Assembly: GCA_022768375.1 (NCBI GenBank)
Contig: JALEMG010000025.1
Span: 1-48,780 of the forward strand
Direction: 5' to 3'
Source of the DNA: Lentisphaeria bacterium
Lineage (GTDB): Bacteria > Verrucomicrobiota > Lentisphaeria > Victivallales > Victivallaceae
Length of the DNA: 48,780 bases
Shown here: in pieces, positions 1-48,780 of the stretch
How the letters are laid out: every line of letters begins with the position of its first letter
Numbering within the stretch: position 1 is the first letter of the stretch
Notes under the pieces: model-generated
Databases searched by the model: none
Told to the model about the DNA's origin: nothing
What the model saw: the letters and a program-made list of their open reading frames with translations, nothing else
Position numbers and translations under genes: made by a program

Positions 1-86
1 TAGGGAGATTTTATGCGGATTTTGTCAGCAAACAGCCCTCTCACCATTCTCTACAGAGAAAATTCAGCAGAAGCAGAAAAGTTGCA

Positions 87-112
87 AATCCCTTTGACAC
101 AAGGGGTTTTAC
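87..112 (+). terminator. Possible intrinsic terminator of a gene left of the window
   Basis: An 8-bp inverted repeat (aatccctt / aaggggtt, one G-T wobble) with a 6-base loop is followed by a short T run. It would end a plus-strand transcript entering from the left edge. The stem is AT-rich at its base and the T run is short, so this is a moderate call. No coding frame is evident in bases 1-86. Confidence 0.35.
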
Positions 113-117
113 GCAAG

Positions 118-153
118 AAATAAAAAAGTCCGAATCAGAGGTCTGACTCGGAC
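118..153 (-). terminator. Intrinsic terminator of tRNA-His
   Basis: A 12-bp stem (128-139 with 142-153, one mismatch) is followed on the minus strand by a run of six T then ATTT. It lies 13 bases beyond the CCA end of the tRNA-His gene, so it terminates that transcript. Confidence 0.8.
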
Positions 154-166
154 AGAGAATTTATAA

Positions 167-244
167 TGGGGTGGTAGGCCGGACTCGAACCGGTGACCTC
201 CTGGGCCACAACCAGGCGCTCTAACCAACTGAGCTACAACCACC
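167..244 (-). tRNA. tRNA-His (anticodon GTG), CCA encoded
   Basis: The minus strand folds as a cloverleaf. There is a 7-bp acceptor stem (one T-T mismatch at the sixth pair), a D stem starting GCTC, an anticodon stem CCTGG/CCAGG enclosing TTGTGGC (anticodon GTG, histidine), and a T loop TTCGAGT. An extra G at 244 (position -1) faces discriminator C73, the identity pair of histidine tRNAs recognised by HisRS. The 3' CCA is encoded at 167-169. It is a monocistronic gene with its own promoter (262-290) and terminator (118-153). Confidence 0.96.
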
Positions 245-261
245 ATGTTTTGCTGTTCTAT

Positions 262-290
262 AAAATAGCCCCGGAATCGGTCTTTTTCAA
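262..290 (-). promoter_or_regulatory. Sigma-70-type promoter for tRNA-His
   Basis: On the minus strand TTGAAA (-35) and TATTTT (-10) are separated by 17 bases. The predicted start falls close to the 5' end of the tRNA, as expected for a stable RNA gene. Confidence 0.65.
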
Positions 291-351
291 GCGAAAACGG
301 CGAAAAAATACGGGGTGCGCGAAATTTTTCCGAAAATCCGGACAAAGCGGC

Positions 352-380
352 TTGATTTTTACGCGGATGCATGTTCCATT
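352..380 (+). promoter_or_regulatory. Candidate promoter of the gcvH-like/HPr-like operon
   Basis: TTGATT (352-357), a 17-base spacer and TCCATT (375-380) resemble the other promoters of this window, although the -10 has C for A at its second position. It would leave a leader of about 60 bases before the strong Shine-Dalgarno (aaaggag) of the gene at 445. Nothing else is recognisable in 291-444. Confidence 0.45.
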
Positions 381-444
381 ATGTGCGTGTTAGTGTGTGG
401 AGTGCCGGCGCATGACCGGACGGGCAAAGTCAAAGGAGTTTTGA

Positions 445-816
445 ATGAAATATTATACCGAGGACCACGAATGGGTCGAAATCGTGGGGGAAAGTGCGTT
501 CATCGGCGTTTCGCAGTACGCGATCGACGAATACGGGGACGTCACATTCGCCGAACTGCCGGAAGAAGGGGATGATTTCATCATCGGCGACCGCATCGGC
601 AGCATCGAAACCGACCAGTATACGGTGGAACTCTGCGCCCCAATCTGCGGATCAGTGGCGGCGGTCAACGAAGCCTTGGTCGACGAACCGGAACTGATTT
701 CGGAGTCGCCGGAGGACAAGGGCTGGATATGCAAACTCGTCGACTTCGACGATTCGGAACTCGACGATATGATGAACGAAGAAGATTACTACAAATACCT
801 CAAAACGCTGGACTGA
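445..816 (+). CDS. GcvH-like protein lacking the lipoyl lysine
   Basis: This 123-residue protein has the full biotinyl/lipoyl fold of glycine cleavage H protein, including the N-terminal DHEW, the IGVSQYA and GDVTFAELPE strands, the APICGSVAAVNEAL half and the GWICKL close. In true GcvH the ESVKA hairpin carries the lysine that binds lipoate. Here the matching residues are E55-T-D-Q58-Y, so the acceptor is glutamine, and no lysine occurs nearby. It therefore cannot carry lipoate in the usual way and probably does not shuttle aminomethyl groups. The C-terminus is very acidic. The start is fixed by aaaggag seven bases upstream. No gcvT or gcvP is adjacent; the next gene is HPr-like. A role as scaffold or regulator is inference. 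Confidence 0.85.
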   Translation: MKYYTEDHEWVEIVGESAFIGVSQYAIDEYGDVTFAELPEEGDDFIIGDRIGSIETDQYTVELCAPICGSVAAVNEALVDEPELISESPEDKGWICKLVDFDDSELDDMMNEEDYYKYLKTLD

Positions 817-827
817 AAATACGCAAG

Positions 828-855
828 GGGGCCGCATCCGTTTCGGAGCGGCCCC
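828..855 (+). other. Intercistronic GC-rich hairpin
   Basis: An 8-bp ggggccgc/gcggcccc stem is continued, after one bulged base, by a 4-bp tccg/cgga stem with a ttt loop. No T run follows, so it is not a classical terminator. It sits between the stop of the GcvH-like gene and the Shine-Dalgarno of the HPr-like gene and may tune relative expression or protect an mRNA end. Confidence 0.5.
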
Positions 856-876
856 GCGTTCGCCGGAGAATCCACC

Positions 877-1161
877 ATGCAGGAGCGGATCGTCACCATC
901 CACAACAATGCGGGCATCCACTGCCGGCCGTCGGGGGTCATTCTGACCGCGATTCAAAACGAGTTTCCCGATCACACGTTCCAACTGCTGACCGCGGACG
1001 GTTCCGTGACCGAACTGGACAGTATGCTGGCGCTGATCTCGCTGGCGCTGACCCGAGGTTCCACCGCCCGACTGCGGGTGGAGGGCGTGGACGAGGACAA
1101 GGCGATCAAGCGGATCGGCGACCTGTTTGAATACGAATTCGATTTTCCGCCGCGCCGATGA
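877..1161 (+). CDS. HPr-like phosphocarrier protein
   Basis: This 94-residue protein matches the PTS HPr family. The phosphohistidine motif reads N-N-A-G-I-H-C-R-P-S (His14 in the GxHxRP context), and the regulatory serine region appears as LDSMLALISLALTRGS, aligning with the Ser46 segment where HPr kinase acts. In PTS systems HPr takes phosphate from enzyme I and passes it to EIIA; in PVC-type bacteria with partial PTS sets it may be purely regulatory. Enzyme I and HPr kinase are not in this window. It has a ggag ribosome site, follows the GcvH-like gene by 60 bases and overlaps the next start by ATGA, so the three genes are probably co-transcribed. Whether it serves sugar uptake is unknown. 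Confidence 0.82.
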   Translation: MQERIVTIHNNAGIHCRPSGVILTAIQNEFPDHTFQLLTADGSVTELDSMLALISLALTRGSTARLRVEGVDEDKAIKRIGDLFEYEFDFPPRR

Positions 1162-2933
1162 ACTTCCTGCGCACCATCGCCGGGAAACTGACCCGGGAGC
1201 AGTGGATCCTGCTGGTGCTGACCGTCGCGGGCGCGGCGCTGCGGATCGAATATCTCCGGGAGTTCGCCCGCCTGCCCCACTTCGACTTCGCCATCGGACC
1301 GGATGTCATGGAATACGACGCCCGGGCCCGCGAACTGCTCTCCGGACGGATTTTTCCCGCGACGCCGGAAATTCATGCTCCGCTGTATTCGTGGTTCCTC
1401 GCCGGAATGTACCGTCTCGGAGGAAATTCCGTCGGTGCGGCGCGATGGATGCAACTCGCCATGAACTTCGCGGCGTATCTGTCCCTCGTGCCGCTGTTGA
1501 AAAAACTGGGCGCGCCGTTCAAGGTCCAAGCCGCGTTTCTGGCCGCGGCCATGCTGACGCCGGTTGCGGTGTTTCATCAGGCGGAACTGATCTCGGAAAC
1601 TTTGCTGGCGCCGCTGCTGGCGCTGACGCTGTGGATGTTCACCCTCGCCAAGGAGCGAAAAAGGTATCTGTTCGGCGCGGGGTTCGGGCTGGGAGCGCTG
1701 ATCCTGACCCACGGACTGATGCTGTTTTTCGCGCTGGCGGAACTGCTGTATTTCCTGATCCGCCGCCGGTGGTATGCGACGGCAATGCTGGCGGCGGGGA
1801 TCGCCATTCCGACCGTTCCGGTGATCGCGGCCAAAAGTCTGCACTACGGACACTGGGAAACAATCCAGGCCAACGGGATGTACAATCTGTGGATCGGCCA
1901 TAATCCCGACGCCACCGGCGGCTGTTATCTCCGACCGGGAAAAATGTGGCGGACCCCGCTGGAAAACGCCAAAGCCGAGGCCGCGAGGCGGAAGTTCTCC
2001 CCGGAGAGGGTCTTCGGAGAAAAAATCGTCGAATTTTACCGAAACCATCCGGCGCGGGCGGCGATCCTGCTGCTGAAAAAAGCCGGGCTGCTGCTCTGGC
2101 CGGGAGAACCGATCTCCGGCGCCGATCCGGAGAATCTGATCCGGGCCACGCCGATACAGCAACTGGGCGCGGGGGCGTTCGGCGTCGTCCTGGTTCTGGC
2201 GGCGGCGGGGGTGTATTTTGCCCTGCGGAACCGGGAGCGGGCCTACGTCCACTTCTATCTGCTGACCGGCGCGGTGGCGGCGGGACTGCTGCTGACCGTG
2301 GCGGCGGGCCGTTACCGGCAGGGGATGATGCCGGGACTTTTTCTGCTGGCGGCACTGGGCGCGGTCGGCTGGGGACGTCTGCGTACCGGCGTGGTGATCG
2401 CCTGCGGCGTGATGCTGGGATGGTTTCTGCCGTCGGCCGCGCCGCAGGCAGAGGCGGCTTCCATCGCCGGAGAAGCATACTACCGCCGGGGCGACTACCG
2501 GAAAGCGGAACCGCTGCTGCAGTTCGCGGAGCGGCAAATCGACGATCCGGCGCGATTCGACAATATGCTGGGCTGGATCGCGCAGCGCCGGGGCGATCCG
2601 GCGGAAGCGGAACGGCGTTACCGGCGGGCCATCGCGCGGGACCCGGATTTTGCCGACGCATGGCTGAATCTGGGCCATCTGTACTTCCCCCGAAAGGACC
2701 GACGCCGGGAAGCCGTCGCCCTCATCCGTGAAGCGCTGAAACGCAACTCCGCCCTGCCCTCGGCCTGCAATCTGCTGGCGCTGGACGCGGTGGAGCGGCG
2801 GGACTTCGCCGCGGCGGAACGATACTTCGCCCTCGCGGTGAAATTCGCCCCCGAAAACGAGGGGTATTTACGCAATCTGGCCCTATGCCGACAACTGTCG
2901 GATAAAAAAAACAAAGAGGGAACCCAACCATGA
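1158..2933 (+). CDS. GT39/ArnT-like membrane glycosyltransferase fused to TPR repeats
   Basis: This 591-residue polytopic protein starts with an ArnT/PMT-like GT-C architecture: a first membrane helix at about 16-34, then an acidic first loop with GPDVMEYDARA (Asp49), followed by roughly ten hydrophobic segments to about residue 415. Such enzymes move sugars from polyprenyl-phosphate donors on the periplasmic face. The last 165 residues are soluble and contain about four tetratricopeptide units (patterns YYRRGDYRKAEPLL, GDPAEAERRYRRAI, WLNLGHLY, RDFAAAERYFALAV), suggesting protein-protein contacts outside the membrane. It is coupled by ATGA overlaps to the HPr-like gene before and the DUF486 gene after. 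Donor and acceptor are unknown. Confidence 0.75.
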   Translation: MNFLRTIAGKLTREQWILLVLTVAGAALRIEYLREFARLPHFDFAIGPDVMEYDARARELLSGRIFPATPEIHAPLYSWFLAGMYRLGGNSVGAARWMQLAMNFAAYLSLVPLLKKLGAPFKVQAAFLAAAMLTPVAVFHQAELISETLLAPLLALTLWMFTLAKERKRYLFGAGFGLGALILTHGLMLFFALAELLYFLIRRRWYATAMLAAGIAIPTVPVIAAKSLHYGHWETIQANGMYNLWIGHNPDATGGCYLRPGKMWRTPLENAKAEAARRKFSPERVFGEKIVEFYRNHPARAAILLLKKAGLLLWPGEPISGADPENLIRATPIQQLGAGAFGVVLVLAAAGVYFALRNRERAYVHFYLLTGAVAAGLLLTVAAGRYRQGMMPGLFLLAALGAVGWGRLRTGVVIACGVMLGWFLPSAAPQAEAASIAGEAYYRRGDYRKAEPLLQFAERQIDDPARFDNMLGWIAQRRGDPAEAERRYRRAIARDPDFADAWLNLGHLYFPRKDRRREAVALIREALKRNSALPSACNLLALDAVERRDFAAAERYFALAVKFAPENEGYLRNLALCRQLSDKKNKEGTQP

Positions 2934-3277
2934 ACTCCGCATTGATCAAAACCGTAATTCTGCTGATCATTTCCAACTGCTTCATGACCTTCGCATGGTA
3001 CGGCCACCTGAAAAAACTCTCCGCGAAACCGCTGATCGTGGCGGTGCTGGTGAGTTGGGGCATCGCGTTTTTCGAATATCTGGTGCAGGTACCGGCCAAC
3101 CGGATCGGTCACGCCGGCAATCTGTCGCTGGCGCAGTTGAAAATCCTGCAGGAAGTCATCACGCTGTCGGTCTTCGTCCCCTTCAGTCTACTCTACATGA
3201 AAGAGTCGCTGCGGTGGAATTTTCTCTGGGCCGCGCTCTGCATGGTGGGGGCGGTGTACTTCATTTTCCGCGACTGA
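2930..3277 (+). CDS. DMT-like small membrane protein (DUF486)
   Basis: This 115-residue protein has four hydrophobic segments and family features such as FMTFAWYGHLK, EYLVQVPANRIG and the LKILQEVITLSVFVPF stretch. These are typical of the DUF486 family related to drug/metabolite transporters, probably working as a dimer. Its substrate is not known. It is the last gene of the operon beginning at 445, joined to the glycosyltransferase by an ATGA overlap, and converges on plsX with only 19 bases between the stop codons. Confidence 0.8.
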   Translation: MNSALIKTVILLIISNCFMTFAWYGHLKKLSAKPLIVAVLVSWGIAFFEYLVQVPANRIGHAGNLSLAQLKILQEVITLSVFVPFSLLYMKESLRWNFLWAALCMVGAVYFIFRD

Positions 3278-3296
3278 AACCAAAGGCGCGGCGAAA

Positions 3297-4322
3297 CTAC
3301 TTCTTCTCCGTCGGCTGGGCCAGTTCCCCGACCTCGGCAATGACTTCGGTGATCCGCTGATTGAGGCCGAATTCCACACACTCGGCGGAAACCCGGATCG
3401 CATTGCGCACCGCCACCGGATTGGAACCGCCGTGGCCGATGATGCAGATGCCGTTGACACCCAGCAGCGGCGCGCCGCCGATGACATCGGACGAACCGTG
3501 GGCCTTCAGTTCGGTGAAAGCGTTCTTGGCCAACACCGCGCCGATGACCCGGGCGGCGCTTTTGGTCAATCCCTGCTTGAGCCAATAACCGGTGGCCCGG
3601 GCCAGTCCTTCGGCGCACTTGAGCATCACATTGCCGGAGAATCCGTCACTGACCACCACATCGGCCACTCCGTCAAACGCGGCGTTGGCCTCCACGTTGC
3701 CGACGAAATTGATCGGCAATTGCTCCAGAATCTTGAACGTTTCTTTGGTCAGTTCGCAACCCTTGATATCCTCGCCACCGACGCTGAGCAGTCCGATACG
3801 GGGCCGTTCGCGGTGGTAGAGATAACGGGCGTAAACCTCGCCCATCAGGGCGAATTGCACCATATTGTGCACCTGACAGTCGGTATTCGCTCCGGCGTCC
3901 ATGAGCAGGAAACGGCCTTCTTTGGCGGGCATGCTGGCCCCCAGAGCCGGGCGGTCCACGCCGGGCAGTGTGCGCACCAGAACTTTGGTGGCGGCCACCG
4001 TCGCCCCGGTATGGCCGGGCGTGACCATCGCGTCGATCTCGCGGGCTTTAAGCATCCGGGCCAGCGCGGTGATCGAGGAGTCCTTCTTGGCTCGCAGGGA
4101 AACGGCGGAAGGCTCGGACATCTCGCAGACCGTCGGAGCGTGGATCACTTCCAGATGCGGAAACCCGGCGATGCCGTATTTTTCCAGATAAAAACCGATC
4201 CGATCGCGATGACCGACCAGCACGATATCAAGGTCGGGAAAATCGACCAGCGTCCGAGCGACGCCCTCCACGACCACTCCGGGAGCGAAGTCGCCCCCCA
4301 TCGCATCCACGCCGATTCTCAT
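3297..4322 (-). CDS. plsX: Phosphate acyltransferase PlsX
   Basis: PlsX converts acyl-ACP and phosphate to acyl-phosphate, the donor used by PlsY for the first step of phospholipid synthesis at the membrane. The protein starts with the family hallmark MRIGVDAMGGDFAP and continues with TPGHTGATVAA, DAGANTDCQ, VGNVEANAAFDGVADVVVSDGFSGN and the APLLGVNGICIIGHGGSN end, at the usual length (341 residues). I chose the ATG at 4322 because family members begin exactly there; an in-frame GTG at 4343 with a closer purine-rich site is an alternative adding seven residues. It follows rpmF by about 100 bases on the same strand, the classic rpmF-plsX pairing. Confidence 0.95.
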   Translation of the reverse strand: MRIGVDAMGGDFAPGVVVEGVARTLVDFPDLDIVLVGHRDRIGFYLEKYGIAGFPHLEVIHAPTVCEMSEPSAVSLRAKKDSSITALARMLKAREIDAMVTPGHTGATVAATKVLVRTLPGVDRPALGASMPAKEGRFLLMDAGANTDCQVHNMVQFALMGEVYARYLYHRERPRIGLLSVGGEDIKGCELTKETFKILEQLPINFVGNVEANAAFDGVADVVVSDGFSGNVMLKCAEGLARATGYWLKQGLTKSAARVIGAVLAKNAFTELKAHGSSDVIGGAPLLGVNGICIIGHGGSNPVAVRNAIRVSAECVEFGLNQRITEVIAEVGELAQPTEKK

Positions 4323-4423
4323 AATTCGCGTCCGGGTTTTCACTTCCCGGCGGCGGTCGCCGACCGGCCGCCGGTACCACGTCGCCGTCCGCCGGAGAAC
4401 TGCCCCGGAGACGGCGCAAGACC

Positions 4424-4603
4424 TCAGGCTTCGACGCTGACGACTTGCTTGCCGTTGTACTGCCCGCAGCCCGGACAGACCCGGTGGGGCATGACGGGAG
4501 CGCCGCAGTTGGCGCAGTAGGTGGCGGCAACGCCTTCGTAGCGGTTGGCGGCTTTGCGCTGACGCCGCTGCATGCGGGAGGATTTTCTTTTCGGTACGGC
4601 CAT
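4424..4603 (-). CDS. rpmF: 50S ribosomal protein L32
   Basis: This 59-residue basic protein starts MAVPKRKSSRMQRRQRKA, the signature of L32 of the large ribosomal subunit. It keeps the four zinc-ribbon cysteines (C30, C33, C43, C46), so it is the zinc-binding (C+) form. The start is preceded by aaggag at ideal distance. It is transcribed with plsX from the promoter at 4696-4723. The roughly 100 bases between the two genes show no clear terminator. Confidence 0.95.
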   Translation of the reverse strand: MAVPKRKSSRMQRRQRKAANRYEGVAATYCANCGAPVMPHRVCPGCGQYNGKQVVSVEA

Positions 4604-4695
4604 TTTCGTTACTCCTTATGCTGAACTCTCATGAATACGCTCCAACGCCGCGAATCCGCGCGGTTCAGGGCGCGGGATCACGTTTCAATTTGCAT

Positions 4696-4723
4696 AATAT
4701 AGCCCCGTTTGCCGTTTTTGCAA
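4696..4723 (-). promoter_or_regulatory. Promoter of rpmF-plsX
   Basis: On the minus strand TTGCAA and TATATT are spaced by 16 bases, about 90 bases upstream of the rpmF start. It lies back to back with the azlC promoter in the 220-base divergent intergenic region 4604-4823; the rest of that region shows nothing recognisable. Confidence 0.6.
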
Positions 4724-4762
4724 GCAGACAATGGATTTTTCCCGTCCGGAGCCGAAAAAAAT

Positions 4763-4791
4763 TTGCAAAAAGGCCCGGACGCCGCTACATT
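4763..4791 (+). promoter_or_regulatory. Promoter of azlCD
   Basis: TTGCAA (4763-4768), a 17-base spacer and TACATT (4786-4791) are followed about 30 bases later by the azlC start. The element matches the pattern seen at other operons of the window. Confidence 0.6.
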
Positions 4792-4823
4792 ATGCGCCTT
4801 ATGGCAAGGGAAGAAATTTGGAT

Positions 4824-5531
4824 ATGATCAAAAGCAAAACACTGAACGCGGCGTTTCTCGCCTCGCTGCCGGTGCTGATGGGCTATGTGACCATGGGCAT
4901 GGCGGCGGGAATATTGCTGTCCGGACGTCTGGAGCGGCCGGACACGGTCGGCTGGGCGTTTCTGACCAGCGCATCGACGATCTCCGGGGCGCTGCAGTTC
5001 GCCATCGTCGACTGGATCTCCCGGCGCACCGCGCTGGTCGAAGCGGCTCTGCTCACATTCTGCCTCAACGTCCGCTACGCGATGTACGGGCTGTCCCTGC
5101 TGGAACGCTTCCGGGGCGTCGGATGGGGCAGAAAAGCCTACCTCATCTGGACGCTGACCGACGAAACCTACGCTCTGGAGGTGGAGTGCAAGGTCCCCCC
5201 CGGCGGAAATCCGGTGAACTACTGTCTGGCGGTGGCGGGGTTCAATCACTTCTACTGGGTGGCGGGGGTCACGCTGGGGGCGTGGTGCGGTCGGCTTCTG
5301 CCGTTTTCCACCCGTGGGATCGACTTCGCCATGACCGCGCTGTTTCTGGTGATCCTCACCGATCAGTGCCGGGAACGCCGGAACCGGCTCCCGGCGCTCA
5401 TCGGCGGAGCGGCGGCGACGGTCGGCGGCATCGTTTTCGGCTCCGCCAACATGCTGATCCCGGCGATGGCGCTGATGCTCGGGACCTTCCTCGTTCTGGG
5501 GCGGAAACTGGAAGCGGAGGCGCGGGTATGA
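4824..5531 (+). CDS. azlC: AzlC-type branched-chain amino acid exporter, large subunit
   Basis: This 235-residue membrane protein has the AzlC pattern: N-terminal AAFLASLPVLMGYVTMGMAAGILL, the STISGALQFAIVD segment, and LNVRYAMYGLSL followed by TDETYAL. With AzlD it forms an exporter of branched-chain amino acids or their analogues. The ATG at 4824 is used because aaggga lies just upstream and family members begin near it; upstream in-frame codons give an unlikely basic leader that would overlap the promoter. Its stop overlaps the azlD start (ATGA). Confidence 0.88.
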   Translation: MIKSKTLNAAFLASLPVLMGYVTMGMAAGILLSGRLERPDTVGWAFLTSASTISGALQFAIVDWISRRTALVEAALLTFCLNVRYAMYGLSLLERFRGVGWGRKAYLIWTLTDETYALEVECKVPPGGNPVNYCLAVAGFNHFYWVAGVTLGAWCGRLLPFSTRGIDFAMTALFLVILTDQCRERRNRLPALIGGAAATVGGIVFGSANMLIPAMALMLGTFLVLGRKLEAEARV

Positions 5532-5872
5532 GCGAAGAATCCCGTTACATCCTCATGCTGGCCGCGGTGACGTTCGGAGTGACCGTGCTGCTGCGGGCAC
5601 TGCCGTTTCTGCTGTTCGGCACCGGCAGAAAGTGCCCGGCGGCGGTGACCCGTATCGGCGGATTTCTCTCCCCGGCGGCGATCGCCATGCTGGTGGTGTA
5701 CTGTTTCTGCTCCGCGTACCAGGAACGGGACTTCGCCGCCGCCGGAGCCGGAATTCCGGAGGCGGCCGCCGCGCTGGTCACGGTGGGTCTGCAGTTGTGG
5801 CGGCGCAATCCCCTGCTCTCGATATGCTGCGGCACGGCGGTGTACATGGCGGCGGTCCAACGGATTTTTTGA
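5528..5872 (+). CDS. azlD: AzlD-type branched-chain amino acid exporter, small subunit
   Basis: This 114-residue protein has about four membrane segments and the AzlD features of an N-terminal LRALPFLLF stretch, then LSPAAIAMLVVYCFC and a C-terminal RRNPLLSICCGTAVYM segment. It is the partner of AzlC and starts inside its stop codon, so the two are translationally coupled. No regulator (for example an Lrp or AzlB gene) is adjacent. Confidence 0.85.
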   Translation: MSEESRYILMLAAVTFGVTVLLRALPFLLFGTGRKCPAAVTRIGGFLSPAAIAMLVVYCFCSAYQERDFAAAGAGIPEAAAALVTVGLQLWRRNPLLSICCGTAVYMAAVQRIF

Positions 5873-5893
5873 CGGCGGAAACGGCGAAACGGC

Positions 5894-5922
5894 TTGATTT
5901 TCCGCGGAATGTGCAGTACATT
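5894..5922 (+). promoter_or_regulatory. Promoter of the envelope cluster 5957-12184
   Basis: TTGATT (5894-5899), a 17-base spacer and TACATT (5917-5922) lie 34 bases before the ATG at 5957. No terminator is visible between azlD and this site, so some read-through from azlCD is possible. Confidence 0.6.
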
Positions 5923-5956
5923 AATTGTGATTGCATGATTTTACTCCGAGGTGCTG

Positions 5957-7123
5957 ATGAAAAAACTTGCCGCCGTGCTGAAAGTCGGATCGGGACTGGC
6001 GCTGTTCACGTTGTTCTACGGGGTGACGCTGCCGTTCCGTCCGCTGTTCGCGCCGGACGAGTACGATTTCGCGGTCCGCATGAGCGGATTTGTGCCGGGC
6101 ATGACCGGGATCATCCTGCCGAAACTGCCGGCGCTGGCGGCCACCATGCTGATCGCCGGGCTGATCCTGCTGGCGGCGCACCGCATGCATCTGGTGCGTC
6201 CGTGGCTGGTTCCCGTATTGTATCTGGTATTTCCTCCGGTGTGGTGTTATGGCACCAGCGCGGCGGTGGAACAACTTTTCGCGCTGGCGGTCACGCTGGT
6301 CGCCGTCATGCTCTATCTGGGACGTAAGAGCCGTCACACGTTCCCGAAGGCGGCGCTGTATCTGGCGGCGATCCCGGCGGCGGGCGCGGCGGCGCTCCTC
6401 CTCAAATGGGAACACTTCAAACTCTCCGCCGTGCTGATGGCGCTGGTCCCGATGCTGGCCCTCTCCGCCGGTGCGTATCTGGAGCGCCTGGACGATCAGG
6501 GACGGGCGGGCCGGCTGCTGAACCGAATCGTCTTTCTGCTGGCATTCTGCTCGCTGGCGGCGTTGATCCTGCTGATTCTGCCGCCGATGAGCCGGCACTT
6601 CAAGTTCCATTATCCGACGGCGCTGACGCTTCCGCTCTCCGGGGGCGTTCTGCGCCCGGCACTGGCGTTCCTTGTGCCGCTGTTGTGGTATTTTCTGGCG
6701 AAAAACGCCGAACGCGCGGCGCACAAAACGGTCTACCTCGCCGTGGGACTCGGGTTCATGATGCTCACGCTGCCGGCCGTTCTGCCGTGGCAGCGGATGC
6801 TGCGGGATCTGCCCGGCGAAGCGGTGGGCCGACTGGCGGGGGAACTGCGGCGCGGTTCGCCGTGTTTTTTCGCCGATGACCAATATGCCGGGGCGCTGGC
6901 CTATCGGCTTCAGGTCCCGGTGGTCCGGTTCGGCCGCAAGGCCGGGGAAATGCGGCCGACCGATCTACGCCGCGCCGTGGCGGAGGCGCGACAGCGGGGC
7001 GATGTCGTTGTCGCGCTGTCGGACCGGGAGTTCGACTCCTATCTGCCGCCGGAATCCGAGGGCATCATCTACACTTCCGGAAGCAAACGCCGGATCATCC
7101 GTTATTTTGGAGAAGGAAAATGA
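5957..7123 (+). CDS. GT-C (ArnT/PMT-like) membrane glycosyltransferase
   Basis: This 388-residue protein has eight to ten predicted membrane segments. It begins with a membrane helix at about 10-27 and then the ArnT-type first-loop acidic pair in FAPDEYDFAVRM (Asp34, Glu35), the likely catalytic base for transfer from a polyprenyl-linked sugar. It is shorter than canonical ArnT and ends in a soluble periplasmic tail of about 90 residues. The start follows gagg; an in-frame GTG six bases earlier is possible. It overlaps the next, more typical ArnT-like gene by ATGA, suggesting joint action on the same glycan or lipid A. Confidence 0.75.
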   Translation: MKKLAAVLKVGSGLALFTLFYGVTLPFRPLFAPDEYDFAVRMSGFVPGMTGIILPKLPALAATMLIAGLILLAAHRMHLVRPWLVPVLYLVFPPVWCYGTSAAVEQLFALAVTLVAVMLYLGRKSRHTFPKAALYLAAIPAAGAAALLLKWEHFKLSAVLMALVPMLALSAGAYLERLDDQGRAGRLLNRIVFLLAFCSLAALILLILPPMSRHFKFHYPTALTLPLSGGVLRPALAFLVPLLWYFLAKNAERAAHKTVYLAVGLGFMMLTLPAVLPWQRMLRDLPGEAVGRLAGELRRGSPCFFADDQYAGALAYRLQVPVVRFGRKAGEMRPTDLRRAVAEARQRGDVVVALSDREFDSYLPPESEGIIYTSGSKRRIIRYFGEGK

Positions 7124-8802
7124 AATTTTTCGGCTGGATCTTTCTGTTTTTCATCATGATCTACATTGTGCCGCTGGGCAGTCGTCCGATGATCATCCCC
7201 GACGAATGCCGTTATGCGGAGATCCCCCGGGAGATGCTGACTTCCGGCGATCTGACCACACCGCGGCTGCTGGGGATGCGGTACTTCGAGAAGCCGCCGA
7301 TGCAATACTGGCTGACCGCCGGGAGTTTCCGGCTGTTCGGAGAAAACGCGTTCGCCACGCGTCTGCCCTCGGCGCTGGCGGTGGGGATCACCGCCATTCT
7401 CATCGCCCTGCTGGTCCGGCAGTCCCTGCGCGATGAAAAACTCGCCCATCTGTCCGCGATGATCTACATGTCGTGCGGGCTGGTGTACGGAGTGGGAACG
7501 ACGGCGGTGACGGACAATGTATTCACCATGTTCGTCACCGGAGCGCACGGGCTGCTGTTTCTGGCCATTCAGGAGCGGAAGTTCAACCGCCGCAAACTGC
7601 TGCTGCTGGCGCTGGGAGGACTTTTCATCGGCTGCGGTTTTCTGACCAAGGGGTTTCTGGCGTTCGTCATTCCCGGGATGACGGTCTGCGCCTATTTGCT
7701 CTGGACGCGGCGGTGGCGGGAATTTCTGGTGTTGCCCCTGCCGATTCTGATTTTCGCGCTGCTGCCGATCCTGCCGTGGGGGATCGCCATTCACCGGGCG
7801 CAAGACGATTTCTGGCGTTACTTCGTCGTCGTGGAACATCTCAACCGGGCCGCGGGCGGTGCCGAGGCCCAGCACACGGCGCCGTGGTGGTATTTCCTGC
7901 CGTTTTTACCGCTGGGACTGCTGCCGGCGGGATTATTCGTGCCGCCCGCGCTGGTCATCGGCCGAGCCGCGTGGAAGGAAATTCTGAAACAGGACGTTTT
8001 CCTCTACGCCCTGCTCGCGCTGATCCTGCCGTTTGTCTTTTTCAGCGCGTGCCACGGGAAACTGCCCACCTACATCCTGCCCTGTTTCCCGCCGGCGGCG
8101 CTGCTGATCGCGGCGGGAGTGCAGGCGTACTTCAACGCCGGCGGCCATCATCGGGCCTACAACTGGGTCATGAGCGCCTGGGGATATCTGATGCTGACCG
8201 TGGGCGTCCTCGGGATCGGTCTGTGGTGTTTCCGGCATCTGATCCCGGAAAAGATCATCGCCGCGCTTCCCCTGTCCGTCTCGGTCCTGATCACCGGCGG
8301 CGTGGCGGCATTCTGCTGCGGTGCGCTGATGCTGTACAGTCTGCGCGGCAACTGGCGGGGACGGATGTATCTTTTCTTTTTCGGGCTGGTGCTGCTGCCG
8401 CTGGGCGTTTCGTGGTGCATCACGCCGTCCCGTAAAATGCCCGAGGCGATCATCGCCCGCTTTCTCGCGGAACTGGAGATCCATCCCGCGAAAACCATGA
8501 TCGTCACCAACAGCGGCAATGCCGGCGCCGTCGCCTGGACCTGCCGCAAAAGCGACGTCAAACTTTTTTCTCTGGGCGAACTGGAATACGGCAACAATGC
8601 CGCCATCCGGCACGGGGAGGAACCCGTTCAGGTCTCCGTCGCCGAAGTCGGGAGACGCATTGCCGACCCGAAGCGGAATTACCCGGTGGCGGTCATCCTG
8701 AAGGAAGGCGACCGCCGGTTTGCACTGCTGCCCGCGCCGGATAAATCCGCCACGTACCGTCGAATGACCTGTGCCCTCTACCCGGCGGCGGCTCCGAAAT
8801 GA
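7120..8802 (+). CDS. ArnT-like glycosyltransferase (GT39/GT83 family)
   Basis: This 560-residue integral membrane enzyme is closely similar to lipid A aminoarabinose transferase ArnT. The first periplasmic loop reads PDECRYAEIPREML (Asp28, Glu29), followed by the GMRYFEKPPMQYWL donor/acceptor motif (about 53-64) and FGENAFATRLPSAL. Ten or more helices follow, then a C-terminal periplasmic domain. ArnT enzymes modify lipid A or other envelope lipids with a sugar from undecaprenyl phosphate. The arn nucleotide-sugar genes are absent here, so the sugar is unknown. It is coupled to the genes on both sides. Confidence 0.85.
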   Translation: MKFFGWIFLFFIMIYIVPLGSRPMIIPDECRYAEIPREMLTSGDLTTPRLLGMRYFEKPPMQYWLTAGSFRLFGENAFATRLPSALAVGITAILIALLVRQSLRDEKLAHLSAMIYMSCGLVYGVGTTAVTDNVFTMFVTGAHGLLFLAIQERKFNRRKLLLLALGGLFIGCGFLTKGFLAFVIPGMTVCAYLLWTRRWREFLVLPLPILIFALLPILPWGIAIHRAQDDFWRYFVVVEHLNRAAGGAEAQHTAPWWYFLPFLPLGLLPAGLFVPPALVIGRAAWKEILKQDVFLYALLALILPFVFFSACHGKLPTYILPCFPPAALLIAAGVQAYFNAGGHHRAYNWVMSAWGYLMLTVGVLGIGLWCFRHLIPEKIIAALPLSVSVLITGGVAAFCCGALMLYSLRGNWRGRMYLFFFGLVLLPLGVSWCITPSRKMPEAIIARFLAELEIHPAKTMIVTNSGNAGAVAWTCRKSDVKLFSLGELEYGNNAAIRHGEEPVQVSVAEVGRRIADPKRNYPVAVILKEGDRRFALLPAPDKSATYRRMTCALYPAAAPK

Positions 8803-10094
8803 TGTACGAGTTGTTTCTGGCCCGACGCTATCTCAAACCGCGCCGCAGCGCCGTTTCCCTCATCACGCTGACCAGCATTCTCGGCGTAACGCTGGGGGTG
8901 GCGGTGTTGATCATCGTCATGGCGGTGATGACCGGATTCACGGCGGAATTCAAAAGCAAACTCATCGAAACGCAGGCTCACTTCCAGATCCGCCGTCCCT
9001 ACTCCGCCATGTCCGAAACGGAAAGCCGCCGGGTGCTGGACAAACTGGCCGCCGCCGGCGTCTCCGGTACACCGGTGATCCAGGGGCCGGTGCTGGTGCA
9101 GTACGGTTCCGGCAACCGGAAACTGGACACGCAGGTGGTGCTTTTCGCCGCGCCGGAGACCGCGCTGCGGGACCGGCTCCATCTGGCCGATCACCTGAAG
9201 TGCGGTACGCTGCGCCTGGGCCGCGTCTGGGGCGACAAGGCCCGGTACGCGGTGATCAGCGACGACATGGCATTCCGCTGGCAACTGGGGGTGGGCGACC
9301 GGTTTCTGGCCCATTCCGCCGCGCACCTGACCGGACTGGTGAAGTTCAACGCCGCCGGCGGAGTGGAACTCAACCCGGAAACGTCGGCGTATCTCCCGGC
9401 GGAATTCACCGTGGCGGGGATCTATTCCATGGGCAAGTCCGATTTCGACCGGATGGTGTTTTTCGTCGCGCCGGACGACGCGGCGGAACTTTTCGACCTG
9501 CCGTGGGGCGCGGCCACCGGAATTTACGGCTGGGGGCCGGACGCGTTTCACCAGGAGGAACTGCTCCGCCGACTCGCGGAAGAACTGCCCGGATTCGCGG
9601 TGATCGGCTGGGAGGAGGCCAACAGAAACTTCCTCGAAGTGCTGGCGGTGGAGAAGACCATGATGTTCTTTCTGCTGATTTTCATTGTTCTGGTGGCGGC
9701 ATTCAGCATCACCAACACGCTGATCACCTCCATCTATCAGAAGACCAAAGAAATCGGTCTGCTGAAAGCCCTCGGCTGTTCCGACGCCGCGGTCATGCGG
9801 ATTTTCGTCCTCCAGGGATTTCTGGTGGGGGCGATCGGCAGCGCTTTCGGAACGCTGGCGGGCTGTCTGATCCTGCGTTTCCGGCAGAACATCATCAACT
9901 TCGCCTCCCGGCTCTCCGGGCAGGACCTTTTCCCAAAACGGTTTTATTTCTTCGACGCGCTTCCGGCGGAAATCGTGCCGCAGGATGTGGCGTTCATCGT
10001 AATCTGCAGTGTGGCGCTCTGCACGGCGGGGGCATTGCTTCCGGCATTGCGGGCGGCCCGGCTGCAGCCTTCGGAGGCACTGCGCTATGAGTGA
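8799..10094 (+). CDS. LolC/LolE-type ABC permease (lipoprotein release)
   Basis: This 431-residue protein has the MacB/FtsX permease layout: a cytoplasmic start MYELFLARRYLKPRR, a first helix in ITLTSILGVTLGVAVLIIVMAVMTGF (about 22-47), a large periplasmic domain (about 50-270), then three helices at the C-terminus including the KTKEIGLLKALGCS segment. LolCDE extracts mature lipoproteins from the inner membrane for delivery to the outer membrane. Only one permease is present, so a homodimer is likely. It overlaps the ATPase gene by eight bases. Because it sits among glycosyltransferases, export of another lipid-linked product cannot be excluded. Confidence 0.85.
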   Translation: MMYELFLARRYLKPRRSAVSLITLTSILGVTLGVAVLIIVMAVMTGFTAEFKSKLIETQAHFQIRRPYSAMSETESRRVLDKLAAAGVSGTPVIQGPVLVQYGSGNRKLDTQVVLFAAPETALRDRLHLADHLKCGTLRLGRVWGDKARYAVISDDMAFRWQLGVGDRFLAHSAAHLTGLVKFNAAGGVELNPETSAYLPAEFTVAGIYSMGKSDFDRMVFFVAPDDAAELFDLPWGAATGIYGWGPDAFHQEELLRRLAEELPGFAVIGWEEANRNFLEVLAVEKTMMFFLLIFIVLVAAFSITNTLITSIYQKTKEIGLLKALGCSDAAVMRIFVLQGFLVGAIGSAFGTLAGCLILRFRQNIINFASRLSGQDLFPKRFYFFDALPAEIVPQDVAFIVICSVALCTAGALLPALRAARLQPSEALRYE

Positions 10095-10764
10095 AGTCGT
10101 GTTGACGATGGAGCAGGTCCGCCGAGTCTACCGGGCCGGTGGCACGGAACTGGAAGTGCTCAAGGGCGTGGACTTCACGCTGGCGCGGGGAGAGTGGTGC
10201 TGTATTTTCGGCGCGTCCGGCAGCGGCAAGACCACGCTGATGAACCTGATCGGCACGCTGGAACGGCCGGATGCGGGAACGATCACGGTATGCGGACGCG
10301 ATCTCACGGACCTCTCCCGGAAACAGGCGGCGAAATTCCGGGCGGAAAAACTCGGCTTCGTCTTTCAATCCTACCACCTCCTGCCGGAATTGAACCTGCG
10401 GGAGAACGTCGCGCTGGCCGGAGAGATCGCCGGACAATCCGGGCGGACGGCCCGGTGCAAGGCGGACGAACTCATCGCCCGGGTGGGACTGACCGAACGC
10501 GCCTCCCACCGTCCGGCGGAACTCTCCGGCGGCGAACAGCAGCGGGCCGCCATCGCCCGGGCGCTGATGAACGATCCGGAACTTCTGCTGGCGGACGAAC
10601 CCACCGGCAATCTGGACCCGGAGACGGGGGAGGATATCCTGCGCCTGTTTCAGGAACTGCGGATCCGGCGAAGCGACCTCACCATCCTGATGATCACCCA
10701 CAACCGCGACATCGCCGCGCTGGCGTCCCGGGTCGCGGAACTGAAGAACGGACTGCTCTGCTGA
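10087..10764 (+). CDS. lolD: LolD-type ABC transporter ATPase
   Basis: This 225-residue ATPase powers the adjacent permease. Visible motifs are Walker [10 protein letters not shown] (about 42-50), the Q-loop [13 protein letters not shown], signature LSGGEQQR, Walker [13 protein letters not shown] and the switch histidine in MITHN. The [11 protein letters not shown] segment is typical of LolD/MacB-class proteins. I start at the ATG at 10087 (MSEVV), which overlaps the permease stop; longer in-frame starts would lie inside the permease gene. Confidence 0.9.
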
Positions 10765-10765
10765 T

Positions 10766-12184
10766 ATGCCGGATTTCTCTCTCCCCCGGGGCCGCGGCGG
10801 GCTTCGGGAAGTCCTCAAAGTCGCCTTTCCGCTGGTGATCGCCTCACTGGGGCACGCGGTCAATCTTTTCACCGACCGGGTGATGCTGGCCGCGTATTCG
10901 CCGCAGGCGATGGCGGCGGCGTTCCCCGCCGGACTGACGGTATTCACCATGTCCTGCATCTTTCTGGGCACGGTGGGGTACGCGGGCGTTTTCGTCGCGC
11001 AGTATACGGGGGCGGGCTCACCGCACGAGGCTGCAAAATCGGTGTGGCAGGCGGTCTTTCTCGCGCTCATCGGCGGCGCGTGCATCGCCGGGACCGGCTG
11101 TTTTGCAACGGAGATTTTCGCCCTGTGCGGCCACGCGAAGGAACTTCAGCCGCTGGAGGCCGACTACTACCGCATTCTCGCCCGGGGCGGGTTCATTCCG
11201 CTGGTGATGACGGCGCTCTCGGTTTTCTGGAGCGGCCGGGCCAGAACCGGGATGATCATGGCGGTCAATCTCGCCGTCACCGCCTGCAACATCCCGCTGA
11301 ACTACCTGCTGATTTTCGGCCGACGATTCCAACTGGGGGATTGGACGCTCCGCATCCCGGAAATGGGGATCACCGGCGCCGCGTGGGGGACCGTCGGCGC
11401 GGCGGTGATCGGCATGACGATCTACTGGGTCGCATTCGTTTCGCCGGACCATCGCCGGGAATTCGCGCCTCTGCGCAACTGGTACGCGCCGGGCATTTTC
11501 CGACGGTTGGTCCGCTTCGGCGCGCCTACGGGCATCCAGTTGGTGCTGGATCTGGCGACATTCAACATCTTCGTCGTCCTGCTGGGCAAGATCAGCGAGC
11601 CGGTGCTGACCGCAAGCGGCGTGGCGTTTTCCGTCTATTCCCTGGCCTTCAACCCGATGATCGGATTCGGTCAGACCGCGTCCATTCTGGTGGGACAGGG
11701 AGTGGGGGCGAAAGATATCCCGTTCGCGGAAAAATCGGTGTACAGCGCCGGACTGCTGCTGTTCTCCTACACGCTGATCATGGTGGCGCTGTTCCTCGGA
11801 TTTCCGGAACTGGTGGACCGGACATTCAACATTCAGGAGGAATCGGTGCGGCATCTGACCCGGATCATGCTGATCTTCACCTCGGCCTTCATGCTCTTCG
11901 ACGCGATGAACGTGCTTTACAGCAGCGCGGTCAAGGGCGCGGGAGACACTTTTTTCGTCATGATCACCGGAATACTGCTGGGCTGGCTGGGATTCGCGCT
12001 GCCCTGCGCGCTGGCGTACTGGTTCTTCTCCGGAACCGGCGCGGCAATGCTGGGCGCGGAGCGGGCCCGCAGTTTCAACGTCTGGACCCTCTGGTCGATT
12101 CTGGTCGTCTACATCGGACTGATGGGCAGCATCTTCTACATCCGGTTCAAACTCGGCAGATGGAAAAGCATGCGGGTCATCTGA
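10766..12184 (+). CDS. MATE family exporter
   Basis: This 472-residue protein has twelve predicted membrane segments in two homologous halves (AFPLVIASLGHAVNLFTDRVMLA near the N-terminus, VRFGAPTGIQLVLDLATFNIFV in the second half), as in multidrug and toxin extrusion proteins driven by sodium or proton gradients. The substrate may be a drug or an envelope metabolite. It starts two bases after lolD and ends by overlapping nudC tail to tail by eight bases. There is no obvious terminator at this convergent junction. Confidence 0.88.
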   Translation: MPDFSLPRGRGGLREVLKVAFPLVIASLGHAVNLFTDRVMLAAYSPQAMAAAFPAGLTVFTMSCIFLGTVGYAGVFVAQYTGAGSPHEAAKSVWQAVFLALIGGACIAGTGCFATEIFALCGHAKELQPLEADYYRILARGGFIPLVMTALSVFWSGRARTGMIMAVNLAVTACNIPLNYLLIFGRRFQLGDWTLRIPEMGITGAAWGTVGAAVIGMTIYWVAFVSPDHRREFAPLRNWYAPGIFRRLVRFGAPTGIQLVLDLATFNIFVVLLGKISEPVLTASGVAFSVYSLAFNPMIGFGQTASILVGQGVGAKDIPFAEKSVYSAGLLLFSYTLIMVALFLGFPELVDRTFNIQEESVRHLTRIMLIFTSAFMLFDAMNVLYSSAVKGAGDTFFVMITGILLGWLGFALPCALAYWFFSGTGAAMLGAERARSFNVWTLWSILVVYIGLMGSIFYIRFKLGRWKSMRVI

Positions 12185-13010
12185 ATTTCCCGTCGAACAC
12201 CATGTCAATGACCCGGCGCGCCACGCTTCCGGCGCCGGGCAGCCGCGGGTGTTCCTCCGCGGTGAACCACCCCAGATCGGTCAACTCCTCCCCGTCCGGC
12301 GCGGCGGTCCCCGAATCGTACTCCGCGGCAAACGCCAGCATCAGCGAATTGGGAAACGGCCAGACCTGACTGGTGAGATAACGGACGTTGCGCACCTGAA
12401 TGCCGCACTCCTCCATGATCTCCCGCCGCACGGCGGCCTCCGCGGATTCCCCGGCTTCGACGAATCCCGCGATCAGGCTGTAGATGCCCGGTTCAAATCC
12501 CCGATTGTGAGCCAGCAGAAGTTCCCGCCCCCCATTCCGGGTGACGGCCGTGATCACGGCGGGGGATAATTGCGGATAGTACCGCGTGCCGCAGACCGGG
12601 CAGATCAGAGCAGAATCGTTCGCGGAGGGGAGCAGTTCGCTCCGGCATGCGCCGCAGTAACGATGGGATGCCCTCCACAGCACCAGTTCCCGCCCCCGGC
12701 AGAATGCATTCCGCTCCGCGTCGCTCAGATCCGCCAGCATCCGGCGGCAGCCGACCCGGATCACCGGCCGCTCCGGTTTTTCCGGCAGTCCGCCCCGGAC
12801 GGCGAAACAGCGCACCCCGTCCAGCATTCCCAGAAACAGCCGCCCTTCCGCCGTCAAACTTCCGGGAGCGATCTCCGCCGCCCGGGGCAGACGCAGACGG
12901 CCGTCCTCCTCCGCGGCCAGCGCTTCTCCGGCGTCAAACAGCACGACCCGGTCTTCCCTGTCCGGGTGTCCGGCGGCGATTTTCGCCATTCGCTGTTCCG
13001 CAATGAACAT
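12177..13010 (-). CDS. nudC: NAD(+)/NADH pyrophosphatase NudC (Nudix)
   Basis: This 277-residue Nudix hydrolase has the NudC domain order: a variable N-terminal domain (1-110), a zinc ribbon with C119, C122, C137 and C140, then a Nudix box GFVEAGESAEAAVRREIMEECG (182-203, written G-x5-E-x7-R-E-x2-E-E-x-G) and the diagnostic SQVWPFP (214-220; usually SQPWPFP). NudC cleaves NADH to NMNH and AMP and can remove NAD caps from RNA. The start codon overlaps the mnmA stop by one base (TGATG). Confidence 0.92.
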   Translation of the reverse strand: MFIAEQRMAKIAAGHPDREDRVVLFDAGEALAAEEDGRLRLPRAAEIAPGSLTAEGRLFLGMLDGVRCFAVRGGLPEKPERPVIRVGCRRMLADLSDAERNAFCRGRELVLWRASHRYCGACRSELLPSANDSALICPVCGTRYYPQLSPAVITAVTRNGGRELLLAHNRGFEPGIYSLIAGFVEAGESAEAAVRREIMEECGIQVRNVRYLTSQVWPFPNSLMLAFAAEYDSGTAAPDGEELTDLGWFTAEEHPRLPGAGSVARRVIDMVFDGKFR

Positions 13011-14068
13011 CACGCCCCGCCCCCGACGCCCCGGTCGATCACGCCGCCGCCCAACAGCACATCGCCGGAGTAGAACACCGCCGCCTGTCCCGGCGTCACC
13101 GCCCGCAGCGGCGCGGACGGGATCACCCGCAGCGTGGTCCCGTCCGCCGGGACCATCCGGCACGGCACGCCCGGCGACCGGTACCGTACCCGTACGGTAA
13201 GCGGGGTTTCCGGCGGCGGCGCCTCCCCGCGGCACCACGTCGGACGCGTTACGGTGAATTCGGAAGCCAGCAGTTCGTCCGCCTCGGCAGTCAGCGTGAT
13301 GTCGCCGCTGGCCGCGTCGATGGCCGCGATGTACGCCGGAACTCCCAACGCCACGCGCAATCCCTGCCGCTGACCGATGGTGTAGCGGTGAATCCCGTCG
13401 TGCCGCCCCACTTCCCTGCCCCGGTACAGAAACCTGCCGCCGGGACCGGCGATGCCGCCGCGCCGACTGAGAGTGTCGCCGCAGCACTCGCCGGGAATCT
13501 GAAAACAGGCGTCCTGACTGTCCGGCCGGGACGCGCACGGCAGTCCGGCGGAAGCGGCCAGTCGGCGCACTTCGCTTTTGGTCAGACCGCCCAGCGGAAA
13601 CCCGACTCCGGACAACTCATGCTGGGTCAGCCGGTAGAGGAAATAACTCTGGTCCTTGCCGGAATCCGCCGCCCGCCGCAGAAAAAATTTCCCGTCGGCC
13701 CCGCGCTCCAGATTCACATAGTGCCCGGTGAAAACCCGGCGAATCCCGATCTCTCCGGCGGCGCGCAGAAGTTCCGCGAACTTCAACACCTTATTGCACT
13801 CACAGCAGGGATTGGGCGTGCGCCCGCGGGCGTATTCCCGGGCCGCCGGGACAATGACTTTCTCCTGAAACTCCGCCCGGCAGTCGCACTCCAGCAGTCG
13901 GATGCCGAGTTTCGCGCAACTTGCCGCCAGCGCCGCGTCCGGGGGCGCGTCGTCAAGTTGCAAATGGATCCCCGTGACCTCATGCCCCCGCGTCAGAGCC
14001 AGGTACGCCGCGACGGTGGAATCCACGCCGCCGGACATGGCCACCGCCACCGCTTCCGGCCTATTCAT
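13010..14068 (-). CDS. mnmA: tRNA-specific 2-thiouridylase MnmA
   Basis: MnmA thiolates U34 of tRNA-Glu, -Gln and -Lys. The 352-residue protein has the PP-loop SGGVDS (12-17), the TPNPCCECN segment with the catalytic Cys91, a persulfide cysteine in DSQDACF (Cys188), GHYVNLER, and the KDQSYFLYRL and YTIGQRQGL motifs. I chose the ATG at 14068, which has gagggc upstream and overlaps the preceding gene by eight bases; an ATG at 14083 would add five residues. It is coupled to nudC and to the upstream glycosyltransferase gene. Confidence 0.95.
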   Translation of the reverse strand: MNRPEAVAVAMSGGVDSTVAAYLALTRGHEVTGIHLQLDDAPPDAALAASCAKLGIRLLECDCRAEFQEKVIVPAAREYARGRTPNPCCECNKVLKFAELLRAAGEIGIRRVFTGHYVNLERGADGKFFLRRAADSGKDQSYFLYRLTQHELSGVGFPLGGLTKSEVRRLAASAGLPCASRPDSQDACFQIPGECCGDTLSRRGGIAGPGGRFLYRGREVGRHDGIHRYTIGQRQGLRVALGVPAYIAAIDAASGDITLTAEADELLASEFTVTRPTWCRGEAPPPETPLTVRVRYRSPGVPCRMVPADGTTLRVIPSAPLRAVTPGQAAVFYSGDVLLGGGVIDRGVGGGA

Positions 14069-15749
14069 CCCGGCCCTCGCCATTCTCCGGCGCCGCCGGA
14101 ACGCCCTGCCAAAGCGAAACCGGCATGCCGCGGCAGGTGTAGTCCGCCGGCAGAAGCGGCCGCCACGACCGGTCCGGCAGATCGGGGAATCGGGGAGCGA
14201 TCACATACACATTCGCTTCCGTATGCGGCAGAATGCCGTCCCGGTGCAGTTTGTAAATCGGCTTGCCGGCGTAGAACAGCCCGTTGTACATTCCCTGGAT
14301 CTCGTATTTATAGATCCTGCCCGCGTCCGGCGGCAGAGCCCGGCGGACATCCCGTCCGAAATTCCGCCACTCCCGCTCCATCACCCGGTACGGCAGCAGC
14401 ATCGCGCCGCCGATCACGGCGATGCCCATGCCGAGCAGCAGCAGATTCACCCAGAACGGATATCGCCGCGTTCCGAGATGAAACAGCCATGACAGCACGG
14501 CGAGAAACGCCAGCGCCGCCACCACCGTGCCCAGATATTCGGGCTGTTCCCGGAAGCGCATTTTTTCCGGGGAACCGAACCAGTTCAGAAACCGGTACGG
14601 CATCCAGCACACCGCCAGCAGACACACCCCCGTCAGCGGGAACAGCACCCCGCCGAGCGTGACGGCGCGCCGCAGATTCCGCCCGTAACGGCGGATACCG
14701 AGATCGTAGTATATACCGGTCAGGATCGCCAGCGGCCCCACGACGAAAAACAACTGCGCCGTGGAGGATTTGGGCAGCAGCCACGCCAGCGCCAGCGCGG
14801 CGAAAAACAGCGTCCTCAAATACAAACTGTACACCGGCAGCGGCGAGATCGCCTGCAGTGCCACGCAGAACGGCATCCACATCACCACCGCCCACGGCAG
14901 CATCCGCAGGGGAAACAACAGCGGAAATTCGACCAGTTCCCGGAAATACCGGCTCAGCGCCACGGCTTCAAATCCCGATTCGGCGGCGTACCGGCGCAGT
15001 GCGAATTCGATCGGCAGCGCCCAACTGAGCACCACCACCGCCACCAGAAACACTCCGGCGATAAAGCCCGGCGCCCGGAATTTCCCGGACGAGGAGAGCG
15101 GGCGCCGCAGAAAGCAGAGTGGAAACGCGAAAAACAGGATCACGATCGGTCCCGCGCACAAAAATCCCAGCGAAATCAGAATCGCCGCCGCGATCCATGC
15201 GGAATTCCAGTCGGCCAGCCGGCTTCCGTAGTGAAAGAACAGCAGTTGCGCCGAGAGCAGAAAACACGCGGCCATCGCCTCCGGTCCGCCGACCGCCCCT
15301 TTCTCCAGCGCGAACAGCGTGCCGAAGCAACAGCACCCGGCCACCAATCCGGCCCGGAAGTTGCACCGGGTCGCCGCCGCCAGCGCCGCCAGCAGCGACA
15401 GCACCCCCAGCGATATCACCGACACCAGACGCAGCGCCGTTTCCATCGGAACGCCCAGTTGGTACACCAGCGACACCGCCGTCGGGTAAAGCGGAAACGC
15501 ATCGTCCATGACCACATGATGAGCCGTGGCGGCGATGCCGTCGCTCAAATTGCGGACATTTTCGGCGCATTCGGCGGCGATCGCGGCGTAGAATCCCTCC
15601 TGCCGGAAAAGTTCCCGTTCCGCGCTGAGCCACGGCAGAAACGTCAGGACGAACAGCGCCGCGCACAGCAGGACCCCGCTCCGAACTCCCGTCCGATTCT
15701 CCACCGCCAGCGCCCGCGGCACAATCTTCTCCGTGTCCATCTCCGTCAT
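14061..15749 (-). CDS. ArnT-like membrane glycosyltransferase
   Basis: This 562-residue polytopic GT-C protein has a first helix at about 25-41, then the short first-loop motif FRQEGFYAAIAAE with Glu51 in the place of the catalytic acidic residue, and later MDDAFPLYPTAVSLVYQLG. About eleven more hydrophobic segments and a periplasmic tail of about 80 residues follow. It is the third ArnT-like gene in the window, on the opposite strand to the other two, and probably acts on envelope glycans. It follows the metallophosphoesterase by 29 bases. Confidence 0.75.
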   Translation of the reverse strand: MTEMDTEKIVPRALAVENRTGVRSGVLLCAALFVLTFLPWLSAERELFRQEGFYAAIAAECAENVRNLSDGIAATAHHVVMDDAFPLYPTAVSLVYQLGVPMETALRLVSVISLGVLSLLAALAAATRCNFRAGLVAGCCCFGTLFALEKGAVGGPEAMAACFLLSAQLLFFHYGSRLADWNSAWIAAAILISLGFLCAGPIVILFFAFPLCFLRRPLSSSGKFRAPGFIAGVFLVAVVVLSWALPIEFALRRYAAESGFEAVALSRYFRELVEFPLLFPLRMLPWAVVMWMPFCVALQAISPLPVYSLYLRTLFFAALALAWLLPKSSTAQLFFVVGPLAILTGIYYDLGIRRYGRNLRRAVTLGGVLFPLTGVCLLAVCWMPYRFLNWFGSPEKMRFREQPEYLGTVVAALAFLAVLSWLFHLGTRRYPFWVNLLLLGMGIAVIGGAMLLPYRVMEREWRNFGRDVRRALPPDAGRIYKYEIQGMYNGLFYAGKPIYKLHRDGILPHTEANVYVIAPRFPDLPDRSWRPLLPADYTCRGMPVSLWQGVPAAPENGEGRDE

Positions 15750-15778
15750 CCGCCCACCGGGTTGTTTTTCATCCGTTC

Positions 15779-17035
15779 TTATAAGATAGTGCCGGAAGCG
15801 GATTTTTCAAGGCGCCCGGCGATGGTTTCCCTCTCAAAAACCGCCAGCATCCGCACCGGCAGTTGCCGCAGCCGGGGCGACCGGGACAGCAGATAATCCG
15901 TCACCGCGACGCGAAGCCGTCCGCGCTTCCCGGGCGCGACATCCACGAAAACCCGGTACGGCGGCGTTTCCTGTTCCCGAACCAGTTCCGCCAGTTCCCG
16001 CTCCTCCATCTCCACCACGCCGAGCCGGTTGCCGTACGGCAGGAGCCGAAACAGACTGCGGAAATCCATCACCGACGGGAATGCTTCGCCGCGGATCCGG
16101 AAAACCGCCGCGTCCGCGCCGCACTCCTCCCGCATCGCCCGGGCCGCGAACGCGCCGAACGCGGCCAAATCGGGAAACTCCCATCCGCGCCGCTCCCATC
16201 CGGCCCGACGTTCCGCCCGATGCCGAATCCGCTCCAGTTCCCGGTCCGGCTCCGTTTCGGGCCGGAGCAGTTGCCCCGAAACGGATTCCAACTTCCGCTC
16301 CGCGTCGAACCGCAACGTCAGCAGCGCCGCCGACGCGCCCCGGGGCCCCGGCTGGACCGCCATGCGTCCGGCCACCAGTTCTCCGACGTGTTCCCGATGG
16401 GAATGCGCCGCGATGACCGCGTCGATCTCCGGATTGTCCCGCAACACCCGGTACAGCGGCCCGAAATTGCCCTGAATCGGCAGATGGCAGACCAGAATCA
16501 CCGCGTCGCACCGGTGCGGAAGCAGCGCCGTCAGCGCGGACCGGACCGCCGCCGTTTCCTTCTCCCACCGCAGTCCCGGCACGAATTTCTCCCTGCCGGC
16601 CATGCCGGATTCGCCCAGACCGATCACGCCGATCCGGTACCCGGACCGCTCCACCACCATGAAACGGTCCGGTCGAAATTCACCGAAACGCCACTGCGCC
16701 CCCAGGATCCGCCCGGTGAACTGCCGCCGCCACGCGGCGAAATCCTCCGGGGTGAATTCAAATTCGTGATTGCCGGGGACCCACCCCGCGTAATGAAGCG
16801 AATTCAGCGCGGCGATCATCGGCTGTCCCCGCAGCATCGCGGCGGCAAATCCTCCTTGAATCAGGTCTCCGGCATCCACTTTGACCGCATCGGGATACCG
16901 CCGGATCACCGGTGCCAACCGACTGAACCGCGCCAGATCGCCGTGAATATCCGCCGTCCCGATCACACAAACCTCCCCGGCGCAGAGGATGTACCACAGC
17001 CCCGCTCCGGAGAGGATGGCGAAAAATGTCCTCAT
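15779..17035 (-). CDS. Secreted 5'-nucleotidase/UshA-like metallophosphoesterase
   Basis: This 418-residue protein has an N-terminal hydrophobic signal (about 1-20), then a binuclear metal site: TADIHGD (Asp29, His31), VDAGDLIQG (Asp57), PGNHEFEF (Asn89, His90), VCHLPI and AAHSHREH. A C-terminal domain (about 290-418) resembles the 5'-nucleotidase substrate domain (LLPYGNRLGVVEM). It is likely periplasmic and releases phosphate from nucleotides or sugar phosphates. Its start overlaps the metY stop by ATGA, an unusual pairing. Confidence 0.85.
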   Translation of the reverse strand: MRTFFAILSGAGLWYILCAGEVCVIGTADIHGDLARFSRLAPVIRRYPDAVKVDAGDLIQGGFAAAMLRGQPMIAALNSLHYAGWVPGNHEFEFTPEDFAAWRRQFTGRILGAQWRFGEFRPDRFMVVERSGYRIGVIGLGESGMAGREKFVPGLRWEKETAAVRSALTALLPHRCDAVILVCHLPIQGNFGPLYRVLRDNPEIDAVIAAHSHREHVGELVAGRMAVQPGPRGASAALLTLRFDAERKLESVSGQLLRPETEPDRELERIRHRAERRAGWERRGWEFPDLAAFGAFAARAMREECGADAAVFRIRGEAFPSVMDFRSLFRLLPYGNRLGVVEMEERELAELVREQETPPYRVFVDVAPGKRGRLRVAVTDYLLSRSPRLRQLPVRMLAVFERETIAGRLEKSASGTIL

Positions 17036-18318
17036 GCCCGCGCTTGTGCCAGCGCCTGATCGAAATCCGCTTTGAGGTCGTCGATATTCTCAATGCCCAC
17101 CGAGACCCGGATCAGGTCCGGGGAGACCCCGGCGGCGGCCAACTCCGCCTCGGACAACTGCCGGTGCGTCATGCTGGCCGGATGCAGCACTCCGGTGCGC
17201 ACGTCGGCCACATGGACGACGATCGCCGCCAGTTTCAGCGCGTTCATGAACTTCGCCCCGGCCTCCCGGCCGCCTTTCACGCCGAAGCAGAGCACGCCGG
17301 AAGCCATGCCGTTTTTGAAGTACTTGCGCACTTTTCCGTACTGGGGACTGTCCGGCAGTCCGGGATAATTGACCCAGTTGACCCGAGGATGATGCCGGAG
17401 AAATTCCGCCATCGCCAGCGCGTTGGCGCTGTGCCGTTCCATGCGCAGGTGCAGTGTTTCCGTCCCCAGATGGGAAAGAAACGCGTTGAAGGGCATCATC
17501 GGGATCCCGTAATCGCGCACCAACTGCACCCGCAGTTTGACCGAGAACGGCGCGGCGGCGAAATCCTTCGTGTAGATCAGCCCGTGATAACTGGCATCCG
17601 GTTCGGTGAATTCCGGGAAATTGCCGTTGCTCCAGTCGAATCCGCCCTTCTCCACCACGATCCCGCCCACGCTGGTGGCATGGCCGTCGATGTACTTGGT
17701 GGTGGAATGCGTCACAATATCCGCCCCGAAATCGAACGGGCGGCACAGCACCGGCGTGGGAAAGGTGTTGTCCACCACCAGCGGCACCCCGTGCCGGTGG
17801 GCGACCCGGGCGTACATCCCGAAATCCGCCACCACCAGCGCCGGATTGGCCAGCGCCTCGATAAACAGCGCCTTGGTGTTGGACTTCATCGCCGCGTCGA
17901 CCTCCGCTTCGCTCATCTCCGGCGTGACGAACGTGATCTCCAGACCGCATTTTTTCAGCGTGTTGGTGAACAGCGACACCGTGCCGCCGTAAAGACTGCT
18001 GAGCGCCAGCACATGATCGCCGCTTTTGGCGAGATTCAACAGACTGTACGCGTTGGCCGCCTGACCGCTGCTGAGCGCGACGGCGGCGACGCCGCCCTCC
18101 ATGGCGGCGATCTTTTTCTCGAACGCCTCCACCGTGGGGTTGGCCAGCCGGGTATAGAAGAATCCTTCCCGCTTCAGGTCGAAAAGATCAGCCACGCTCT
18201 GCACGTCGTCGTATTTGTAGGTGGTGCTCTGCGCGATCGGCACGATCCGGGGCGCGCCGTCCGCCGGTTCGTACCCGGCCTGCACTGCCAAAGTCTCGAT
18301 TTTCCAGTTCTTATCCAT
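17032..18318 (-). CDS. metY: O-acetylhomoserine sulfhydrylase (PLP-dependent)
   Basis: This 428-residue Cys/Met-metabolism enzyme has the PLP lysine in HSTTKYIDGHAT (Lys208) and the preceding VVDNTFPTPVLCRPFDFGAD. The TRLANPTV and EGGVAAVALSSGQAA motifs and the FSVKLRVQLVRDYG insertion are typical of MetY rather than MetB. It makes homocysteine directly from O-acetylhomoserine and sulfide. The start has aagga upstream, immediately after a strong hairpin (18333-18362). No SAM riboswitch is visible in the 84-base leader. Confidence 0.93.
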   Translation of the reverse strand: MDKNWKIETLAVQAGYEPADGAPRIVPIAQSTTYKYDDVQSVADLFDLKREGFFYTRLANPTVEAFEKKIAAMEGGVAAVALSSGQAANAYSLLNLAKSGDHVLALSSLYGGTVSLFTNTLKKCGLEITFVTPEMSEAEVDAAMKSNTKALFIEALANPALVVADFGMYARVAHRHGVPLVVDNTFPTPVLCRPFDFGADIVTHSTTKYIDGHATSVGGIVVEKGGFDWSNGNFPEFTEPDASYHGLIYTKDFAAAPFSVKLRVQLVRDYGIPMMPFNAFLSHLGTETLHLRMERHSANALAMAEFLRHHPRVNWVNYPGLPDSPQYGKVRKYFKNGMASGVLCFGVKGGREAGAKFMNALKLAAIVVHVADVRTGVLHPASMTHRQLSEAELAAAGVSPDLIRVSVGIENIDDLKADFDQALAQARA

Positions 18319-18332
18319 GATTCCTTATCTCC

Positions 18333-18362
18333 GCGGCCCGGGGGAACATCCTCCCGGGCCGC
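18333..18362 (-). other. Strong intercistronic hairpin in front of metY
   Basis: A 10-bp GC stem (18333-18342 with 18353-18362) with a 10-base loop lies just upstream of the metY Shine-Dalgarno on the minus-strand mRNA. No T run follows. It may protect the metY-metallophosphoesterase part of the transcript or limit read-through from the esterase gene. Confidence 0.55.
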
Positions 18363-18402
18363 CGTGTTGGGTTTGATTTCCGATCCCGATACGCCGCCGC
18401 GA

Positions 18403-19884
18403 TCAGTAGGTTTTCCACAGAACCACTTCGGATTCCTTCGGCACGAACCCGTGATCGCTGCCCTGCACCCAGCGGATGCTTTTCCGGGGTGTGGCCAGAT
18501 TGTTGTAACTGATCGCCAATCCCGACGGCGGACAGGTGTAGTCCCCCAATCCGGCACGGGTGATGTCGACCTGCGCTTTTTTGATCCGCTTGGCCATGAA
18601 GACCGGATCGTAGTAATCCAGCGCGGGCAGATACTTGATCCGCCACGAACCGTGAATGCGTCCGGCCTTTTCGCTCCCGGCCATATCGCAGCACCAGGTA
18701 ATGGCCGGCGCGGCCATGGTCACATCCTGATCCAGCGCCGCCGCCCACATGGTCTGCAGTCCGCCCTGACTGCCGCCGACGGCCCGCAGATTCTGACCGT
18801 CCCATTCCGGACGGCTCTTGAGGTAATCCAGCGCCCGCAGCGCCCGCAGCGCCATGCCGTTGAAAAACGCCGTCTCCGGGTCTTTGTTCTGCTCCGGATC
18901 GAATGCGTAATTGTAGCCGTTGCTCCGAATGCTCTGGAAAAATTCCTTGTAGTAGGCGTCATCCCGGCCGAGTTCCTGCCCGTGGGCGTTCACTCTCAGC
19001 ACGATCCGATCTTTGGGACCGGACACCGGCATCGGCTGCCGGCTGGACCCGTAACCGAAGTACACCACTTCCGCCGGAAGACTTTTTGCCTGAGCCTCGA
19101 CCGGCACGGTCAGATATCCGGTGGCCGGACGGCCCACGCAGGGGATGCTCACCGCGTAAACTTTGACATTGCTGTCCCGATGCACCAGTTTCTCCGTCAC
19201 CTTGCCCGCGAACGGCACCGCATCCAGCCGCGCCCGCTGTTTTTTCCAGAACGCGTCGAAATCCGCCGGTTCGCCGCAGTCTTTCAACTGCTCCGGCTTC
19301 ACCGCCGCCCCGGCGTAGAACGCCACCTGCCGCCGCCGGCGGGCATCGATTTTCACCGTCGGTATCTTGCCCTTTTCATCCATCAGATGCACCGTCACGG
19401 AGACGAATCCCGGCTTGCCGAGGGAAGTTTTCACCACCAGAGGCTCGGAGGCTTTCGCCTTGCCGGAGAAATCCACTCCGTCGTCGCCGCGGCGGGTGTA
19501 GACGAGGGAATACCCCTCCGGCGAGACCTCGCCGAAATCCGCCTTGAACGTGAAAATCATCTCCTCGCCTTCCTGATACGACAGCGCCGACTTGTTGGTT
19601 TCGCCCAAAATCCGCACCTTGAGCAGATCCACCGGGGGTTTGAGCGCCGACTTGACGTCCGCCTCCACCGCCGCGACCGCCGACTTGACTTCCGCCGCCG
19701 AGGTCTTGAGCGCCGATTTGACATCCGCCGTCATCGACTCAAGCGCCGGTTTTGCCCCCGCCGCGGGTTTCGCTTCCGCCGCGGGTTGATTCTCAGCCGG
19801 TTTATCCGGTCCCGTGACCGTACACCCCGCCAGCGCGCCGGACAGCAGCACGCTCCACAACCCGATCCGCATGTAATGCCTCAT
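18403..19884 (-). CDS. Acetylxylan-esterase-like lipoprotein
   Basis: This 493-residue protein has a lipoprotein signal ending LLSGALAGC. A low-complexity spacer (about 25-85) follows, with repeated A-D-V-K-S-A-L-K units, then a beta-sandwich-like region (about 85-190) and a C-terminal alpha/beta-hydrolase of the acetylxylan esterase/cephalosporin deacetylase family. The nucleophile is in AVGGSQGGLQ and the histidine in GSDHGF. It probably removes acetyl groups from plant polysaccharides at the cell surface. The ATG at 19884 is chosen because it yields the signal and has aaggag upstream. No other polysaccharide-degrading gene is nearby. Confidence 0.85.
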   Translation of the reverse strand: MRHYMRIGLWSVLLSGALAGCTVTGPDKPAENQPAAEAKPAAGAKPALESMTADVKSALKTSAAEVKSAVAAVEADVKSALKPPVDLLKVRILGETNKSALSYQEGEEMIFTFKADFGEVSPEGYSLVYTRRGDDGVDFSGKAKASEPLVVKTSLGKPGFVSVTVHLMDEKGKIPTVKIDARRRRQVAFYAGAAVKPEQLKDCGEPADFDAFWKKQRARLDAVPFAGKVTEKLVHRDSNVKVYAVSIPCVGRPATGYLTVPVEAQAKSLPAEVVYFGYGSSRQPMPVSGPKDRIVLRVNAHGQELGRDDAYYKEFFQSIRSNGYNYAFDPEQNKDPETAFFNGMALRALRALDYLKSRPEWDGQNLRAVGGSQGGLQTMWAAALDQDVTMAAPAITWCCDMAGSEKAGRIHGSWRIKYLPALDYYDPVFMAKRIKKAQVDITRAGLGDYTCPPSGLAISYNNLATPRKSIRWVQGSDHGFVPKESEVVLWKTY

Positions 19885-19913
19885 TTTTCCATGTCTCCTT
19901 CCTGATCTCATGG

Positions 19914-21143
19914 TCAAAGTTGATGAATATTCGTATTGCAATCGCCGGATGCGATCTCCTTCTCCATCCGGGCGAAGACCGCGTCGAACCGGGCAAATTC
20001 CGGCGTGTCCGCGTCTCCCGGCCCGTTGATCCGCCGCAGGAAATCCACCAGACTGAATTTCCCCGGCGGCACTCCCGGCAGCAGTCCCGGCCGGTCGCCG
20101 GCCGCCACCGCGCGGCACAGGATTTTGAGGTCCAGCAACTCATCCACCTCGCTTCGCAGGATGATTTCCGGCAGTTTCAGCGTCTTGATCAAATCGTCCA
20201 CCGGCGTCACCCCCTGCCCTCTTTCAAACTCCCGGAATACCATGTTGACAATGGCCAACTGGTGTTCGCGGCGCAGTTTCGGGCTGATCCGGCGATCCTT
20301 GCCGTCATCGAAGATCCCGCTGTCGACATGCTGGCGGACAAAACTAATCTCCGCGCCGAAAAGGATGATCTGCCACGACCAGTTCAGCCACACCAGAAAC
20401 AGCGGCAGCGCGGCGAAACTGCCGTAGATCCGGTTGTAGGTGAAAACCGACCGCTGCAGATAGATGAACCCGTCCTGCAGCAGTTGATACATCACTCCGG
20501 CGATGATCCCGGCGACCAGCGCCCCCCGGAACCGGACTTTGGTGTTGGGGACGAATTTATAGATCAGCGTGAACAGCAGCCAGATGACGAACAGCGGCGC
20601 CAGATTCGCCGCCACATCCGCCAGATTCGCCCCCAGCCCCAGCGGCAGCGCGTCGCCCAGTTTCCGCAGTTTGCTCCGCAGGACCACGCCCAGCGTGCTG
20701 ACCGCCACCATCATGATCGGCGTCATCAGCACCAGCGAGATGTAGTCGCTGAACTTCCGCCACCAGTTGCGCCGGGGCGGCAGTCCCCATACCGCGTTGA
20801 AGGCTTTTTCGATATTGGAGATCAACCACATCACCGTCCAGAGCAATGCGATCACGCCGACGCCGGCGACCACGCTCCCGGAAGCCTGACGCAGCGTGGT
20901 GTCCGCAAACTGGTAAACCCAGTCCAGCAGTTCCTGATGATTGGCGAAGCGGGAGGAGATCGCCTCCTGCAACTGGTTCTCCAGCGAAAACCCTTTGGCA
21001 ATACCGAAAAGCAGCGCCGCCAGCGGCACGATGGAAAACAGCGTATAGTACGTCAGCGCCACCGCCCGCTGGCCCAACTGGTCGGTCACGTAGCGTTTCC
21101 CGCTCAACACGATGACCAGGCTGAAATTGCGTAAAAATTTCAT
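19914..21143 (-). CDS. YihY/BrkB family inner membrane protein
   Basis: This 409-residue protein has the YihY (formerly mis-assigned RNase BN) domain: QRAVALTYYTLFSIVPLAALLFGIAKG near the N-terminus, about six membrane helices to residue 280, and the family segment RIYGSFAALPLFLVWLNWSWQIILFGAEIS. A C-terminal soluble extension of about 120 residues looks helical, possibly a winged-helix-like domain. Its function is unknown; some relatives are proposed lipid exporters. It lies 20 bases after lepB and 29 before the esterase, so co-transcription is likely. Confidence 0.88.
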   Translation of the reverse strand: MKFLRNFSLVIVLSGKRYVTDQLGQRAVALTYYTLFSIVPLAALLFGIAKGFSLENQLQEAISSRFANHQELLDWVYQFADTTLRQASGSVVAGVGVIALLWTVMWLISNIEKAFNAVWGLPPRRNWWRKFSDYISLVLMTPIMMVAVSTLGVVLRSKLRKLGDALPLGLGANLADVAANLAPLFVIWLLFTLIYKFVPNTKVRFRGALVAGIIAGVMYQLLQDGFIYLQRSVFTYNRIYGSFAALPLFLVWLNWSWQIILFGAEISFVRQHVDSGIFDDGKDRRISPKLRREHQLAIVNMVFREFERGQGVTPVDDLIKTLKLPEIILRSEVDELLDLKILCRAVAAGDRPGLLPGVPPGKFSLVDFLRRINGPGDADTPEFARFDAVFARMEKEIASGDCNTNIHQL

Positions 21144-21163
21144 TGTCCTCTCATCCTCCGCGA

Positions 21164-22345
21164 TTATTGCTTTGCCATGACCGGAAACGCCGAAACTCCG
21201 GGGTTCCCGGTCGGTTCATCCACCGGTCCGCACCGGTCCACCCGGCCGATCCGACGGCTGAACGGATAAAACACGAACCATGCCCGCCCGATCAGATTGC
21301 GCCGGGGTACCGCGCCGAAATACCGGCTGTCCATGCTGAAGCGGGTGTTGTCTCCCAGCATCAGATAGGCATTCTCCGGCACGATGAACTCCTCTCCGAA
21401 AGCGAATCCCTCCGTTCCCATGCCGCCGGCATGTCCCTGGTACCCGCCGCGTCCGGAATAGATTTTGCCGAACGCCGGTGCCACATCCTGAATTTTCCGA
21501 AACTCCGACTCTCCGGCCGGACGCACCCACAACTGACTGCCCTCAATTTTCACGGTGTCGCCGGGCAGCGCGACCACCCGTTTGATGTAGTAGTACCCGC
21601 CGGAAAGGGCCAGCGGCGTCCCGCCCACCATCAAATTTTCCGTATTGAAAACCATGATGTCGCCCCGGACCGGCGGTTTCAGGTAGAGCGAGAACCTCTC
21701 CACGAACAGATGGTCGCCCAATGTCACATAACCGTCCCCGAGGGTCTCCCCGCCGTTCCACCGCTCCCGCGTCGTCCATCCGGCGTAATCCGCCACCTGC
21801 CGGGAGTTCCCGGGCAGTGAATACCGGTCGGTTCCGATGAAAAATTCCGTCCGATCGAAGACCGTCCCCGATACTTCCCGCACCCCGGACAGCACACCGC
21901 CGGGCGCCCGTACCGCAACGGACGCGTCCGCGGACCCGAAAACCGCGTGATGCAGCACCCCGGAAAGTTTCGCAAACCCCCAATTGGCGTTGCCGTCACG
22001 CTTCTGATAGTGAATGCCGTACAGCGTCGGCTGCATCGACCCGGTGGGAATGCGGAACGGCTGAAAAAACAGCCCCCGCAACCCGAAGGCGATCGCACCG
22101 ACCACAAAAATCAGGTCCAGCAGGGAATACAGCCAATTCCGCCGGGGCAACGGCAGCGCGGCGTACTCCCGCCGCGCCGTTTCCATCGCGCCCGCGATCT
22201 CCGCACCCGAGGCTCGGGCCAAACCGTCGATGACCGCGTCGAAACGCGACCGCAGCGCCGGGGAGAGCAAGTCATCCTCGGCGCGGCGGCGGTTTTGCAG
22301 TTCAGCGAGCAGTTTTCGCTGTTTTCGTCTTACGGAACCGATCAT
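21164..22345 (-). CDS. lepB: Signal peptidase I with long N-terminal cytoplasmic region
   Basis: Signal peptidase I removes signal peptides after Sec or Tat export. The 393-residue protein has about 70 charged residues, one membrane helix (about 71-92), then the catalytic serine in PTGSMQPTL (Ser103) and general-base lysine in YYIKRVVALPGD (Lys255). It ends with the GDNTRFSMDSRYFGAVPRRNLIGRA box. About 140 residues separate the Ser and Lys motifs, longer than in most LepB proteins. The start has aaagga upstream. It lies 24 bases after the Pro/Val-rich gene. Confidence 0.94.
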   Translation of the reverse strand: MIGSVRRKQRKLLAELQNRRRAEDDLLSPALRSRFDAVIDGLARASGAEIAGAMETARREYAALPLPRRNWLYSLLDLIFVVGAIAFGLRGLFFQPFRIPTGSMQPTLYGIHYQKRDGNANWGFAKLSGVLHHAVFGSADASVAVRAPGGVLSGVREVSGTVFDRTEFFIGTDRYSLPGNSRQVADYAGWTTRERWNGGETLGDGYVTLGDHLFVERFSLYLKPPVRGDIMVFNTENLMVGGTPLALSGGYYYIKRVVALPGDTVKIEGSQLWVRPAGESEFRKIQDVAPAFGKIYSGRGGYQGHAGGMGTEGFAFGEEFIVPENAYLMLGDNTRFSMDSRYFGAVPRRNLIGRAWFVFYPFSRRIGRVDRCGPVDEPTGNPGVSAFPVMAKQ

Positions 22346-22369
22346 AGATCCTTTCTGCCGTTCCCCGGT

Positions 22370-22711
22370 TCAGCGGCGGTGTCCGCCGTTGTAGCGACGG
22401 GGAGGCGGAGGCGGCGGAGCCTGCCGGTACTGATAGTACCGCGGCTGCTGAACCACCACCACCGGATGTGGCGGGGGCGGGGGCGGAGCCACAACGACCG
22501 GGGGCTGGGCCACAACGACCGGGGCCGGAGCCACCACCACCGGCTGCGGGGCCACGACCCGCATCACCAGATCCACGATCCCGTAGGCCAGATCCAAACC
22601 ATCCCGTTTGTGGTGGTGACCATGCCCTCCGCGATGCGGCGGACCGGCGAATACCGCACATCCGGCACACACGGCAACCACGGTCAGCAGGACTTTCACG
22701 TTCTTCTTCAT
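22370..22711 (-). CDS. Small secreted Pro/Val-rich repeat protein
   Basis: This 113-residue protein has a signal peptide (about 1-22, ending VFAG), a His/Gly-rich stretch, then repeats of P-V-V-V-A-P or P-V-V-V-A-Q and P-x runs, ending in an Arg/Tyr/Pro-rich tail. I do not recognise the family. The composition suggests an extended envelope or extracellular spacer polypeptide. A ribosome site aaagg lies just downstream of a structured leader (22727-22780). It sits between the PQ-loop-like gene and lepB on the same strand. Confidence 0.7.
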   Translation of the reverse strand: MKKNVKVLLTVVAVCAGCAVFAGPPHRGGHGHHHKRDGLDLAYGIVDLVMRVVAPQPVVVAPAPVVVAQPPVVVAPPPPPPHPVVVVQQPRYYQYRQAPPPPPPRRYNGGHRR

Positions 22712-22726
22712 TTTCTCGACCTTTCT

Positions 22727-22780
22727 TTAAGAGGTTTCGCTTTTTTCAAGCACCCTCTCCGAGTGCTTTCGACCTCTTAA
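22727..22780 (-). other. Structured leader RNA before the Pro/Val-rich gene
   Basis: A 9-bp outer stem (22727-22735 with 22772-22780) encloses an inner stem (22748-22753 with 22763-22768, extended by a G-U wobble only on the minus-strand RNA). The base of the outer stem abuts the Shine-Dalgarno. No T run follows, so it is not a terminator, and I recognise no known riboswitch. Confidence 0.5.
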
Positions 22781-22814
22781 CGCTAAGGAAGTCCGAATTA
22801 TTTTATATTTTTTA

Positions 22815-23093
22815 TTATTTTCCCGATTTTTTATTCCGATTCCGATAATACACACTGAATGCGAAGTCGGTTACGACCATCGCCAGATCCAGCAGATAGA
22901 GGTAAAACACCCAGTTGCGCCAGCAATCGTGCCCCTCTCTCACGACCTTGCCGATGACACCGGAAACGTAACCGACGGTCACCAGCGTCAGAAAAAGAAA
23001 ACTTTTACCCTTCGGGTCCTTGACCCGCAACGTCTTGATGATCGCCGACGGCCAACTTGCGCCGAAGCAGATCAGCATGATGCCTTCCCACAT
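22815..23093 (-). CDS. Small PQ-loop/SWEET-like membrane protein
   Basis: This 92-residue protein has three hydrophobic segments and a pattern resembling half-SWEET/PQ-loop proteins. FGASWPSAIIKTLRVKDPKGKS has PS in place of the usual PQ, followed by a second helix LFLTLVTVGYVSGVIGKVV and a third near the C-terminus. Such proteins dimerise to carry small solutes. The substrate is unknown and the assignment is tentative. It begins seven bases after ftsZ, so it is probably co-transcribed with ftsAZ. Confidence 0.6.
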   Translation of the reverse strand: MWEGIMLICFGASWPSAIIKTLRVKDPKGKSFLFLTLVTVGYVSGVIGKVVREGHDCWRNWVFYLYLLDLAMVVTDFAFSVYYRNRNKKSGK

Positions 23094-23100
23094 GTTACAC

Positions 23101-24294
23101 CTACTTTCCTAAATCAAGAACCACGCCCCGGCGTTTGTATGCCGGGATATCCATATCCTGCCCGTCGATGATGACCGGCACGGTATTCTCCATGATACCC
23201 TTGTCCTCGGCGGTCAAATTCGGCAGGGCCAACTGCTCTCCTCCCGAACTCTCCGAAGCCGTCTCCGTGCCGCGGTCGGCACTGCGGCCGCGCCGACCGG
23301 CGCCCGCGGACGGGATCTCATCGTCCAGGTACCGCACCGTGAGTGCGGTCAACTGCATCCTCCCGGTCAGTTCCGGCAGGACCGCCGCGCCCAGCAGAAC
23401 ATTCTTCTCGCCGTTCGGATCCACTTGCCGGGTCGTCAACTCCAGTACGGCTTTGGCATCGCCCAGCGACAATTCCGGACCGCCCAAAAGCGAAAACACC
23501 ACCGCATCGGCGGTATCCAGCGCCTCGCTCCCGCCGAACAGCGGCGATTCCAGCATCCGTTCCACGACCCGATCCGGCGCGTCGGAGGCGTTTTCCGCCA
23601 CTCCGACGCCGAGGGAACAGAGGGTGTGCCGACGCTTCAACACGCCGGTGAATGCCGCCAGATCCGCGTTGAAAAGATTTCCGCCGCTGAAGATCAGCGA
23701 AATCGCCAGCAGACTGCGGGCCATGTTTTCATCCGAACAGCGAAACGCGTCCGCCAGCGGCACCGCCGCGTCCAGCGTACTGAACAGCAAATCGTTCGGC
23801 AGAGCGATCACCGCATCGGCCACCGGCATGATGTCGCCGGTGATCCGGCTGTCCGCCAGTTTCCGCCGCTGAAAACCTTCCATGGCAAAGGGCAGCGTGC
23901 AGAGCAGAACCGATGTGATTCGCAGTTTTGCCGCGACCCCGAACACCACCGGCAGACCGCCGGAGGCCAGACCGCCGCCCATACCGGCAATCACCAACAG
24001 GACCCTGGTTCCGCGCAGGGTCTCCCCCAGCACCTTGCGCTCGTTGGCCACCGCCATCTGCCCGGCCATCGCGTCGCCGCCGCAGCCGCGCCCGGACCGC
24101 CATAACCGCCCCGCCTGGATGAGGGAGGTTTCCGGCAGGCCGCTGCTCCGCAGCGCATCCGCATCGCTGTCCAGCGCCAGCAGTCTGAATCTGTCCGCCG
24201 CGCCCAGCGCCAGAAATTCACGCATGATCCGACAGCCGGCGCCGCCGACCGCCATGATGGTGATTTCCGGGGTTTTACGCTCACTTTCCGCCAT
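23101..24294 (-). CDS. ftsZ: Divergent FtsZ with altered GTPase motifs
   Basis: This 397-residue tubulin-fold protein keeps much of FtsZ: the T1 glycine loop AVGGAGCRIM (15-24), CTLPFAMEG (132-140), PNDLL (166-170), ESPLF, FSLLGGPELSLGDA, and a C-terminal tail DIPAYKRRG like the conserved FtsA/ZipA-binding peptide. The tubulin signature GMGGGTGTG reads GMGGGLASG (104-112). The T7 catalytic loop NxDFAD reads NADLAA (209-214), losing the second aspartate. GTP hydrolysis is thus probably weak or absent, although polymerisation may persist. It overlaps ftsA by 14 bases. The ATG at 24294 is preferred; a TTG 18 bases upstream is unlikely. A separate canonical FtsZ elsewhere in the genome cannot be excluded. 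Confidence 0.85.
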   Translation of the reverse strand: MAESERKTPEITIMAVGGAGCRIMREFLALGAADRFRLLALDSDADALRSSGLPETSLIQAGRLWRSGRGCGGDAMAGQMAVANERKVLGETLRGTRVLLVIAGMGGGLASGGLPVVFGVAAKLRITSVLLCTLPFAMEGFQRRKLADSRITGDIMPVADAVIALPNDLLFSTLDAAVPLADAFRCSDENMARSLLAISLIFSGGNLFNADLAAFTGVLKRRHTLCSLGVGVAENASDAPDRVVERMLESPLFGGSEALDTADAVVFSLLGGPELSLGDAKAVLELTTRQVDPNGEKNVLLGAAVLPELTGRMQLTALTVRYLDDEIPSAGAGRRGRSADRGTETASESSGGEQLALPNLTAEDKGIMENTVPVIIDGQDMDIPAYKRRGVVLDLGK

Positions 24295-25522
24295 TGAGGA
24301 CCCCCAACCCAAGTTTGCTGATCACCCGGGCCAGCACTCCTTCCGGAGCGGGACCGTAATTTTCCTGGAAGAACGCCGCCACTTTCAGCGCGCCCCACAC
24401 CGCGCTGAACCGGGGGGTGCGCAGTCCGCCGATGACCCCGGCGTCGGCGGGTTCCCCGACCCGGCAGGCCAAATCGAACACATCGCTGAACAACTCCCGG
24501 GAACGGAAATAGAGCGCGCCGCCGCCGGTCAGCACCCCACCGGCCATCAGCGTCCGCGGCGCCTGCTTGTCCCGCAGTTTCCGCCGGACCAGTTCAAAGA
24601 TTTCCCGCAGCCGGGTCTCCGCGATCAATTCCAGTGTCGCCACCGGCACCGAACGGGTTTTGCCGCCGGAACGGGAAAATTCCAGCGTCGGACGCCCTTC
24701 TTTCACCGCCTGAGCCAGTGTTCCGCTCTCCAGCAGTTTCCGGCAGGTGTCGATATGCACGCCCAGCGCGATTGCCAGATCGTTGGCCACATGATCCATG
24801 CCGAGTTGGATCACCCCGGAGGCGCAGACCCCGCGGTCCAGAAATACCAGATACTCGGTGACGCCAGCCCCCAGATCCACCATCAGCACGCCGTTCTGCT
24901 TCTCCCGGTCGTCCACGACGCCGAACCCGGCGGCCAGCGGGGAGAACACCGGCTCGATCCGGACGTTTTCGATTCCCGCGTCCACCACCGTGTCCCGGAA
25001 GTTGGCGATACGGCTGCTCACCGCATGCACGATATGAACGCAGGCTTCCAGACGCCGCCCGGAGAGCCGAAGCGGATTGACCACCCGACGGCCGTCCAGC
25101 AGAAAATACGACGTGGACGCGTTGATGATCTCCCGTTCCACGCCGACTTCCACGATCTTGGCGTTGCCCTCGGCCTCCATGCGGTCGGCGTCGCTGACCG
25201 CGCCGCCCTCGCCCTTGACCGTGGCGATGCCGTTATTCTGGAGGGAATCCACGCCGCCGCCGGTGACCAGCACCGCCAGCATCCGGCAATTGGCCAGTTC
25301 GCCGCCGGAACTTTTATCCGCACCGTCCAAAGCCTTGTTGAGCAGTCCGGCACACCGCTCCATATCCACGATCTCGCCTTTGACCACCACTCCGGCGGAG
25401 GGAACGATGCCGTGCCCCAGCACCGCGCCGATGCCGCCGCCGGCATCGACCTCCCCGAGCAGAACGCAGATCTTGGATGTGCCGAATTCCACGGCGCACA
25501 CCACATTGGGATTGCGAAACAT
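24281..25522 (-). CDS. ftsA: Cell division protein FtsA
   Basis: This 413-residue actin-like protein tethers FtsZ to the inner membrane. It shows phosphate-1 VVCAVEFGTSKICVLLGE near the N-terminus, the SHS2-type 1C domain region (about 75-170), phosphate-2 GVLMVDLGAGVTEY, the adenosine loop GGVLTGGGALYF, and a C-terminal amphipathic segment ARVISKLGLGVL that would act as membrane anchor. The ATG at 25522 is selected by a ggagg site and by homology; earlier in-frame codons run into the promoter. It overlaps ftsZ, and the pair lies outside any mur or division cluster. Confidence 0.9.
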   Translation of the reverse strand: MFRNPNVVCAVEFGTSKICVLLGEVDAGGGIGAVLGHGIVPSAGVVVKGEIVDMERCAGLLNKALDGADKSSGGELANCRMLAVLVTGGGVDSLQNNGIATVKGEGGAVSDADRMEAEGNAKIVEVGVEREIINASTSYFLLDGRRVVNPLRLSGRRLEACVHIVHAVSSRIANFRDTVVDAGIENVRIEPVFSPLAAGFGVVDDREKQNGVLMVDLGAGVTEYLVFLDRGVCASGVIQLGMDHVANDLAIALGVHIDTCRKLLESGTLAQAVKEGRPTLEFSRSGGKTRSVPVATLELIAETRLREIFELVRRKLRDKQAPRTLMAGGVLTGGGALYFRSRELFSDVFDLACRVGEPADAGVIGGLRTPRFSAVWGALKVAAFFQENYGPAPEGVLARVISKLGLGVLNGGK

Positions 25523-25559
25523 TTTCCTCCGTCCGAAATTCACTACCGTACTTCCGATG

Positions 25560-25588
25560 AATATAACATCGTTCCGGTGATTATGCAA
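25560..25588 (-). promoter_or_regulatory. Promoter of ftsA-ftsZ
   Basis: On the minus strand TTGCAT and TATATT are separated by 17 bases, about 40 bases before the ftsA start. It marks the beginning of the long co-directional run 12177-25522. No convincing terminator separates it from the gene at 25616, so read-through from the tig-clp operon is possible. Confidence 0.6.
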
Positions 25589-25615
25589 GCGTCCCGCCCC
25601 CGGAAAAACAAAACT

Positions 25616-25990
25616 TCAGCGCACCGCGCCCAAACTCAGGATCCGCACCGGCAGCAGTAGCGTGTGGTACACCAGTTCAAAGGGGGCCGCCACACCGCCG
25701 ACACAGTTGTTCACCCCGCTCTCCGCCATGCCGAAAGGATACCCCAGCGTACACTGCAGCAGTCCCAGCGGCAGTTTCAGGATGTTCAGCATCGCCTGTC
25801 CGACATTGACGAATCCCAGTCCGCCGGACTGCATGGCATTGATGGCATGGGGACTCCACAGCGTGGCCAATTCCAATGCCTGCGGCGCAGCGCTGCTCAT
25901 GGTCATAGGGTCGAAAGCCCGCACCTCCGCCGGCAAGCCCAACATCCCGCATACCGCCAGAACCGCCGCCAGCCGGGTCCATCGCTTCAT
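25616..25990 (-). CDS. Small secreted hypothetical protein
   Basis: This 124-residue protein has a clear signal peptide (about 1-25, KRW start, hydrophobic core, cleavage near VRAFD). The mature part is amphipathic with moderately hydrophobic stretches (LNILKLPLGLLQCTLGYPFGMAESG, split by two cysteines at about 80 and 95). I do not recognise the family; the pattern hints at an envelope-associated protein. A ggagg-type site precedes the start. It follows dxr by 24 bases and is the last gene of that run. Confidence 0.65.
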   Translation of the reverse strand: MKRWTRLAAVLAVCGMLGLPAEVRAFDPMTMSSAAPQALELATLWSPHAINAMQSGGLGFVNVGQAMLNILKLPLGLLQCTLGYPFGMAESGVNNCVGGVAAPFELVYHTLLLPVRILSLGAVR

Positions 25991-26014
25991 TGTACGCCCT
26001 CCCTCCTCATCCGC

Positions 26015-27169
26015 TCAGACCCGGAACTCCCGGGCCCGGACCCTGGCCTCCGCGTCGGCGGCCAGCACCTGCTCCAGAGAATCCTGCGGCTCCACGGAAC
26101 TGGATTCCATGACCCCGCCCACGATCCGCCAAATGCCGCCGAATTCGATCTCGCCCCGGCAGAACCGTTCCACCGCCACTTCGTTGGCCGCATTCATCAC
26201 CGCCGGCAGCGTGCCGCCGGCCCGCAGCGCCGCGTCCGCGAACCGGAGCGAAGGAAACTTCTCCGCGTCCGGCGCAAACAGTTCCAAACTGCCCACCGCC
26301 GCCAAGTCCAGCCTCCGTCCCGGCGGCGGCATCCGCTCCGGCCAGGTCAGCGCGTAGGCGATCGCCAGACGCATGTCCGGCGCCGCCAGTTGCGCGATCA
26401 TGGAACCGTCGGTCAACTCCGCCAGCGCGTGAATCACCGACTGGGGGTTCACGATCACCCCCAGATGATCCGCGTCCGCGCCGAACAGATGCCCGGCCTC
26501 CACCAGTTCCAGCGCCTTGTTCATCATCGACGCCGAATCAATGGTGATCTTGCGCCCCATGCTCCACGTGGGATGTTTCAGCGCGTCCGGAAGCGTGGCA
26601 TGTTCGATCCTCTCCCGGCTCCAGGTACGGAAAGGTCCGCCGCTGGCGGTCAGCCAGATGCGGGCGATCTCCTTTTTTTCGCGCCCGGCCAGACATTGGA
26701 ATACCCCGGAGTGTTCGCTGTCCACCGGCACGATCCCGCCGCCGGGCGAGGCGGCGGCCGCCCGCATGACCAGTTCCCCGGCCAGAACCAGCACTTCCTT
26801 GCTGGCCAGCGCCACGCGCTTGCCGGCCCGCAGTGCCGCCAGCACTGGCATGATGCCCGCCGTGCCTACGATGGCGCACAGCACGAGATCCACATCGGGA
26901 TGCTGAACCGCCTCCATCATAGCGGCCATGCCGCACTGACCCTCCACGCCCGGAGGCAGAAGTTTCCGCAAAGAAGTTCCCTTTTCCTCCGCGGCGGTGA
27001 TCACCACTTCGGGGTTCAATTCCCCCGCCTGTCGCGCCAGTTCCGCCAGATTGTTCCGGGCGGCCAGGGCATAAACAGAAAACCGATCCGAATGCCGTTT
27101 CAACACATCCGCCGTATTGCGCCCGATGGAACCGGTCGCGCCCAGCACCACCACTTTTTTCTTTTGCAT
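26015..27169 (-). CDS. dxr: 1-deoxy-D-xylulose 5-phosphate reductoisomerase
   Basis: Dxr (IspC) makes methylerythritol 4-phosphate in the non-mevalonate isoprenoid pathway, supplying undecaprenyl carriers and quinones. The 384-residue protein has the NADPH loop GATGSIG near residue 10, ASKEVLVLAGE, the metal-binding VDSEHSGVFQ, TASGGPFR flexible loop, and MNKALELVEAGHLFG. The ATG at 27169 (MQKKKVVVLGATG) fits the family start; a longer frame upstream overlaps the kinase gene. It lies 13 bases after the kinase gene and upstream of the small secreted protein. Confidence 0.95.
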   Translation of the reverse strand: MQKKKVVVLGATGSIGRNTADVLKRHSDRFSVYALAARNNLAELARQAGELNPEVVITAAEEKGTSLRKLLPPGVEGQCGMAAMMEAVQHPDVDLVLCAIVGTAGIMPVLAALRAGKRVALASKEVLVLAGELVMRAAAASPGGGIVPVDSEHSGVFQCLAGREKKEIARIWLTASGGPFRTWSRERIEHATLPDALKHPTWSMGRKITIDSASMMNKALELVEAGHLFGADADHLGVIVNPQSVIHALAELTDGSMIAQLAAPDMRLAIAYALTWPERMPPPGRRLDLAAVGSLELFAPDAEKFPSLRFADAALRAGGTLPAVMNAANEVAVERFCRGEIEFGGIWRIVGGVMESSSVEPQDSLEQVLAADAEARVRAREFRV

Positions 27170-27182
27170 CGCCGCGCCTCCG

Positions 27183-28274
27183 TCAGATCTGCCGATACAA
27201 ATGCAGCGCCAGATACGCCAGCGCACCGGAAATCAGCAGCAGAATGAAAATGACCACAGCATAGATGTTGCGCCGCAGAAACAGCAGGGTATTGCGCCAA
27301 AACGACGCCTGTTCCGCCTGAGCCGCGTACCCGGAAAGGATCTCGTTGATCTCCCGGCGCAAGTCCACCGCGCCGGCGTACCGATCCGCCGGATCGCGGG
27401 CCATGGCCTTCATGCAGATCGCGTCCAGTCCCGGAGAAACCGGCTGACCGGACCGCGACGGCGGACCGATCCGCCCGGACGCCGTCCGCCGCAAAACCTC
27501 CTGCTGCGGCAGTCCGGCCAGCGGAGAATCCAGCGTCAAAATCGCATACAGGATGCCGCCCAGCGCGTAAATATCGCTGGCTTTACCGGCCTTGCCGCCC
27601 GGGATCAGCATTTCCGGCGCCATGTACCCGGGCGTGCCCTTCATACGCTCGGATTCTCCGGTCTCCGTCTCCGGTCCGGCCAGCCCCCAGTCGATCACCT
27701 GGACTTCACCGAAATCCCCGCAGTGGATGTTGCCGGGTTTGAGGTCGAAGTGGCAAATCCCCTTGGAATGTGCAAACGCCACCGCGTTGCACACCCGCTG
27801 AAAAATCTGGAGCAGCCGGACCTGCGGAAACTCCTGCCGGGTCTTCTCATCCCCGGAGCGCAGCCGCTTCAGCACCACGGCCAGCGTGGAACCGTGCAGA
27901 TATTTCATGGTAAAAAACGGCGACCCCAGCGCGTCGATCCCGATGTCGTAAACCGGGACGATGTTGGGATGTTCCAGCCGCGCGGTGATCATCGCCTCCC
28001 GGACGAACCGGTTCAGATCGCGCACCGGCCGGTCCCGGAAATCCGGCATGATCGCCATTGCCACGTCCCGGTCGGTATCCCGGTCGTGGACCAGCAACAC
28101 GCCCTTCATCCCGCCGAATCCGATACTGCGGATGAATTTGTAGCGGTCCTGCGGCTTGAGCGGCAGAGTCTCCAGCAGATTGTCACCGTCCGGTTCCGCC
28201 CCTTCGTCGGCGATCACCACGGTGTGCTCGTTGTCCCGTTCAGCGTCGTTCAAGTTCTGGTTCGGCTTCTCCAC
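27183..28274 (-). CDS. Membrane-anchored Ser/Thr kinase with WNK-like lysine placement
   Basis: This 363-residue protein has a kinase domain (about 45-310) and a C-terminal membrane helix (about 338-358), so the kinase faces the cytoplasm. The glycine loop reads [11 protein letters not shown] (51-61). The beta-3 motif is VAMAIM, so the usual ATP lysine is Ala74. Lys57 occupies the third-glycine position of the loop, as in eukaryotic WNK kinases. Glu93 of helix C, HFDLKPGN (Asp177, Lys179, Asn182) and the metal DWG (Asp195) are present, suggesting activity rather than a dead kinase. It starts with GTG, overlapping clpX by 35 bases, with gagg upstream. Confidence 0.85.
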
Positions 28275-29535
28275 GGACGACCTCGGCAGTTATCACACAC
28301 CGCGCCGGCCCCGGGCCGGACGGTGCGGTGAACATCAATTCCAGCATCAGATTTTCCATCAGCGCCCGCAATCCCCGGGCTCCGGTCCCGCGCTTCACCG
28401 CCCGCTCCGCCAGTTCCGCCAGCGCCTCGTCCGTGTACTGCAGATCGACATTCTCCATCGCCATCAGCCGGCGGTACTGCTTGACCAGCGCGTTTTTCGG
28501 CTCCTTGAGCACGCGGATCAGCGCCGCCTTGTCCAGCGGTTCCAGCGCCGCGAACACCGGCAGCCGCCCCACCAGTTCCGGGATCAGCCCGAAGTGGACC
28601 AGATCCTCCGGTTCGCACTCGTGAAGCAGTTGCGCCGCGTCTTTCTCCTCGTCCTCCGCCGCCGGGACCCCCTCCGCGCCGGAGAATCCCAGCACCCGTC
28701 TGCCCCGCCGCCGCTTGATCAGTTTGTCCAGCCCGACGAATGCCCCGCCGCAGATGAACAGAATGTTGGTGGTGTCGATGTGCAGAAACTCCTGATTGGG
28801 ATGCTTCCGCCCGCCCTGCGGCGGCACGTTGGCCACGGTCCCCTCCAGAATCTTGAGCAGCGCCTGCTGCACCCCTTCCCCGGAAACATCCCGGGTGATG
28901 GAGGCGTTCTCGCCCTTGCGGGAGATCTTGTCCAGTTCGTCGATGTAGATGATCCCGATCTGGGTCCGGGCAATGTCGTTGCCGGACGCCTGATACAGCC
29001 GGAGCAGAATATTCTCCACATCCTCTCCGACGTATCCCGCCTCGGTCAGCGTGGTGGCGTCGGTGATGGCAAACGGCACGTCCAGCATTTTGGCCAGCGT
29101 CTGCGCCAGCAGCGTCTTGCCGCTGCCGGTCGGCCCCAGCAGCAATACGTTGCTCTTGTCCAACTCGACGTCCGCCAGTTCGTCCGGCAGAGCCGCGTCC
29201 CGGCCGCTGAACTTCGCCTTGAGCCGGGCGTAGTGGTTGTGCACCGCCACGGAGAGGACCTTTTTCGCCTGCTCCTGACCGATCACGAACCGGTCCAGTT
29301 CCTCCTTGATCTCCCGCGGCGTCGGCACCTTGAGCCGGGCGACCGGGGATTCCGTCGCCGCCGGATTCTTTTTTCCGCGCACTTCACGGACGATCTCGCC
29401 GCCCTTTTTCAGACAGTCGGAGCAGATGTACAGCCCCTCGTACATGCTGGGGATGAAAAACGTGTCCGGCGCATCGCCGACATTCCGTCCGCAGAAGGCG
29501 CACCCCTGCGGCTTGTTGTTTTTGCCGTTCGCCAT
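28240..29535 (-). CDS. clpX: ATP-dependent Clp protease ATP-binding subunit ClpX
   Basis: ClpX unfolds tagged proteins and feeds them to ClpP. The 431-residue protein has the N-terminal zinc-binding domain (Cys12, Cys15, Cys38, Cys41), Walker [14 protein letters not shown], pore and sensor stretches [15 protein letters not shown], Walker [11 protein letters not shown], and the [12 protein letters not shown] segment before the small domain. An acidic insertion of about 20 residues ([16 protein letters not shown]) follows it. It begins at the base after the clpP stop. Confidence 0.97.
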
Positions 29536-30153
29536 TTACTTGCCGGCTTCCGATTTGCCGCGGATCGGCACCACCTTGTCCACCAGATGGTACTCCACCG
29601 CCTCCGCCGCGCTCATGAAAAAGTCGCGCTCGGTATCCTTGTAGATCTTTTTGAGCGGCTGGCCGGAATGATCGGCCAGGATGCGGCTCAGCATCTCTTT
29701 CAGCCGCAGAATCTCTTTGGCCTGAATGTCGATGTCGGCGGCGGTCCCTTCCGCGCCGCCCCACGGCTGATGGATCATGATCCGGCTGTTGGGCAGGGCG
29801 AAACGCTTGCCCGGCGCTCCGGCGGCCAGCAGCACCGCGCCCATGCTGGCGCACTGGCCGACGCAGTAGGTCCGAACATCGCAGGACAGGACCTGCATGG
29901 TGTCGTAGATCGCCAGCCCGGCGGTCACGGAACCGCCGGGACTGTTGATGTAGAGGTCGATGTCCTTTTTCGGGTCCTCCGCCTGCAGAAAGAGCAGTTG
30001 GGCGACGATGAGACTGGCGACCTGATCGTCGATGGGGGTTCCCAGCAGAATGATCCGGTCCTTGAGCAGACGGCTGTAGATGTCGAATGCCCGCTCGCCG
30101 GCGCCGGTCTGTTCGATCACCGTCGGCACCAGATAGGATTTGGTCTTGTTCAT
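29536..30153 (-). CDS. clpP: ATP-dependent Clp protease proteolytic subunit ClpP
   Basis: This 205-residue serine protease has the triad Ser103 (GQCASMGA), His128 (MIHQPWGG) and Asp177 (DTERDFFM), and forms the tetradecameric chamber used by ClpX and possibly ClpC (encoded at 32551). The ATG at 30153 is preferred because aaaggtg lies upstream and the N-terminus [17 protein letters not shown] is family-like; an upstream in-frame codon would add 16 residues. It is followed without spacing by clpX. Confidence 0.97.
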
Positions 30154-30211
30154 ACTTGCACCTTTCTCCCCCGTATTCACCCGGTTGCACCCAAGCGGCA
30201 AAGCCGGCGGA

Positions 30212-31519
30212 TCACGCCAGCGCCGCCTCGGTAAGTTTCTCCAGCACCTTGCCGTTGACGATATCGACCCGCAATTCGTCGATGGCGCCGGATTTCTCCA
30301 GCATATCCCGCAGTTCGCGGGGTTTGCTGCCGTAGTAGCGGCTCATCATCTGGATCTGAGCGTCCAACTCCTGATCGCCGACGGCGATCTTTTCCAGTTT
30401 CGCCGCCTGCCGCAGGATCAAAGTCCGGCGGACCGCTTTTTCCGCGTCGGCTTTCACCGCGGCGCGGTGGTCGGCCAGTTCCGCCTTGAACTTTTCGGCG
30501 TCCTCCTCGCTCTTGACGACCTCCCGGGCCTTCTGCTGCAGCAGTTTCTGGATCTCGCTGTCCACCAGCGCCTCGGGCAGGGCGAAATCCCCGGCCATGG
30601 CGTCCAGTTTTACGTAGACGGCCTCGGCGGCATCCCGGCGCTGTTTGGCTTTGGCGTCGGTTTCCAGCCCTTTGCGGATATTTTCTTTCAGCGCGTCGAG
30701 CGAAGCGCTGGCGGTGCGTTCGACCAATTCCTCGTCAGTCAGTTTCTTCCGCCGCTGAATGGCGTTGACTTTCACCGTATAAGCGACCTTCCTGCCGGCC
30801 AGGGCCGCTTCCCGGTAATCCGCCGGGTACTCGGAAACGAACTTGTACTCCTTGCCGACTTCCGCGCCGGTCAGGGCCTTGATGCACCCGGGCAGGATCT
30901 CCGGCTCGTTGAGCCACACAAAGGCGTCTTTCGCCTCAACTTGACGCTTCAACGCCGCCGAAGCATCCTCCGGAAGCGGGAAATCCCCCTGATAGTCGAC
31001 CTTGAGCATATCCTCGGCCTGCGCCGCGCCCTCGGCATCGGCGTAGGAACCGTACATGGCGCGGAACATGTCCAGCCGCTCCTCCACGGCCTTCTCCTCC
31101 ACCGCGTCCACGGGGACCTCGACCTTGATGCTCTTGTAATCGGCCAGATCGATCGCCGGGGCGATCACGCCCTCCATGGAAAAGGCGAACTCCTCGCCGA
31201 CCTTGAATTCCCCCATGTCCTTGAAGCGGAGGGAGAGCAGATCCAGCGCCGCGTCGGATTCGATCTTCTCCACCGCCGCGCCGACGAAGCGGTTGCGCAG
31301 TTCCTCGGCGATCTCGCCGGCGTATTTTTTGCTCACCAGCGTCTGCGGCGCCTTGCCGGGCCGGAATCCGGGCAGATGGGCCACGCCGGAGATGTAGTTC
31401 AAAACTTTTCCGGACTCGCTTTTCGCCACGTCGGCGGGAACCTTGAAGGCAAATTCCCGGACACAGACGCCGGTATCTTTCACTTCCAGAGCGACGGATT
31501 CACTGAGTTTTTTCGCCAT
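30212..31519 (-). CDS. tig: Trigger factor, ribosome-associated chaperone
   Basis: This 435-residue protein starts with a ribosome-binding domain carrying GFRPGKAP (51-58), followed by an FKBP-like peptidyl-prolyl isomerase domain (about 150-245; the region is divergent) and a helical C-terminal chaperone domain. It folds nascent chains at the exit tunnel. It is the first gene of tig-clpP-clpX, the standard order, and is driven by the promoter at 31583-31611. The 58 bases before clpP contain no clear terminator. Confidence 0.95.
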
Positions 31520-31582
31520 TTTACCAAAAACCTTTCCTTATGAAGAAAAACACGACTGATTTTTCACAATGCAATCTCGTAT

Positions 31583-31611
31583 AACATAACGCCGTTTTCC
31601 CGTTTTTACAA
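31583..31611 (-). promoter_or_regulatory. Promoter of tig-clpP-clpX-kinase-dxr
   Basis: On the minus strand TTGTAA and TATGTT are separated by 17 bases, about 65 bases before the tig start. No CIRCE or HrcA-type inverted repeat is visible around it, so heat regulation of that type is not supported. Confidence 0.55.
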
Positions 31612-31672
31612 CCTTCGGACCGTTTTTTCCCGGCGAAAAACCTCCTCTTTGCAAAAAAATCCGGTTCGGAGT

Positions 31673-31701
31673 TTGGAATTCCCGCCGCGGCATGATATAT
31701 T
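31673..31701 (+). promoter_or_regulatory. Promoter of the lipoprotein gene at 31733
   Basis: TTGGAA (31673-31678), a 17-base spacer and TATATT (31696-31701) lie 31 bases before the ATG. It diverges from the tig promoter in the 213-base intergenic region; nothing else is recognisable there. Confidence 0.55.
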
Positions 31702-31732
31702 GTAACGGAACAAATTTTCAAGGATGCCGCTC

Positions 31733-32203
31733 ATGGGGAAAAAACTGTTCTGGCTGCTGCCGGCGCTGCTGCTCGGCGCCGGATGCATGCAGGTCGATTA
31801 CGTCGGCCGGAAGTTCGCGCCGTCTCAGCAGGTGCTGGTGTACGACGCCGACCGTCCGCCCCCCGCGGACCGTTACACCATCATCGGGCGCTTCACCGTC
31901 ACGACAAAACCGAAAGTCCATCCCTACGAAGTCGAGTATGAGATCCGGAACCGGGCGGCGGAATACGGCGGCGACGCCATCCAACTGGTGAAAAGTTTTG
32001 AGCGGTTCCACGGCCTCTACAATACCGACGCGGAGGAGTTCGGCACCCCTGCTCCGACCGAAAAGGAGCCCCCGGAACGGGAGAAGAAACTTTTCGGCGC
32101 CCCGAAGCCGCTGGCCGGCAACGCGCCCATGACCAAACGCCGGGAATACCACTATCTGCTGCTCAAGGACGCGGAAACGGTCAAGCGCGAACTTTTGCCG
32201 TAA
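31733..32203 (+). CDS. Small outer-envelope lipoprotein, unknown function
   Basis: This 156-residue protein has a lipoprotein signal (GKKLFWLLPALLLGAGC; lipobox cysteine at about residue 17). The mature domain contains YTIIGRFTVTTKPKVHPYEVEYEIRNRAAEYGGDAIQLV, resembling small lipoproteins that place DUF-type alpha/beta domains at the envelope. I recognise no function. The ATG at 31733 is chosen because aagga is eight bases upstream; an ATG nine bases earlier is possible. It is monocistronic and overlaps the zinc-ribbon gene tail to tail by 23 bases. Confidence 0.75.
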   Translation: MGKKLFWLLPALLLGAGCMQVDYVGRKFAPSQQVLVYDADRPPPADRYTIIGRFTVTTKPKVHPYEVEYEIRNRAAEYGGDAIQLVKSFERFHGLYNTDAEEFGTPAPTEKEPPEREKKLFGAPKPLAGNAPMTKRREYHYLLLKDAETVKRELLP

Positions 32204-32537
32204 ATCCGCCGCATTCCCCCATCGGGTCCGCTTCCCGGTCGGTGAGCGCGCACACATTGCGGAACGGATGAACGATGAAGTGACGGCAGTTGCGGCAGAA
32301 TCTCCGATCTTCCGTCCCGGCCAGTTTGACCGTTTCCGGCGCGTCGGCGCCCAGCAGCGAGGCGAGGCGGCGCTTGCGCTCCGTCTCCAATCCGGCGGCG
32401 GCCGCCGCCTCCGGCTTTGCGGTCGGCAGTTCCTTTCCGCACAGGGCGCAGACCTCGACTTCCCCGGCGATCTTCCAGCCGTCGCGGAGCAATTTCTTTT
32501 TGGCGAAACTTTCCTCGTTGCAGTAGGGACAGCGCAT
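32181..32537 (-). CDS. Small zinc-ribbon protein downstream of clpC
   Basis: This 118-residue protein has two CxxC pairs near its start (CPYC, then CALC about 26 residues on), and a C-terminal cluster CRNC with two further cysteines (VCALTD, ECGGF). It therefore could bind two zinc ions. A Lys/Arg-rich helix lies between them. Its position directly after clpC recalls the Firmicutes adaptor McsA, which has CxxC motifs too, but the UVR motif of McsA is not evident, so the analogy is weak. The ATG at 32537 is chosen because ggagg precedes it; a GTG one codon earlier is possible. Confidence 0.7.
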   Translation of the reverse strand: MRCPYCNEESFAKKKLLRDGWKIAGEVEVCALCGKELPTAKPEAAAAAGLETERKRRLASLLGADAPETVKLAGTEDRRFCRNCRHFIVHPFRNVCALTDREADPMGECGGFTAKVRA

Positions 32538-32550
32538 CACGGCCTCCGGA

Positions 32551-35028
32551 TCACTTCGGGAAGATCAGAATTTTCTGGTTGTCCAACTCCACCCGCACGC
32601 CCTCCGCCTCGGCGAATGTCCCGCGCAGCAGTTCCTCGGCCAGCGGGTCCTCGATAAGCCGCTCCACCGCCCGCCGGAGCGGACGGGCGCCGTACTCGGG
32701 ATCGAAATTGCGCTCCACCAGAAATCGTTTCACCTCGTCGGAGACCGTCAGCGTCAGATTCCGGTCGGCCAGCAAAGTTCCGAGTTTGGCCAGTTCCAGA
32801 TCCACGATGCGGATGAGCGCGTCCTGATCCAGACGGCGGAAGATCACCACATCGTCCACCCGGTTGAGAAATTCCGGCTTGAAGTGCTTCTTGGCCAGCG
32901 CCAGCAGCCGATCGTCGTCCTTGCGGGCGTCGGCGGCGCTTCCGGCGCTGAATCCGAGGGTCCCGGTCCCGGCCAGTTCCGCCGCGCCCACGTTGCTGGT
33001 CATGATCACAATGGTGTTGCGGAAGTCGATCCGGCGGCCGAGGGTGTCGGTGATCCGTCCCTCCTCCAGAATCTGCAGCAGCATGTTGACCACGTCGGGA
33101 TGGGCTTTTTCGATCTCGTCGAACAGCACGACGGAATAGGGCCGCCGCCGGACTTTCTCCGTCAGTTCGCCGCCCTCGCCGTGCCCCACATATCCCGGCG
33201 GAGACCCCACCAGACGCGAGACGTTGAATTTCTCCATATACTCGGACATGTCGATGGAAATGAGCGCGTCGGCGTCCCCGAACATGAATTCGGCCAGCGC
33301 CTTGGCCAGCAGCGTCTTGCCCACCCCGGTCGGACCGAGGAAAATAAAGGAGCCGATGGGCCGGTGCGGGTCCTTGAGTTCCGCCCGGGAACGGCGCAGC
33401 GCCCGGGAGATCGCGCCGACCGCCTGATCCTGTCCGACCACGGTGCGGGTCAATTCGCTCTCCATGCGCAGCAGTTTGGCACTCTCGCCCTCCTCCAGCT
33501 GCCGGACCGGCACCCCGGTCAGCACCGCCACCACCGCCGCGATGTCCCCGGGGGTGATCTCGGCGGTCACCCCGTCCCGGCGGCGCTTCCACTCGGTCAT
33601 GACCGCATCCCGCTCCTGCCGGAGTTGCCGTTCGGCGTCCCGCAGTCCGGCCGCGCCTTCGAAGTCCTGTTCCGCCACCGCCCGTAGTTTCCGGGAGGCA
33701 AGTTCGGCCAGTTTGCCGTCGATCTCCGCCGTGTCCGGCGGCGGTACCGTCTCCTTGATCCGGGCCCGGGCGCCGGACTCGTCCATGATGTCGATGGCCT
33801 TGTCGGGCAGGAAGCGGCCGGAAATGTACCGGTCGGCCAGACGCACCGCGTTCTCCAGCGCGCCGGGCGCGTAGTGAACGTGGTGGTGCTGCTCGTAGGT
33901 CTTTTTCAGCCCTTCCAGAATCCGGATCGAATCCTCCACCGAGGGCGGATTGACCATCACCGGCTGAAATCTCCGCTCCAGCGCGGCGTCTTTTTCAATT
34001 CCCTTGCGGTACTCATCCAGCGTGGTGGCGCCGACGCACTGCAGTTCGCCCCGGGAGAGCGCGGGTTTGATGATGTTGGCGGCGTCCATCGCGCCCTCCG
34101 CGCCGCCCGCGCCGACGATGGTGTGCAGTTCGTCGATGAAAAGGATCACCTTGCCGGAATTGCGGACCTCGTCGATCACGCTTTTGATCCGTTCCTCGAA
34201 TTGGCCGCGGTACTTGGTCCCGGCCACCATCAGCGGCAAATCCAGCGAATAGATCTGCTTGCCCGCCAGGATCTCCGGGACCCGCTGTTCGCTCACCGCC
34301 TGCGCCAGACCCTCGATGATCGCGGTCTTGCCGACTCCCGCTTCCCCGATCAGTACGGGATTGTTCTTGGTGCGGCGGCAGAGGATCTGGACGACCCGTT
34401 CGATCTCGGCGCTCCGTCCGATCACCGGATCAAGTTTCCCGGCGGCGGCCAGCGCGGTGAGATTGCGGCCGAACGCGTCCAGCGCGGGCAGTTCTCCCCT
34501 GCCGGAAGCCTCCGGACGCGCCTCCGCCCCCTCCTCGCCGGGAGTTTCACCGCCGTCCGGCAGGTATTCCGGGTCCAGCGCCCGCAGCACCGCCTGCCGG
34601 ATGGCATCGGCATCCAGCCCGAAATTTTTCAGCACCCGGGCCGCCGGATTGCCGCCCTCGTTGAGTATCCCCAGCAGAATATGTTCCGTACCGATGAAAT
34701 TGTAGTTCATCGCCAGCGCTTCGGCGGCGGCCAGTTCCAGAACCTTTTTCGCCGCCGCGTTCAGCGGGACGTCGCCAGCCTGCTGCGTACTCTCGCCGTG
34801 GCCGCAGCACTTCTCCACCTCCAGCCGGACGGACTGCAGATTTAGGCCCTTCTCATTCAGCACCTCCACCGCCACGCCCTCCCCGAGCGCGAAAAGGCCC
34901 AGCAGCAGATGTTCCGCGCCGATGTAGCCGTGATTGAAGCGCATGGATTCCCGCCGGGCCAGCAGCAGCACCTGCCGGGCGCGGGGAGTGAAACGGTTGA
35001 AATCCCCGGGATCGGGTTTGTTGCTCAT
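32551..35028 (-). CDS. clpC: ClpC-type AAA+ unfoldase
   Basis: This 825-residue Hsp100 protein has two N-terminal Clp-N repeats (about 13-150), a first AAA module (Walker [10 protein letters not shown], Walker [11 protein letters not shown]), a coiled middle region with a UVR-like motif ([21 protein letters not shown]), and a second AAA module ([19 protein letters not shown]). The UVR motif and short middle domain mark it as ClpC rather than ClpB. A partner ClpP is encoded at 29536. It has its own promoter (35070-35098) and is followed after 13 bases by the zinc-ribbon gene. Confidence 0.95.
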
Positions 35029-35069
35029 AACAGAATCCTCCTGAAAACGCGGTTGTTCTCCACGGTTAT

Positions 35070-35098
35070 AATATAACGCGTTCCCGAAGAAGTTTCAA
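35070..35098 (-). promoter_or_regulatory. Promoter of clpC
   Basis: On the minus strand TTGAAA and TATATT are separated by 17 bases, about 40 bases before the clpC start, which itself has aggagg. No CtsR-type heptad repeat is visible beside it. Confidence 0.65.
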
Positions 35099-35122
35099 CA
35101 ACGGCGCCGGGACTTTTTTCCC

Positions 35123-36424
35123 TCAGCGCGTCGGCTCGTAGTAATCTTCGTGCTCCGGGACCACCGCCGGGAGCGTCGGGATCAGCACGAGGATCACCGC
35201 CGCCGTCACCCCGCAGAGCAGAAAGATGCTCTGGTAGCGGGAGATCACCGCGCCGCCGAGGTTCCAGACCGGAGCCAGCATGGTCGAACCCAGGATCAGC
35301 GACACCCCGCCGCGGCTGATGAAGGCGCCGAAACTGGTGTAGGTCTGCACGAACGCCGTGGCCATGGTCTTGTTGCCCGGCCGGGCCAGCGCCAGCATTT
35401 CGGCGGAGTTGTTGCACCCGAAAATACTGCCGGTGAAGGTGATGAGAAAAAATATCCCCGCCGCGATCGCCGGGAAACCGGCCGTCCCGCTGTCAATGCC
35501 GAACAGCGCCAGCGCCGCCGCCACGTAACTTAAATGCACCGCGAGTTCCAATTTCTTGATCCCGAATTTTTTCAGCAGTCTGCTGTAGATCAGGAATCCC
35601 AGAATGTGCCCTCCCATGCCGACGGCGGAGATGATCTGCACCGTCCCCGGCCTCAGCCCGACGTGGTTCCGGAGGTAGATGAAAAGCAGCGGTCCCAGCG
35701 ACGTGAAGGCGATCGTCAGCAGACAGGCGTAGACCGAATACGCGGTCAGCGGACCGTTGCGCATGGAAATTCCCAGCGACCGGCGGATGTCCGGCATCTC
35801 CCGGACCGCGCCGGGATCGTCGGGAAATTTGGAGGTGAAATAATTCCGGCCCAGGATCAGCAGTCCCGCCAGCGCGATGACCGACTGCATCAGCCAGTAC
35901 GGGGGATTTTTGCCCATGGCCAGACCGATCAGAAAGAACAGCGCCCCGGTGAACGTGTAGTACATGAACCGCAACGTCCCGAAAAACGCCCCCCGGTCCT
36001 GAGGCCGGAGAAACACGTCCAGCAGCGGATACCAGCAGGCCCCGTACAGACTGCGCTGGAGACAGTAGATCAGGCACCCGATCACCGCCGCCCAGACTTT
36101 CAGCGGGCCGAACCACGGGGCGCACGCCATCATCAGATAACCGAGACATCCGGTGAAACACGCGTACCGGACCGCCCGCTTCGGGCCGGTCCGGGCGATG
36201 ATCCACACACTCGGGATGTAGAGAAACATGCAGAGCAGTCCGGTGAAACTGTTGACCAGCATCATCAGCATGTCCCCGCCGCCCAGCATCGCCATGAAAA
36301 GGATGATGATGGCGCTGGTATCCAGCATGACTTCCGACACACAGCCGCAGAGACAGGCTCCGTACGCGTACATCCGGCCCCGTTTCCGTCCGGCATCCCC
36401 CAGCGAATCCGCAAATGACATCAT
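35123..36424 (-). CDS. MFS transporter
   Basis: This 433-residue protein has about twelve hydrophobic segments in two halves with a central cytoplasmic loop (about 205-225). The loop after helix 2/3, WIIARTGPKRAVRYACFTG, fits the A-motif region of major facilitator proteins. The substrate cannot be told. It starts immediately after the pdxB stop with aagga upstream and is the last gene of the dapB operon. No terminator is clear in the 94 bases before clpC. Confidence 0.8.
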   Translation of the reverse strand: MMSFADSLGDAGRKRGRMYAYGACLCGCVSEVMLDTSAIIILFMAMLGGGDMLMMLVNSFTGLLCMFLYIPSVWIIARTGPKRAVRYACFTGCLGYLMMACAPWFGPLKVWAAVIGCLIYCLQRSLYGACWYPLLDVFLRPQDRGAFFGTLRFMYYTFTGALFFLIGLAMGKNPPYWLMQSVIALAGLLILGRNYFTSKFPDDPGAVREMPDIRRSLGISMRNGPLTAYSVYACLLTIAFTSLGPLLFIYLRNHVGLRPGTVQIISAVGMGGHILGFLIYSRLLKKFGIKKLELAVHLSYVAAALALFGIDSGTAGFPAIAAGIFFLITFTGSIFGCNNSAEMLALARPGNKTMATAFVQTYTSFGAFISRGGVSLILGSTMLAPVWNLGGAVISRYQSIFLLCGVTAAVILVLIPTLPAVVPEHEDYYEPTR

Positions 36425-37540
36425 TCAGTTCCTTACTTGAAATCCCAAATCCCGCAGCGCCTCCGCCGCCTCCGGCGGCGCGCCGAATACTGTGTAGGCG
36501 GAGAACTCCCGGCGCTTCCAGTACGTTCCCCGCAGTTGCTCAAAATCCCCGGGAGCGCACCGCAGCGCGGCCGCGTCCCGACGCACGTCGTAGGCGTGCA
36601 ATACCGCCGTGCGCACCGCCGCAAGCGTGTCCGTTCCCGGCGGGATGACGATCTCCGGCGGATACACCGGCGGCGGCAGATCCCGAACGGTGAAGTCGGT
36701 CAGTTCCGCGATCCCCAGCCGTCCGGCGACGAAACGCACCGCCGCCGCCGTGCCGTTGGCCTTGCCGTCCACCGAATATCCGGCGATGTGGGCGGTGGCG
36801 ATCTCCACCGCCGCCAGCAGTTCCGGCGCGATGTCCGGTTCTCCCGGCCAGACGTCCATCAAAGCGAGGGCGATCCGACCCTCCCGGCGGGCGGCCAGAA
36901 ACGCCGCCGGGTCCACCGCCTCCCCCCGGCAACTATTGAAAAACCACGCGCCGCGCTTCATTTGACGGAAAAACGCCCCGTCCGCGAGGTGAACGGTGGG
37001 ATGACGTCCGCCGCGTTCCAGCGGGACATGGAGCGTCACCACGTCGGAATTCGCCAGCAGGTCCGCAAGTTCCGTAAATTGAGCGGCCCCCTCCCGTTCC
37101 GCCCGGGGCGGGTCGTTGAGCAGGACCCGCATTCCCAGCGCCGCGCCCGCCGCCGCCACCCGGCGGCCCACTTGCCCCACGCCGATCACGCCCAGCGTCC
37201 GGTCCCGCGGATCGACGCCGAAGGAAAGCAGAGCACTGACGATGTAATTTTTCACACTCTCGGCGTTGCACCCGGGGGCGTTGCTCCAGGCGATGCCCCG
37301 CGCCGCCAGCGCCGGGACGTCGATATGGTCGAAGCCGATGGTAGCGGTGGCCACACAGCGGACCCGGCTTGCTCCCAGCAGAGCGGCACCGCACCGGGTC
37401 CGGGTCCGCACGATCAGCGCGTCCGCATCCGCCGTGTCCGCGGGGGCGATAGCCGCTCCGGGCCGGTAGACCACCTCGGCAAAGGGCTCGAAAACGCCCC
37501 GCAGAAAGGGGATTTTGTCATCGGCGACGATTTTCAACAC
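36425..37540 (-). CDS. pdxB: Erythronate-4-phosphate dehydrogenase
   Basis: PdxB oxidises 4-phosphoerythronate in the DXP-dependent branch of pyridoxal phosphate synthesis. The 371-residue protein has a D-2-hydroxyacid dehydrogenase core with ATIGFDHID, the NAD loop GVIGVGQVGRRV, catalytic Arg in NSCRGEAVD, Glu in WPGEPDI and His in ATAHIAGYSVDGKANGT, and a C-terminal dimerisation domain. The GTG at 37540 with gagg upstream is the start. The genes around it link it to dapB by operon position only. The dxr product at 26015 shares its substrate DXP with this pathway. Confidence 0.92.
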   Translation of the reverse strand: MLKIVADDKIPFLRGVFEPFAEVVYRPGAAIAPADTADADALIVRTRTRCGAALLGASRVRCVATATIGFDHIDVPALAARGIAWSNAPGCNAESVKNYIVSALLSFGVDPRDRTLGVIGVGQVGRRVAAAGAALGMRVLLNDPPRAEREGAAQFTELADLLANSDVVTLHVPLERGGRHPTVHLADGAFFRQMKRGAWFFNSCRGEAVDPAAFLAARREGRIALALMDVWPGEPDIAPELLAAVEIATAHIAGYSVDGKANGTAAAVRFVAGRLGIAELTDFTVRDLPPPVYPPEIVIPPGTDTLAAVRTAVLHAYDVRRDAAALRCAPGDFEQLRGTYWKRREFSAYTVFGAPPEAAEALRDLGFQVRN

Positions 37541-37546
37541 CCGGCC

Positions 37547-38701
37547 TCAACTTTCCAGCAGAAGTTTCTCGCGCATCATCATCGCAACTCCCCGGGCGGT
37601 ATCGGTGTCGGCCGATTGCGCCAGTGTGATCCGCAGTTTCCGCGCCGTCTCGGGGCAGCAGTGCGATTCCAGTTCCCGGCGCAGCGATTCCAGCAGAAAA
37701 TCCCCCAGTCGCGTCATTTCGCCGGAAATGACGATCCGTCCGGGATCGAGCAGCGTCACCACCGCGCCGAGCGCACGGCCCAGATTCCGGCACAACTCCT
37801 CCGCGACGGCGCGCACGGCCGGATTTTTCCCGACGAACTCCGCGAACGCCGCCATGGAGAACGGTTCCGGCATGCCGCCCAAATCGACCCCGGCGACCCG
37901 GGCCGCCGCCACGCTCCGCTCCAGCGCCGCCATCCCCGCCACCGCATCCAGACACCCCCGGCGGCCGCAATCACAGAGAGGACCGGCAGGGTCGACGGTC
38001 AGGTGTCCGATCTCCATGGCCCGACCGGAATCTCCGGCAAAATATTCGCCGTTTCGGATGAATCCGCCCTCGAAACCGCAGGCGGCAGACAGATGAAACA
38101 CACTTTCCGAATGCTCCCCCGGCAGTCTCTGATATTCCCATTTTGCCCTGACCATGCGCTCCGGCCAGACCCCGGCGGGAAGACCGGAGACCCCTTCCAG
38201 ATACCGGATGGCATCCGCATCCCGCCAGACGGGGATAGATCCCGGCCGGACGGGGTCGCGCTCCATATTCATCCCCGTGAATCCCAGGCCCCGCACCGCC
38301 GCCCAGTCGTCTCCGGCCCGGTCGCGCAATTGCTGAAGCAGCAGCAGGACCGCCCGCTTGACCTCGCCGAGACCGCCCCGGAACTCCGCCTCGGTGCGGC
38401 ATTCGCCGATCATGCGGCCGGAACCGTCGATGACGACGCCGATGCCGCCGGACGGATGCAACTGCACACCGAGAGTGTGAAAGCAGTTCGGGGAAATCAC
38501 CAGCCCCGGAGCCCGCCGCCCGGTACTCTTGCCCCGGCGTTCCGGTTCCGCGACCAGCCCGGCCTCCTTCAACTCCCCGATCGCCTCGAAAACCGTGGCG
38601 GCCCGGGTCCCGGTGAGCGCGACCAGTTCCGGCCGGGTCGCCCGCCGGCGCAGCAGCAAATACCGGAGGATCTGTTTCTTCAGGGCGGCGCGGCGGTTCA
38701 T
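37547..38701 (-). CDS. ROK-family transcriptional regulator (non-kinase type)
   Basis: This 384-residue protein has an N-terminal winged helix (LKKQILRYLLLRRRATRPELVALTG, about 7-60), then a ROK domain with the zinc motif GHLTVDPAGPLCDCGRRGCLDAVAG. The phosphate-binding DIGGT is replaced by VQLHPSGG, and the catalytic ND of sugar kinases by PE, so it is a sugar-sensing repressor of the NagC/XylR type rather than a kinase. Its target is unknown. The start overlaps the dapB stop by ATGA, so it may be co-regulated with lysine or peptidoglycan supply. Confidence 0.85.
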   Translation of the reverse strand: MNRRAALKKQILRYLLLRRRATRPELVALTGTRAATVFEAIGELKEAGLVAEPERRGKSTGRRAPGLVISPNCFHTLGVQLHPSGGIGVVIDGSGRMIGECRTEAEFRGGLGEVKRAVLLLLQQLRDRAGDDWAAVRGLGFTGMNMERDPVRPGSIPVWRDADAIRYLEGVSGLPAGVWPERMVRAKWEYQRLPGEHSESVFHLSAACGFEGGFIRNGEYFAGDSGRAMEIGHLTVDPAGPLCDCGRRGCLDAVAGMAALERSVAAARVAGVDLGGMPEPFSMAAFAEFVGKNPAVRAVAEELCRNLGRALGAVVTLLDPGRIVISGEMTRLGDFLLESLRRELESHCCPETARKLRITLAQSADTDTARGVAMMMREKLLLES

Positions 38702-39507
38702 TTCAGGTTCAGCACGTCCTGCATGTCGTACAATCCGGCGCCGCTGTGCATCAGGAACTCCACCGCCAGCAGCGCGCCTTTGGCAAACATATCCCGACTC
38801 CCGGCGCGATGGGACAACTCCAGACGCTCCCCGTCCGCTGCGAAGATCACCGTGTGATCCCCCACCACGTCGCCGCCCCGAAGCGCGTGCATGCCGATCT
38901 CCCGCTCCGGACGACGGCCCACATTGCCGCCGCGTCCGTTGGCGACGACTTCTCCGTAATCCCAGTGCCGGGCCTCGCAGACCACCTCGCCCAGACGCAC
39001 CGCGGTGCCGCTGGGCGCGTCAAGTTTCCGATTGTGGTGCATCTCCACGATCTCGACGTTGTATTCCGGCCCCAGTTTGGCGGCGGCATCCTTCACCAGT
39101 TTGAACAGCAGATTGACCCCGACGCTCATGTTGTTGGCCGCAACGATCCGGCCTCCCTGTTCCGCCAGGGACCGCAAGGCTGCCCGATCCGCGGCGGTCA
39201 GCGCGGTGGTCCCGATCACCATGGCCGCCCCGGAAGCGATCACCTGCCGGGCCGCTTCCGCCACGCCCGCGGTGGCGAAGTCGATCACCGCGTCGACCCC
39301 GGAGGCAAGCACCTCCGCCAGGTCGCCGCAGACCGGCACTCCCGCGTCGCCGCAGCCGGCCAGCGATCCCGCGTCCTTCCCGAGGAAAGGCGAATCCGGC
39401 ACATCCACCGCTCCGGCCAGAACCAGTTTCTCATCCGCCATGATATTGGCGACCAGACGGCGGCCCATACGCCCCGCCGCACCGACGACCGCGACCCGAT
39501 ACCTCAT
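38698..39507 (-). CDS. dapB: 4-hydroxy-tetrahydrodipicolinate reductase
   Basis: DapB makes tetrahydrodipicolinate on the way to diaminopimelate (peptidoglycan) and lysine. The 269-residue protein begins with the NAD(P)H loop VVGAAGRMGRR, has IDFATAGVAE, ANNMSVGVNLL, the substrate segment MHHNRKLDAPSGTA and the C-terminal end expected for the family. I use the ATG at 39507. It is the first gene of dapB-ROK-pdxB-MFS, transcribed from 39564-39592 with an unusual terminator-like hairpin in the leader. Confidence 0.95.
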   Translation of the reverse strand: MRYRVAVVGAAGRMGRRLVANIMADEKLVLAGAVDVPDSPFLGKDAGSLAGCGDAGVPVCGDLAEVLASGVDAVIDFATAGVAEAARQVIASGAAMVIGTTALTAADRAALRSLAEQGGRIVAANNMSVGVNLLFKLVKDAAAKLGPEYNVEIVEMHHNRKLDAPSGTAVRLGEVVCEARHWDYGEVVANGRGGNVGRRPEREIGMHALRGGDVVGDHTVIFAADGERLELSHRAGSRDMFAKGALLAVEFLMHSGAGLYDMQDVLNLK

Positions 39508-39534
39508 GTTCCATCTCCATGTTTCGCATTCCGG

Positions 39535-39558
39535 AAAAACCGCGGCCAAGCGGCCGCG
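39535..39558 (-). promoter_or_regulatory. Terminator-like hairpin at the 5' end of the dapB leader
   Basis: On the minus strand a 7-bp stem CGCGGCC/GGCCGCG with a 4-base loop is followed by G-G then five T. The predicted transcription start of the promoter at 39564-39592 lies at or next to the first base of the stem. It could be an attenuator or a 5' stabilising hairpin. Confidence 0.5.
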
Positions 39559-39563
39559 TCTAT

Positions 39564-39592
39564 AAAGTAACCGCAATCCGGCGGATATTCAA
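39564..39592 (-). promoter_or_regulatory. Promoter of dapB-ROK-pdxB-MFS
   Basis: On the minus strand TTGAAT and TACTTT are separated by 17 bases. The -35 is 11 bases from the -35 of the divergent lptF/G promoter, so the two could compete for polymerase. Confidence 0.55.
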
Positions 39593-39603
39593 GCATTCCG
39601 CGC

Positions 39604-39632
39604 TTGAAAAAAACGCTTTCCGGTGATATGGT
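39604..39632 (+). promoter_or_regulatory. Promoter of lptF/G-binding protein-ung
   Basis: TTGAAA (39604-39609), a 17-base spacer and TATGGT (39627-39632) lie 52 bases before the ATG at 39685. Confidence 0.55.
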
Positions 39633-39684
39633 ATGCCGTTTGAAGTTCCCGGAACAAATTTTGCGGAAAGGATACGTTCCTGAG

Positions 39685-40791
39685 ATGCGGCTGCTGAACT
39701 GGTATGTGACAAGAGGATTTCTCGCGGCATTCGCCATGGCGATCGGAGTGCTGACATTCGCCATGACCGGCGCCAACATGGTGAAAGTGCTGGATTACGT
39801 CTCGCAGGGCATCCCGCTCTCGGTTTTCGGCAAATTCATGCTCTGCATCCTGCCGATCATCCTGACATTCACGGTGCCGTGGGCGGTGATGGTGGCGGTG
39901 ATGCTGGTTTTCGGCCGGATGTCCGCCGACAACGAAATCACCGCCATGCGCGCCTGCGGGGTGTCGATCCTCCAGATCGTCAGCCCCATTCTGATCATCA
40001 CGTTTCTGCTGACGCTGCTCTGCCTCTATCTGCAGGTGGAGATCGGACCGCCCCTGCTGGGCAAATCCCGGACGATGATGAGCGAAGCCGCGGCCCGCCG
40101 GCCGCTGGCGCTGTTTGAACCGGGACGGCCGCTGAGTTACCGCGAGGGGGACAACGAGATCGTCATCTGCATCGACGACAAGATCGGCGACCGCGAACTG
40201 CAGGGGGTGGTCTTCTGCAAAACCGGGCCGAAGGGCGAAGTCCTGCAGAAAATCAACGCCGAACGGGGTTCCATTTCCGCCGACGAGGAGAATCAGGAAC
40301 TTCACATCCGGCTGTTCAACTGCATGCTCAGCGATCACTCCGGCAGCGAGACGAAAAACATCGAACGGGCCTACTCCGAAACGTTCGACTTCACCTTCAA
40401 CTACGGCAAAGAGGCCAACGCCGACCGCATCAGCACCAAAGCCAAGTACATGACCCTGCGGGACCTCATGGGCGAGATCCGCCGGTTCAAGAAACTGCGC
40501 ATGGATACCACGGAACTGGAAGTCGAACTCAACCAGCGCATCGCTTTCGCCCTCTCCCCCATCGCGTTTCTCCTGCTGGGCATGCCGCTGGCCATCCGCA
40601 CCAACCGGCGGGAGACCAGCATCGGACTTTTCATCAGCGTCATTCTGGCGGGGACGTTTTTCCTCTCGATCATCCTCTGCGAATCATTCAGCATGTTTCC
40701 CCGCGTCTACCCCCAATATCTGCTCTGGCTTCCCAACATCATCTTTCAGGTGCTCGGAGCGGTCATGACCTACCGGATATCCCAGAGGTGA
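39685..40791 (+). CDS. LptF/LptG-family LPS export permease
   Basis: This 368-residue protein has the YjgP/YjgQ layout: helices near the N-terminus (RLLNWYVTRGFLAAFAMAIGVLTFAM), AVMVAVMLVFGRMSADNEITAMRACG, a periplasmic beta-jellyroll domain (about 140-270), then three C-terminal helices with RIAFALSPIAFLLLGMPLAI. LptF and LptG form the inner-membrane LPS extractor with LptB. Only one is present here, and sequence alone does not say which. The ATG at 39685 is used (aaaggat upstream, at somewhat long spacing) because family members start at the matching residue. The next gene starts one base after its stop codon. Confidence 0.9.
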   Translation: MRLLNWYVTRGFLAAFAMAIGVLTFAMTGANMVKVLDYVSQGIPLSVFGKFMLCILPIILTFTVPWAVMVAVMLVFGRMSADNEITAMRACGVSILQIVSPILIITFLLTLLCLYLQVEIGPPLLGKSRTMMSEAAARRPLALFEPGRPLSYREGDNEIVICIDDKIGDRELQGVVFCKTGPKGEVLQKINAERGSISADEENQELHIRLFNCMLSDHSGSETKNIERAYSETFDFTFNYGKEANADRISTKAKYMTLRDLMGEIRRFKKLRMDTTELEVELNQRIAFALSPIAFLLLGMPLAIRTNRRETSIGLFISVILAGTFFLSIILCESFSMFPRVYPQYLLWLPNIIFQVLGAVMTYRISQR

Positions 40792-40792
40792 T

Positions 40793-42592
40793 ATGAATTT
40801 CGACCGTCTGCTCCGGGTCCTGACCGCCGTACTGCTGGCGGTGACGGCGTATCTGCTGTTCACGCTGATTCAGGCGCTGGACCGGGCACGGGAGGCGCGG
40901 TTGCGCACGCTCCGGCCGCCGCGTCCGGCGGCGGTCCCGGGAGCCGTCCGGTCCGCCCGCCGGGAAGTCGGGACATTCGCCAACGCCGAATACTTCGCCC
41001 CGGACGCCCCGGACGGGGGCCAACTGGCGGGAGTGCTGTTGTCCGACCCGCCGGGGCTGAATCCGCTTCTGGCCAACGAAGCGTCGGCGCAGCGTATTTT
41101 TTCGCTCTGTACGCTGACGCTGGCGGAACGGGACTGGGCGCACCCGGAGAAATTTCAGGCGGCGCTGGCGGAACGCTGGGAGATCTCCCCGGACAAGCGG
41201 GTGTTCCGCGTTTTCCTGCGCCGGGGGGTGAAATGGCAGAGTTTCACCGACCCGGAGAGCGGCGCGGCGATCCCGGAAAAGGAGGTGACCGCCGACGACG
41301 TGAAGTTCACCGCCGAAGTGATCCTCGACCCGAGTGTGAACTGCGCTTCGCTGCGCGGGTACTACGCCGACCTGGAGCGCGTGGAGGTCATCGGAAAGTA
41401 TGAACTGGTCTTTCACTGGAAAAAGCGGTACTACGGTTCGCTGAGCGCCACGCTGGAACTATTCCCCCTGCCCCGGCATTTCTACTGCCCGGACGGGCGG
41501 AAATTCGACGGGCGGAAGTTCAATGACGACCACCGGCGCAATCGGATGATCGTCGGCTGCGGCCCTTACCGCTTCGTCAGTTGGGAAAAATCCCGCCGGA
41601 TCGTGCTGGCCCGGAACGAATCCTACGTCGGCGGACGCTTCGGAGCCGCGCCGCCGCTGGCGGAACGGGTGTTTGAGATCATCCGTCTGCCCAACACCCA
41701 GTTTCAATCCCTGCTGGCGGGCCGGATCGGAATGCTGGGCCTGACCCCGGAACAGTGGACGCTCCGCACCGCACTGCCGCAGTTCCGATCGGGACGGCTC
41801 CGCAAACTCCGGTATCCGGGCACCGCGTACAGTTACATCGGTTACAATCAGCGCAAGCCCTGTTTTTCCGACGCCGCCACCCGTCGGGCCCTCACCATGC
41901 TGATCGACCGGGAGGCGATCCTGAAAAAAATCCTCTTGGGCTGCGGCCGCGTGGCCAAAGGACCTTTCGCACCCACCTCCGTCTATACCGACCCCGCGCT
42001 TCCGTGCTGGCCCTACGACCCGGAAGCGGCCAAACGTCTGCTGGCGCAGGCCGGCTGGCGCGACACCGACGGGGACGGGATATTGGAGCGGGACGGAGAA
42101 AAGTTCACATTCACCATGCTCCAGATCTCCGGCAGTTCCCTGCAGATGAAAATTCTTCCGCTGGTAAAAGACAGCCTCGCCGCCGCCGGGATCGACATGA
42201 AACTGCAGGTGGTGGAGTGGAGCGTTCTGCTGGACCGCCTGAAAAAGCGGGAGTTCGAGGCCTGCAATCTGGGGTGGACCGGCAGTGTCGACCCCGACCC
42301 CTACCAGATTTTTCACTCCAGTCAGGCGGAGGGCGACGGCGACAATTTCGTCTCCTTCCGCTCCCCCGAACTGGACGCGAAAATCCTCGCGCTGCGGGAG
42401 GAATTCGATCTGGAGAAGCGGATCGCCCTCTGCCGGGAAATCGAGCGGATCATCCACGAGGAACAGCCGTACACGTTCATGTTCTACCCGGATTCTCTGC
42501 TCGCCCTATCGGATGAATACCGCAACGTGCGGATGTTTCCCGACGGGGTGAAACCGCTGAGTTTCTACCGCCAAACGGAGCCGGGACGATGA
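40793..42592 (+). CDS. Membrane-anchored family 5 solute-binding protein
   Basis: This 599-residue protein has an N-terminal membrane helix (about 8-26) without a lipobox, then a peptide/nickel-type binding domain (SBP family 5): DPPGLNPLLANEASAQRIF, LAERWEISPDKRVFRVFLRRGVKW, EVTADDVKFTAEVI, and the C-terminal LGWTGSVDPDPYQIFHS. In oligopeptide importers it binds ligand outside the inner membrane. No ABC permease or ATPase follows; the gene lies between lptF/G and ung, coupled to both. Its partner transporter must be elsewhere, or the protein acts alone. Confidence 0.85.
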   Translation: MNFDRLLRVLTAVLLAVTAYLLFTLIQALDRAREARLRTLRPPRPAAVPGAVRSARREVGTFANAEYFAPDAPDGGQLAGVLLSDPPGLNPLLANEASAQRIFSLCTLTLAERDWAHPEKFQAALAERWEISPDKRVFRVFLRRGVKWQSFTDPESGAAIPEKEVTADDVKFTAEVILDPSVNCASLRGYYADLERVEVIGKYELVFHWKKRYYGSLSATLELFPLPRHFYCPDGRKFDGRKFNDDHRRNRMIVGCGPYRFVSWEKSRRIVLARNESYVGGRFGAAPPLAERVFEIIRLPNTQFQSLLAGRIGMLGLTPEQWTLRTALPQFRSGRLRKLRYPGTAYSYIGYNQRKPCFSDAATRRALTMLIDREAILKKILLGCGRVAKGPFAPTSVYTDPALPCWPYDPEAAKRLLAQAGWRDTDGDGILERDGEKFTFTMLQISGSSLQMKILPLVKDSLAAAGIDMKLQVVEWSVLLDRLKKREFEACNLGWTGSVDPDPYQIFHSSQAEGDGDNFVSFRSPELDAKILALREEFDLEKRIALCREIERIIHEEQPYTFMFYPDSLLALSDEYRNVRMFPDGVKPLSFYRQTEPGR

Positions 42593-43251
42593 CCGGGGTC
42601 CTCCCGGAGAGTTGGGAGCGTTTCCTGCGCGGAGCGGGAATGTCTCCGGAAATCTGGCGGGAACCGCTGGAGCGAAGTGCACTGCGCCGCCGCGAACACG
42701 AAGTCTATCCGCCCCCGGACGCGGTCTTCGCCGCGTTGGAACTGACCCCGCCGGACGCGGTGCGCGTCGTTCTGCTGGGACAGGACCCCTACCACGAACC
42801 GGGACAGGCGGAGGGATTGGCCTTTTCCGTGCCGGAGCATGTGCCGCCGCCGCCGTCGCTGAGAAATATTTTCACGGAATACGCAACCGACCTGCGCCGG
42901 CCGCTTCCGACTTCCGGATCGCTGAGACCGTGGGCGCGGGGCGGCGTACTGCTTTTGAACAGTCTGCTGACCGTGGATGCCGGAGCCGCCGGAAGTCATT
43001 GCAAATTCGGCTGGGGGCGCTTCACCGACGGGATCATCGCCGCCCTCAGCGCCCGAACGACCGGTCTGGTCTTCCTCCTGTGGGGCAATTTCGCGCGGAA
43101 GAAACGTCCGCTCATCGACCCGGAACGGCACACCGTCATCGCCGGGGTCCATCCTTCGCCGCTCTCGGCATATCGGGGATTTTTCGGCAGCCGTCCCTTT
43201 TCCGCAACCGAAGCCGCCCGCCCCGGCTGGGTCTGGCCGTCACTCCACTAA
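42589..43251 (+). CDS. ung: Uracil-DNA glycosylase
   Basis: This 220-residue family-1 UDG removes uracil from DNA. The water-activating loop is GQDPYHEPGQAEGLAFSV (Asp66), with the substrate segments LLLNSLLTV and the leucine loop VHPSPLSAYRGFFGS. Length and motif order are canonical. Its start overlaps the binding-protein stop by ATGA, and its end overlaps the thioredoxin-like gene tail to tail by 12 bases. Confidence 0.96.
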   Translation: MTGVLPESWERFLRGAGMSPEIWREPLERSALRRREHEVYPPPDAVFAALELTPPDAVRVVLLGQDPYHEPGQAEGLAFSVPEHVPPPPSLRNIFTEYATDLRRPLPTSGSLRPWARGGVLLLNSLLTVDAGAAGSHCKFGWGRFTDGIIAALSARTTGLVFLLWGNFARKKRPLIDPERHTVIAGVHPSPLSAYRGFFGSRPFSATEAARPGWVWPSLH

Positions 43252-43554
43252 CGCCAGCAGACAGGCTTCGTCCGCCGCGCCGCAGTGCCGCCGGACCTCC
43301 ACCCCGTTGCGGAAAAGGATCAGCGTCGGAGCCGTTTCCACACGAAATTTGGCCGCGATCAGCGGCGCCGCATCGACATGGACCCGGGCGATCCGCACCG
43401 CGTCCGGGAAACCGTCGTCATTGGCCAGCAGGTCGATGACCCGGGAGACCGCGGCACTGCCGGAACAGTTTCGCCGGGAGAAATCCACCAGCACCACTCC
43501 GGAGCGGACGGCGGCCGGGAATCCGGCGGCGGAAAGAATTTCGATTTTCTGCAT
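43240..43554 (-). CDS. Thioredoxin-like protein with a single active-site cysteine
   Basis: This 104-residue protein has the thioredoxin fold order: GVVLVDFSRRNCSGSAAV at the active site, VRIARVHVDA, and the cis-proline segment VETAPTLILFRNG. The usual WCGPC reads N29-C30-S-G-S33, so the second cysteine is serine and the tryptophan is gone. It cannot be a normal dithiol reductase but could form mixed disulfides like a monothiol protein. The ATG at 43554 begins MQKIEIL. It has its own promoter at 43575-43602. Confidence 0.8.
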   Translation of the reverse strand: MQKIEILSAAGFPAAVRSGVVLVDFSRRNCSGSAAVSRVIDLLANDDGFPDAVRIARVHVDAAPLIAAKFRVETAPTLILFRNGVEVRRHCGAADEACLLALVE

Positions 43555-43574
43555 CACTTCACCCCCAGAAATCC

Positions 43575-43602
43575 AACATAAGGGAGTGATGAAGAAAATC
43601 AA
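43575..43602 (-). promoter_or_regulatory. Candidate promoter of the thioredoxin-like gene
   Basis: On the minus strand TTGATT and TATGTT are separated by 16 bases, about 20 bases before the ATG. It lies just beyond the possible terminator of the cysS-mutarotase unit. Confidence 0.45.
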
Positions 43603-43623
43603 GCCGGACGGTGAAATTTTCTT

Positions 43624-43644
43624 AAAAAATCAGGCCCCGCCGGA
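43624..43644 (-). terminator. Possible intrinsic terminator of cysS-mutarotase
   Basis: A short stem tccggc/gcctga with one mismatch and a 3-base loop is followed on the minus strand by a run of six T. It begins one base after the mutarotase stop. The stem is short, so the call is tentative. Confidence 0.4.
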
Positions 43645-43645
43645 C

Positions 43646-44392
43646 TCAGTTCAGTGGTGCGACCGCGACGGTTTGAGACAGCGTCGACTTTTCTCCGGGC
43701 GCCAGAATCCGCTGATCGCCCACCGCGGGCACCAGCGCCGCCTCGATGCAGAGCATATCCCGGTATTCTTCATCCCCGAAATCCGGCATTCGGTGCGCTT
43801 TGGCGATCCACGGGTTCCAGACCATTGTCGTCCCGCTGCCGCTTTTGGCGACGACAATGCGCCGGTCCAGCACCGGGTCCAGCACCGTCACCTCCGCGTC
43901 GGAGATATAAGCCCGGTCCACTTCCCGGTCGATGATCACCGGGCCGGTCTGAATCCGCCTCTCGCCGGTCAGCGCATCGCGGTAGGTCACGCCCTCCAGC
44001 CCGAAAATCTCCGCCCGTTCCACATCGCCCACCCGCAGATAGGTGTGCAGCGCTCCGCTGAACGTCACTTCGCAACCGGAAATATTCTCCACCTCAAGAC
44101 GCATCTCCAACTTCGCTCCGGGCATCACCGTGTAACGCAGACGATACCCTTCCCGGGTCAGTCCGAAAACCGCCCGGCCGGAATCCGCCGCCAGCAGTTC
44201 CCAGTCGGATACCCGCGCCCAACCGTGGGAACCGATCCGGCCCTCCGGCGGCGCGCCGAACCACGGGAAGCACACCGGCACCCCGCCCCGGATCGCCTTG
44301 CCGGAAACATATTCGCTGTGGCCGCTCATGAAAAGGACCTCCTCCTGCCCCGCCGGAGCGTACTCCGCCACATGCGCCCCCGCCAGCGTCAC
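43646..44392 (-). CDS. Glucose-6-phosphate 1-epimerase-like mutarotase (YeaD family)
   Basis: This protein of about 248 residues is an aldose-1-epimerase-fold enzyme of the hexose-6-phosphate mutarotase type: LAGAHVAEYAPAGQEEVLFMS, AIRGGVPVCFPWFGAPPEGRIGSHGWAR, GALHTYLRVGDVERAEIFGLEG and the TMVWNPW close. Relatives begin about 30-50 residues earlier. Here the frame between an in-frame stop (about 44448) and GTG 44392 encodes only about 17 residues and contains no ATG, GTG or TTG before 44392. The GTG therefore looks like the real start, giving a short N-terminus and a weak ribosome site. The gap to cysS is 46 bases. Confidence 0.8.
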   Translation of the reverse strand: MTLAGAHVAEYAPAGQEEVLFMSGHSEYVSGKAIRGGVPVCFPWFGAPPEGRIGSHGWARVSDWELLAADSGRAVFGLTREGYRLRYTVMPGAKLEMRLEVENISGCEVTFSGALHTYLRVGDVERAEIFGLEGVTYRDALTGERRIQTGPVIIDREVDRAYISDAEVTVLDPVLDRRIVVAKSGSGTTMVWNPWIAKAHRMPDFGDEEYRDMLCIEAALVPAVGDQRILAPGEKSTLSQTVAVAPLN

Positions 44393-44438
44393 TACCGCAC
44401 GGTCACGCCGGGAACATTCCGCTTTTCCGCCACGGGCT

Positions 44439-45851
44439 TCACAGTTTCTTCAACTCCCATTTGCCGCCGGGGATGTCCTTGACCGCGAATCCGAGTTTCG
44501 TCAATTCATCCCGGAGCCGGTCGCTCTCCGCGAAATTTTTCGCCTTGCGCGCCTCCGCCCGGGCTTCCGCCAGCGCGACGACTTCCGCCGGGAAGGTTTC
44601 CGCCCCGCGCTCCGCGTCCACCTCGAAACAGCCGATCACCCGGTCGAAATCCCGGAAGCAGGCCAGCACCGCGTCCGCTCCGGCCCGGGAGAGCCGCCCC
44701 TCGTCCGCCAGCCGGTTCGCATGCCGGCTCAGTTCAAAAGCCGCCGCCAGCGCCGGAGCCACGTTGAGATCGTCGGCCAGCGCCGCGGCGAACGCGTCCC
44801 TTGCCCCGGCAACCAATGCCGCCGTCTCCGCACCGTCCCCGGCGGCGGCGATCCCGCGCAGCCGGTCGAAAAGCGCGTCGAATCTGCCCAGCGTCTCCCG
44901 GGCCTGCGCCAGCGCGTCAAGGGTGAAATTCAGTTTTTTCCGGTAGTGCGCCCCCGCCAGCACCCAGCGGATCTCCCGCCCCCGCCAGCCTTTGGCCGCC
45001 AGATCCCGCAAGGTGTAAAAGTTGCCCAGCGACTTGGACATTTTCATGCCGTCCACCATCAGATGCTCGCAGTGCAGCCAGTAGTTGACCCACTTCTTCC
45101 CGGTGGCGCTCTCGCTTTGCGCGATCTCGTCCTCGTGATGGGGGAACATGTTGTCCACCCCGCCGGTGTGGATGTCGAACGATTCGCCGAGATACTTCAT
45201 GGACATGGCGCTGCATTCGATGTGCCACCCCGGGCGGCCCCTCCCCCACGGGCTCTCCCAGAACACGTCGCCGTCGGCCTCGTCCCACGCCTTCCACAGC
45301 GCGAAGTCGCCCACCGCGTCTTTGGCGTATTCATCGGTGCTGATGCGCACGCCGTCCCGCTGGTTCTCCCGGTCGATGCGGGCCAGTTTGCCGTAGTCCC
45401 GGCACTTGTCGATGGAGAAGTACACGCACTTGTCCGCGGCCTGATACGCGAATCCCCGGTCCATCAGCGTCCGGATCAGCGCGATCATTTCCGGAATATG
45501 ATCGGTGGCGGCGGGATAGACCTCCGCCGGTTCGATCTTCAGCGTCCGGATGTCCGAAAAAAACGCCTCCTTGTACTTCGCGGTGAACTCCCGCAGGGGC
45601 AGTCCCGCGGCACGGGAATCGCGGATGGTCTTGTCGTCCACATCGGTCAGATTCATCACCTGCGTGACCGCGTACCCGAAATACTCCAGCGTCCGCCGCA
45701 GAATGTCTTCAAACACATAAGCCCGGAAGTTGCCGATATGAGCGAAATTGTAGACCGTCGGCCCGCAGGTGTACATTTTCGCCGCCCCCGGCGTCAGCGA
45801 TTCAAACGGCATCAGCCGCCGTTCCAGCGTATTGAAAAAGCGCAGTTCCAT
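44439..45851 (-). CDS. cysS: Cysteinyl-tRNA synthetase
   Basis: This class I synthetase charges tRNA-Cys. The 470-residue protein has Cys29 in YTCGPTVYNFAHIGNFRA with the HIGN signature (38-41), zinc ligands in WHIECSAM (Cys213) and MFPHHEDEI (His238), and KMSKSLGNF (270-278). A C-terminal domain ends in GFAVKDIPGGKWELKKL. The ATG at 45851 is chosen since ggagagag precedes it; the ATG four codons earlier is the alternative. Confidence 0.97.
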   Translation of the reverse strand: MELRFFNTLERRLMPFESLTPGAAKMYTCGPTVYNFAHIGNFRAYVFEDILRRTLEYFGYAVTQVMNLTDVDDKTIRDSRAAGLPLREFTAKYKEAFFSDIRTLKIEPAEVYPAATDHIPEMIALIRTLMDRGFAYQAADKCVYFSIDKCRDYGKLARIDRENQRDGVRISTDEYAKDAVGDFALWKAWDEADGDVFWESPWGRGRPGWHIECSAMSMKYLGESFDIHTGGVDNMFPHHEDEIAQSESATGKKWVNYWLHCEHLMVDGMKMSKSLGNFYTLRDLAAKGWRGREIRWVLAGAHYRKKLNFTLDALAQARETLGRFDALFDRLRGIAAAGDGAETAALVAGARDAFAAALADDLNVAPALAAAFELSRHANRLADEGRLSRAGADAVLACFRDFDRVIGCFEVDAERGAETFPAEVVALAEARAEARKAKNFAESDRLRDELTKLGFAVKDIPGGKWELKKL

Positions 45852-45893
45852 CTCTCTCTCCATTGTTTGCGTCTTTTTTCGGTATCGTTATTT

Positions 45894-45922
45894 AATGTAA
45901 CGTCTCCCCCGGGATTTTTCAA
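45894..45922 (-). promoter_or_regulatory. Promoter of cysS-mutarotase
   Basis: On the minus strand TTGAAA and TACATT are separated by 17 bases, about 40 bases before the start. Its -35 (45917-45922) is one base away from the -35 of the divergent ABC-exporter promoter. Confidence 0.6.
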
Positions 45923-45923
45923 C

Positions 45924-45952
45924 TTGCAAACCCGCGCAAACCGCCTTATATT
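45924..45952 (+). promoter_or_regulatory. Promoter of the ABC exporter and IclR gene
   Basis: TTGCAA (45924-45929), a 17-base spacer and TATATT (45947-45952) lie 27 bases before the ATG at 45980. Polymerase cannot occupy this and the cysS promoter together. Confidence 0.6.
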
Positions 45953-45979
45953 ATAACCGATGAATTCGGGCGGGGTGTT

Positions 45980-47644
45980 ATGAAAGCGTTGATCGACCGA
46001 CTGCGGTGGCTGTTTCCGCCGCGGGACAAGAAAAAATTTCTGCTGCTGGCGGCGCTGATGGCCGTTTCCGCACTGCTGGAAATGGCGGGGATCGGACTGC
46101 TGCTGGGCGCGGCGGCGCTCTTTCTCTCGCCCCGGTCCGCCGTCTCCTGCCGGATTCGGGAACTGCTCGCCGGGATCCTGCCCGGCAACTCCGCCGAACT
46201 CCAACTCGCGGCGCTGATCGCCGTATTCGCATTGCTGCTGGCGGGCAAGAATCTCTTTGCGCTGGGCATCGTCCGTCTGCAGAGCCGGTTCATCGCCGCC
46301 AAACAATCCGAACTGGCCCGGCGGCTCTTTGACGCCTACCTCCGCGCGGACAGCGAAACCATGTCCGCGCTCCCCCCGGAGGAATGTTTCAGCAACATCA
46401 CCCGCATCAATCAGTTGTGCCATCAGTTGCTCCTACCGGGACTGCAGGTGGCGGCGGACGCGCTGGTCATCGGCGTGCTCTGTCTGACTTCGCTGCTGCT
46501 TTTTCCGCGCATCACGCTGGGCGGGGCGCTTTTCATGCTCGCCGCGGCGGGGCTGGTCTCCCGGCTGACCCGCAAGTGGAACCGCCGGACCGGACAGCGG
46601 TTTCTGGAACGGGAGATCGCCGAAAACCGCGTCCGGCACGCCGGGATCTTCGGAGCCAAGACCATCAAATGCACCGGTTCGGAGGCCTTCTTCAGCCGGG
46701 AATTTTCCGTCCGCTACGGCAGATACGCGGACGCCTACGGTCAACTTTACACCCTCGGTCAGATTCCCCGTTTCGCGCTGGAATCGGCTTCCGTCATCGC
46801 CGTGGCCGGGGTTTTCTGCATCCTGCTTCTCACCGGCGTACCGCAGACGGAGATCATGGTCATTTTCGCCGTGCTGACCGCCGCCGTCGCCCGACTGCTT
46901 CCGGCGATCAGCCGCTGTCACTACAATCTGACCATCATCCGCCAGAGCATACCGTTTCTGGCCGTGACCGACCTGCTGCGGACCATTCCCCGGGAACCGG
47001 AAACCGCCGCGGGTCCCGCCGCGGACGCGGGACGGACGATCGCAGTGAACTCCATCGACTTCGCCTATCGGGACGGAACGGAAGTCTTTCGGAACTTCTC
47101 GCTGGAACTGCCGCCGCTGAGTTCCACCGCGCTGGCGGGGCATTCCGGCCGGGGCAAGACCACGCTGGCCGAACTTCTGCTCGCGCTGCTCCGGCCTCAG
47201 AAGGGAACCATCACCGCCGGCGGCGTGAACATCGCCGACAACCCGGCGGCATGGCGCGCGCAGATCGGCTTCGTCCCGCAGAATATCTTCATTCTGGACG
47301 GTTCGCTGCGGGAGAACATCGCATTCGGCGTCGCTCCGGAAAACATCGACGACGCCAAAGTTGCCGCCGCGATGGAACTGGCGCAGTTGACCGGTTTTTC
47401 GCCGGACCGGCACGTCACGGCCAACAATCTCTCCGGCGGTCAGAAACAGCGCATCGGCATCGCCCGCGCCCTCTACCGGGAGGTCAAACTGCTGATCCTC
47501 GACGAAGCGACCAGCGCGCTGGACGCCGACACGGAGCGCGCGTTCTGCGATGCGCTGGCCGCGCTCCGGGGCCGCCTGACCATGCTGGTCATTTCCCACC
47601 GGGAATCAACGCTGGCCAGTTGTGACCGCATCATTGAAATCTAA
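45980..47644 (+). CDS. ABC exporter, fused membrane and ATPase domains (PglK/MsbA-like)
   Basis: This 554-residue half-transporter has six membrane helices (about 20-320) and a C-terminal ATPase: Walker A AGHSGRGKTTLAE, Q-loop IGFVPQNIFILDGSLRENI, signature NNLSGGQKQR, Walker B LLILDEATSALD and VISHRES. The long cytoplasmic helices and the VPQNIFILDGSL pattern resemble flippases of lipid-linked oligosaccharides (PglK) or lipid A (MsbA). It probably works as a homodimer. The substrate is inferred only. It is followed after 21 bases by an IclR regulator. Confidence 0.88.
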   Translation: MKALIDRLRWLFPPRDKKKFLLLAALMAVSALLEMAGIGLLLGAAALFLSPRSAVSCRIRELLAGILPGNSAELQLAALIAVFALLLAGKNLFALGIVRLQSRFIAAKQSELARRLFDAYLRADSETMSALPPEECFSNITRINQLCHQLLLPGLQVAADALVIGVLCLTSLLLFPRITLGGALFMLAAAGLVSRLTRKWNRRTGQRFLEREIAENRVRHAGIFGAKTIKCTGSEAFFSREFSVRYGRYADAYGQLYTLGQIPRFALESASVIAVAGVFCILLLTGVPQTEIMVIFAVLTAAVARLLPAISRCHYNLTIIRQSIPFLAVTDLLRTIPREPETAAGPAADAGRTIAVNSIDFAYRDGTEVFRNFSLELPPLSSTALAGHSGRGKTTLAELLLALLRPQKGTITAGGVNIADNPAAWRAQIGFVPQNIFILDGSLRENIAFGVAPENIDDAKVAAAMELAQLTGFSPDRHVTANNLSGGQKQRIGIARALYREVKLLILDEATSALDADTERAFCDALAALRGRLTMLVISHRESTLASCDRIIEI

Positions 47645-47665
47645 GCAAAAGGAATCACCGACGCT

Positions 47666-48403
47666 ATGATACAAGTTATCGAACGGGCGTTCCGCATCAT
47701 GGAGGAACTCGGGCTGGACGGGGAGGTCTCGCTGGAGGCCCTCGCCCGCTGCACCCAACTTAACAAAGGGACCCTCTGCAACATCCTCCGCGCCCTCATC
47801 GAACTGGGCTATGTCCGCCGCACCCGCGAAGGCCATTACCAGTTGAGTGACAAAATCAAAGAGTTGGCCATGGATAACGGCATTCCGCCGGAGGATCTGG
47901 AGAAAATGCGTTCCGCCGTGTCCGCGCTGGCCGCCGCCACCGGCGAATCCGGAGTCATCGGCGTCCTGCGCCGGACCCAGGTCGCCATCGCCGCGCAGGC
48001 CCAGCATCAGCGCAGTCTGATGATCAACCCCCGCGAAGTGTACGGCGGGCTGTCGCTTTTCGGCAGCGTCACCGGACGGATCTTGGTCGCGTTTCTGTCC
48101 CCGGAGGAGCGGGAGACGCTCTGTCGGCAAACCGGATTCCCCGGAGCCCGGTGGGACAACGCGGAAACACGGGAAGATATGGAAAAAGTCTGCACCGCCA
48201 TCCGGTCCCGGAAACTCTCGGTCATGGAAAATTCCGAAACCGGGATCATCGCCTTCGCCGTTCCGGTCTCGTGGCGGGACCGAACCATATCCCTCGGCCT
48301 GACCATGCCGCTTTTCCGCTGTCCCGCGACGGAGAAAAAACGCATTCCGGGGCTTCTCCGGGAGCAGGCGGACGCTCTGGCCGCGGCGCTGTCCCGGGAG
48401 TGA
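47666..48403 (+). CDS. IclR-family transcriptional regulator
   Basis: This 245-residue protein has an N-terminal winged helix (VIERAFRIMEELG, LEALARCTQLNKGTLCNILRALIELGYVRRTREGHYQLS, about 4-62) and an IclR effector domain (about 80-240; SGVIGVLRRTQVAIAAQAQ, FGSVTGRILVAFLSPEE, and ISLGLTMPLF near the end). Such regulators sense small carboxylic or aromatic compounds or sugars-derived metabolites. It may control the exporter upstream or distant genes. A strong terminator follows at 48462. Confidence 0.88.
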   Translation: MIQVIERAFRIMEELGLDGEVSLEALARCTQLNKGTLCNILRALIELGYVRRTREGHYQLSDKIKELAMDNGIPPEDLEKMRSAVSALAAATGESGVIGVLRRTQVAIAAQAQHQRSLMINPREVYGGLSLFGSVTGRILVAFLSPEERETLCRQTGFPGARWDNAETREDMEKVCTAIRSRKLSVMENSETGIIAFAVPVSWRDRTISLGLTMPLFRCPATEKKRIPGLLREQADALAAALSRE

Positions 48404-48461
48404 TCTCCCGATCGTCGGTCCGGCCGGGCAGCGGAGACAAATCAAAACGGCAAGATACGTG

Positions 48462-48491
48462 GACGCACCAGCATTGGTGTGTCTTTTGTTT
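48462..48491 (+). terminator. Intrinsic terminator of the ABC-exporter/IclR unit
   Basis: A 9-bp stem gacgcacca/tggtgtgtc (one G-T wobble) with a 4-base loop is followed by ttttgttt. It lies 58 bases after the IclR stop. Confidence 0.75.
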
Positions 48492-48571
48492 GCGGAAACA
48501 ACGACGGCAGACCGCCGCGCGACCGGCGGGAGCGCGAAACGCGCGGAGGCAGAGCAGATGCGCAGGGGGGC

Positions 48572-48607
48572 GTAAAAAACGCCCTGCCGGTCTGTTCCGG
48601 CAGGGCG
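48572..48607 (-). terminator. Intrinsic terminator of the small gene at 48633
   Basis: An 11-bp GC-rich stem (48580-48590 with 48597-48607) and 6-base loop are followed on the minus strand by six T. It ends the minus-strand transcript entering from the right edge. The bases 48492-48571 between the two terminators hold nothing recognisable. Confidence 0.85.
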
Positions 48608-48632
48608 GCGGTTGGTTGCGAACCGTTTCGGT

Positions 48633-48746
48633 TTACAGCCCCAGATCGTCGGTATCGCCGTCGTAGTCGGGCGCTTTGCTGGCGCCGCTGGCGAACTTGC
48701 CGAAGTCCACTTCGGCAAGTTCCGGGTGTTCGTAGTCGAATTTCAT
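48633..48746 (-). CDS. Short acidic protein, 37 residues, unknown
   Basis: The reading frame encodes 37 residues starting MKFDYEHPELAEVDFGKF and ending with acidic YDGDTDDLGL. A near-perfect aaggag lies eight bases before the ATG and a strong terminator follows the stop by 26 bases, so I regard it as a real gene. It has no membrane segment or cysteine. It lies 12 bases after the stop of another minus-strand gene, and may be its small partner. I do not recognise the family. Confidence 0.65.
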   Translation of the reverse strand: MKFDYEHPELAEVDFGKFASGASKAPDYDGDTDDLGL

Positions 48747-48758
48747 GAATCGGTCTCC

Positions 48759-48780
48759 TTATGCCAGTTGTTTGCCGAAT
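48759..48780 (-). CDS. Partial CDS at the right edge (C-terminus only)
   Basis: The minus strand reads phenylalanine-Gly-Lys-Gln-Leu-Ala followed by TAA, immediately upstream of the Shine-Dalgarno of the 37-residue gene. It is probably the end of a larger co-transcribed gene. Too little is present to identify it. Confidence 0.35.

Follow-up and report, generated by a model that had tools for sequence, protein, structure and literature searches.

A clade of bacterial Ser/Thr kinases with a WNK-type lysine swap and short members encoded behind clpX

The window analysed here, a 48,780-nt stretch of DNA from a Lentisphaeria bacterium, encodes a Ser/Thr kinase in which the lysine that usually anchors ATP from strand beta-3 is replaced by alanine, while a lysine stands in the glycine-rich loop, as in the WNK kinases. 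The swap is fixed in a clade of bacterial kinases, and most short members of that clade, the window's included, are encoded directly behind clpX; swap, fixation, clade and adjacency are all read directly from the sequences. The best explanation of the whole, which we hold with good confidence, is a WNK-type clade with a relocated lysine in which Lys57 (window numbering) would serve catalysis and the kinase would be membrane-anchored and most likely directed at Clp. The WNK-type lysine swap itself was known; what is new, and well supported, is a large bacterial clade in which it is fixed, with short members behind clpX.

According to the available text of Kannan et al. (2007; PMC1821047), no functional ePK family other than WNK lacks K72, the beta-3 lysine. 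The accessible parts of a review of bacterial pseudokinase families (O'Boyle, 2025; PMC12599244) describe no family with a loop lysine and a beta-3 alanine, and the terms Lentisphaer-, Planctomycet- and Verrucomicrob- occur zero times in its text. Further literature was covered in part (PMC4718504, PMC7586955, PMC10211241, PMC3281104). No bacterial WNK-type STK was found in the full-text literature searched, a coverage outside which the Science Signaling bSTK atlas lies.

Results

The kinase gene lies at 27183..28274 on the minus strand, begins with GTG and encodes 363 aa. Its product matches Pfam Pkinase (PF00069) with an E-value of 1.7e-35 and 123.2 bits (cut-off 31.7) and scores 203.5 bits against the PASTA kinase model NF033483, below that model's full-architecture cut-off of 450. 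The nearest solved sequences and folds are those of PknB and other bacterial STKs, and by its sequence the window kinase is a PknB-like bacterial Ser/Thr kinase of the protein kinase superfamily. A hydrophobic stretch at approximately residues 337-359 (27198..27266, minus strand) is a predicted C-terminal transmembrane helix with few residues beyond it, and the structure model places a helix at residues 337-362; no PASTA or other extracytoplasmic or sensor domain follows.

The glycine-rich loop, G52-FGGMKG-V59 (28098..28121, minus strand), has Lys57 at the position of the third glycine (codon AAG, 28104..28106, minus strand), and strand beta-3 reads V71-A-M-A74, with Ala74 (28053..28055, minus strand) at the usual site of the ATP-anchoring lysine. 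An earlier note on this DNA had reported the loop as GFGGMKGV, the Lys57 codon at 28104-28106 and beta-3 as VAMAIM, and translation (AAG, 28106-28104) reproduced these exactly. Its placing of the lysine at the spot of the WNK catalytic lysine also held in the alignment, where Lys57, Ala74 and Glu93 are matched with Lys233, Cys250 and Glu268 of WNK1, respectively. The beta-3 (VAIK) lysine is thus absent from the window kinase. The helix-C Glu93 (27996..27998, minus strand), with which the catalytic lysine would be expected to form a salt bridge, is present, as are the catalytic Asp177 and Asn182 within HFDLKPGN (H175-F-D177-L-K179-P-G-N182; 27729..27752, minus strand) and the metal-binding Asp195 within DWG (D195-W-G197; 27684..27692, minus strand). 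The HRD arginine is replaced by Phe, the residue in most of the clade being Leu. The host genome (2.25 Mb) contains eight Pkinase matches, among which the window kinase is the sole loop-lysine form; the loop of one other match, L005, is poorly legible.

Relatives were collected from several sources. Named genomes provided 46 loci through six peptide patterns, one of which contains the beta-3 alanine. All 60 of the near-relative genomes searched had a match, as did 220 of 240 genomes of the same phylum, and samples of 294 Planctomycetota genomes (searched with the window kinase or a loop-lysine profile) and 398 Pseudomonadota genomes were added; 80 regions (60 + 20) were picked by hand from the match lists. 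Since the collection was guided by similarity to the window protein or to the loop-lysine profile, the counts that follow are not prevalence figures. After identical stretches were removed, 213 distinct kinases were aligned and 212 scored, the remaining one (L220:2694) having a gap at the key columns. Locus L167 contributed no kinase row.

A lysine at the third-glycine position was found in 109 of the 212 scored kinases. Every one of these 109 has alanine at the beta-3 site and retains the helix-C Glu, catalytic Asp, Asn and metal Asp. Among the 103 kinases without a loop lysine (Gly in 95, Ala in 7 and Arg in 1 at the loop position), 101 have the beta-3 lysine; the two exceptions are a degraded kinase with GFG (L133:2820) and a poorly aligned one (L084). 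The two lysines occurred together in none of the 212, so that the case that would have spoken against the earlier note, a homologue with both, was absent. This association is beyond chance, yet it represents one event retained since and not 109 events, because only one origin of the trait is recovered (see below). Pairwise identity among loop-lysine members reaches down to 34%. The loop lysine is encoded by AAA (53) and AAG (38), all four alanine codons are used at beta-3, and the spacing from Lys to Ala is 17 residues in 91/91 kinases checked, the same as from Lys233 to Cys250 in WNK1. The variety of codons looks like selection acting on the protein.

Since the beta-3 lysine is absent, which is a usual criterion for a pseudokinase, we considered that the protein might bind ATP, or only a partner, and serve ClpXP as a scaffold at the membrane, its loop lysine having a part in binding or structure instead of catalysis. 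Bacterial pseudokinase scaffolds exist (PMC12599244, available parts), and the lack of a sensor domain past the membrane helix would fit such a role. However, all 109 loop-lysine kinases preserve the helix-C Glu, catalytic Asp, Asn and metal Asp, whereas an altered HRD or DFG is found in most bacterial pseudokinases that the accessible part of that review tabulates. We therefore regard a pseudokinase as improbable. The earlier note had argued from the retained Glu93, HFDLKPGN and DWG that the kinase is not dead, and the conservation of the residues scored across the family suggests that it argued well.

The position of the HRD arginine is occupied by Leu in 95 of the loop-lysine kinases, by Phe in 12, and by Tyr and Met in one each. 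A strict triple change that includes loss of this arginine was nevertheless rejected as a description of the family, as five canonical kinases also read HLD. These are L180, L182 and L194 from Planctomycetota and L196 and L197 from Pseudomonadota, in which the beta-3 lysine is present and the arginine was thus lost without the lysine swap. Other residues replace the arginine in further canonical kinases, and its loss is not specific to the swap.

Loop-lysine kinases occur in families f1-f7, f11, f15, f18 and f26 (our codes) of the window's phylum, and are found in Lentisphaeria, Victivallis, Pontiella and a Kiritimatiellales MAG; we read this phylum as Verrucomicrobiota in the GTDB sense. Three genomes of the same class (G222, G237 and G258; 5.3-5.5 Mb) had 94-101 kinase candidates each at first look, of which eight were scored, and the loci read from these genomes encode loop-lysine kinases. 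A wide spread outside Verrucomicrobiota was rejected: among the best Planctomycetota matches and the Pseudomonadota, a single genome, G308, was found. The best-match Planctomycetota loci (30 + 30, partly overlapping) included only two loop-lysine forms, L168 and L201, both from G308. All nine loci read from G308 are loop-lysine forms; this genome is assigned to Planctomycetota and is either a true planctomycete or a mixed bin. A match at E<=1e-35 was present in only 4 of the 398 Pseudomonadota genomes, and the five loci concerned are all canonical. Remaining phyla were covered by the peptide-pattern scan, whose reach is that of close relatives. Matching plasmid records numbered 143, all below 60% identity, a figure that describes the level of similarity only.

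The three trait columns were removed before tree building. In a quick tree of 127 rows, the loop-lysine kinases occupied one side of one branch (SH-aLRT 96); four of 131 rows (L084, L005, L007, L008) had been dropped. A careful 107-row tree with WNK1, PKA and PknB, for which L133:2820 and L133:3-788 were also removed, together with near-duplicates of kept rows and any row filled at under 190 positions, recovered the loop-lysine clade at 100/97, nested in bacterial kinases, although the bootstrap had not fully settled. WNK1 and PKA fell inside a 15-row set (98/98) whose other members are canonical bacterial kinases, with a warning that their long branches meet. In a careful 66-row tree with WNK1, MST3, PAK1 and PKA, the loop-lysine clade was recovered at 100/98 and the eukaryotic kinases were grouped at 100/98, with a similar long-branch warning for PKA. 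The 66-row set, and a thin set of 57 rows, were also without L001 and L220:2694, and the thin set was without PKA; the quick tree of the thin set requires two changes among bacterial loop-lysine rows. These results indicate that the loop lysine has a single origin within the bacteria sampled, followed by complete retention.

The loop-lysine kinases and the eukaryotic WNKs might instead share ancestry through gene transfer. When WNK1 was forced into the clade, the joint tree was 32.7 log units worse with 66 rows (AU p 0.063) and 13.8 log units worse with 107 rows (AU p 0.311), whereas in the thin set it outscored the quick free tree by 5.6 log units (AU p 0.567); none of these AU values rejects the joint clade. 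WNK1 is moreover a long branch and the single WNK in the trees. On the other side, WNK1 groups with MST3, PAK1 and PKA in the 66-row tree, for which the joint tree carries the deficit of 32.7 log units, and the loop-lysine kinases nest among bacterial ones. The family profile scores 253 bits against PknB, and no WNK is among the best 60 of 1300 solved-structure matches. WNK1 also retains the HRD arginine, and its beta-3 residue is Cys where the clade has Ala. (WNK is absent from the 50 VIA-align matches listed as well, which has no bearing on the WNK relationship.) We consider shared ancestry very unlikely. The independent origin proposed by the earlier note is thus favoured by the trees, with the AU values leaving a joint clade unrejected: in Verrucomicrobiota, the most likely history of the WNK-type active site is a separate origin, favoured but not proven.

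The earlier note had further proposed an ion- or crowding-linked role. On such a reading the swap, as in WNK, would expose the back of the pocket to a halide, and the kinase would sense chloride or crowding. The positions of the chloride pocket in WNK1 we take to be Phe283, Leu369, Leu371 and Leu299. At these positions the window kinase has Val for Phe283, Trp for Leu369 and the same Leu for Leu371, the alignment at Leu299 being unsure. Phe283 is replaced by Val or Ile in 108/110 rows and Leu369 by Trp in 109/110. The swap does lie at the same sequence position as in WNK, and the unusual position of Lys233 has been proposed as a reason for halide binding by WNK1 (PMC4718504, as far as its text was available). 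However, because the residues at the Phe283 and Leu369 positions differ from those of WNK1, and since canonical bacterial relatives mostly share them, these positions hold no hint of a halide site. The proposed role therefore found no support, and we give halide or crowding sensing very little probability.

The kinase is part of a row of genes on one strand, in the order tig, clpP, clpX, kinase, dxr. The genes for trigger factor (tig; 30212..31519), ClpP (29536..30201) and ClpX (28240..29535) precede it on the minus strand, clpX overlapping the start of the kinase by 35 nt. The gene for DXP reductoisomerase (dxr; 26015..27169, minus strand) follows, its ATG lying 13 nt after the kinase stop and preceded by GGAGG. 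Of the short loop-lysine frames (<=480 aa, the window's included), 52/56 lie immediately downstream of clpX in the same orientation, and short open frames begin between 295 nt inside clpX and 115 nt past it. The order tig-clpP-clpX-kinase is also present at locus L055 of Victivallis vadensis. The four without clpX comprise two full kinase domains (L113 and L145) and two frames of 251 aa (L201) and 245 aa (L245). By contrast, clpX was upstream of none of the 54 long loop-lysine forms, each with at least 300 nt of upstream sequence. Downstream, dxr was found in nearer relatives only, and many loci have short flanks. As judged from sequence, one lineage has conserved a sensor-less form linked to clpX, and receptor-like kinases found elsewhere share its active site. 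The earlier note was silent on both the size of the family and this conserved position. Strong leucine-rich-repeat matches were obtained for three of nine long relatives scanned (L117, L101, L144); these loop-lysine kinases of ~1000-1200 aa are bacterial LRR receptor-like kinases.

Other genes of the window flank this row. On the minus strand, 32551-35028 encodes a ClpC/ClpB-like ATPase (Clp_N, AAA_2, ClpB_D2-small) approximately 1 kb upstream of the tig-clpP-clpX-kinase row, and the kinase thus has two Clp ATPases as neighbours. Downstream on the same strand are ftsA-like (24281-25588) and ftsZ-like (23101-24312) genes, whose modest Pfam scores suggest divergent division proteins. A 124-aa open reading frame between dxr and ftsA (25616-25990, minus strand) has no Pfam match at E<=1e-5 and recurs in near relatives at 47-71% identity.

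Discussion

The lysine that anchors the nucleotide appears to have left beta-3 for the glycine loop, where beta-2 begins; WNK kinases show the same relocation, most likely through a separate event. Lys57 would then substitute for the beta-3 lysine, binding the phosphates of ATP and pairing with Glu93, and Asp177, Asn182 and Asp195 would perform phosphate transfer as in any kinase. As is general for non-RD kinases, the missing HRD arginine suggests that activation proceeds without the contact to a phosphorylated loop that is otherwise usual. Because this arginine is gone, activation-loop phosphorylation in the usual way is probably unnecessary in the window kinase. The window copy is presumably anchored at the inner membrane by its one C-terminal helix, with no sensor domain. 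Since it sits in the tig-clpP-clpX gene row, its most likely substrates would be ClpX, ClpP or proteins bound for ClpXP; gene order, which is the basis here, suggests a link of the short copies to ClpXP proteolysis. A bolder version is possible, though we think it rather unlikely: a whole bacterial signalling branch, including LRR receptor-like kinases in some genomes, would have evolved an independent WNK-type site without the HRD arginine, and its clpX-linked member would be a fixed part of the ClpXP system, phosphorylating the protease or marking its substrates.

The beta-3 lysine is among the residues used for calling kinases alive or dead, and motif-based annotation would be prone to labelling loop-lysine kinases as pseudokinases. 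A large bacterial family with the relocated lysine, apparently of separate origin, allows comparison across origins, both of which companion changes are required and of whether halide sensing is a consequence of the geometry or peculiar to WNK. The position behind clpX, in turn, makes a link between kinase and protease testable.

Among known systems, WNK1 (PDB 5w7t / 4pwn) is alike in the lysine at the third glycine, the lack of a beta-3 lysine, the 17-residue spacing, and the helix-C Glu, catalytic Asp, Asn and metal Asp. It differs in having Cys where the window kinase has beta-3 Ala, in retaining the HRD arginine, and in DLG as opposed to DWG; the loop-lysine kinases also belong to a PknB-like bacterial lineage, apart from WNK1 in the best trees. 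PknB-type STKs are membrane kinases with a cytosolic domain. Those of Mycobacterium (PknB) and StkP are the nearest in solved sequence and fold, but PknB has Ser at the loop position and retains the beta-3 lysine and HRD arginine, and the window kinase is without the PASTA or other extracytoplasmic domain of this type. In POMK (SGK196, protein O-mannose kinase), the catalytic lysine has likewise moved from beta-3 to beta-2, although POMK is a sugar kinase that is also without the canonical HRD and DFG aspartates (PMC10211241, available text). CAK-chloro, a bacterial choline/aminoglycoside-kinase-like family, shows a similar shift of positive charge from position 72 to 55, but with Arg55, Met72 and Phe in place of the helix-C Glu, in a kinase-like family other than the STKs (PMC1821047, parts available). 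As far as described in the accessible parts of PMC12599244, the beta-3 lysine is replaced in several of the ActPs, CP1, DYD and DLHK pseudokinases, and DLHK has conserved beta-2 arginines. The ATP- and metal-binding motifs that are degraded in DLHK, and the helix-C Glu that DYD is without (same source), are intact in the loop-lysine kinases, in which, in further distinction from these pseudokinase families, the compensating residue is lysine.
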